Assembly: GCA_000613065.1 (NCBI GenBank)
Contig: CBZS010000767.1
Span: 1-39,683, forward strand
Direction of reading: 5' to 3'
Length of the DNA stretch: 39,683 nt
Source of the DNA: Richelia intracellularis
GTDB taxonomy: Bacteria; Cyanobacteriota; Cyanobacteriia; Cyanobacteriales; Nostocaceae
The notes under the pieces are model-generated. The model was not told the origin of the DNA. It saw only the letters and a program-made list of their open reading frames with translations, and did not search any database. How positions within the stretch are numbered: the first letter of the stretch is position 1; each line of letters begins with the position of its first letter. The position numbers and the translations under genes were made by a program. Below are positions 1 to 39,683 of this stretch, piece by piece.

Positions 1-505
1 ATGCAGAGTAGAGGTCTCAGTCCTGTTGAGAGAACTTTCTCAGTAGTTATAGGTGTTTAGCTTCCCAACTTATCCGAAAAGTTTAGGAGCCGTCACTTAT
101 GGTTCTTAGCTATGACTTACCAATAATCGGTTCGTTTTTGCGAAAATTTCAGGAAAAGTAAATATTTGGACTGTAATTATTTGTGTAGAGTTTTTCCTTC
201 CCAACTTTTTTCAATAATTTTACCAATATGTTCCTCTGTGTACTTGTAGATCTGCCATTATTCATCTAGATTAGTATTCCCCCGTTTATGGAATAGATGG
301 CGGGAACGAAGTATCTATGAGTAGATTCCACTATTAGTAGTGCCAAACTTTAAAATTCCCTTAATTGTATTGGGTAATATCAACAGTAGCCACTCTTTTC
401 TAAGCATGAAATAATACTGTAAAAAGCATACGGGGCACTACCAAAAACGACGACAGCGAATACTCAGGTTTCACACAGAGAGCAATTAGCTCAGGGTAGG
501 AAGAT
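1..505. other. Intergenic sequence, no gene recognised
   Basis: I see no convincing reading frame, RNA gene or IS end on either strand. The last ~15 bases hold a purine-rich AGGAAG ahead of the ATG at 506, which serves as the ribosome binding site of the next gene. The remainder may be upstream regulatory sequence or an unrecognisable relic. Confidence 0.5.
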
Positions 506-1222
506 ATGAAGAGTCAACCATTTTTTGTATTTGGAGAACCACAGGACTACCAATGCAAGTCTGTACTCAACAACACTAGTATCATCCAGAAATTCCATCC
601 CCATACTGAGGATGAAATCGCCATAGCCGATCGGGAGCTGCGGACTTGTGCGCTGAAATATGCCCAAAAAGGGCACTATATTGATGCAATCGCGCTTTTG
701 AGTCAATTAATCAATCGCCACCCCAGAAATGCTGTTGATTACAATAACCAGGGGCTCATTTATTTTCAAAGTGGAGATAGTCAAAGAGCTTTTTGTGATT
801 ACAATATGGCTCTACAGCTAGACCCAAAACTTGCTTCTGCATACAATAATCGCGCCAATTATTATGCTGCTTGTGGAGAATTAGCAGACGCGATCGCTGA
901 TTACTATCAAGCTTTAGATCTCAATCCTAGTTATGTTCGTGGTTGGATTAATCTAGGCATTACTCTGCGGGAGTTGGGCAATTACGCAGAGGCAATTGAA
1001 AATTTAGAAGTAGCATTATTATTTGATCAATTAGAAAGTCATATATTGGCAGAAAGAGGTAGAACTTACCACCTCTGGGGAGATTGGAATTGTGCTATTG
1101 CTGATTATCATCGTGCTGTAATTGCTATTGATACTGATGATATAAGAACTCAACATTCTGCCTCCAGTCTACGCCTACAGATCGAAACCTGGTTGGACGA
1201 GCTTATCGGTTTATTGAATTAA
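506..1222 (+). CDS. Tetratricopeptide repeat (TPR) protein
   Basis: A 238-residue soluble protein with no signal peptide or membrane segment. From about residue 38 to 205 it is built of consecutive 34-residue TPR helical pairs. The diagnostic pattern (small residue at 8, A/Y at 20, A at 27, P at 32) shows in stretches such as 'YNNQGLIYFQSGD' and 'ALDLNPSYVRGWINLG'. TPR arrays form protein-binding scaffolds, and the partner cannot be inferred here. The ATG at 506 is preceded by AGGAAG at good spacing. It is transcribed alone; the next gene on this strand begins about 660 bp downstream beyond two mobile repeats. The TPR fold is clear; the cellular role is unknown. Confidence 0.9.
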   Translation: MKSQPFFVFGEPQDYQCKSVLNNTSIIQKFHPHTEDEIAIADRELRTCALKYAQKGHYIDAIALLSQLINRHPRNAVDYNNQGLIYFQSGDSQRAFCDYNMALQLDPKLASAYNNRANYYAACGELADAIADYYQALDLNPSYVRGWINLGITLRELGNYAEAIENLEVALLFDQLESHILAERGRTYHLWGDWNCAIADYHRAVIAIDTDDIRTQHSASSLRLQIETWLDELIGLLN

Positions 1223-1496
1223 GGTAACAAGTAGAATAAAATAGAAACATTGCTTACGCAAATATTGTAATCCAAATCTTATCTGTAGCTAATGGCTAAT
1301 AGATGATAATAAAATGATTATTTACCTGTAAGTTCATTTGTTATAAACTATTAGCCGTTAGTTTTGTATTATTTATCGGACTATATATGAATCCAGGTAA
1401 ATTATGAACTAAGCATGATAGTATAAAGCGGGGAACAGATGATAAAAATTATGATGATATTTTTGCAAAAATAAAATATTAATCTTATGGAAACAT

Positions 1497-1587
1497 GGCG
1501 TTGCTGAATCAGGGGATGAATTAGCGTTTGAAATCATTAAGAAATCGTTGCAATTTTAGTGAAATCATCCCCTGATTCGGCAACGCC
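1497..1587 (+). repeat. 91-bp MITE-like repeat, copy 1
   Basis: It begins GGCGTTGCTGAATCAGGGG and ends with CAACGCC, with imperfect terminal inverted repeats about 23 bp long. It is flanked by GGAAACAT on the left and GGAAATAT on the right, a 7/8 match that I read as an aged 8-bp target-site duplication. It has no coding capacity. Six further 91-bp copies occur in this window. Confidence 0.85.
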
Positions 1588-1774
1588 GGAAATATTTTTA
1601 CTTTGAATGAATGCGAGTTTGCTCTAATGAGTATAAATCATAATTATGTTATGGTAAATAAACCATATAACTTAATATCTATTCATAAGCTTGTATCCTT
1701 TTCTCTCTAAGTCTTTGCCCTTGCCGCTTATTCTGGTCAGTTTGCATACAAAATAATTTTTAGATACATATTCC

Positions 1775-1865
1775 GGCGTTGCATAAGTGCGGGATGAATT
1801 AGCGCTTGAAATCATTGAGAAATCGTTGAAATTTTAGTGAAATCATCCCCTGATTCAGGAACGCC
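1775..1865 (+). repeat. 91-bp MITE-like repeat, copy 2, next to acs
   Basis: It starts GGCGTTGCATAAGTGCGGG and ends GGAACGCC. Flanks CATATTCC and TAAATTCC match at 6 of 8 positions, consistent with a decayed 8-bp duplication. The right end lies only 20 bases before the acs start codon, so the element sits in the acs leader and may separate the gene from its older promoter. Confidence 0.85.
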
Positions 1866-1885
1866 TAAATTCCTTACACAAGATT

Positions 1886-3856
1886 ATGTCTCAATTAACG
1901 ATAGAATCAGTCCTGCAAGAAAAACGTCTATTCTCACCTAGTCCAGATTTTTCTCAATCTGCCCATATTAAAAGTCTAGAAGATTATAAAAAGCTTTATG
2001 AACAAGCAAAAGCTGACCCAGAAAAATTTTGGGCTCAATTAGCAGAGCAAGAATTGCACTGGTTCCAAAAGTGGGATACCGTTATTGATTGGCAACCACC
2101 CTTTGGTAACTGGTTTGTCAACGGTAAAATTAATATTTCTTACAATTGCCTAGATCGACATCTAACTACTTGGCGCAAAAATAAAGCAGCAATTATTTGG
2201 GAAGGAGAACCGGGGGATTTCCGTACTATAACTTATGCCCAATTGCACCGGGAAGTATGCCAATTCGCTAATAGTTTAAAACACTTGGGTGTGCATAAAG
2301 GCGATCGGGTGGGTATTTACATGCCCATGGTTCCGGAAGCAGCCATCGCCATGTTAGCCTGTGCCCGTATCGGTGCGCCCCATAGTGTAGTATTTGGTGG
2401 TTTTAGTGCGGAAGCATTGCGCGAACGCTTAATTGATGCGGAAGCCAAGGTAGTAATTACTGCTGATGGGGGTTGGCGTAAGGATGTAATTGTTCCCCTC
2501 AAACCTCAAGTTAATAAGGCCTTAGCAGATAATGCTGTGCCTACAGTCAAAAATGTGGTGGTGGTTAAACGCACAGCCCAAGATGTTTCCATGGTAGAGG
2601 GAAGAGATCTTTGGTGGCATGAACTACAACAAAATGCCTCCCCCAATTGTCCCGCAGAACCTATGGACAGTGAGGATATGTTATTTATCCTCTACACTTC
2701 CGGCAGTACAGGTAAACCAAAAGGTGTTGTCCATACTACTGGGGGATACAACTTATACACCCACATGACCACCAAATGGATCTTCGATTTGCAAGATACA
2801 GATGTGTACTGGTGTACTGCAGATGTTGGTTGGATTACTGGACATAGCTACATTGTTTATGGGCCTTTGTCCAATGGAGCTACCACCTTGATGTATGAAG
2901 GTACACCCCGCAGGTCTAACCCTGGCTGTTTCTGGGATTTGGTAGAAAAGTATGGCGTAACAATTTTTTATACTGCTCCCACGGCAATTCGCGCCTTTAT
3001 CAAAATGGGGGATCATCTCCCCAAAGCTAGGGATTTATCTTCCTTACGTTTGTTGGGGAGCGTAGGGGAACCTATTAACCCAGAAGCATGGATGTGGTAT
3101 CACAAGGTGATTGGTGGGGAACGTTGCCCAATTGTGGATACATGGTGGCAAACAGAAACCGGGGGCATAATGATTACCCCCTTACCGGGAGCCACTTCCA
3201 CAAAACCAGGTTCTGCGACATTTCCCTTCCCTGGCATTATTACCGACGTAGTAAATTTGAATGGTGACCCCGTAGAAGAAAATGAAGGTGGTTACCTAGT
3301 AGTCCGCCATCCCTGGCCTGGTATGTTACGCACAGTATACGGGAATCCTGATCGCTTCCGCCGTACCTACTGGGAGCATATTCCTCCTAAAGATGGTAAG
3401 TATTTTTACTTTGCTGGAGACGGTGCTAGAAAAGATAGTGATGGCTATTTCTGGATTATGGGGCGGGTAGATGATGTGTTAAATGTATCAGGGCATCGTC
3501 TCGGAACTATGGAAGTGGAATCAGCCTTAGTTTGCCATCCTTCCGTTGCCGAAGCCGCAGTAGTTGGGAAACCTGATGAGATTAAGGGTGAAGAAATTGT
3601 TGCTTTTATCACCTTAGAGGGCAACTATCAACCCAGCGAAGAATTGGGGAAAGAGCTGAAACAACATGTTGCCAAAGAAATTGGTGCCATTGCCCGTCCT
3701 GGAGAAATTCGATTTAGTGATGCCTTACCTAAAACGCGATCAGGTAAAATTATGCGTCGGATATTACGTAGTTTAGCCGCGGGGCAAGAAGTATCTGGAG
3801 ATACTTCTACATTGGAAGATAAGAGCGTGTTGGATAAGTTACGTGGAGAAGGTTAA
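1886..3856 (+). CDS. acs: Acetyl-coenzyme A synthetase (acetate-CoA ligase, AMP-forming)
   Basis: A 656-residue protein, the normal length for Acs (EC 6.2.1.1), which turns acetate, ATP and CoA into acetyl-CoA, AMP and pyrophosphate in the cytoplasm. The adenylate-forming signature is intact ('[14 protein letters not shown]', near residue 270), as is the 'WWQTETGG' motif. The C-terminal '[11 protein letters not shown]' contains the catalytic lysine that Pat-type acetyltransferases acylate in this family. The reading frame is unbroken and begins MSQLTIES, as family members do. No clear Shine-Dalgarno precedes the ATG, and the 91-bp mobile repeat ends 20 bases upstream. The gene appears monocistronic and is followed by an ISKra4 element. 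Identification is secure. Confidence 0.97.
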
Positions 3857-3961
3857 ACCTATCTCATATTCTGACTCTTGAAAAATTGGGATTCTCCCTT
3901 ATTTATGGATTGGGTGGGTAACTGGTACTCACCCACACTCTTGATGAATGTTAAATTATTT

Positions 3962-5708
3962 CGGTGCGACTCTTTTAGTAAGACGGGCAGTGGAACTTAG
4001 ACACGTATTGGAAGAGGTGGAGAGGTAGTAGAACAAAGAGGTTTGCTTTGAGAACTTTCTTGCTCAAAGGAATACCACTAGAGTACAAAGCCAGGTGATT
4101 GGGTTTATGTTCTTGTTGTAGATGAAACTGCCAATACTCATCCCAATCGCCACTGATGTATAAAGAACCCAGGGGTAAAACAGCCTCAGCACCCCTCATG
4201 GTCCATCTAGCCCCAGTGATATCCATCCTGTCTTTAATCAGGTGGCGACAAGCACCCTCAATCACCCCCGTGGCCATGGGGAATCCAGCTTTTAAGTAAT
4301 CGTCATATTTGAGGTATTTGGCATTGTTAAGTAAATATCTAGCACAGGTATCCACGGGTTTACGTTCTTGGGGGGTGAGTTTGGGTAAAGTCGCACTGCG
4401 GCACATACCTGGGGCAACTGAACTTAATTTACCTTCAAGGATAAGCTGTAAACGTTTGCTCACCCAACCTTCTGTCTGTGTTGAAGTCTGAAAATAAAAG
4501 ACAAATGCAGCTTTCCACAAATACTCAATCACATGGATAATATCTAGGACAATTGTTAAGTTGAGATTGTGTTTTTTTGCAAATTTATTGAGTAAGGATA
4601 ATTGTTTCTTATTGCCATCAACTAAGGCACAGAAACGTTTGTGTTTGTTTTGCTCACGGAAGATTGCCTCATCAAAGGCTTCTGAAATAAGCTTTTTGGG
4701 CTCTTTGGCTAAAGAAGCCCAAACACGCTTACCAATTGGTCGAGGTCGGTTAATTTTCCTATCTTCATCGGATGGGTTAACGATTTTTTGGTGTGTACGT
4801 ACAAAGAAATTAATTGTATAAACACTAGCTACTGTTGCCATTCGCTTTGCGTTGTCCTTTTCACCCTTTGTTAAGGGTTTGTTTAACTTTTTGCTTGAAG
4901 CTAAGGGTGGTTTTTGAGTATTGCTACATAAGTCAGATGTTCGCAATACAACATCCTTCACGTCCGGGCTAATTACGACTATTTCTCCTGTGTCTTGCAA
5001 CTGTTTTGACTGAGCTTGTTGCTGGTGGTAGAAATCATCAAAATCTGAAGCACTATGGTAAGCCAGTTCTTCTGCTTGTCGCTTACCTATTTTGGCTGCT
5101 GTTGTTTTTTCTATGATTGCTGTTGTTTCTCTAAATTCCGAACGGGCTACTTCTATTGCTACTCGCTGTCTTAGTCCATGAGAATATTGCTCTGCTGGTA
5201 GATTAAACTTCCCATCCAAAGGAAATAGCGTATTTATCTTTCTTCCTCCATAACCGATTAAATTGGCGATTACTGTGCCAAATAATGTGGTTCATTTCCG
5301 TGACAATTTTTTCTTGTGTGTTCTGTTTACTGAGTCTGTACCTGCACACTCTCCCTCTATTTCATATTTACTGCCTTTATCAAAATATCTTTGTTTGTAA
5401 CAACCGTCTCAATAGTTCCTATCCATTCTCAAGTAACTTACTCTCTATCTGGGAGTGTTCTAACCCACAAATGCTGTCTGAGTTTAAGCAACTAACTATC
5501 TTTTCAAATACTTCTCGTGCTTCTGACCAAAACATACCTTGATTTGATTTTGATGTAGATCCTTGCATAGGCAATGGAACTGTTCCTGTTTTTTCACTTT
5601 TTACAAGCCAATTCCATCAAGTACATTTTTGGCTGTTAATACTACTGTGGTTGACTTGTCATTTATTATTCTTATATCATACTCCGTACTACCAAAAGAG
5701 TCGCACCC
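3962..5708 (-). mobile_element. ISKra4-family insertion sequence, copy 1 (full length, degraded)
   Basis: Its terminal inverted repeats are visible: the left end reads (c)GGTGCGACTCTTTTAGTA and the right end, reversed, reads GGGTGCGACTCTTTTGGTA. The element is about 1747 bp with one transposase gene on the minus strand. The flanks AAATTATTT and TCTTCATTT do not form a convincing duplication, so the surroundings have probably been rearranged since insertion. Two shorter derivatives (29573-30691 and 37910-38668) and a 45-bp end fragment (22140-22183) lie elsewhere in the window. Confidence 0.85.
3975..5568 (-). pseudogene. ISKra4-family transposase, degraded
   Basis: The longest open stretch (414 codons, 3975-5219) contains family features such as 'ALVDGNKKQLSLL', 'IVLDIIHVIEYLWKAAFVFY', 'ATGVIEGACRHLIKDRMD' and 'GARWTMRGAEAVLPL'. 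The true N-terminus probably begins at the ATG at 5568 (MQGSTSKSNQGMFWSEAREV). Between there and 5219 the frame is broken by stops and shifts: 'SRK*TTLFG' here corresponds to 'SRKLTILFG' in copy 3, a TTG-to-TGA change. This copy is therefore probably no longer an autonomous transposase, although its C-terminal two thirds look nearly intact. Family assignment comes from remembered sequence features. Confidence 0.8.
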
Positions 5709-5944
5709 TCTTCATTTATCGTGGCCTTTCTCATTTTTCTGTGGCATACCAAAAAGGTCTAGCTTCTGACCCGGTGAAATATTTTGCTGATCGGGAAAAT
5801 CAGCATGTAGGAATTGTTAAACGGAAACGAAAACCTAACATAAAATTGATTGTTGCCCCTTTCCCTGAGCAACAGCGAGGAACCCCTGAATTTTTTTTTC
5901 AAGCATCTCCTCAAAGCCCATTGAAAACTTTGATGCAAGCTTAA
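5709..5944 (+). pseudogene. Unidentified gene fragment
   Basis: An open stretch of about 78 codons lies directly against the right end of ISKra4 copy 1 and ends in TAA at 5942-5944. It reads 'YQKGLASDPVKYFADREN', then a basic 'VKRKRKP', then 'LIVAPFPEQQRGTPEFFF'. Composition looks like real coding sequence, but I do not recognise the family and no native start is present. It probably is the 3' remainder of a gene cut by the IS. It is in frame with the adenine deaminase relic that follows, but the residues do not resemble that enzyme. Confidence 0.4.
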
Positions 5945-6850
5945 CTTGTCACCAATGGTGTAAACCCGATACAACACTACAAAATGGACGTGGGGTTGAT
6001 AGAACTAGGAGATGCTGCAGATTTTATTGTGGTGAATAACCTACAAGACTTTGTAGTTAATTCTACTTACTGTCAGGGGATATTCCTGACAACAGATGGT
6101 CAATCATTACTGCCATCTGTACCTGTGACACCTATGAAAAAATTTGCTGCCGAGGAAATATTGACATCGGATTTGCACCTACCTGCTGCGGGTAAAACTG
6201 TTAGAGTGATCGCAGTTGAGGATGGACAGCTAATTACCACAGAAAAACATTTACCTGTTTATATTGAGCATGGGGAAGTGGCTGCTCATTTAAAGGCAGA
6301 TGTGCTGAAACTTGTCGTAGTCAATCGTTATCAAACCGCACCTCCAAGAGTAGCATTAGTTCATAATTTTAGATTGCAACGGGGAGCAATCCCTGCTTCT
6401 GTTGGCGATGATTCCCATAATATTGTGGCCGTAGGGACGACGGATGAGGAAATTTGTGCGGCAATGAATGGAATAATTCAAGTTAAGGGAGGGATTGCAG
6501 TTGGTGAAGCTAATTCTGTAGAGGTCTTGCCCTTGCCAATCGCTCTATTAATTGCTGCAGATGACGGTTATGGTGTGGCACAAAAATATGCCCATTTACA
6601 TAATAGGGCAAAAGAATTAAGTTCCCTACTTATCGCCCCATTTATGACCCTTTCATTTATGGCATTATTAGTGATTCCATAACTGAAGTTGAGCGTTCGC
6701 GGTTTGTTTGATGGTAATAAGTTTGGCGTTGCATAAATGCGGGATGAATTAGGGTTTGAAACCATTGAGAAATCGTTGAAAATTTAGTGAAATCATCCCC
6801 TGATTCAGCAACGCCATAAGTTTCAGTTTCTACCCTTGTGGGTGGATTAG
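5945..6850 (+). pseudogene. ade: Adenine deaminase, 3' half, interrupted
   Basis: Codons from about 5948 read 'NPIQHYKMDVGLIELGDAAD', typical of the metal-dependent hydrolase just after its catalytic barrel. They continue through 'HNFRLQRGAIPASVGDDSHN', 'VGTTDEEICAAMNGII' and 'APFMTLSFMALLVIP', the conserved C-terminal domain of adenine deaminase (adenine to hypoxanthine plus ammonia). The metal-binding N-terminal half is missing. An in-frame TAA follows 'LLVIP' at 6680-6682, after which the frame continues 'LKLSVRGLFDGNKF'. A 91-bp repeat (6725-6815) then interrupts it. Removing the repeat and one copy of its 8-bp duplication restores 'NKFQFLPLWVD' and a stop at 6848-6850, the usual end of the enzyme. 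The gene is non-functional. Confidence 0.85.
6725..6815 (+). repeat. 91-bp MITE-like repeat, copy 3, inside ade
   Basis: A canonical copy from GGCGTTGCATAAATGCGGG to CAGCAACGCC. It is flanked by a perfect 8-bp duplication, ATAAGTTT, at 6717-6724 and 6816-6823. Virtual excision restores the reading frame of the surrounding adenine deaminase pseudogene, which shows directly that the repeat arrived by insertion. Confidence 0.95.
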
Positions 6851-6891
6851 AAGACAGGGGAGAAACTTATACTAACAACAACTGACAACTG

Positions 6892-7713
6892 TTAACCGTA
6901 ACTAATCCAATCACTCCAACTACCTGCATATAACTTTCCTCCAGGAATCCCTCCTAACTCCAGGGATAATAAATTAACGCAAGCAGTCACCCCAGAACCG
7001 CAGTAAACCATAATTTCCTCAGATTTTTCCATTTCTAACCAACGTTGGCGTTGTTCTGAGGGGGAAAGGAGATAACCTTGGGAATCCGTGACTTCTTGCC
7101 AAGGATAGTTTACTGCACCAGGAATATGTCCAGCAACTTTATCAATAGGTTCTCGAATACCTGCATAGCGTTCACCAGATCGGGAATCCACTAAAACCCT
7201 TTCTGGTAAATCTTTACGCTGCTTCACTGCTTCCCTATTAACAACCATTTGTGGTTTGATCTGGGCTGTAAAATAACCATTACGGGGGTTAGTGGTAACA
7301 TCCGTGACCTCATACCCTGCTGCGAGCCATGCATTAAAACCGCCATCTAATACTGCAACTCTCTCGTGTCCCATATATCGTAACAACCACCACAGACGGG
7401 ATGCAAACGCCTGACGTGAGTCATCGTAAGCCACAACCAAAGTTTTTTGCCATTCCACTCCCATAGTCGATAATTTGTGGGCAAACAATTCCAAGTCTGG
7501 TAATGGATGTCTACCTCCATGTTCCTTCACAGCACTGGAAAGATCCTGATTCAAATCGAGATAATAAGACCCTGGTATGTGGCTAGTTTGGTATTTTTGT
7601 CGTCCTAAATCTGTCTCTGCTAAAGAAAAGCGACAATCTGTGATCGCAATGCCTTCATTTGCTAAATTTTCTTTTAACCAATCACAACTAACCACGAAAT
7701 TAGTATGATCCAT
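6892..7713 (-). CDS. Sulfurtransferase (3-mercaptopyruvate/thiosulfate type), two rhodanese domains
   Basis: A 273-residue protein with two tandem rhodanese domains (about 8-140 and 155-270), the normal architecture and length. The catalytic loop in the second domain is 'CGSGVTA' with Cys238 as the persulfide-forming residue. The CG(S/T)GVTA form is typical of mercaptopyruvate sulfurtransferases, while thiosulfate-specific rhodaneses usually have CRKGV. The N-terminal domain keeps 'DLGRQKYQTSHIPGSYYLD' but has no catalytic cysteine, as expected. The protein is cytoplasmic with no signal peptide. It is divergently transcribed from the MnmD-like gene 39 bp away, so the two probably share a promoter region. 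Substrate preference is inferred from the loop only. Confidence 0.92.
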   Translation of the reverse strand: MDHTNFVVSCDWLKENLANEGIAITDCRFSLAETDLGRQKYQTSHIPGSYYLDLNQDLSSAVKEHGGRHPLPDLELFAHKLSTMGVEWQKTLVVAYDDSRQAFASRLWWLLRYMGHERVAVLDGGFNAWLAAGYEVTDVTTNPRNGYFTAQIKPQMVVNREAVKQRKDLPERVLVDSRSGERYAGIREPIDKVAGHIPGAVNYPWQEVTDSQGYLLSPSEQRQRWLEMEKSEEIMVYCGSGVTACVNLLSLELGGIPGGKLYAGSWSDWISYG

Positions 7714-7752
7714 TAGTTGAAACTCGCTATTGTTAATTAATAATTAGGATAA

Positions 7753-8622
7753 ATGAAAAATAAAGTAAACTTTATTCCCAAAGTAACAGGAGATGGTTCT
7801 TTTACCTTCTTTTCATCAGAGTTTGGGGAGCATTTTCACAGCCACTATGGAGCGCGTCAAGAGAGTTTTGGAAAATTTGCAATTCCGACACAATTGTCTA
7901 TTAAAGCCAAACAACAGCATCTGAAAGTATTAGATATTTGTTATGGACTAGGATACAATACCGCCGCAGCTTTAGAAACAATTTGGAGAGCAAATCCTGA
8001 TTGTCATGTAGAATTAATTGGCTTAGAAATCAATGTCTCTGTGGCAAAAAATGCCATCGAACGCCAGTTATTTTCTTATTGGAATAGTGAATATACTGAG
8101 ATCTTGAGACAACTTGCTTTTACCCAACAAGTAAATAGCGCTCGCCTAACGGCTAAATTATTAATTGGTGATGCGAGAAACCTAATAAAGTCTCTCAGTA
8201 ATTCTGGTTTCTATGCTGATGCAATTTTTCTTGATCCTTTTTCACCCCCTCAGTGCCCTCAGTTATGGACAATAGAATTTATTAGACAAGTAGCCCAGTA
8301 TTTGCACTCTAATGGGTTATTAGCCACTTACTCCTGCGCTGCGGCTGTACGTACCGCTTTAATTGCTGCTGGTTTAGCGATCGCTTCTACTCCTCCCATA
8401 GGTAGACGCACCCCTGGCACTGTTGCGGGATGGGAATTAACATCAAATGCCTTTCTACTACTTTCGCAACGAGAACGAGAACATTTACTTACCAAAGCAG
8501 CTATTCCTTACCGCGATCCCCAGTTAAAAGATTCTGCTACCACTATGATTCATCGAAGGATCCAAGAACAAAACGAATCCCAGCTAGAAACCACATCCCA
8601 TTGGCGAAAACGATGGTCTTAA
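7753..8622 (+). CDS. MnmD-like tRNA (mnm5s2U34) methyltransferase
   Basis: A 289-residue single-domain protein of the MnmC-N/MnmD family (Methyltransf_30). The SAM-binding motif I is 'VLDICYGLGYNTA' near residue 62, followed by the acidic 'LIGLEIN' strand. The family signature 'IFLDPFSPPQCPQLWT' lies near residue 160, and 'TYSCAAAVRTAL' with 'GRRTPGTVAGW' fall towards the C-terminus. Family members methylate the aminomethyl group on wobble uridine 34 of certain tRNAs. The FAD oxidoreductase half found in E. coli MnmC is absent, as in plants and many bacteria. The N-terminal 'GDGSFTFFSSEFGEHFHS' is also characteristic. Strong family match; the exact tRNA substrate in this organism is inferred. 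Confidence 0.9.
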   Translation: MKNKVNFIPKVTGDGSFTFFSSEFGEHFHSHYGARQESFGKFAIPTQLSIKAKQQHLKVLDICYGLGYNTAAALETIWRANPDCHVELIGLEINVSVAKNAIERQLFSYWNSEYTEILRQLAFTQQVNSARLTAKLLIGDARNLIKSLSNSGFYADAIFLDPFSPPQCPQLWTIEFIRQVAQYLHSNGLLATYSCAAAVRTALIAAGLAIASTPPIGRRTPGTVAGWELTSNAFLLLSQREREHLLTKAAIPYRDPQLKDSATTMIHRRIQEQNESQLETTSHWRKRWS

Positions 8623-9270
8623 CCTAAGAATTAATTGGGATACTAATTTATAGTTGCAAATATTTGTGAACACTTGTTTTGATGCAGTCAATATTTTTAT
8701 GTGGTGGCTGATGATGGATTGATATCGGAGTGCACTCATCTAGACAGGAATCAAACATAGTAGCTATTGATACAAGAAGAAAATAGTGGCAATGCAAGTG
8801 ATATTAGGTTGACATCTGTTATATAAATCACTTTTGGACTTCGTGGTTTATCACAAAATTATGTACGCAAGTATAGTTATACTATTTTATAATCAGGAAA
8901 ATTGGTTTGTTTTACGTGTCTTAGAAAAGTAAACTAATTAGTTAATTAGTCTAAAAAATAAATTTATATCAAAAGTAAAAAATGATTCATTATTAATTTT
9001 TATATCGAATCAGCAAAATCATTATCTTTGTTAAGAGATATTCATATCAATCCTTTGTTTTAGTTAAATATTTTTGCTATACCGTATTAAATGTTTTAAT
9101 ATTATAAAAACTGCAAAACATTTCATACGGGGAACTTTAATGATTAAATATATTAGATTTGTGAGTAAAATTTTTAGGATAACTATTGGAATAAATTGTT
9201 TCTAAGACATTTTAAAAATTGAGATAAAGATGAAATAATTATCTCACTTGTTTAAGACTGGAGTACACTT
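8623..9270. other. AT-rich intergenic region upstream of the HD-GYP regulator
   Basis: I find no gene or IS end in these 648 bp. The sequence is very AT-rich with stop codons in all frames. The direct repeat TAATTAGT-TAATTAGT lies at about 8935-8950. A GGAG motif near 9258-9261 serves as the ribosome binding site for the GTG start at 9271. Promoters for the regulator probably lie here but cannot be fixed by eye. Confidence 0.5.
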
Positions 9271-10539
9271 GTGCAAGACAATATACCCAATTATATAAAA
9301 CTTATTAATAAAATGATCGGCGGGTTAAACCCCTCATACAAAGATGATTCCAATAGTAAAAAATGTGGGTTCAGGGTGGAGAATCGAATGAATTACTCCT
9401 TAGACGTTGCACAAACAAACACAGGTATCAAACAAAGCAAGTTTTTGAATGCTGAAATGAATTCCCATAAGGAGCAGGGTACATACAATACATCATTGCC
9501 CTTGTTCGCTCAAAAAGTCCAAGATGATATCATGGGGACCTGTGATGCTGATCAGCCAAAAGTTTTAGTTGTTGATGACCATGGTGCTAGACCTATGACA
9601 GATCTAGCTTTACTGGCCATGGAGGGTTATAAGGTAATTGAAGCAGATTGCGGCACAGCTGTTATGGAAATGGTAATTCAACAGCAGCCTGATTTGGTTT
9701 TGTTAGATGTGATGATGCCAGGGATAGATGGTTTTCAGGTATGCCAACTATTGAAACAAAATGAACATACTCGGCTAATACCAGTAATTTTGATCACAGC
9801 ATTAAACGATAGGCGATCACGGATTCAGGGAATTGAGGTTGGTGCTGATTATTTTTTAAGTAAGCCTTTTGACAGAGTAGAATTAGCAGCGAGAGTCAAG
9901 TCATTAATCAGGCAAAAACGTCTCAATCAAGATTTAGATCACGCAGAGCAAGCATTGTTTTCTATTGCGAAAGCAATTGAAAGCCGAGATCCCAACACGG
10001 GAGATCATTGTGAACGCTTAGTTGCATTGGGTAAAGCTTTTGGTGAGTATATGAATCTGCCCCGCAATCAAATTCGAGATTTAATGTGGGGAGGGTATTT
10101 ACATGATATAGGTAAGGTCGGTATTCCTGATGCTGTACTTTTGAAAAAAGGTAATCTTACCTCCCAGGAATGGGAAATTATGAAACAGCACGTTTCCATC
10201 GGTGAGAATATCTGTGAGCCACTACGCAGTATGCAAGGTGTAATTCCCATCATTCGCCACCACCACGAACGCTGGGATGGATGTGGTTACCCGGATAAAT
10301 TGAAAGGAAATGAAATTCCCTATCTAGCACAAATATTTCAAATTATTGATATCTATGATGCTCTAACCAGCGAACGACCTTATAAAATGCCTTTTACCTC
10401 TGAAGATGCATTAGCTCTAATGGCAGAAGAAACGGCTAGAGGATGGCGCAACCCACAACTGATGCAACAGTTTGCAGACTTTATTCGAGGAATCAATCCA
10501 CAAATATACCCAGAAAACCCCAAAATTAAAAATCGTTAG
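9271..10539 (+). CDS. Response regulator with HD-GYP output domain (putative c-di-GMP phosphodiesterase)
   Basis: A 422-residue protein. After about 95 poorly conserved residues comes a receiver domain (about 97-215) with 'KVLVVDDH', the phospho-acceptor Asp146 in 'LLDVMMPG', the conserved Thr in 'LITAL' and Lys in 'LSKPFD'. An HD-GYP domain follows (about 230-410) with 'HDIGK' at 278-282 and 'HHERWDGCGYP' at 331-341, so all signature residues are present. The family hydrolyses cyclic di-GMP under control of receiver phosphorylation; no partner kinase is adjacent. I chose the GTG start because GGAG lies about 8 bases upstream. A start at ATG 9388 would remove most of the unconserved N-terminal extension and is possible. 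Confidence 0.93.
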   Translation: MQDNIPNYIKLINKMIGGLNPSYKDDSNSKKCGFRVENRMNYSLDVAQTNTGIKQSKFLNAEMNSHKEQGTYNTSLPLFAQKVQDDIMGTCDADQPKVLVVDDHGARPMTDLALLAMEGYKVIEADCGTAVMEMVIQQQPDLVLLDVMMPGIDGFQVCQLLKQNEHTRLIPVILITALNDRRSRIQGIEVGADYFLSKPFDRVELAARVKSLIRQKRLNQDLDHAEQALFSIAKAIESRDPNTGDHCERLVALGKAFGEYMNLPRNQIRDLMWGGYLHDIGKVGIPDAVLLKKGNLTSQEWEIMKQHVSIGENICEPLRSMQGVIPIIRHHHERWDGCGYPDKLKGNEIPYLAQIFQIIDIYDALTSERPYKMPFTSEDALALMAEETARGWRNPQLMQQFADFIRGINPQIYPENPKIKNR

Positions 10540-10617
10540 TGATTAACTGTTATCATGTGACCCGAATGGACATTGCCAACTCATTCATTACAGTTAATCT
10601 ATAATCAGTAGCTCATT

Positions 10618-11970
10618 ATGGTAGTTGTAGCAATTCTCGCAGCCGGACGTGGGACAAGAATGAAGTCAGAAATGCCTAAAGTTTTACATACTCTAGGTGG
10701 TAAATCCCTATTAGAGCGCGTTATTGATAGTGTAAAACCACTTTCACCCTCACGCAATATGGTAATTGTCGGTTATCAGGCTCAGTTAGTTCAGGCTGCG
10801 ATGGAATATCTTCCAGGATTAGAGTTTGTAGAGCAAACAGAACAGTTGGGTACTGGTCATGCTATTCAACAATTATTACCCCACCTACAAGGCTACCATG
10901 GGGATGTGTTGGTATTAAATGGAGATGTACCATTACTTAGCTCCCACACACTCTTAAAATTACTGCAAACTCACCAAAAGAATGGGAACGCTGCAACTAT
11001 TTTGACTGCACACCTAAGTAATCCCCAGGGTTATGGGCGGGTTTTTTGTAATAGTGAAAATGTGCTGCAACAAATAGTAGAAGATAAGGATTGCACTGCG
11101 GCTCAAAGGCAAAATAATCGTGTCAATGCAGGGGTTTACTGCTTCTGCTGGCAGGATTTAGGGAAAATATTACCCTACTTGCAGGCAAATAATGCTCAGA
11201 AAGAATACTATCTCACGGATGCTGTCACCCAAGTTGCTCCAGTAATGGCAGTAGATGTGGAAAATAGCCAAGAAATTATGGGTATTAATAACCGAATACA
11301 GTTGGCTGGGGCCTATGAAATTTTGCAAAACCGTATCAAGGAAAAGTGGATGATGGCTGGTGTTACCCTTGTCGATCCCAGCAGCATTACCATTGATGAA
11401 ACAGTAGAAAGTCAAACAGATGTAATTATTGAGCCTCAAACTCATCTACGTGGAAATACAGTAATTGAAAGTGGCTGTCGTATTGGTCCGGGCTGTTTGA
11501 TTCAAAACAGTCACATTGGCAAGAATGTAACTGTACAGTATTCAGTAATCATAGATAGCTCCATATCAGGTGGCACTCATGTTGGTCCCTACGCACATTT
11601 GCGACGTCATGTAGAAGTGGGAGAAGGTTGCCGGATTGGTAACTTTGTGGAATTAAAAAATACTCAATTGGGCGTTCGCAGTAATGTTGCTCATTTGTCC
11701 TACCTTGGCGATACAGTAGCAGGAACTCAAATAAATGTTGGTGCAGGAACAATTACAGCCAATTATGATGGTGTGAAAAAGCACAAAACCATAATTGGCG
11801 ATCGTACAAAAACTGGTTCTAATAGTGTATTGGTTGCACCGCTTAACCTTGGTAATGATGTTTACATTGCGGCTGGTTCCACCGTTACAGATGATGTACC
11901 TAATGATTCTTTGGTTATTGCCCGTTCCCGTCAGGTTGTCAAGTCTGAATGGCGGATAACGCAGGAGTGA
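10618..11970 (+). CDS. glmU: Bifunctional UDP-GlcNAc pyrophosphorylase / glucosamine-1-phosphate N-acetyltransferase
   Basis: A 450-residue protein of the usual GlmU length. The N-terminal nucleotidyltransferase domain opens with 'LAAGRGTRM' at residues 7-15 and has 'NGDVPLL' for metal and substrate binding. From about residue 250 a left-handed beta helix of hexapeptide repeats follows, with '[14 protein letters not shown]' and '[11 protein letters not shown]', the acetyltransferase active-site region. It acetylates glucosamine-1-phosphate and then couples it to UTP, giving UDP-N-acetylglucosamine for peptidoglycan and outer-membrane glycans. It is cytoplasmic and essential in most bacteria. 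The gene follows the HD-GYP regulator by 78 bp on the same strand and could be cotranscribed, although the intervening sequence is long enough for its own promoter. The frame is intact. Confidence 0.97.
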
Positions 11971-12026
11971 GGGGATATTAATGATTGAGGCTTGACACTA
12001 TACACTCCCCCCACTCTTGTACTACC

Positions 12027-12980
12027 CTAAATACAGCCTGTTTGCTTCCCAACTGGTAATTCCAAGGTATCGCCTAATTTGTCACCGTTATGGAATGCGG
12101 CTAGTAATATATCACTGGTTTTACCCCAAGCGATCGCTCCTTTTGCATCTAATGCGATCGCTCCTAAATCTCGTTTATTTGCTCCAGCTTCTGTTAAGGA
12201 TTTCTCCATAGCTGTTTGCAGGGACATCCCATCACTTACCCGAATGACAATCTTGGGTGCTAGGCATTCATCAATTATATCTTCCCCAATCCCCGTACAA
12301 CTGACACCCGCGTTGGCTGTAGCATAATTACCTGCTGGCATAGCAGAATCACTGACTCTACCAATGCGTTCAAAACCTTTACCACCAGTAGAAGTCCCGG
12401 CAGCAACCTGACCCTTAGTGTCTAAAACTACTACACCAATAGTACCTCGACCAGCATTACTACTTTCCCCTAACTCTGATTCGGCGATGACACCAGCCAT
12501 GGTTCTTTGAAAGTTGTTCTGGCGATCCTTGATCCACTCTTGCAAACGCATATCTGTAAGTGCGTCATAGCTAGGAATTTGTAACTCCCTGACTAATTCA
12601 GCAGCACCATAATCTGAAAGAACTCTGTCGGAAGCATCTTGTAAAAATTTGGCTAAATGAATGGGGTTTTTTACCCTAGAAACATTAATTACTCCACTAA
12701 AGCTCTGAGCGGCTCCATCCATTAAGGAAGCACTCATACGGATTTGTCCATCTGATTGCAGGACAGAACCGGTACCAGCGTTAAAACGAGGTTCATCTTC
12801 TAATAGTTGACAACCCCAAATTACGGCTGATTTGGCGGAGGCTCCTGCTAGGAGCATAGTATAAACTTCTTCTACGATTCCATGTAACAGTTGGCGCACT
12901 TTGGCAACTCCTCCTTTGCCTTGGAGGGAACTACCTGCTCCACCATGAATGATTAGTTTGGGTTGTATTTGGGTTGTCAT
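12027..12980 (-). CDS. Isoaspartyl peptidase / plant-type L-asparaginase (Ntn hydrolase)
   Basis: 317 residues from the ATG at 12980, which begins MTTQIQPKLIIHGGAGS, the conserved start of the family. The frame stays open a further 85 codons upstream, but that stretch is low-conservation repeat-like sequence, so I reject the longer start. The precursor cleaves itself to expose a nucleophilic threonine, Thr180 in 'NAGRGTIGVVVLD'. The substrate-binding 'GTSTGG' and 'GIGEDIID' segments follow. The enzyme removes isoaspartyl dipeptides formed by protein damage or from cyanophycin breakdown and has some asparaginase activity. In nitrogen-fixing cyanobacteria this links to beta-aspartyl-arginine turnover, which is inference here. 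It is convergent with glmU, with ends 56 bp apart. Confidence 0.94.
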   Translation of the reverse strand: MTTQIQPKLIIHGGAGSSLQGKGGVAKVRQLLHGIVEEVYTMLLAGASAKSAVIWGCQLLEDEPRFNAGTGSVLQSDGQIRMSASLMDGAAQSFSGVINVSRVKNPIHLAKFLQDASDRVLSDYGAAELVRELQIPSYDALTDMRLQEWIKDRQNNFQRTMAGVIAESELGESSNAGRGTIGVVVLDTKGQVAAGTSTGGKGFERIGRVSDSAMPAGNYATANAGVSCTGIGEDIIDECLAPKIVIRVSDGMSLQTAMEKSLTEAGANKRDLGAIALDAKGAIAWGKTSDILLAAFHNGDKLGDTLELPVGKQTGCI

Positions 12981-13209
12981 AGGATTTTTAGGTTTTATGT
13001 AACACAGAGGAGGACACTTCTGGTAAGGGTGTTTTCCGACCCAGGCGACTGCGTTCCCCAAAGGGGTTATCGTAGAGTAACCGGCGGGTATACAGACGCG
13101 GAGAGGCTTGTCCCAGACTAGGGGTACCCCAGCATAAACAAAGTGTCCGTTGTGCAGAGAGTAATAGGAGTTTTCTTTTAATAGAAAGATACAAGAACTG
13201 TAAGTGATG

Positions 13210-13380
13210 TTACTTAGGTTTTGGTTCGTTGTCAATTTTGGAACGACGGCGACGACAGCGTTCTGAGCAATATTTTACTTCGTTCCAGCAATCTTTCCAT
13301 TTTTTGCGCCAGGTAAAAGGACGTTGGCACACTGGACAAATTTTGGTGGGGAAATCTGATTTTGAAGGGTTACGTCCCAT
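13210..13380 (-). CDS. Small DUF2256 zinc-ribbon-like protein
   Basis: A 56-residue basic protein found by translating the minus strand: MGRNPSKSDF at the start, then 'KICPVCQRPFTWRKKW', 'WNEVKYCSERCRRRR' and a short tail ending NEPKPK. The two cysteine pairs (C-x2-C and C-x3-C) with the intervening W-R-K-K-W match the DUF2256 family, thought to bind zinc. Function is unknown. It lies upstream of the isoaspartyl peptidase on the same strand, separated by about 230 bp containing repeat-like sequence. The opposite-strand frame over the same bases is only a shadow. The cysteine pattern makes the call fairly safe despite the small size. Confidence 0.85.
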   Translation of the reverse strand: MGRNPSKSDFPTKICPVCQRPFTWRKKWKDCWNEVKYCSERCRRRRSKIDNEPKPK

Positions 13381-13582
13381 AATTATAAATTTCGCTAATA
13401 AGAAATATTGCTCAATAGTTAATAAGAAGCTTTAAATTAGGTGAAGAAATCCGGTGTATAACTCGAAAGTCACTGCATATCGACAGGGAGTAAGCTAAGA
13501 GAAAAGGTGATGGGAAAATTATTCACGAACGTTTCTGATTTGGTATGACAGTGATTCCCCTAATCCCAATTATGTGTCTTAA

Positions 13583-14017
13583 TTACTCAGCAAGAGTTAG
13601 CATCCAAAAGGCAGCTAACGACACTAAATAGACACAAAGAAAAAGTAACCCTAGAATAGGCAAAGATGGATTGTAAAAAGACTCATCCCCCAAAATATTA
13701 CCCAGAAAGATATATTGCCAAGGAGAATCTCGAGAGTCTCCTCTATTTAGTCGAAGTGGAAAAAAGGGACTCATCAAAATAGCTTGGATTAGCTCTACTC
13801 TGACTCTTACAAAACTTATTTTGCTTTTTAAGCTATGGTGAATTCCACCCATGCATAACAACAAAAAACCAAATCCATATACCAATCCTCCCGCCACAAA
13901 ATACAGAAACCCAGTCCAACCACCGGAAGTGAAGAAGAACAACAAGAGACTAAGAACTGAGTAAGCTATGTAAAGTAATACAAGTAGGCAAATATTTATC
14001 CTTATTCCTTTCTTCAC
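13583..14017 (-). CDS. Multi-pass membrane protein of unknown function
   Basis: A 144-residue hydrophobic protein. I see four likely membrane spans: about 7-28 (LLVLLYIAYSVLSLLLFFF), 33-58 (GFLYFVAGGLVYGFGFLLLCMG), a weaker one around 75-88, and 119-141 (GLLFLCVYLVSLAAFWML). A polar loop rich in Arg and Asp ('LNRGDSRDSPWQYIFLGN') lies between the last two. I recognise no family. It starts 16 bp after the end of the DusA gene on the same strand, so the two are probably cotranscribed, with no functional link evident. Confidence 0.7.
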   Translation of the reverse strand: MKKGIRINICLLVLLYIAYSVLSLLLFFFTSGGWTGFLYFVAGGLVYGFGFLLLCMGGIHHSLKSKISFVRVRVELIQAILMSPFFPLRLNRGDSRDSPWQYIFLGNILGDESFYNPSLPILGLLFLCVYLVSLAAFWMLTLAE

Positions 14018-14032
14018 CCAACTTACAACTCC

Positions 14033-15061
14033 TTATCCTCTCTCACCCCTTTTAATTTTTACACTTTCTAAAGCTGTACGCACAACTTCTGTCGTTGCGC
14101 CAGGATGACATGAATTTTCTGTTAACATCCGTTTCCAGACTCTACTACCCGCTTGTCCGGCAAACAGCTGTAACAAATGTCTGGTAATTTTATTTAGTTT
14201 CAAGCCTTGGGATACCCAATTATCAATATATGGATACATAGCTTCCACTACTTGTTGTCTGTTGGGGGGTGTAATATCTTCACCATAAATTAAGCGATCG
14301 CTATTAGCAAACAAATAAGGGTTATCATAAGCTGCTCGCCCAATCATCACCCCATCGACAAATTGTAATTGCTGCCGTACCTGTTCTAAGTTGGTAAATC
14401 CACCATTAATTTCAATAAATAGGTGGGGAAAGTCTTGCTTGAGACGATGTACGTCTGAGTAGCGCAGAGGGGGAATATCCCGATTTTCCTTAGGACTTAA
14501 CTCTTGTAACCAAGCTTTGCGAGCATGAACAGTAAATCTTGTACATCCAGCACCAGAAACAATACGGACGAAATTTACCATATCCTCATAGCGATCGCAA
14601 TCATCAACACCAATCCGATGTTTGACAGTAACGGGTAATTTTGTGGCTTGGCTCATTGCTTCGACAGACTTTGCGACCTTCTCTGGCTGCATCATTAAAC
14701 ACGCACCAAAGTTACCATCCTGTACCCGACTACTAGGACATCCCACATTGAGATTAATTTCGTCATAGCCCATATCTTCAGCAATGCGGGCACATTCAGA
14801 CAGATCTTGGGTATTGTCACCACCTAATTGCAGGGCAAGGGGTTTTTCTTCTGGAGAAAAACCTAATAACCGTTGATGATCGCCATGGATAATTGCCGCA
14901 CTTGTTACCATCTCCGTATATAATAAGGTGCGCTTGGTAATCTGTCGCACAAAGTAGCGAAAATGTCTATCAGTACGATCCATCATTGGTGCCAAACTTA
15001 AAGGATATATACCAGTTTTTGGTTTATTTGTGGGTAATATAATTGACTCAGATAATCTCAT
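14033..15061 (-). CDS. dusA: tRNA-dihydrouridine synthase, DusA type
   Basis: 342 residues from the ATG at 15061, which has AAGAGGT about 8 bases upstream; a longer frame opening nine codons earlier lacks this signal. The FMN-dependent TIM-barrel enzyme reduces uridines 20/20a in the D-loop of tRNA. Seen here are 'LAPMMDRTDRHFRYF' near residue 23, catalytic Cys108 in 'LNVGCPSSRVQDG', 'VKHRIGVDD' and the FMN-phosphate region 'VDGVMIGRAAYDNPY'. The motif 'MMDRTDRHFR' and the C-terminal 'RHLLQLFAGQAGSRVWKR' are characteristic of DusA rather than DusB or DusC. The gene is divergent from the CysQ-like gene and heads a probable two-gene operon with the membrane protein. Confidence 0.95.
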   Translation of the reverse strand: MRLSESIILPTNKPKTGIYPLSLAPMMDRTDRHFRYFVRQITKRTLLYTEMVTSAAIIHGDHQRLLGFSPEEKPLALQLGGDNTQDLSECARIAEDMGYDEINLNVGCPSSRVQDGNFGACLMMQPEKVAKSVEAMSQATKLPVTVKHRIGVDDCDRYEDMVNFVRIVSGAGCTRFTVHARKAWLQELSPKENRDIPPLRYSDVHRLKQDFPHLFIEINGGFTNLEQVRQQLQFVDGVMIGRAAYDNPYLFANSDRLIYGEDITPPNRQQVVEAMYPYIDNWVSQGLKLNKITRHLLQLFAGQAGSRVWKRMLTENSCHPGATTEVVRTALESVKIKRGERG

Positions 15062-15139
15062 TAATGTACCTCTTAAAAATAGGGTCAAGGATTTAGATCA
15101 TTACCCATCGTGAATTGCCCATTCCTCATGTTTAATACA

Positions 15140-15997
15140 ATGCTAGACTTCAAAGAAATATCAGCGACCGCTTGTTCTATTGGTTGGGGTGCAGCAGATA
15201 TACTGCGTTCCTACTATAGAGGTGATGCCGACCAAAAGTTAAATGTGCAATACAAAGAGGATGACCCTGTAACTGCTGCTGATTTAGCTGTTAATCACTA
15301 TATTCTACAAAGATTACAGGCTGAATTGAGTAACGTAGATTTTAGTTATATCAGCGAGGAAACCTATAAGGAAGGAGAAACGAAAGAAATTACTTCTGAT
15401 TTAGTATGGATTATTGATCCTCTAGACGGGACAAGGGATTTTATCGAAAAAACTGGAGAATATGCCATTCATATAGCTTTGGTGAAAGAAAAACGTCCTA
15501 TACTAGCAGTGGTAGTAGTTCCAAAAGCCGATAAACTCTATTATGCTATTAAAGGAGATGGAGCTTTTGTTAATACCCCTGATGGAAAATCTCGACCTAT
15601 TAAAGTGTCCTCACGAGAAAAGGTAGAAGATTTGACTTTAGTTGTTAGTCGTTTCCACCGCAATCCTAGGTTAGAATATTTGTTACAAAACTTGCCTTGT
15701 CAGAATCAGAAAGCTGTGGGTAGTGTGGGATGTAAGATAACCACCATTCTCGAGCAGGAAGCGGATATTTACATTTCCCTATCAGGCAAATCTGCTCCCA
15801 AAGATTGGGATATGGCTGCACCAGAATTAATTTTGACAGAAGCTGGCGGTAAGTTTACTCATTTTTCTGGAGATGAACTGAAATACAACACTGGAGATAT
15901 TAATCAATGGGGTGGTTTATTAGCTAGTAATGGGCAATTTCATGAATACCTATGCCACAAAGCAGAAACTATTTTGAAAACATGGGACGATAAATAA
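15140..15997 (+). CDS. CysQ-like 3'(2'),5'-bisphosphate nucleotidase / inositol monophosphatase family
   Basis: 285 residues from the ATG at 15140 (MLDFKEISATACSIGWGAAD). A GTG at 15110 and an ATG at 15128 are in frame but add unconserved residues. The Mg-dependent phosphatase signatures are present: 'VTAADLAVNHYI', 'SEET', 'WIIDPLDGTRDFIEKTGEYA' (metal-binding Asp residues) and 'PKDWDMAAPELILTEAGG' near the end. Members hydrolyse 3'-phosphoadenosine 5'-phosphate left by sulfate assimilation, or inositol phosphates. The CysQ assignment over inositol monophosphatase rests on the overall look of the active-site segments and is moderately secure. The gene is divergent from dusA with a short shared upstream region and is followed by an IS-rich stretch. 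Confidence 0.88.
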   Translation: MLDFKEISATACSIGWGAADILRSYYRGDADQKLNVQYKEDDPVTAADLAVNHYILQRLQAELSNVDFSYISEETYKEGETKEITSDLVWIIDPLDGTRDFIEKTGEYAIHIALVKEKRPILAVVVVPKADKLYYAIKGDGAFVNTPDGKSRPIKVSSREKVEDLTLVVSRFHRNPRLEYLLQNLPCQNQKAVGSVGCKITTILEQEADIYISLSGKSAPKDWDMAAPELILTEAGGKFTHFSGDELKYNTGDINQWGGLLASNGQFHEYLCHKAETILKTWDDK

Positions 15998-16297
15998 TTA
16001 TGAGTGAGATTTAAGTAAGATAGTTAACAGTTATTAGTCAATAGTTTAATTCTCTCCCATATCTTCCTCTCCTCTGCTCCTCGTATTGCTTGGTTTCCCT
16101 TCTAAATTCTAAACCACATTCCGTAATTCAACTTGAATTACAAATAAATTACAAGCAAAATAAAAACACAATAATCAGAATGATTAATAATATAGAGTAC
16201 AGAACGAATATATTTTAAAAATCAATTAATTAAACAGAATAAATTTGACCATAAGATTGGTAATATGAGCACTAAAAAATTGAGGAGCAATAAATCT
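15998..16297. other. AT-rich spacer before an ISAs1 element
   Basis: This 300-bp stretch follows the CysQ-like gene. It contains no reading frame or repeat that I can support. It is the left flank of the ISAs1 element. Confidence 0.5.
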
Positions 16298-16319
16298 CAG
16301 GGTAAGCGCATCTCAAATT

Positions 16320-17465
16320 CTATTGACAAGCGGGTTGAAAGGTCTCATCATCATGTTGGGATAAAAAAGCAGTAAAAACAGTCAGCATATAATTATTATC
16401 CATCGCGGCTCGATTAGCTTTTTGGCCATTACTACGTTTCAAAGATTGCTCTAGGTTTAAAGCATTAAGAGCTATTCGCCACAGAAGTGCTAAGTTTTGT
16501 GGAGCATGAGCAGTAGGGAGACGACAAGCATCTTCAAAAAAAATGACATCTAAAGTCCAATGCAACCCATTTTCCACACCCGAATGAAGACGAATCAATT
16601 GTCCTAACTTATGAGCATCACAATTTAATCTAGTTAGATAAAACTGAACTTCAGGGGTTGTTTGATTCCAAAGATGTGGTAAGCGCACAACCATGACAAA
16701 CCATTTAAGACCAACCCAATTGTCTTGGTTATGCAAAGTTTGCACTTAAGAAATAGGAATATACTAAATTTGACGTTTTTCAGTACGATGATGACCTTTC
16801 TCTACCCGTTTATCATAACTATGGATAATACCTTTAAAGCCTTGAGAAAACTGTTGCTAAAAGCAATTTTTCACTTGTCCGTAAAGTGTAGGATGATTAG
16901 CTTTGAGTGCTAAAACATAATCTGCTTTTGCATTAAAGATTTGGAATGCAATTGCTGTTTCCGTAGCCATGGCATGAATATTAATAATAAATCCAGCCAT
17001 ATTTAATAATTCCAAGAATGCAGGGATTCCTGTAATTTCATTCGATTTCTCGTTTTGTTTTATTTGTCCGAAAACAAGACGATGTTCACTCGACCATGCA
17101 CTAACTAGATATAACGCTGATTTAGCCTGTTCTTTATGATAGGAACCTTTGAGGATCTTAGCATCAATGGGAATTATCTCTGCTCCTGGGGCTTCAACTA
17201 TTGATTCTACCCAACGTCGAAAGCATCGCTCAAATAGTTTTGTGTTAATGGGTTCAAACACCCGTCGAAAGGTATCTGCACTTGGGATGCCCCTGGTAAA
17301 GCTAAAAACTGTTCCAACCAGTGGTATTTTCTCAATCCATAATTTTCCATGTCCTCCCATCTCTTACCTCCTGCAATCACTGATAGTATTCCAATGATTA
17401 AAATATCTGTTAAGGAATGGACACGGGTTCTTTCTACACGTGGGTCTTCGATCTCACTAAAAACT
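16320..17465 (-). pseudogene. ISAs1-family transposase (DDE), broken
   Basis: The frame reads FSEIEDPRVERTRVHSLTD from about 17460, then 'GGKRWEDMENYGLRKY'. A frameshift near 17285-17300 moves the reading to 'GIPSADTFRRVFEP', 'IIPIDAKILKGSY', 'LVSAWSSEHRLVFGQ' and 'ADYVLALKANHPTLYG', all ISAs1 hallmarks. In the same frame TAG follows 'QVKNCF', another TAG follows 'TEKRQI' and a TAA follows 'YIPIS'. The C-terminal part then resumes with 'DNWVGLKWFVMVVR' and 'GVENGLHWTLDVIFFEDACR'. One frameshift and three nonsense codons make it non-functional. The N-terminal start is missing, replaced by the hairpin at 17448-17492. Confidence 0.88.
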
Positions 17466-17492
17466 AATGATATTAGTTTTTAGTGAGATCGA
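17448..17492. repeat. Perfect 21-bp inverted repeat with 3-base loop
   Basis: The arms 17448-17468 and 17472-17492 are exact complements (core ATCTCACTAAAAACTAA and its reverse) around the loop GAT. The left arm encodes the transposase residues FSEIE on the minus strand; the right arm is an inverted copy of it. This looks like an inverted-duplication breakpoint that removed the transposase start. It is a very stable hairpin at DNA or RNA level. Confidence 0.85.
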
Positions 17493-17500
17493 GTGTTCCA

Positions 17501-17625
17501 GCAACTGGGGAAGATTGGGTTGCGTAGGGGAGTGCCAGGTAGGGGTATGAGTGTTTATTAGTCTTACTCAAGGTCTTGATGCCCCTACCTGGCCCACGTA
17601 ATCTAGGGAAGCGTTCCCCAGTTGC
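17501..17625. repeat. Nested inverted repeats inside the ISAs1 element
   Basis: The outer arms GCAACTGGGGAA (17501-17512) and TTCCCCAGTTGC (17614-17625) are perfect complements. The inner arms GCCAGGTAGGGGTAT (17534-17548) and ATGCCCCTACCTGGC (17579-17593) pair with one G/T-type mismatch. The 125-base segment could fold as one long stem with an inner arm and a ~30-base loop. No protein is encoded. It may be a palindromic repeat of the Nostoc intergenic type that inserted into the IS. Confidence 0.7.
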
Positions 17626-17761
17626 GTCAACTTTTTTTGGCGATGCCCCTCCAGTTCTCGCCCAAAGGGGGTTGGCGTTCGCACTTGACAATCAAGACAG
17701 ACCCTACCATTATGTACAACAATCTGTGATTTTCACTACAAAATTAGATGCGCTTACCCTG

Positions 17762-19120
17762 TGAAGGCTTGGACAAAATCTTAGACAAACTATATGATGC
17801 ATGCAGGATTAATGGAAATTTTTATCCAAGTCCCACTATCAGCAGCAGATAGATTTGGAGTGAAAATGGACAGCTTCCACTTGGATTCAAGTTGATTTCA
17901 TGTACATGGGGATTGTGCTGATGCTACTGATGATAAAGCATCAGCACAATCAGGATTAATTACAATTACATATGGTTCTTCTAGAGACCAGCGACCAGAT
18001 TTGAAACAATTTATCCTTGACTTGATGTGGAGTGGTGATGGAGATATTCCTTTATATTTAAGAGTTGCAGATGGTAATTAAGTCTATTTTGCCATATTTG
18101 GAAGACTTATGGCAGATTTCCACAAATAATGGCAAATTAATGCTTTATTTATTGCGGATGCAGCCCTTTACACTGAAGACAATTTGCAGATGATAGTCTC
18201 ATTAAGATGGGTATCTGGAGTTCCTGCAACCCTAACAGCCGCAAAATAACTATTAGAAAAGAACAGTATTGATGCATTTGTACCAAATAAAATTCCAGGA
18301 TATCGTATTGCCCCCTGTTGTAATGATTCTGGTGGTGTGCGACAACGGTGCCTAGTGATATAAAGTCAAGCCCGTAAACAATGTGACTTAAAACAACTGG
18401 AAAAACAAAGGTGTAACCAAAAAATATACCCAGGCACAATCCAAACTACGAAAATTGTGTCAATAGGAATTTGCATGTGCCGAAGATGCATTCAATGCAG
18501 CCAAATTACTTGAGAGTCAGTTGCTATATCATCAACTTGCAAATATTGAAGTTATTGAGGATGGTCAACACCGGTGACGTGGTAAAGCTTGTAAGGATTC
18601 TCAACCTACCCTAATTTCCCATATAAAAGCCGAATTTGTACCCAAATAAACTGCAATTACCATTGCCACAGAACAAGCTGACAGGTTTATTCTTGCCACC
18701 AATGTTGTTGATGCCGACAAACTTAGCAACGAAGATGTTTTACCTGAATATAAGGCACAACAATCTACAGAACTTAGTTTTGGGTTTATCAAAGACCCAT
18801 TGTTTTTTACTTCCACTGTGTTTCTAAATTCAAGGAAAAGAGTGGCGGCTTTGGCAATGGTTATGGGTTTGTATTTGCTAGTTTACAGCCTAGGTCACAG
18901 GGCATTACGCCAATCTTTAAAACTAGGCTCCCAAACAATTCAAAATCAGTTAGGTAAACCAACTGCCAATCCTAATTTAGGTTGGGTGTTTCAATGTTTC
19001 ATGTCAATTCATTTATTAATGTTCGCTTTTTTGAAACAGATGTCCAACCTCAGTGAACAGCGGTGCTGGATTCTACAGTTTTTTGGTGCTCCCTGTCGTA
19101 AATATTATCTTCTTTGCTAA
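17762..19120 (+). pseudogene. IS1634-type (IS4 superfamily) transposase, 5'-truncated and decayed
   Basis: The reading starts mid-protein at the ISAs1 right end with 'LDKILDKLYD'. It continues 'PLSAADRFGVKMDSFHLDSS', 'TYGSSRDQRPDLKQFILDLM', 'SGDGDIPLYLRVADGN', 'LFIADAALYTEDNLQM' and 'LRWVSGVPATLTAAK'. After several shifts comes the C-terminal block 'RFILATNVVDADKLSNEDV', 'GFIKDPLFFTSTVF', 'RVAALAMVMGLYLLVYSLG' and a final 'APCRKYYLLC' with a stop at 19118-19120. In-frame stops occur after 'DSS', 'ADGN' and 'TAAK' among others, with frameshifts near 18400-18800. This is dead. It may have been truncated by the neighbouring ISAs1 insertion, since its missing 5' part is not found on the far side. 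Confidence 0.82.
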
Positions 19121-19183
19121 CTAACCTGCGGAATATGGGATATATTAAAATCTATTCAGAATAATCTGGCTGGCAAAAACCTT

Positions 19184-20089
19184 ATGGCAGTAAGACAAGA
19201 TACAATCTGGCAAAAGTTTCTATTCCCTGTGCTACGGATGCTGATTTATCAAGAAACATTGAGCAATTATACAAGAAGCATAGACTGGGAAAAAGAAAGC
19301 GACCGCTTCCGTCGCGATGATGTGATAATTCCTACATACTACAGCAGTAAAAACTTTCACGGGATTAAACGGGGGTATCTCAATTACAATGCCGCAGCTA
19401 GTTATGATGCAATAACTCAATATGTATTACCACCTAACGAAACTTGGATCAGACAAGCTGTAATTGATACGGTTAAAGTTAAAAATACTCGCCGGATTTT
19501 AGATCTAGGTTGTGGTACTGGTTCCACTACTTTGCTGCTTAAACAAGCTTTTCCTGGTGCAGAAGTAATTGGCTTAGACTTGTCTCCCTACATGTTAGTC
19601 AGAGCTTCCCACAAGTCAGAAAGTTCTGCTTTAGATATAGTTTGGCGACATGGAAATGCAGAAAATACAGCCTTCCCTGATAGCTCCTTTGACTTGGTAA
19701 CAGCTTCCTTATTGTTTCATGAAACCCCACCAATGGTATCCCAGGACATTTTAGGGGAAGCTTTCCGACTTTTAGTTAGTGGAGGACAGGTTTTAATCTT
19801 AGATGGCAATCAGAACAACCTCCGTCAAATAGAATGGCTGAATGATGTATTTGAAGAACCCTACATCCGAGACTATGGTGCTGGCAGTGTGGATGCATGG
19901 ATGGGAGCAGCGGGATTCGCAGAGGTATACACTCAAGATGTGTGGTGGTTAAATCAGTTAACAATTGGCATAAAACCAATTATTGTAGAAGATGCCAAAC
20001 TGCAAACCAATCAACAGCAGTATATTTCCACTGAGCCAGAGCCAAAAATTGACGATAATTTACAGGGTTTTCGATTCCCAGCTTTATAA
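19184..20089 (+). CDS. Class I SAM-dependent methyltransferase
   Basis: 301 residues. The Rossmann-type methyltransferase domain spans about 95-230, with motif I 'ILDLGCGTGSTTLLL', the acidic 'VIGLDLSPYML' ending strand 2, 'GNAENTAFPDSSFDLVTASL' (motifs II/III) and 'FRLLVSGGQVLILDGNQ'. This is the UbiE/COQ5-like arrangement, but the substrate cannot be told from sequence. The N-terminal ~90 residues ('DVIIPTYYSS', 'GIKRGYLNYNAAASYD') are conserved-looking and probably shape the substrate pocket. The HAD hydrolase starts 2 bp after its stop, so the two form an operon. The gene lies directly downstream of a dead IS, so its promoter may be new. Confidence 0.9.
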   Translation: MAVRQDTIWQKFLFPVLRMLIYQETLSNYTRSIDWEKESDRFRRDDVIIPTYYSSKNFHGIKRGYLNYNAAASYDAITQYVLPPNETWIRQAVIDTVKVKNTRRILDLGCGTGSTTLLLKQAFPGAEVIGLDLSPYMLVRASHKSESSALDIVWRHGNAENTAFPDSSFDLVTASLLFHETPPMVSQDILGEAFRLLVSGGQVLILDGNQNNLRQIEWLNDVFEEPYIRDYGAGSVDAWMGAAGFAEVYTQDVWWLNQLTIGIKPIIVEDAKLQTNQQQYISTEPEPKIDDNLQGFRFPAL

Positions 20090-20091
20090 AC

Positions 20092-20820
20092 ATGACTTTA
20101 AAGGCAGTTATATTTGATTTTAATGGGGTAATTATTAACGATGAGGCTATTCATCAGCAACTCATAGAAGAGATGTTGCTGTCAGAAAATCTTGTCATGA
20201 ATAAGGGAGAATATCAGCACCTATGTCTAGGACATAGCGCTGGTGCTTGTTTATCTGATTTACTAAGGGCTCGTGGTCGTGTTGTCAATGAAGAAATTTT
20301 AACTAAGTTACTACTGCAAAAAGCCCAAAGTTACACCGCAGAGCTAGAAAAGTTAGACAAATTACCTTTATATTCTGGCTTAGATGATTTTATCTTTCAA
20401 GCCCGCACTCGCAACATCCATTTAGGGATAGTCAGTGGCGCGATTCGGCAAGAGATAGAATTTGTTCTTGAGCATAGTCAATTGAATCAATATTTCTCGG
20501 TAATTATATCTGGGGATGATATTACCACCAGTAAGCCAGAAGCAGATGGGTATAAATTAGCAATTCAAAAGCTAAATATAGCACATCCACAACTAAATTT
20601 GCAACCCAAAGAATGCCTAGCCATAGAAGATACCCCACCGGGCATTACAGCTGCAAAACGGGCAGGAATACAAGTAGTTGGGATTGCCAATACCTACCCA
20701 TTTCATATGTTACAAAGACAAGCAAACTGGACCGTTGATTATTTTACCGATTTAGAGTGGGAACGCATCCAGGAATTTTTTACCAACCAACCTCTGCAAC
20801 CAACTCCAGAAGAATGCTAG
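20092..20820 (+). CDS. HAD-family hydrolase, beta-phosphoglucomutase-like subfamily
   Basis: A 242-residue phosphatase/phosphomutase-like protein. Motif I is 'AVIFDFNGVIINDE', with Asn in place of the second Asp of the usual DxD, so the general acid/base residue is altered. Motif II lies in 'LGIVSGAIRQEIEF' and motif III in 'GDDITTSKPEADGYKLA' (Lys). Motif IV is 'ECLAIEDTPPGITAAKRAG'. An alpha-helical cap domain lies between residues 15 and 90. Substrate is unknown. It is coupled to the upstream methyltransferase with a 2-bp gap, and tRNA-Ala lies 23 bp downstream on the same strand. Confidence 0.9.
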   Translation: MTLKAVIFDFNGVIINDEAIHQQLIEEMLLSENLVMNKGEYQHLCLGHSAGACLSDLLRARGRVVNEEILTKLLLQKAQSYTAELEKLDKLPLYSGLDDFIFQARTRNIHLGIVSGAIRQEIEFVLEHSQLNQYFSVIISGDDITTSKPEADGYKLAIQKLNIAHPQLNLQPKECLAIEDTPPGITAAKRAGIQVVGIANTYPFHMLQRQANWTVDYFTDLEWERIQEFFTNQPLQPTPEEC

Positions 20821-20843
20821 AATCTTTTTCAAGAATATACCTT

Positions 20844-20916
20844 GGGGAATTAGCTCATTTGGTAGAGTACTGCGATCGCACCGCAGAGGCGAGGGGTTCG
20901 AATCCCCTATTCTCCA
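20844..20916 (+). tRNA. tRNA-Ala (anticodon CGC)
   Basis: The cloverleaf folds fully. Acceptor GGGGAAT pairs with ATTCTCC, including the G3-U70 wobble pair that identifies alanine tRNAs. D-arm GCTC/GAGT, anticodon stem CTGCG/CGCAG with loop ATCGCAC (anticodon CGC), and T-arm AGGGG/CCCCT with loop TTCGAAT are all present. The discriminator is A and no CCA is encoded. The HIP1 octamer GCGATCGC sits across the anticodon stem and loop. Confidence 0.95.
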
Positions 20917-20918
20917 TA

Positions 20919-20968
20919 TCTACATTAAATTCTTTTTGTCAGTTTTAAATAATTATTGTCCAGTTTGA
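20919..20968 (+). mobile_element. Orphan transposon end like that of the Tn7-like remnant
   Basis: It starts (TC)TACATTAAAT two bases after the tRNA-Ala discriminator, then reads TTTTTGTCA and ATTGTCCA. The first ten bases and the nine-base TTTTTGTCA are identical to the end found downstream of tRNA-Val (27687 onward), and the remainder aligns with one 1-base gap. No transposition gene follows; an IS1182-type relic does. I read it as the surviving end of a second, otherwise lost insertion. Confidence 0.6.
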
Positions 20969-21065
20969 GAGACCCAATCACCATAAGTTCCCTATTTAAA
21001 GGATTTTTAGTAATTAAGGGTTGCTGACAAAGTTCAGTGGGGAGCGATGGACAATTTAGTCAAAA

Positions 21066-22104
21066 TTAAACATAATCTTTTTTTAAAAATAATCCTTTAA
21101 AGGATAAGTTGGAATAATCATATTTGCATAAAAAAGGCGTACTTGACATGCATTGACATAAAAAATCCCAAAAAAGCCGCCATGACCAAGTAGAAAGATT
21201 CATTACTAAAAAAGTAATAGCAATTGCAGTTTCAGGAGTATGAGAAAGTTTAGGCATGATTCGATTCAAGCTAAATGTTATTTTCCCTTGCCCAAAGTTT
21301 CCCTCAATACTATTACGAAATCCTCTCAGATTTATTTGCTTGTCTTTTTTGTTCTTTACTCACATTAGCTGGAGGTCTCCCCAAAGGTGGACCACTCATT
21401 TTAATACCTCGTTTTTTACACCAAGCTCTGTTTTCTCTAGTCCGATAAATTTTATCTACATGAACAGATTCCGGATAAGAACCAGTGTAGTTTTTAAAAC
21501 CTTCTACTTGTGTTTTTTAGTCTGCTGATTCATTAAAGTTATCCCAACTAATATGGTCTAAGAATACATATCCGTCAAAAGAGCTAGCCGATAATTTCGC
21601 GCCAAGTTCTACAGATTGTCTGGCTTTCCCTCTGACGATAGGGCCGATGTCTAGTTGGTTTAGACTCACAAACTGGTCTGATGTGCTTTGTTTTTTATTT
21701 TCATATAACTATAACTGTTGACGATAGACTTCTGTTACCACTAACAACATCTTATATTGTCTTTTGCTTAAAGCTGATAATCTTGATCCTAAACTGATTA
21801 GAACCTGAATATGAGATAGGTTTATTTTAATATATTGAAGTTGTCTTTTTATGCCTTTACTTGTTTGTTTGTGCCGAGGACGACTTTTTTGACCGCTACT
21901 ATATAGTCTTTTCTTGCCAATTATCGATAATTCCTTGGCTTTTTATCTAATCTTCCCTTGATCTGTTCAGAAAGAGAATCTATAATTCTTTCTGTTTGTT
22001 TTTTGGCTTGATTTAAGATGCCTAAATCTCTTGGATAGGTAATATAAATTGACCGACAAGTCGCATATAATATTAATTTACCTCGATTTTTTGCTTCTAA
22101 AACC
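21066..22104 (-). pseudogene. IS1182/IS5-like DDE transposase relic
   Basis: On the minus strand the sequence reads from the 22104 side: 'YITYPRDLGILNQAKKQTER', 'YIKINLSHIQVL', 'QFVSLNQLDIGPIVRGKARQ', 'GAKLSASSFDGYVFLDHISW', 'SYPESVHVDKIYRTRENRAW' and 'KRGIKMSGPPLGRPPANV'. It then continues 'RNSIEGNFGQGKITFSLNRI' and a C-terminal tail ending KKDYV. These are the conserved blocks of this DDE family (catalytic Asp in 'VHVDKIYR', Glu in 'NSIEGNFG'). There are several stops and at least two frameshifts, and the N-terminal domain is missing. Non-functional. Confidence 0.8.
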
Positions 22105-22139
22105 GGCGTTGCTGAATCAGAGGATGATTTAGCAACCCC
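22105..22139 (+). repeat. 35-bp short form of the MITE-like repeat, copy B
   Basis: It reads GGCGTTGCTGAATCAGAGG then ATGATTTAGCAACCCC. Compared with the reverse complement of the 35-bp copy at 23663-23697 it differs at only three positions, so it is the same short size class. No target duplication is visible; it lies between an IS1182 relic and a piece of ISKra4 end. Confidence 0.7.
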
Positions 22140-22183
22140 ATTATTCTTTTATCATACTCCGTAATACCAAAAGAGTCCCACCC
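22140..22183 (-). mobile_element. Fragment of ISKra4 right end
   Basis: The ~44 bases ending CCAAAAGAGTCCCACCC match the outer right end of ISKra4 copy 1 (5665-5708) with few changes. Nothing else of that element is present here, so this is an abandoned end left by deletion. Confidence 0.75.
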
Positions 22184-22284
22184 AATTAAGAATACTTCTG
22201 ATTACCGCTATAGAAAAGTCCAGCTTTTAACCGTTCTTAGTATAATTGAACAAATCCCTATAAATCACCTTAGACTTTTGCTAT

Positions 22285-23617
22285 TTAAGTAATTTCCTCA
22301 ATCGAGTGTATTAATTTATCAATTTCATCCCCTGTATTGTAATGAACCAATCCAATGCGGAGTAAGCCTCTTTCTTCTACACCTCATTTTTTGGTTAAGC
22401 CGATCGCATAAAAATGACCATTCCAGGTAAAAATTCCCCGGTCACCTAATTCTTTGCGTCGGGTTGCTGGTGATATTCCATCAATACGGATACTAAAGGT
22501 GGGTGTGCGGTGGGAGAAATTGGCAGGATCGGTAATACCATACAAGCTCAAACCAGGGATTGCTAACAATTGGGGGATTATTTGTTGACTCAGTTGCCTT
22601 TCATATTCCTGAATCTCTGACATAGCTGTCACTAAAGCTGCCCCACGGCTGGGATAAGCTGTGGCTATGGTATGGGTAGGAGGACAACGAAATGCCTCTT
22701 AGACTTCTGTTTCCTTCTCCAATAGGGCAGCAAGTAAATCTCCATCAGCAGAGGGAGCAACGTCATAACCGACTTTAGCTAGATAATTAATCGCTGCTAC
22801 CATCCCCGCTAACCCTTGATCATTGAGGGTTCCTGTTTCCCAACGAGAAGGAATTTATTCTCATGCTGCTTTAACTTTGTAGGGTTTGAGCTTGGCTAAA
22901 TGCTCTTGTTTGCTATACAAAATACCCATGTGGGGAGCAAAGAACTTGTAAGCCGAACAAGTCAGAAAATCACAGTGTAAAGCTTTTACATCAATGGGGC
23001 CATGGGGGGCATAATGGACTGCATTCACAAATACTAAAGCACCCACTCTATGGGCAAGTTTTATTACTTCTGCCACATCATTAATTGTACCAGTAGCATT
23101 GGAAGCATAACCAACTCGCACCAATTTGGTACGTTGGCTCAACTGCTGCTCAAAACTATCCATATCCATGCTAGAGTGTGCCGTATTAATATCTACTTCA
23201 CGAATCACTGCACCCTTTTCTTATAAAGCATACGAAGGGGCAACATTTGCATCATGGTCTAACTTGGTAACGATAATTTCATCCCCTAGTTGAATTTCCC
23301 TCCCTATAGCTCGACTGAAAGCAAAAGTTAAGGAAGTGATGTTTGCACCGAATACCACTTCATTGCGATCGCAACTCCAAAAATCCGCGATTGCTATCCG
23401 TGCAGAGATCACTAGGGCATCAGTGCGGGCACTAGTGGCAAAGGCTCCATGAGCATTAGCATTAGAACTTACTAAATAATCTGCGATCGCAGATTATTTC
23501 ACTACCAGGTACTTGAGTGCGACTAGGTCCATCAAAAAAAATGCCTGGCTGATGATTCACTTCTTGAGTGAGGGTAGGAAACTGAGCGCGTATCCACTTC
23601 ATATCAAAAGGAAGCAT
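22285..23617 (-). pseudogene. Cysteine desulfurase-like (class V aminotransferase) pseudogene
   Basis: It starts at ATG 23617 (MLPFDMKWIRAQFPTLTQEV, 'FFDGPSRTQVPGS'). A frameshift near 23490 precedes 'ADYLVSSNANAHGAFATSAR'. It runs through 'GANITSLTFAFSRAIGRE', 'IIVTKLDHDANVAPSYAL' (stop), 'LVRVGYASNATGTINDV', 'CDFLTCSAYKFFAPHMGILY' (the PLP-lysine region), 'KPYKVKAA' (TGA, then TAA), 'IPSRWETGTLNDQGLAGMV' and 'KETEV' (stop). The end is 'HRTPTFSIRIDGISPATRRK' and 'GLLRIGLVHYNTGDEIDKL'. The family resembles SufS/IscS, but the physiological role of this subgroup is unclear. At least five stops and one frameshift show it is dead, although most of its length survives, so loss was probably recent. 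Confidence 0.85.
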
Positions 23618-24110
23618 AGGGAACTCGTTGGTTATTAATTATACTAAGACACTTCAAAAATCGGCGTTGCTAATTCATCCCCTGATTCAGCAACGCCAAA
23701 AAATCAATTTTTATGTAGTGCTAATAATAACTATTATAGCTTTAGTAATTAGTTGGAAGTGACATAAGAGACTGCCCACATACTTTAAATTGAAAATCTA
23801 ATCGTAAGGTGATTTATGAAAATACTTGGACCAAGAGATTGTCAACTTAAGGAAACTAATTTTCACAGCGAGTAGGGAAAGTCATCATAGCCTAGGCTTT
23901 CTTGTTCCCACTGTTTAGCAGGATATACAGCATTTCTCAAGTACGTGAGGTACAACTCATAATGCTTTGATGCAAAATAAAATGTACCTCATAAACTTGC
24001 AATCTGCTGTGTAGGGTTTTTCAGGAGTCACATGATTTCATAAAAACAATGCCATTCTGTATCCTTTTTTCAATTCCATGTTTTTAAAAGCAGATTGTTA
24101 TTGCTTCTTA
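23618..24110. other. Intergenic region with one short repeat
   Basis: The only recognisable item in this 493-bp stretch is the 35-bp repeat at 23663-23697. The remainder has no open frame or RNA-like fold that I can support, and it ends at the left inverted repeat of an IS402-type element. Confidence 0.5.
23663..23697 (-). repeat. 35-bp short form of the MITE-like repeat, copy A
   Basis: GGCGTTGCTAATTCATCCC leads to CTGATTCAGCAACGCC: both termini of the 91-bp family with the 56-bp interior missing. Flanks CAAAAATC (23655-23662) and AAAAAATC (23698-23705) match at 7 of 8 bases, so this short form also looks like a product of transposition. Confidence 0.8.
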
Positions 24111-25026
24111 GAGGATGTTTTAAAAGTCGAATTGAGTTACAAATCATAGAAGTCCCCTGACCATGATACGTATCATTGCAATATAGATTAAAGTCTCAGA
24201 AGTTTCAGGTAGCCTTTCATATTCCTTACTTAATCTTCTACACCAATTGAGCGACCCGAAAGTTCGTTGTACAACCCAAGGTTTTGGTAAAAGGGTAAAA
24301 CCCTTATTTTCTAAGGGTCTGAGAGCCACTTCCACAATCCAACGAAAAACATCGATTATCCAGTGGGCAAAATCTTCCCCCGAGATCCTCCATCCAGATA
24401 GTGTGCAGTCTTTTAACTTTATCTTTCATCTGATAAACCTGCCAGAACGTTCACGTTTAATTTAGCCCCTGCACGTTCTGGCACTCTTTCAGAAGTAACC
24501 AAGACTCGCAAAACTAGTCCTAACAAGTCAACCGTAATAAATCGCTTACGTCCATGTATTTGTTTTCCTGGGTCGAAACCAACATCCGTACAAATCATGG
24601 TTGCGGTTTAAACTGATTGGCTATCAAAGGCTGCTTCTAATGGACTTGGTTCTCGACTGGCTGCGACCCGAACCCATTGATATAGTTTTTGATGAACCTG
24701 AAGCCAAGTACGGTCTTTACCCCATCTTCTGAAATAGCCATAGACTGTAGACCAAGGTGGTAAATCTCCTGGTAATGCCCGCCATGTAGATCCTTGACAC
24801 AGTAGGTATCAAATCGCGTTTACTACTGGGTACATACATGTTTTTGTACGTGGACGACCACCTGCTTTTTCCTCTGGAAACAGCTGTGGGATTAACTCCC
24901 ACTCTTCCCACGTTAAATTGCTAGGATAATTCTTAGTCATTTGCTCACGGGGTGCTGTTTTCTATAATTCTCAGCATATGCCTTATGAGCTTTTTTATGA
25001 TACCTCCCACCTTTTAAAACATCCTC
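24111..25026 (-). mobile_element. IS5-family (IS402/IS1031-like) insertion sequence, degraded
   Basis: It is bounded by perfect 16-bp inverted repeats GAGGATGTTTTAAAAG (24111-24126) and its complement (25011-25026), flanked on both sides by TTA, consistent with a 3-bp target duplication. The 916-bp length suits a single-transposase IS5-type element. The transposase is broken, so it could move only with help in trans. Confidence 0.88.
24137..24940 (-). pseudogene. IS402/IS1031-like transposase, broken
   Basis: It starts at ATG 24940 with 'NLTWEEWELIPQLFPEEK' and 'GGRPRTKT', the usual N-terminus. It continues 'LCQGSTWRALPGDLPPWSTV', 'YGYFRRWGKDRTW', 'EAAFDSQSV' (first DDE aspartate region), 'DVGFDPGKQIHGRKRFITVD' and 'GLVLRVLVTSERVPERAGA'. 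In-frame stops follow 'NAI' and 'SQSV', and frameshifts break the last third. Non-functional. Confidence 0.82.
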
Positions 25027-25035
25027 TTAAGGATA

Positions 25036-25812
25036 TTAAGCTTGAAATTGCTTTTCCAAAATACTAACTATGGTTTCCCTAGGGAAAAACCTGGGAATAT
25101 TCACTATAGCTTGATTGAAAAAACCACCACTGACTACCGTTGATTTACCCTTATCTAATGCACTAAGAGCATCATTTACAACTTCCTCTGGTCTCGCAAT
25201 AGAATTAGCTTTGTTAGGCAAATCTGTGGGAAAATCTGCAGCTACAAAAAAGTTGGTATCCGTAGGACCAGGACAAACAACTAGTACCCCTACACCATAG
25301 GGTTTATTCTCTGCCCATAAAGCTTCACTAAAACTCAGCACAAATGCTTTAGTTGCAGCATATACGGAAAAATAAGGCATGGGTTGAAAAGCAGCAATGG
25401 AAGACACATTAATAATGCTTCCCCTACGACGTTTCCGCATCAAGGGCAAATACTTATGGGTTAAATCCACTAAGGCAACTATATTTAATTGCAACATCTT
25501 CATTTGCCGTTCTCCATCCCTTTCGGCAAACTCACCATAGTCACCAAAACCAGCGTTGTTGATTAATAAATCAATGGTTAAGTCTTTGGCTTGAGTGGTG
25601 TTAAATATCTTGGTTGCAGCATCCGATTCCGTCAAGTCTTGAACAATTACTTCAACTTCAAGTTTATATTGCTCTTGTAGTTTCTGAGCTAATTGTGTAA
25701 GTTTATCCTTTGAACGAGCTACAAGTACAAGGTTTGTACGACTTGCTGCCAGTTTTTCGGCAAAGGTTCTACCAATTCCAAAAGAGGCACCTGTAATTAA
25801 AGCGGTTGACAT
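25036..25812 (-). CDS. Short-chain dehydrogenase/reductase (SDR)
   Basis: 258 residues from the ATG at 25812 (MSTALITGASFGIGRTFAE). The frame opens 14 codons earlier, but the N-terminal Rossmann glycine motif GASxGIG normally sits within the first ten residues, so I prefer the shorter start. 'LVARSKDKL' follows strand 2, with Arg suggesting NADP(H) preference. 'LLINNAGFGDYGEF', catalytic Ser in 'INVSSIAAF' and 'YFSVYAATKAFVLSFSEAL' (YxxxK) are present, so the enzyme should be active. It resembles the DltE/YqjQ-type classical SDRs. The substrate cannot be predicted. It is the only intact gene between about 21 and 27 kb and lies 10 bp from the IS402-type element. Confidence 0.9.
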   Translation of the reverse strand: MSTALITGASFGIGRTFAEKLAASRTNLVLVARSKDKLTQLAQKLQEQYKLEVEVIVQDLTESDAATKIFNTTQAKDLTIDLLINNAGFGDYGEFAERDGERQMKMLQLNIVALVDLTHKYLPLMRKRRRGSIINVSSIAAFQPMPYFSVYAATKAFVLSFSEALWAENKPYGVGVLVVCPGPTDTNFFVAADFPTDLPNKANSIARPEEVVNDALSALDKGKSTVVSGGFFNQAIVNIPRFFPRETIVSILEKQFQA

Positions 25813-25984
25813 TTTTATATTACTAATCAGGCTGAACGTAATAAAGTTTAACAAAAATTATAAAATATCAACACACTGTATTTTTAGTAAAAGTAAAAGT
25901 AATTTTTAATACTTTATATCTGATTGTATCTTTAACCAGATAGAATAATAATCCAAACTTAAAAGCCTATGTATTTTTTCTTTA

Positions 25985-27382
25985 CGGGAGGCAGTACCAG
26001 TTATATCTAATACAGGGTTGAAACATGTGCCGTTTAAAGAAAAAGCTTTTAACATATTAAAAACTGAGTTAAAAAAATGCGCTGGAGATAATTCCGTTAG
26101 CAAAATTGAAGGGGAAATAGTTTTGACGCGATTAAAATAATTACGGCGTAAACAAGGCTCACCGGCGACTTTATCAGAACTAAGGGATACTGTTGTAGAT
26201 ATATTCCCAGAATTTAGCGAAAAAGTTCTCAAACGAGGTTAAAAATCCAATGAACCACCGGGAATCTTCAGTCACGTAAAATGGATAGAAATATTTATTA
26301 CTAGTGCTGCAGGTTTTGTTTAGGTTGTTAACTTACCCTATACCATGATTTGCTGGCCCATTGCTAAGACTGCTCCCCTCCTGTGATTACTTAGTTTTAT
26401 TAGTATGAATAATAACTACAAAGGTTCTATTCAAGCCTTAAAACAAGCAGATCAACTAATTAATAGAGCCACAAGTTAAGCAGACATTGAATTGGGTGGG
26501 AAACAAGCCAAAAAAGCTCAGAGACATTTAGACCAATTACCAGCTTGGTTTCTAGGTTACTATTCTCGGACTTCTTGTAATTTGTTTCGTTGTCAGTGTA
26601 AATTCATCAAAGGTGAATTTGGCGTTGCATAAGTGCGGGATGAATTAGCCTTTGAAACCATTAATAAATCGTTGAAAATTTAGTGAAATCATCCCCTCAT
26701 TCAGCAACGCCCAAAATACTTTTTCATCCCTGCAAGCGGCTGCATCAGGGATGAAAATAGCCAAACAAAAATATGAACAAGCCAATAACTTTGAAGAGAA
26801 ACAACAAGCGTTCGCATCTGTTCAAACAGTACTCGATGCATTGACTGAAATCTCCACGATTACACTAGCAAGAAATAACCCCAGAATAAAACTTGCTGCT
26901 TACAGAAGATATTTTACCAAAGTTTCCCGCAGTGTTGCAGTTAGCCTTCGCACAAATAATGTAATTGCGTCGGCTAGATTATTTGCTATGCAAGCGGCTC
27001 AAATGTCCCAAAAAGCTCCCCATTCAGAGCAAAAATGGCAACAAATAGTCAAAATGTAGACACAAGCAATTCAAAGATTTGAACGGGTGAGATGAGACGA
27101 GCCTAATTACTTAGAAGCTCAACATCTCTAGTCACTTATCAAAGTAATCTAGGTATTATCCAAGCTAGAACGCAAGAATAAATATAATCAGTCCACCCCT
27201 TAAAACAAGCTAACCAAAAGATGCAACAGTTAATTGCATCTCCCCCTAGTGATGAAAATAAATTCAAAGGTAAATTACAGGGAGTTATCAATCTTTTGCG
27301 AACAATAAAGCCAAGGAAAACGGCTTATACTGAGGCACAAAAATTTCTATCTTATGCTCAGAAACAATTGCAAAGTTTATAG
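25985..27382 (+). pseudogene. Broken gene for a cyanobacterial membrane/coiled-coil protein of unknown function
   Basis: The readable pieces, in order, are: 'EAVPVISNTGLKHVPFKEKA' from 25988; 'SELRDTVVDIFPEFSEKVLK'; a hydrophobic span 'FVVVNLPY' with 'MICWPIAKTAPLL'; 'NNNYKGSIQALKQADQLINR'; 'GGKQAKKAQRHLDQLPAWFL'; then a 91-bp repeat; then 'GMKIAKQKYEQANNFEEKQ', 'VLDALTEISTITLARNNPR', 'ARLFAMQAAQMSQKAP' and 'EAQKFLSYAQKQLQSL' before TAG at 27380-27382. I recall a conserved hypothetical family of filamentous cyanobacteria with this layout (one N-terminal membrane span, long helical repeats), but its function is unknown. There are several stops and frameshifts. The first ~120 bases are the least certain part. 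Confidence 0.65.
26621..26711 (+). repeat. 91-bp MITE-like repeat, copy 4
   Basis: A full-length copy (GGCGTTGCATAAGTGCGGG to CAGCAACGCC) inside the broken membrane/coiled-coil gene. Flanks GTGAATTT and CAAAATAC do not match, so the sequence on one side has been lost or exchanged since insertion. Confidence 0.88.
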
Positions 27383-27571
27383 GTAGCAATATTAGAGAAA
27401 GGGAACTTAATGTATAGTCATTTTAAACAAAAACCATGGTTTGCATAATTGGCTAAACTCTTGTATTAAGGAGCATTCATTGGATTTACAGCATATGGGA
27501 ATTAATTGGAATGGCTATAACACTATACATTTGCCCTTTATCATCAATCTATGCTAGAGTTACGTAAATAC

Positions 27572-27645
27572 GGACGTATAGCTCAGTTGGTTAGAGTGCT
27601 ATGTTGACATCGTAGAGGTCACTGGTTCGAATCCAGTTACGTCCA
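27572..27645 (+). tRNA. tRNA-Val (anticodon GAC)
   Basis: A complete cloverleaf: acceptor GGACGTA/TACGTCC, D-arm GCTC/GAGT, anticodon stem CTATG/CGTAG with loop TTGACAT (anticodon GAC) and T-arm ACTGG/CCAGT with loop TTCGAAT. The stem has a G-C to G-T type closing pair only. The discriminator is A and CCA is not encoded. A Tn7-like transposon remnant begins about 42 bp downstream. Confidence 0.95.
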
Positions 27646-27652
27646 TTGAAAT

Positions 27653-27682
27653 TTTGTACAACAACATTTTGTACAACAACAT
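27653..27682 (+). repeat. Two tandem copies of a 15-bp unit
   Basis: TTTGTACAACAACAT occurs twice back to back between tRNA-Val and the transposon end. Each unit carries TGTACA, the terminal hexamer I remember for type V-K transposons, so this may be part of the end or a duplicated junction. Confidence 0.7.
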
Positions 27683-29572
27683 ATGGTTTACATTAAATCG
27701 TTTTTGTCAAATATTAAAGAATTACTGTCCATTTGAAATTAAGACCTAAAGCCCTGAAAAGAGAATTTCACTATTAACTCAGGGTTTTTAGACCCAAAAT
27801 TACTATTTAATAAAAATTAAATTAAATAATGACATAAATAATCTAAAGTGTTAAAGCAGATGATCACATATTTTTTTGAGGTTCTTTTATGGAGTAAAAA
27901 CGTATAGGCAGAAAACTTCAGGAGTTCTTAGAGAAACAAGAGGTCGCCACAAGTTCACCAGAACAGCCCAAAGACTTGTTAGAGAATGACGATTCCCCCG
28001 AATATCTCAAGAAATTGAAATTGATAGATGCTATCCGCCAAGCCCCTAACAAAGTCCCTCGTAGAGATGCGAACGCAGATGGAGCAAAAGCTCTTGGTAA
28101 AAGTAACCGAACTATCAAGGGAATGGTAGAAAAGCTAGAACAGGTAGGAATTGCGACTCTCGCAGTTGGGCGTAAGGATAAGGGACAGTATCGTATTGTT
28201 AAGGAATGCCATGATTTTGTTATCTACCTTTATAAATGGGGTAATAGAGAAGGTTATCGGATAAATAAAAATCAGATTAATGTGTACTTAACTGCTTTGG
28301 CTGACAAAGGCGAGAGGTTATGGTAGAAGAAGTATGATGAAATTTTCAAAAGATACTCTCAGGTGCGAGAGGATTTAGTAGTAGCGAAGCACACTTCCTA
28401 TGTCACTGTTTATAAGGTAATCAATTCCTATTCAGAAAATAAAAATCAGAAAACTCACCATCCCGGTTCACCCATAGAAGGACAAATTATTCAAACAACA
28501 GAAGGTATTTTATAAATTACCCACAGGAACCAGGTTTGGCAGATAGACCATACTAAATTAGATATTCTGTTAGTTGACGAAGAAGATGGCACAGTTATTG
28601 GTCGCCCATACATTACGTTCGTAATGGATAGCGATTCTGGTTGTGTCACAGGTTTCTATCTAGGTTTTGAATCTACTGGTTCCCATGAAGTTGGTTTAGC
28701 TCTGCGTCATGCAATTTTACGAAACCACTATAGAACAGAGTACGAGCTGCAAGAAACATGGCATCTTTATGGGATTCCAGAATATATAATGACAGACCGT
28801 GCCAAGGAATTTAAGTCAGAACATTTAAGACAAGTTTCCTTACAATTCTGTTTCATGGGAAGTTTGCATAAATTTCCCCAAGCAGGTGGCTTAGTTGAAA
28901 CTATATTTGACACCATTAATAAAGAAGTTTTGAAGAAATATGGTGGATATACTGGCTCAAAGACTGAGGAACATCCTCCTGAAGCAGAAAAAACTGCTTG
29001 GATAACTCTCCATAAATTATAGAAAAGATTAGTAAGATACTTTGTAGATAACTACAATCAGTCGGATTATCCAAGGGGAAAAAATCAAAAACGTATTGAA
29101 CGCTGGAAATCAGGATTTTTACTGGAAGAGCCACAAGTTATCAATGAACGTGAACTAGATATTTGTTTAATGAAAGTTGCGTATCGCAATGTGGAAAAAT
29201 ATGGTTTTGTTAACTTTCAGGGTTGAGTATATTAAGGAGATTGCCTGATAATTTATGAAGGAAGGTAAGCAAGTTTCCTTAAGGTATGACAAGGCTAATA
29301 TTGTCACTGTTCTTGCTTATACTAAACCTAGTAACCGTGAAGCAGGAGAGTCTCTTGGTGTTATTAAAGCTAGATATTCTGAACGAAAGAAGATATCTCT
29401 GGCTGAATTAAATCATATTAAGAAAAAATTGCATTATCAAGGCAAGGAAGTTGACAACTCCTTTATTTTGATCGATCGATTATCTATATGGGAGGATGTT
29501 GAACAAAGCCGCAAGGATAGGCGCAGAAAATGCCGGAAAAAAGCTCAATAAAAACACGAAGTAAAATCCAAT

Positions 29573-30691
29573 GGGTGGGACTCTTTTAGTAAGACGGGTA
29601 ATGGAACTTAGACAGGTATTGGAAGAGGTGGAGCGGTAGTAGAACAACGAGCTTTGAGAACTTGATTGCTCAAAGGAATACCACTAAAGTACAAAGCCAG
29701 GTGATTGGGTTTATGTTCTTGTTGTAGATGAAACTGCCAATACTCATCCCAATGGCCACTGATGTATAAAGAACCCAGGGAAAAAACAGCCTCAGCATCC
29801 CTCATGGTCCATCTACCCTCAGTGATATCCATCCTGTCATTAATCAGGTGGCGACAAGCACCCTCAATCACCCCCGTGGCCATGGGGAATCCAGCTGTTA
29901 AGTAATCATCATAATATTTGAGGGATTTGGCATTGTTAAGTAAATATCTAGCACTGGTATCCACGGGTTTACGTTCTTGGGGGGTGAGCTTGGGTAAAGT
30001 CGTATTCCGGCGCATACCTGGGGCAACTGAACTTGATTTACCTTCAAGGATAAGCTGTAAACGTTTGCTCTCCCAAGCTTCTGCCTGTGTTCAAGTCTGA
30101 TAAAAAAAGGCAAATGCAGCTTTCCACAAATACTCAATCACATGGATAATATCACTGTCTTAGTTCATCAGAATATTGCTGTGATGGTAGATTAAACTCC
30201 CCATCCAAAGGAAATAGCGTATTTATCTTTCTTCCACCATAACCGATTCTATTGGCGATTATTGTGCCAAATAATGTGGTCAATTTCCGCGACAATTTTT
30301 TCTTGTGTGTTCTGTTTACTGATTCTGTGCCTGCACATTCTCCCTCTAGTTCATCTTGAGTGCGTTTATCAAAATATCTTTGTTTGTAACAACCGTCTCA
30401 ATAGTTCCTATCCATTCTCAAGTAACTTACTCTCTATCTGGGAGTGTTCTAACCCACAAATGCTGTCTGAGTGGAACCAAGTAACTATCTGTTCAAATAG
30501 TTCTCGTGTTTGTGATCAAAACATACCTTGATTTGATGTAGATGCTTGCATAGGGTGTGGAACTTTTCCTGTTTTTTCACTTTTTACAAGCCAATTCCAT
30601 CAAGTACATTTTTAGCTGTCAATACTACTCTGGTTGACTTGTGATTTATTCTTCTTATATCGTACCCCGTACGACTAAAAGAGTTGCACCC
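29573..30691 (-). mobile_element. ISKra4 derivative, copy 2, internally deleted, inserted in tnsB
   Basis: It starts GGGTGGGACTCTTTTAGTA and ends ACTAAAAGAGTTGCACCC. It is flanked by a perfect 9-bp duplication AAATCCAAT (29564-29572 and 30692-30700) inside the tnsB reading frame. At 1119 bp it lacks about 630 bp of the transposase that copy 1 has. The junction joins the 'DIIHVIEYL' region directly to the 'YSHGLRQ' region near 30145-30165. It cannot make transposase and must have been moved in trans. Confidence 0.9.
29608..30145 (-). pseudogene. Truncated ISKra4 transposase in copy 2
   Basis: Only the C-terminal third is readable: 'TLPKLTPQERKPVDTSARYL', 'ATGVIEGACRHLINDRMDIT' and 'QFHLQQEHKPNHLALY', with a frame break near 30010-30095. 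The central region with 'ALVDGNKKQL' is absent. It is a relic within a non-autonomous element. Confidence 0.8.
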
Positions 30692-30933
30692 AAATCCAAT
30701 GAATCGAAGATAGTCGAATTATTTCCTGAAAATGCTACACCGGAGGAAATAGCAACATGGCAAGAAAATTTAACATCTACTCCGGACACAGCTTCCCAAA
30801 ACGTTGTAGATTCAATAGATAAGCAAGTTAAGCAAAGTAAACCTGATACCAATCAAAGAGCCAAAACTAGACGGCGACCCAAAGTAGGTATGAAAGATTG
30901 GAACCAGTTTATGAACCATAATTGGTAAGTAGA

Positions 30934-31457
30934 ATGTCGGAAACTAACTTAGCTCATGCCAACGAAAAATTTCCAGAACTTCCTAATAAACGTTTTCAAT
31001 CGCCTGAAGAGTTCCGGCGATCGCCAGAAGCACAAGCTGAGGTTGAGCGCATTGGTAAAGCTAACACTTATTTCCTCCTAGATTGGGATACAAAATTATT
31101 TGACTGGTTTGATGATCAAGGTGATGGCAAACTCTGTAGTTACGTTACATCTACTACAGGTTATGGTTTCTTAAAAGCCTGTCAACTGTACAGGACGCAA
31201 TAGCTTAAGCGAAGGGGAACGTTGTTGGCAATTCCAGCGACTGTAATTTACGCGAAAATATATCAGCATCGTGGTCCTACAGATTTATACTGCTCTATTT
31301 TGGAAAAAATTGGTCATCCACTTTCTCATGTAGAAACATTACGAGATTTGCGATCGCGTACATGGGGAACCCTTAGAGAGTATGATGTCAGAATATTAAT
31401 CATTGGTAATGCAGACTACCTAACTTTAGAACCATTGAATGAGTTCATTGATATTTT
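30934..31457 (+). pseudogene. tnsC: TnsC-like AAA+ ATPase regulator, truncated
   Basis: The ATG at 30934 lies 5 bp after the tnsB stop. The frame reads MSETNLAHANEKFPELPNKR, 'SPEAQAEVERIGKANTYFLL' and 'WFDDQGDGKLCSYVTSTTGY', stop (TAG) at 31201, then 'TVIYAKIYQHRGPTDLYCSI', 'LRDLRSRTWGTLREYDVRIL' and 'IIGNADYL', and is cut by a 91-bp repeat after 'NEFIDI'. Spacing and flanking motifs match TnsC, which forms a filament linking target recognition to TnsB. However, the Walker A position reads 'TTGYGFLKA' instead of GxxxxGKT, and Walker B reads 'LIIGNAD' instead of LIIDEAD. The C-terminal half is missing. Non-functional. Confidence 0.72.
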
Positions 31458-31548
31458 GGCGTTGCAGAATAAGGGGATGATTTCACTAAATTTTCAACGA
31501 TTTATCAATGGTTTCAAACCCTAATTCATCCCGCACTTATGCAACGCG
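31458..31548 (-). repeat. 91-bp MITE-like repeat, copy 5, truncating tnsC
   Basis: A reverse-orientation copy (GGCGTTGCAGAATAAGGGG to TTATGCAACGCG). Flanks GATATTTT and TTGGGGTA do not match. tnsC coding runs up to the left side, but nothing like tnsC follows on the right, so the sequence to the right was exchanged or deleted at this repeat. Confidence 0.88.
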
Positions 31549-31637
31549 TTGGGGTATAGTCAGTTGTTGACATATTAGTAAATAATTACAATAACAAAGC
31601 TGAGTAATCAATCCATCACTGACTAAAATAAAACTTC

Positions 31638-32015
31638 ATGACCATTGTTACATCACAAGAAATTGCCCGGTTCCGTTCTTTATTGGCAGATTATCCCCCA
31701 GCTTTGGAAGCACTGGACTTAATAGAGGATTGCGAGGGAGACTTAGAAGATGCAGCCATGACTCTAGCCATTCGTATTGGACAGGAACCAGGAGCGGAGA
31801 ATTCCGAATGGTTAGACGGCTTCGCAAAAAAATGGCGTCCTGTTATTTGCCAAGCTGAATTTAGGGAAGATCTAGTGAATGCTAACTTTCAAGGAATAAT
31901 GATGTACTTACAGCAAATTTCTAGTTTTCCTAAATTTTTAGCAGCACCAATTCTTATCTATGCTTTTAAACAAGGTTGGAATAATTTTTGCCAGCCATTA
32001 GATACAATTAAATAG
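31638..32015 (+). CDS. Conserved hypothetical protein
   Basis: A 125-residue soluble, acidic protein: 'EIARFRSLLADYPPALEALD', 'DCEGDLEDAAMTLAIRIGQE', 'GFAKKWRPVICQAEFREDLV' and a hydrophobic helix 'FLAAPILIYAFKQGWNNF' near the end. I think similar short proteins are widespread in cyanobacteria, but I know no function for them. The stop codon lies in the 8-bp target duplication of a 91-bp repeat, so that insertion leaves the protein unchanged. It probably lies outside the Tn7-like remnant. Confidence 0.75.
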   Translation: MTIVTSQEIARFRSLLADYPPALEALDLIEDCEGDLEDAAMTLAIRIGQEPGAENSEWLDGFAKKWRPVICQAEFREDLVNANFQGIMMYLQQISSFPKFLAAPILIYAFKQGWNNFCQPLDTIK

Positions 32016-32106
32016 GACGTTGCATAAGTGCGGGATGAATTAGCGTTTGAAACCATTGAGAAATAGTTGAAAATTTAGTGAAATCATCCCCTTATTCTGC
32101 AACGCC
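32016..32106 (+). repeat. 91-bp MITE-like repeat, copy 6, at a stop codon
   Basis: It starts GACGTTGCATAAGTGCGGG (second base altered) and ends CTGCAACGCC. A perfect 8-bp duplication TTAAATAG lies at 32008-32015 and 32107-32114. The left duplication contains the TAG stop of the upstream gene. Confidence 0.93.
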
Positions 32107-32231
32107 TTAAATAGCTTTAATATATTGTACATATCTTTGATAGTGCTAAGTACAAATGCAAAACACTTCTACTATAGTAGATTAATATATCATATTGAAG
32201 ATATACAATTGTCACGAGAATAATAAAAGCC

Positions 32232-32741
32232 ATGAATTATCTTATTGTTGTATTATCAGACCGCATTAAAGCAGAAGCTGCTTATTTGGCTTTAGAAAAG
32301 CAAGATATTAAAAGTACTATTCTAGGCAAAGGATATAAAACAGCCGACGAATTTGGTTTAATTGACCCTAAAGAGCCAGCAAGAAAACAAGTGAAGTTAA
32401 TGGCTTTATGGCTAGTACCATTTGGATTTTTTGCAGGATTCTCTTTTAGTTTTATTACTAATTTACAAACTTTTGCTTGGGCCGGAGAGATTGGTAATCA
32501 TATTGTTGGCGGGCTTTTAGGTGCAGTTAGTGGTGGTTTAGGCAGTCTATTTGTAGGTGGTGGTGTTGGCTTATTTGCAGGTAGTGGAGATGCCTTAGCA
32601 TATAGAAATAGATTGAATGCAAATAAATATTTGATTATAGTGAAAAGTTCAGAAAGTATAATCCAAAAAGCGACGCCAATTATACGCCAATTTGGGCCAG
32701 AAAACATTCAATGTTATGCAGATAATACTCTAAGTGAGTGA
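32232..32741 (+). CDS. Hypothetical membrane protein with glycine-rich spans
   Basis: 169 residues. The N-terminal ~45 residues form a soluble domain ('MNYLIVVLSDRIKAEAAYLA', 'KQDIKSTILGKGYKTADE'). A membrane span follows at about 54-80 ('LMALWLVPFGFFAGFSF') and a glycine-rich hydrophobic hairpin at about 88-125 ('GGLLGAVSGGLGSLFVGGG'). A soluble tail ends the protein ('NANKYLIIVKSSESIIQKAT'). The soluble pieces resemble the small alpha/beta domains of stress-related membrane proteins with Gly-rich hairpins, but I cannot name a family. It stands alone on the plus strand, 64 bp before the S4-domain gene. Confidence 0.75.
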   Translation: MNYLIVVLSDRIKAEAAYLALEKQDIKSTILGKGYKTADEFGLIDPKEPARKQVKLMALWLVPFGFFAGFSFSFITNLQTFAWAGEIGNHIVGGLLGAVSGGLGSLFVGGGVGLFAGSGDALAYRNRLNANKYLIIVKSSESIIQKATPIIRQFGPENIQCYADNTLSE

Positions 32742-32805
32742 GAAGTTAAATTAATTCTTTATTCACCATTGAGAATTCATCATTTATCATTTATCACTAT
32801 TAATA

Positions 32806-33585
32806 ATGTTACCAAGGGAAGAGATTTTAAAAGGTATTGAAAACCGAGAAACTGTAGCTCGTGTCATTGATTTAGCAGAACAAGCAATTAAAACTTGGGA
32901 AGTGGTGTTAACAGACTTTTTATCTCCTCCTGAGTTACTAGAAATACAACAATCTTTCAGTATATTAACCGAAATACATATATTAGCTTGGGGGGGATAT
33001 CCCCAGGCTGAACGGCAGAGAATTGCGATGGCACGTTCGGAATTACCCTTAGAACAATCTCAAGTAACAATTGCAGTTCTGGATATTGCGGGAAACTTCC
33101 TGTTTGACACAGCTACCCATCGCGACTTTTTAGGATCAATGTTAGGCACTGGGATTGTGCGGGAAAAGACAGGGGATATTAATCTCTTGGGAGAGCGGGG
33201 AGCGCAAGCCATAGTTGTACCGGAGTTGGTAGAATTTTTAGAACTAAACCTCATACAAGTGCGATCGGTTCCTGTCAAAACCCAATGCATTGATTTGAGT
33301 GAGGTAAAAATCCGAGAACCCAAAAAAAAAGAATTAACCACGGTAGAAGCTTCGTTAAGATTAGACGCAATCGCATCTGCTGGGTTTGGTATGTCTCGCA
33401 GTAAGATGGCTGACTTAATTACTGGTGGAGATGTACGAGTTAACTGGAAGGAAATCACCCAAGCCAGTTCTCAAGTTAAATCTGGAGATTTAATTGCGAT
33501 TCGCGGAAAAGGACGCTTAGAAGTTGGCGACATTGCTGTGACAAAGAAACAGCGTTACCGAGTTCAATTAACTAGGTACATATAA
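32806..33585 (+). CDS. Photosystem II S4-domain protein (YlmH-like RNA-binding protein)
   Basis: 259 residues. The N-terminal region starts MLPREEILKGIENRETVARV and contains 'HILAWGGYPQAERQRIAMAR', features of the YlmH-type N-terminal domain. The C-terminal S4 RNA-binding domain (about 181-250) reads 'VEASLRLDAIASAGFGMSRS', 'DLITGGDVRVNWKEIT' and 'VKSGDLIAIRGKGRLEVGD'. Cyanobacterial and plastid proteins of this type are annotated as photosystem II S4-domain proteins. Bacterial YlmH homologues act in ribosome-associated processes, so a direct photosystem role should be treated cautiously. The gene is intact. Confidence 0.92.
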   Translation: MLPREEILKGIENRETVARVIDLAEQAIKTWEVVLTDFLSPPELLEIQQSFSILTEIHILAWGGYPQAERQRIAMARSELPLEQSQVTIAVLDIAGNFLFDTATHRDFLGSMLGTGIVREKTGDINLLGERGAQAIVVPELVEFLELNLIQVRSVPVKTQCIDLSEVKIREPKKKELTTVEASLRLDAIASAGFGMSRSKMADLITGGDVRVNWKEITQASSQVKSGDLIAIRGKGRLEVGDIAVTKKQRYRVQLTRYI

Positions 33586-33922
33586 TAGCAATTGAATATG
33601 AAACGGAAAATTATATTTCCTGGAGAACCATTGCACGTAGCAGTATGTATGCCCGGTTTATATTTATGTTCAATAACCATATAGAAAAACCCGAACACAA
33701 TATGAGTAAATCCCGAGAATGCTCTTTTTTCAGTGTTTTTCCTAAATTTAGAACGTATTTTTCCTAAATTTAGAATATGTAGCAATCAATCACAGGAAAC
33801 TTCAAGCTTTTAGCGCTCGTCAGTCTTTCATCATCAACTTCAAACTCTGTAACAATAACCATAGAAATAAATTTACCAGCCCCTGACTTTCTAGACTTCA
33901 AGCCCTAAATATTTAAGTTGTT
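33586..33922. other. Intergenic region upstream of hhoA
   Basis: No gene is present in this 337-bp gap. It holds the tandem 22-bp palindrome-containing repeat at 33736-33779 and presumably the hhoA promoter. I see no 91-bp repeat or IS end here. Confidence 0.6.
33736..33779. promoter_or_regulatory. Two tandem 22-bp repeats, each with palindrome CTAAATTTAG (possible operator)
   Basis: TTTTTCCTAAATTTAGAA is repeated exactly 22 bp apart (33736-33757 and 33758-33779), with divergence only in the last few bases. Each unit contains the 10-bp palindrome CTAAATTTAG. A spacing of 22 bp is about two helical turns, so two dimers of a regulator could bind the same face of the DNA, 145-190 bp upstream of the protease start. 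Confidence 0.5.
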
Positions 33923-35140
33923 ATGCTATTTCGTCAAATGCGCCGTTCAACCCGCCAATTTACCACCCATACAATTGCGATTTTGCTGGGTGTTATATTT
34001 ACTTTTGCTTTCTTGAAGGTATCGCCTTCCCAAGCAGAACCAGCCCCTACTTACAACAATCCACCACAACAAATTGTGGCACAAAAGCAATCTCCAGCTG
34101 CTATTGCTGCAAGTAACAGTAGTTTTGTTACCAACGCCGTGAATCGGGTAGGTCCTGCAGTCGTACGAATTGATACCGAACGTACAGTTACCCGTCGCGT
34201 TCCGGAACCCTTCATGGATGACCCATTTTTCCGCCGTTTTTTTGGCGATAGCTTTCCCCAACAAATACCGCAAAGACAAGTGCGAGGTTTGGGCTCTGGT
34301 GTCATTTTCGACCAAAGTGGTCTAGTGTTAACTAATGCCCATGTGGTTGACAAAGCCGATCGCGTAAAGGTACGTTTAAAAGATGGACGTACCTTTGATG
34401 GACAGGTTAAAGGTGTGGATGAAGTTACGGATTTAGCTGTAGTTAACATTAATGCTAGAAACTTACCCATTGCACCGTTGGGAAATTCTAGTCAGGTACA
34501 GGTAGGAGACTGGGCGATTGCAGTGGGAAATCCCTTAGGATTTGATAACACCGTCACCTTGGGAATTGTTAGTACTCTCAAGCGTCCTAGTTCCCAGGTA
34601 GGTATTTCTGACAAGCGTTTAGACTTTATTCAAACAGATGCAGCCATTAACCCTGGTAACTCTGGCGGTCCTTTAGTTAATGGTAGGGGTGAAGTTATTG
34701 GAATTAATACAGCCATTCGTGCTGATGCTATGGGGATAGGTTTTGCTATTCCCATTAACAAAGCTAAGGATATAGCCAGCCAATTGCAGCGAAATGGGAA
34801 GGTCGCACACACATATTTAGGGATACAGATGGTAACTCTTACCCCAGAATTGGCAAAGCAAAATAACAGCGACCCCAATTCCTCTGTGATGCTACCGGAA
34901 GTAAATGGTGTGTTGGTAATGAGAGTTATACCCAATTCCCCTGCTGTTAATTCTGGTATCCGTCGTGGAGATGTAATTATGCAAATTGATGGGAAATCGA
35001 TTAAGACTGCGGAACAGTTGCAGAAGCTGGTAGAAAATACTCGTGTTGGGCAAACCTTACAATTAAAATTACAGCGTGGCAGTCAAACTCAACAAATATC
35101 TATCCGTACAGGTGAGTTGAAAAACGCCTCTATGAACTAG
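33923..35140 (+). CDS. hhoA: HhoA/HtrA-type periplasmic serine protease with PDZ domain
   Basis: 405 residues. A basic N-terminus and a membrane segment at about 17-32 ('[15 protein letters not shown]') followed by 'SQAEPAP' form a signal peptide or anchor, placing it in the periplasm or at the thylakoid lumen. The trypsin-like domain (about 70-290) has the triad His140 ('LTNAHVVDK'), Asp170 ('VTDLAVV') and Ser247 ('NPGNSGGPL'). One PDZ domain spans about 300-395 ('[20 protein letters not shown]', '[13 protein letters not shown]'). One PDZ and this layout match the cyanobacterial HhoA/HhoB/HtrA group, which degrades or refolds damaged exported proteins. hhoA versus hhoB or htrA is not certain from sequence alone. 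The frame is intact. Confidence 0.92.
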
Positions 35141-35512
35141 TAAGCAAATCAGCCAGAGAATGTAAGTTCCTGGAAATAACTAAAAAGGAATAAATTGCTG
35201 TGAGAAATGGTATCTAGGCTACATCAAAAGTAGAAGTAGCTCCCTTTTGAGTTTATGGCAACATCGTCTTAGCGACCCCTAATATAATTTCACGGCGTTG
35301 CATAAGTGCGGGATGAATTAGCGTTTGAAACCATTGAAAAATCGTTGAAAATTTAGTGAAATCATTCCCTGATTCAGCAACGCCAATTTCACTTATCTAT
35401 TTGTGATGCAACCAAATTAAGGCAAGTATTCCACCCCTACATATCGACACCCCTTTTCTGTCAGTTTCCGAAAATTATGAATAAAAGAAAACTCTGAAAG
35501 GAAAGTAGGACA
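35141..35512. other. Intergenic region with a 91-bp repeat
   Basis: These 372 bp follow hhoA. The only recognisable element is the 91-bp repeat at 35294-35384; the remainder is the left flank of an IS701-type relic whose outer end I cannot fix. Confidence 0.6.
35294..35384 (+). repeat. 91-bp MITE-like repeat, copy 7
   Basis: A canonical copy from GGCGTTGCATAAGTGCGGG to CAGCAACGCC. A perfect 8-bp target duplication AATTTCAC lies at 35286-35293 and 35385-35392, which marks a well-preserved insertion. Confidence 0.95.
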
Positions 35513-36847
35513 ATGGATGTAGAGTTACAAATCCTGAAACATTTAGCAAGAGATGCTCACCTAACAATTGCCATCATAGATGAATATTGTGCAGAGTATA
35601 AGGACTTATTTAAGGAAGTAAGAAATTATGAGTGCTTCAAATATTTACACTTAGGAATAATATCAACGATAAAAAGGAAATCATTACCAGAGATAGCGAA
35701 GGTAGTAAGTATAAACTCAGCCCAGTCATTACATCATTTCCTAGCTAATTCAGATTGGTCAGTAGATGAATAAAAAAACGAAGATAAAATAAATTTAAGC
35801 AAGTATTGAATGCTCAGGCGGTTACAGTAGTAATCGATGAAACCGCAGATATACAAAAAGGTAAAAAGACTGATTCTGTAGCAAGACAATACTTAGTAAG
35901 TGTTGAAAAAGTTGATAATGGAATAGTTTCAGGCAATGCTTATGCAGTCTACCATAATATCACATTTAGATTAATGGTAAAAGTGTTTAAAGCAGAACGG
36001 ACATAAAAAGAAAGAAGGAGATAAATATAAAACGAAAATAGAGTTAGGGTCAGAAATAATTACAGATTTAATTGAAGAGAACTTTAATATCGAATTAGTA
36101 CTGGCAGATAGTTTATATGGTGAAAGTAGTCAATTTCTGAGAAAACTAGATGAATATAACTTAGCTTATGTCGTTCCAATTAAAAGTAATCACGGAGTGT
36201 GGTTGCCAGTAGGGCAAAGTGTTATATAAAATAACTGGTGTAACTTTGAGAGAACATTTATTAATCAAAAATCATAACATAGATACATTAGAAAAATAAT
36301 TTATGGGGAAAAAATAGTCATAACTTACTGAGAAATAACTAATGACCCAGAAACGATGCAAGAAAATTATAATTCCTTCCTCAGAACGAATAATCAAGGA
36401 AGTTTTAAAAAGACTTTAGGCAACTTATATGGATTAAGTAAGAACCTGGGTCGAATATAGTTTTGGTCAGTGTAAAGAAGAATTCGGTTGGACAGATTAT
36501 CGGTTTAGAAACTTTCAACATATTAACAGGTGGTGGGAGATGATTTTTTGTGTTTACACGATGATTACTTTGAATTCTCCAGGATTATTAGCCTTAAATA
36601 AATCTTGTAAAGTGAAGACTGAGCGGCAAATAAATAGTAATATTTATTTTTCTAATCATCAATAATGGAATCATGAATGTGGATGGAAGAATGTTTTAAA
36701 GAATCTGCGTATAATCGTCCAACCACTCTTACTATTTTGCTTGATTTATCCCTGGATTGATATTTTTCCTAATTCACCGTTATTACTAGGATTCAATCAT
36801 TTAATTGCTGCTATGAATCAATTCAAATCCTGTTATGTTTCTGGATG
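35513..36847 (+). pseudogene. IS701-family transposase, broken
   Basis: It starts MDVELQILKHLARDAHLTIA with 'YECFKYLHLGIISTIKRKSL' and 'SAQSLHHFLANSDWSVDE' before a stop at 35771. Then follow 'AVTVVIDETADIQKGKKTDS' (catalytic Asp region), 'DNGIVSGNAYAVYHNITF', 'ELVLADSLYGESSQFLRKLD' (second Asp) and 'YVVPIKSNHGVWLPVGQ'. After shifts comes 'EYSFGQCKEEFGWTDYRFRN' (Glu region), 'QHINRWWEMIFCVYTMITL' and a C-terminal 'LLLGFNHLIAAMNQFKSCYV' ending at 36847. There are multiple stops and frameshifts. The family is recognised by 'IDETxDxxKGKxTD' and 'ADSLYGES'. Non-functional. Confidence 0.82.
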
Positions 36848-36957
36848 ATTTAGCTCCTGAACTATTTGGTTATCCCGGAGAGTGACAGAGAAGGCATAGG
36901 TTAATAACAGCTATAAGCTGGATTTTTGTATAAAGGTAATAACAAGTATTAGGAGTC

Positions 36958-37843
36958 TATCCCACTAATGTATTTTTGTTAATTCAAATATGGATTGTTG
37001 CAAGAGACAAAAAAGTATAAAAACAAGCTGAAATTCTTTCCCATCTGACAACAAACAAGACGACAATATTTTTTTTGAAACTATGGGGAACAACGTTCTT
37101 ATTGTCAGATGGGACGGAAATTTTAATGGGTCTGCCCTTGTTCTTCTTTGTCTTCCAAACCCGCTTGGGCTATTGTGGCCTAATACCACGTCGACCTAAA
37201 GCAGCGCGCTTATCCTTAGAATCGTAGCCTTTGTCAGCAGCAAGCACTTTCAGGGGTTTACGGAGTCTACCGCGTTTATTCGTCTTAACCTTTACACTGT
37301 CTAGAAGTTGTATGACCTGATCTGTTTCACTACCATTGGTAGGTGTGGTGCGATTAGATAAAGGCATTCCTGAACCTTCAGTAAGAGTGTGTATTAAAAT
37401 ACCCTTTCCTTTTCCACCGTAAGCAACAGCATCAGCACCGCCCTTTCCAGGAGGAAAAATACCCGTCCACCGCGCCATAACTTCAGTTGATTAACCGTTT
37501 ATCTTGTCCAATCCCCAATCTTCGTGGTTGTAAAGGCTCTAACCTGCCGTCCAACTGCCAACGTTTGAGCCATCGATGTGCAGAGGTCTTTGATGCCCAT
37601 ATTTATCCTTTTCGATCGTCATACCAAGGACACCCTGTTATCAATATATACAGTAAGGTATTGACTACATAACGAAATGAAGAATGTGGCATTCCTCGTT
37701 CGCGTTTCTCTGGCGGTTTCGGAAAAATATCCTCAAACAAAGACCACTCCAAATTACTCAGTCCTTCAAAACCTCCAGCCATCAGATGATATAACCCCTC
37801 TGACTCAACAGACATATTATCACTTTTTGCTATTAGTGGGATA
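36958..37843 (-). mobile_element. IS5-family insertion sequence, degraded
   Basis: Inverted repeats TATCCCACTAAT (36958-36969) and ATTAGTGGGATA (37832-37843) bound an 886-bp element whose transposase lies on the minus strand. The length and ORF arrangement suit IS5-type elements of the two-frame group. No target duplication could be confirmed. Confidence 0.75.
36965..37815 (-). pseudogene. IS5-family transposase, broken into three frames
   Basis: The N-terminal part (37603-37815) reads 'GLSNLEWSLFEDIFPKPPEK', 'FRYVVNTLLYILITGCPWYD'. The middle (37170-37478) reads 'FPPGKGGADAVAYGGKGKGI', 'GMPLSNRTTPTNGSETDQVI' and 'VLAADKGYDSKDKRAALGRR' (catalytic 'ADKGYDS'). The tail is out of frame beyond 37189. 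The IS5 two-frame group normally joins frames by ribosomal frameshifting, but here additional breaks near 37480-37600 show decay. Confidence 0.78.
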
Positions 37844-37909
37844 AAATCATAAATTAATAAACAATATTACTTGAGAAACCAGGTAAAGTCTGATATTAAA
37901 AATAGATTT

Positions 37910-38668
37910 GGGTGCGACTCTTTTAGTAAGACGGGGAGTGGAACTTAGACAGGCATTGGAAGAGGTGGAGGGATAGTAGAACAACGAGCTTTGAGAACTT
38001 GCTTGATCAAAGGAATACCACTAGAGTACAAAGCCAGGTGGTTGCGTTTATGTTCTTGTTGTAAATCAAACTGCCAATACTCATCCCAATCGCCACTGAT
38101 GTATAAACAACCCAGGGGTAAAGCAGCCTCAGAACCCCTGATGGTCCATCTAGCCCCAGTGATATCCATGCTGTCTTTAATCTGGTGGCGACAAGCACTC
38201 TCAATCACCTCCGTGGCGATGGGGAATCCAGCTTTTAAGTAATCCTCATATTTGAGCTATTTGGCATTGTTAAGTAAATATCTAGCACAGGTATCCACGG
38301 GTTTACGTTGTTGCGGGGTGAGTTTCGGTAAAGTCGCACTGCGGTGCATACCTGGGGCAACAGAACTTGATTTACCTTCAAGGATAAGCTGTAAACGTTT
38401 GCTCTCCCTAGCTTCTGCCTGTGTTGAACTCTGAGAATAAAAGACAAATGCAGCTTTCCACAAATACTCAATCACATGGATAATAATATCCCTGTCTGAG
38501 TCCATGAGAATATTGCTGTACTGGTAGATTAAACTCCCCATCCAAAGGAAATAGTGTATTTATCTTTGTTTCTCCATAACCGATTCTATTGGCGATTACT
38601 GTGCCAAATAATATGGTCAATTTCCGCGACAATTTTTTCTTGTGTGTTCTGTTTACTGAGTCTGTGCC
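37910..38668 (-). mobile_element. ISKra4 derivative, copy 3, truncated by an IS4 element
   Basis: The left end is GGGTGCGACTCTTTTAGTA. The transposase relic on the minus strand shows 'GGWR'-region degenerations of 'ARWTIRGSEAALPLG', 'VAPGMHRSATLPKLTPQQR' and 'IIHVIEYLWKAAFVFYSQ', then jumps straight to 'YSHGLRQ', the same internal deletion as copy 2. The copy stops at about 38668 where a different element begins, so its right end is lost. It retains 'SRKLTILFG', the version without the TGA of copy 1. Confidence 0.82.
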
Positions 38669-39683
38669 AGCCTCGGTACAGGACAAAAAAAGTGTAAGCG
38701 AGCCAGGAAAAGGGTTTCATATTAAATTGGTATAAAAATCAAAACGAAACCCTACGTCTGAGTTTAATAGATTACGCCTAATTATAGGAAAGCACTTTCA
38801 GTGGCATGGTGGACGATTAACACTTTTGGCACAATTTTTAGTAGCAGTGATAACAGTAGGCAGTGTTAATTTATCTCAACTGTCAACAGCCTTCGTGGGT
38901 AAGATACTTGTCGTATCAAATTACAAGAGGTTACAAAGCTTTTTTCGGGAGTTTCGTATTGATTATGTCGAATTTGCACCTAGCATTACTACTTGGGTAT
39001 GACTAGAGAAAGATTGGGTAGTGATACTAGATAGAACACAGTGTGAATTTGGCAATCAAATGCACAACGTTTTAATGTTGAGTATTGCCTATAAAGGAGT
39101 TGCGGTTCCATTCTTGTGGACATTTCGAGCAAATCGCTGAAATAGTTAGGCCCATCAACGCAAAGCATTGTTACACCTCTTTCAAGCTATCTTCTCAAAC
39201 CAGAATATTGCTTATGTAAACGCAGACAGAGAATTTATTGGGAAAGACTGGTTGAGTTACTTAGTTGACAAATCTATTCCTTTTTGTATTTGTATTCGTG
39301 AGTGTGACCATTTGTATGATGCTCAATCTTCACTTTCTCCTAAAGTGGTGTTCAGCAATTTACAAGTGGGAGAAATTCAAATTTTATCAAAACCTCGGCG
39401 TATGGCTGGTATTTGAGCATTTGTAGTTGCCAATCGTCTTGTTGATGGTAAACTTTTAGTCCTAATAAGCTCTAGAAAACCAAAACAAACTTTAGTTGAC
39501 TATGCCCAAAGATGGCAGATTGAAACATTGTTCGGTTGCTTAAAATCCCGAGGTTTTAACCTTGAAGCTACTTATATTTATCGTCGAGACCGCCTTAGCA
39601 AGATGATTGCCTTATTAACTATCGCTCTTATTTGGTCATTACATACTGGTCAATGGCACCATTCCTTACAAAAATTACCTCTT
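38669..39683 (+). mobile_element. IS4-family insertion sequence, right part beyond the window
   Basis: It begins near AGCCTCGGTACAGGAC at the break in ISKra4 copy 3 and carries an IS4-type transposase on the plus strand. The element runs off the window end, so the second inverted repeat and any target duplication cannot be seen. Confidence 0.7.
38790..39683 (+). pseudogene. IS4-family transposase, broken, partial
   Basis: It reads 'HFQWHGGRLTLLAQFLVAVI', 'VGSVNLSQLSTAF', 'NYKRLQSFFREFRIDYVEF', a stop after 'ITTWV', 'DWVVILDRTQCEFGNQMHNV' (first catalytic Asp), 'IAYKGVAVPFLWTFRANR' then two stops, 'IAYVNADREFIGKDWLSYLV' (second Asp), 'FCICIRECD' and a stop after 'RRMAGI'. The block 'QTLVDYAQRWQIETLFGCLK' (YREK-like, with Glu) follows, then 'SRGFNLEATYIYRRDRLSKM'. 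All DDE positions survive but at least four stops interrupt the frame. The C-terminus lies outside the window. Confidence 0.82.

Follow-up and report, generated by a model that had tools for sequence, protein, structure and literature searches.

Type V-K CAST elements have neither TnsA nor a resolvase, and ShCAST (Tn7747, Scytonema hofmannii) forms cointegrates, according to parts of PMC11406308, where the handling of cointegrates by V-K elements in their native hosts is named an open question. In V-K elements the tRNA gene lies against the end carrying cas12k, the CRISPR array and the anchor spacer, called the "left end", and tnsB is found at the far end (a section of PMC9938897). The elements closest to the locus reported here form a V-K subclade found in Scytonema sp. 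NIES-4073, Nostoc sp. CMAA1605, Nostoc sp. KVJ20, Rhizonema sp. PD37 and four further genomes (G330, G289, G210 and G111). Their TnsB proteins are up to 72% identical to that of the window, by which we mean the whole stretch of 39,683 nucleotides of Richelia intracellularis DNA that was analysed, on a contig of an 857-contig draft assembly. The tnsB-side end of the subclade, which was not detected in the NIES-4073 locus, is also that of the window, and the elements of G330, G289, G210 and G111 are located near tRNA-Ala(CGC), as is the window element. In most members tniQ is retained, and in some a complete cas12k with an array; what survives in the window is tnsB and one half of tnsC, parted from the other end. 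Like the window element, ShCAST is devoid of TnsA, and its TnsB aligns almost from end to end and shares the DDE residues, but with a score of 286 bits against about 830 bits for the closest subclade relatives. ShCAST TnsC is related to the TnsC of the window, and ShCAST Cas12k and small TniQ were matched in the relatives of the window element. In contrast to ShCAST, neither the Walker A lysine nor the Walker B acidic residues are present in the subclade TnsC, and the window copy is dead and split. The element is a degraded member of an already known family, and we consider it likely that the window contains the remains of one type V-K CAST, which homed to tRNA-Ala(CGC) and was later split by inversion (Table 1).

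The tnsB gene is a pseudogene (27687-30928, end included) disrupted by in-frame stops, a frameshift and an insertion sequence (IS). An initial annotation of this DNA had described a TnsB-like DDE transposase with its three catalytic positions, and all of them, D (WQIDHT), D (IMTDRA) and E (GGLVET), align in the PDB alignment with D205, D287 and E321, given as the catalytic residues of ShTnsB in a section of PMC9527255. The IS is bordered by 27-nt inverted arms (29572-29598 and 30666-30692), and homologous stretches are present in the window at 3952-5259 and 37909-38586. The TnsC-like gene indeed starts 5 bp past the TnsB stop, at 30934, and covers residues 1-179 of about 310, up to a MITE-like repeat that recurs elsewhere in the window and on C212, another contig of this genome. 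The reported lack of tnsA also holds, since just 202 bp separate the end from the start of tnsB, which leaves no room for it. With its stops, frameshift, IS insertion and truncated tnsC, the locus is, as had been proposed, a decayed element in an eroding genome. A search of the window for tniQ, cas12k, a CRISPR array and an anchor spacer belonging to this element found none of them, and the first three had likewise not been visible to the initial annotation. We regard its tniQ and cas12k as lost, which for the small TniQ sought behind tnsC is likely because tnsC itself is truncated.

Table 1. Features of the locus, with their positions in the window.
Feature	Position	Strand	Basis or remark
tRNA-Ala(CGC), putative target gene	20844..20916	+	tRNA call; GTA PAM 20862-20864, protospacer GAGTACTGCGATCGCAC 20865-20881
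Target-site duplication copy at Cas12k-side end, CCATA	20914..20918	+	reverse complement of 27682-27686
Cas12k-side transposon end (left end per PMC9938897), interior lost	20919..20961	+	end motif match; placed and oriented as in G210 (L037)
tRNA-Val(GAC), neighbour of tnsB-side end, probably not the target	27572..27645	+	tRNA call; G406 comparison
Target-site duplication copy at tnsB-side end, TATGG	27682..27686	+	reverse complement of 20914-20918
tnsB-side transposon end (right end)	27687..27730	+	match to end motif of relatives
tnsB pseudogene, first part	27889..29229	+	single frame, 5 in-frame stops, DDE residues kept
tnsB pseudogene, second part	29255..29572	+	different frame
Insertion sequence within tnsB	29572..30692	-	inverted arms; broken transposase-like ORF 29608-30015
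tnsB pseudogene, C-terminal part	30692..30928	+	60-71% identity with closest relatives
tnsC, N-terminal ~179 residues	30934..31457	+	one in-frame stop; truncated
~94-nt MITE-like repeat	31454..31547	-	tnsC breaks off here; inverted partner 26622-26715

Since cas12k is absent from the window, the assignment to type V-K is that of a remnant and is made by ancestry. Against the PDB, the best match of TnsB was ShCAST TnsB (E 4e-84), with 1.7e-25 for the TnsB of Tn6677 (I-F) and 1.4e-9 for that of Tn7, and at E<=1 TnsC matched ShTnsC sequences only (2.7e-8). A TnsB tree of 58 rows (50 different, several rows being the same locus fetched twice), which carried no rows under I-B or I-D names, placed the window in a clade of 15 (SH-aLRT 100) and in a clade of 29 (SH-aLRT 100), where 14 rows bear the label of cas12k on the same contig, assigned by hand from the genome searches. 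Six distant rows (28-32% identical, no element type assigned) fell outside the Cas12k-linked set. The clade members carry TnsC, V-K TniQ and Cas12k with the tnsB-tnsC-tniQ order kept; the V-K TniQ model hits the G361 TniQ at 8.7e-67 and the Cas12k model the G330 Cas12k at 1.2e-243, and Cas12k was matched in all 22 of the 22 genomes searched. TnsD was sought with the PF06527 profile in the window's own genome; no match came up, nor did the control search give one. The V-K type put forward by the initial annotation is therefore upheld by the Cas12k-bearing clade and the lack of TnsA, and the grouping with Cas-less Tn5053/Tn7 elements, which it had named as the contrary outcome, did not occur in the tree. 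The absence of any cas gene from the window would also fit a Cas-less Tn7-like element, unrelated to Cas12k and directed to tRNAs by a TnsD/TniQ protein as in I-B2 or I-D relatives, and such elements do use tRNA genes (parts of PMC11406308 and PMC10293859). This origin is extremely improbable, given that the tnsB clade of the window is Cas12k-bearing, that the relatives have a 170-aa V-K TniQ together with anchor spacers, and that I-B2 and I-D elements possess a fused TnsA-TnsB (part of PMC11406308), while between the end and tnsB no space is left for TnsA.

To locate the ends, a motif was built from the ends of relatives with the window excluded, although the ends of the window had already been seen by the analyst; the relatives match it by construction, because it was written from their ends. 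The window contains exactly two matches (20919 and 27687), each with 5 mismatches over 39 positions, against 12 for the best of 100 Markov shuffles. The start at 27687 given by the initial annotation was thus confirmed, and its concern that this end could be a mere part of a tRNA terminator did not materialize, the transposon end being genuine. The end at 20919, 2 bp behind tRNA-Ala(CGC), had not been noted before. The tnsB-side end reads TTTACATTAAATCGTTTTTGTCAAATATTAAAGAATTACTGTCC, compared with TGTCCATTAAATAATTATTGTCC...TTAAAGAATTATTGTCC in relatives, and has one extra base between the motif halves. Because of this base, an ungapped scan allowing up to 13 of 41 mismatches missed it and recovered from the window only the end at 20919; in the ungapped scan of the relatives, L035 and L102 matched out of register. 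The outer 5 bp of the two ends, CCATA and TATGG, correspond to a target-site duplication in inverted arrangement. Among 18 distinct relatives with a detected end, the tnsB end is flanked by TATGG in four and by TATGG, CATGG or AATGG in six, and flanks of these three kinds are what an insertion immediately after a CCA-ending tRNA leaves. Chance alone would give a 5-bp flank match once in 1024 cases, however, and in G210 and in G289 the two end flanks differ from each other.

If both ends belong to one element, the Cas12k-side end is just behind tRNA-Ala(CGC) and the tnsB end is distal, as expected from the published V-K rule. The same tRNA is used by relatives of the clade. G210 (L037) carries the same end 2 bp behind tRNA-Ala(CGC), with an anchor spacer matching at 17/17 positions, and the clade's own element in G330 also has a 17/17 anchor for this tRNA. 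When the HAD gene adjoining tRNA-Ala(CGC) was searched in nine genomes, G111, G289, G210 and G330 were the four with the tnsB of the clade, and HAD gene and tnsB lie within about 40 kb of each other. The protospacer position given in Table 1 is borrowed from anchor spacers of relatives that match the same part of the tRNA. In the window itself, no truncated repeat with a 17-nt anchor spacer matching the tRNA behind a GTN PAM was found, such as G210 and G330 have; the anchor spacer search gave at best 10/17 at tRNA-Ala and 12/17 at tRNA-Val, within the control range of 9-14. Because the two ends are the sole ones, are flanked by CCATA and TATGG, and have relatives with 17/17 anchors, they would derive from one insertion, and the element probably homed to tRNA-Ala(CGC) before being split by inversion. 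RNA guidance of the window copy, whose own anchor spacer is gone, is what we infer. Guided by a short anchor crRNA, a Cas12k complex would have found its target in the 5' half of tRNA-Ala(CGC), beside the GTA PAM, and TnsB, TnsC and TniQ would have placed the element 54 nt past this PAM and 2 bp behind the tRNA, duplicating CCATA and leaving the Cas12k-side end against tRNA-Ala with tnsB at the far end.

The initial annotation had suggested a fossil of RNA-guided tRNA homing beside tRNA-Val(GAC), with the end 42 bp after this tRNA. The link with tRNA homing and the start of the end stand; the gap is 41 bp, and tRNA-Val(GAC) is not retained as the attachment site. Had a Cas12k-crRNA complex directed the element there in reversed orientation, the end at tRNA-Ala would stem from a different element, since lost, and the agreement of CCATA with TATGG would be fortuitous. 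At 41 bp, a PAM inside tRNA-Val would be within reach, and tRNA-Val(GAC) serves as a V-K site in other genomes: judged by eye, a V-K end resembling TGTACAGTGAC stands no more than about 12 bp away in ten of the 29 other family loci fetched (190 genomes matched), and L075 carries an exact 17/17 anchor spacer. However, the end adjoining tRNA-Val is the tnsB-side one, where the V-K rule in the cited section of PMC9938897 places the Cas12k-side end, as do relatives (L033, L037, L041, L043, L044 and L047). In addition, the 3' end of tRNA-Val lacks CCATA, the tnsB-end flanks of six of the 18 relatives mark insertion behind a CCA-ending tRNA, and no anchor for tRNA-Val was found in the window. Mainly on orientation, flank and relatives, tRNA-Val(GAC) was thus rejected as a target, homing to it appearing unlikely, and its closeness is probably secondary. 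Proximity of an end to a tRNA speaks for V-K homing only in the case of the Cas12k-side end, and the error is an easy one to make. In G406, of the same genus, tRNA-Val adjoins the same SDR gene with no CAST there, and no trace of the element was seen at either tRNA. Convergent tRNA-Ala(CGC) and tRNA-Val(GAC) neighbours were found neither in the 29 family loci (flanks up to 1.5 kb) nor in the G406 stretches. In a search for another half of the tRNA-Val site, neither the end motif nor a CAST protein turned up in the first 16 kb of contig C647 of the same genome, which holds the CrtISO-like gene. The reading preferred here gives no account of the 36 bp that separate TATGG from tRNA-Val and contain TGTACA 9 bp behind this tRNA, the position where other genomes carry a V-K end.

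After insertion at tRNA-Ala(CGC), rearrangements at repeats would have inverted a segment made up of the tnsB half and a piece holding tRNA-Val and the SDR gene, and the Cas12k half would have been lost; stops, frameshift and IS would then have destroyed tnsB, and the end of tnsC would have been lost at the MITE-like repeat. We infer the number and the mechanism of the inversions: compared with G406, no fewer than two rearrangements are required. An inversion between the MITE-like pair (26622-26715 and 31454-31547) was rejected as the single cause, because the window and G406 agree in how the SDR gene and tRNA-Val are oriented to each other, so that the inverted piece must be longer. It is very improbable that the inverted layout is an assembly error at repeats, hiding a contiguous decayed V-K element at tRNA-Ala(CGC). 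The 857-contig draft and the MITE-like and IS repeats between the two halves would favour such an error, but repeat searches showed no long repeat at the junction of tRNA-Val and the end, and the SDR/tRNA-Val part is not random, since the same neighbours occur in G406. The order tRNA-Ala CCATA|end ... TATGG|end-tnsB, inverted as it is, would also suit an element that split itself, an intramolecular replicative transposition having inverted host DNA with one copy at each border and the original duplication shared between them. The lack of TnsA and resolvase in V-K elements and the ShCAST cointegrates (parts of PMC11406308) are consistent with this event, which would record a natural V-K CAST inverting a stretch of the host chromosome while moving. 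It is nevertheless distinctly unlikely, since the two further ends and second duplication that it predicts were not found, the window scan showing two ends only, and repeats near the proposed breakpoints can account for the inversions. The fate of cointegrates in native hosts could be sought in decayed V-K copies whose halves are inverted.

The V-K homing record (ends and duplication, with an anchor spacer on another contig) can remain readable after the death of the machinery, which makes it possible to map extinct insertions in genomes that are eroding. The initial annotation had proposed searching the rest of the genome for tniQ, cas12k and a tRNA-matching spacer, and remnants of this kind lie on C212, with a Cas12k of another branch (37-42% identity to the Cas12k of G330, a member of the window's clade). 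The end motif was absent from the C212 stretches, as expected from an element of another branch. C212 holds a decayed V-K CAST interrupted by the same kind of repeats as the window element; unlike the latter, it keeps a Cas12k pseudogene, the Cas12k-side end and an anchor spacer, matching tRNA-Val(UAC) at 16/17 positions. A 61-aa TniQ fragment on this contig is 67-69% identical to the TniQ of the window's clade.

The element in the window is a real, degraded CAST of an already known kind, left with a tnsB pseudogene and a truncated tnsC. When compared with solved structures, the joined TnsB translation matched the TnsB of ShCAST (E 4e-84), Tn6677 (1.7e-25) and Tn7 (1.4e-9), and the TnsC fragment, at E≤1, matched ShTnsC sequences alone (2.7e-8). 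In Pfam, Mu-transpos_C was over and rve under the cut-off for TnsB, and both AAA_22 and TniB were over it for TnsC. The initial description of a TnsB-like DDE transposase with three catalytic positions, directly followed by a TnsC-like gene, was upheld, the D, D and E residues given for TnsB in PMC9527255 all being present and the spacing of the genes being as described. In the TnsB subclade holding this element (hereafter the clade), TnsC lacks the Walker A lysine (SATGSGLLK), and Walker B has no acidic residue (IGNAD or VGNAD), in 15/15 aligned rows from 14 distinct loci (window 30934-31457; fetched loci L031, L033, L035/L102, L103-L110, L112, L114 and L116). Their absence is therefore characteristic of the clade rather than a sign of decay; PMC11406308 mentions V-K TnsC proteins that lack canonical Walker motifs.

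We consider with high confidence that ancestry, as read from the sequences, settles the family of the element. A TnsB match at E≤1e-20 was found in 101 of 388 genomes of the order, including stop-free homologues of ~70% identity in genomes G111, G289, G361 and G210; those of G330 and G333 are partial or decayed. A contig search gave at least 18 named loci with a TnsB match, including Rhizonema, Calothrix, Nostoc, Scytonema and Dendronalium; tnsC was present in all 18 listed and tniQ in 16, Cas12k lying mostly outside the flanks fetched. Cas12k was found in 22/22 genomes searched (17 from the named loci, together with G111, G289, G210, G330 and G333); 12 of these have the clade's type, which shares 66-100% identity with the G330 query. 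Judged by contig numbers, clade-type Cas12k and clade tnsB share one contig in Scytonema NIES-4073, Nostoc CMAA1605, Nostoc KVJ20 and G330. The G289 and G111 loci keep only an N-terminal Cas12k remnant, and no Cas12k was found on the G210 contig bearing the clade tnsB. PADLOC identified the G330 protein as Cas12k (1.2e-243) and the G361 TniQ as V-K TniQ (8.7e-67).

In a TnsB tree of 58 rows, 50 of them different and some being one locus fetched twice (quick search, SH-aLRT as sole support), the window TnsB fell into nested clades of 15, 23 and 29 rows with support of 100, 97 and 100. By labels that we assigned, counting remnants as cas12k, 14 of the 29 rows have cas12k on the same contig and 14 do not carry this label (contig ends or none seen). 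Since tniQ and cas12k of the window's own copy were not found, V-K membership rests on ancestry, and the V-K-like type proposed initially is borne out by the position of the window TnsB inside a well-supported, partly cas12k-linked clade. V-K-like TnsB also occurred in G130 (L014/L126) and G113 (L021/L127), neither genome being among the Cas12k matches listed at 1e-20; these are possibly Cas-less relatives, or reflect a limit of the Cas12k search. PMC9938897 has already described degenerated cas12k genes close to V-K regulators. Among titles and abstract openings, in a coverage leaving out most subscription papers and preprints, we found no report of such a CAST fossil in this genome.

The initial annotation had placed the attachment at tRNA-Val(GAC), which lies on the tnsB side of the element. 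According to PMC9938897, the V-K left end (anchor spacer, CRISPR array, cas12k) usually stands behind a tRNA gene pointing toward the element, the right end is the far one, with tnsB directed away from it, and the PAM-to-left-end distance is 46-82 nt, with one exception. This orientation agrees with loci L033, L037, L041, L043, L044 and L047, where the tRNA is opposite the tnsB side; in L046 an end lies at the tRNA and tnsB is present only as a fragment. The end motif written from clade relatives, with a 3-5-base spacer, was found at two places in the window, a Cas12k-side end at 20919 and a tnsB-side end at 27687, with 5/39 mismatches each (best of 100 first-order Markov shuffles, 12). The former lies 2 bp behind tRNA-Ala(CGC) (20844-20916) and 54 nt from a GTA PAM (20862-20864), as in G210. 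The 5 bases before the two ends, CCATA and TATGG, are reverse complements, CCATA consisting of the terminal CCA of tRNA-Ala(CGC) followed by TA. Among the 18 distinct relatives whose tnsB end was detected, TATGG also precedes it in 4 (L045, L106, L107, L108), CATGG in L109 and AATGG in L114; no end was detected in 2 of 20 distinct loci. Eleven bases, ACAACATATGG, five of which are the duplication, are common to L108 and the window, and in the G330 array, which extends from tRNA-Ala(CGC), TATGG lies between the tnsB end and the neighbouring element's Cas12k-side end. With the tnsB side facing tRNA-Val, and the second end and the CCATA/TATGG pair pointing to tRNA-Ala(CGC), good but not complete evidence replaces the former by the latter as attachment site. 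One split insertion is opposed by the G210 element, whose flanks differ from each other, and likewise by that of G289.

Between the two ends lie SDR and tRNA-Val, and the methyltransferase-HAD-tRNA-Ala block is inverted relative to the cysQ-like gene (gene names other than those of the tRNAs being presumed from the look of the sequences). In the same-genus genome G406, one contig carries the cysQ-like gene, tRNA-Ala(CGC), HAD and methyltransferase, and another the counterparts of the window genes at 31638, 32232 and 32806, SDR, tRNA-Val and the CrtISO-like gene; neither tRNA site had the end motif or a CAST protein within the 19.9 and 18.5 kb searched. The window order would follow from two inversions that broke at repeated stretches, candidate breakpoints being 16297-19142, a point between 20962 and 25029, and the MITE-like repeat at 31454. 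The stretch 24107-25029 is repeated on contig C647 of the same genome, and the ~94-nt MITE-like repeat occurs at least seven times in the window, with additional copies on contig C212. Replicative inversion by the element itself would give the same topology, but it predicts further ends, and none was found in the window.

Anchor spacers, searched as 17-mers matching the tRNA behind GTN, were found at 8 of 10 tRNA sites, mismatched tRNA/locus pairs scoring 9-14; the 17-mer search found none at L033 (best 11) and L046 (best 12). The L085 and L101 anchors belong to the tRNA-nearest element, of another branch in G330 and G111, and the clade's own G330 element, at a greater distance along the array, carries an anchor that matches that genome's tRNA-Ala(CGC) 17/17. 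No anchor was found in the window (best 10/17 at tRNA-Ala, 12/17 at tRNA-Val), so we infer a presumable RNA guidance of this copy from relatives and geometry. Another decayed element of the clade (L044, G333:C1:1352419-1365724) lies beside tRNA-Ala(GGC), with Cas12k remnants.

Remains of the element, repeats and anchor spacers (window positions unless a contig or locus is named)
Feature	Location	Target	Remark
tnsB pseudogene, first part	27889-29229		5 in-frame stops
tnsB, second part	up to ~29572		other frame than first part
IS interrupting tnsB	29572-29598 / 30666-30692		27-nt inverted arms
tnsB gene, last position	30928
tnsC	starts 5 bp after the tnsB gene		lost from ~31457, where ~94-nt repeat starts
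~94-nt MITE-like repeat (GGCGTTGCATAAGTGCGGGATGAATT...)	1497-1588, 1772-1868, 6725-6815, 26621-26714, 31455-31547, 32010-32106, 35294-35384
Anchor spacer	C212 (G000, the Richelia genome)	tRNA-Val(UAC)	16/17
Anchor spacer	L037	tRNA-Ala(CGC)	17/17
Anchor spacer	L085 (G330)	tRNA-Ala(CGC)	16/17
Anchor spacer	L101 (G111)	tRNA-Ala(CGC)	16/17
Anchor spacer	L043	tRNA-Pro	17/17
Anchor spacer	L041	tRNA-Pro	15/17, barely above control 9-14
Anchor spacer	L044 (G333)	tRNA-Ala(GGC)	15/17, barely above control 9-14
Anchor spacer	L047	tRNA-Cys	17/17

Among 29 other tRNA-Val(GAC) loci, L075 alone scored at least 14 in the anchor search (17/17), and by eye a V-K-type end stands within ~12 bp behind the tRNA in 10 of the 29 fetched (L061, L065, L069, L071, L074-L076, L079-L081). 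Behind the window tRNA-Val, TGTACA occurs twice within 41 bp, a pair that is perhaps a relic.

The Richelia genome has one more decayed V-K CAST, on C212 (L052 10981-16072), with a Cas12k pseudogene, a Cas12k-side end and an anchor behind a GTA PAM. This Cas12k locus, the one found in the genome (C212:24980-26866, 9 stops), is followed by three TnsB-site-like repeats and the end adjoining tRNA-Val(UAC). Its Cas12k shares 47% identity with a G328 protein, 54-61% with part of a second Cas12k from G330 and 37-42% with the clade's Cas12k, and is thus nearer other branches than the window's clade. A TniQ fragment on the opposite strand (C212:23194-23385) is 67-69% identical to TniQ of the clade. 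The genome search found no further TnsC or TnsB. In G330 (C1 ~3973700-4009000; L045, L085), several V-K CASTs, whose TnsB proteins fall into different branches, extend in the same orientation from one tRNA-Ala(CGC), an array relevant to target immunity among the branches of V-K.
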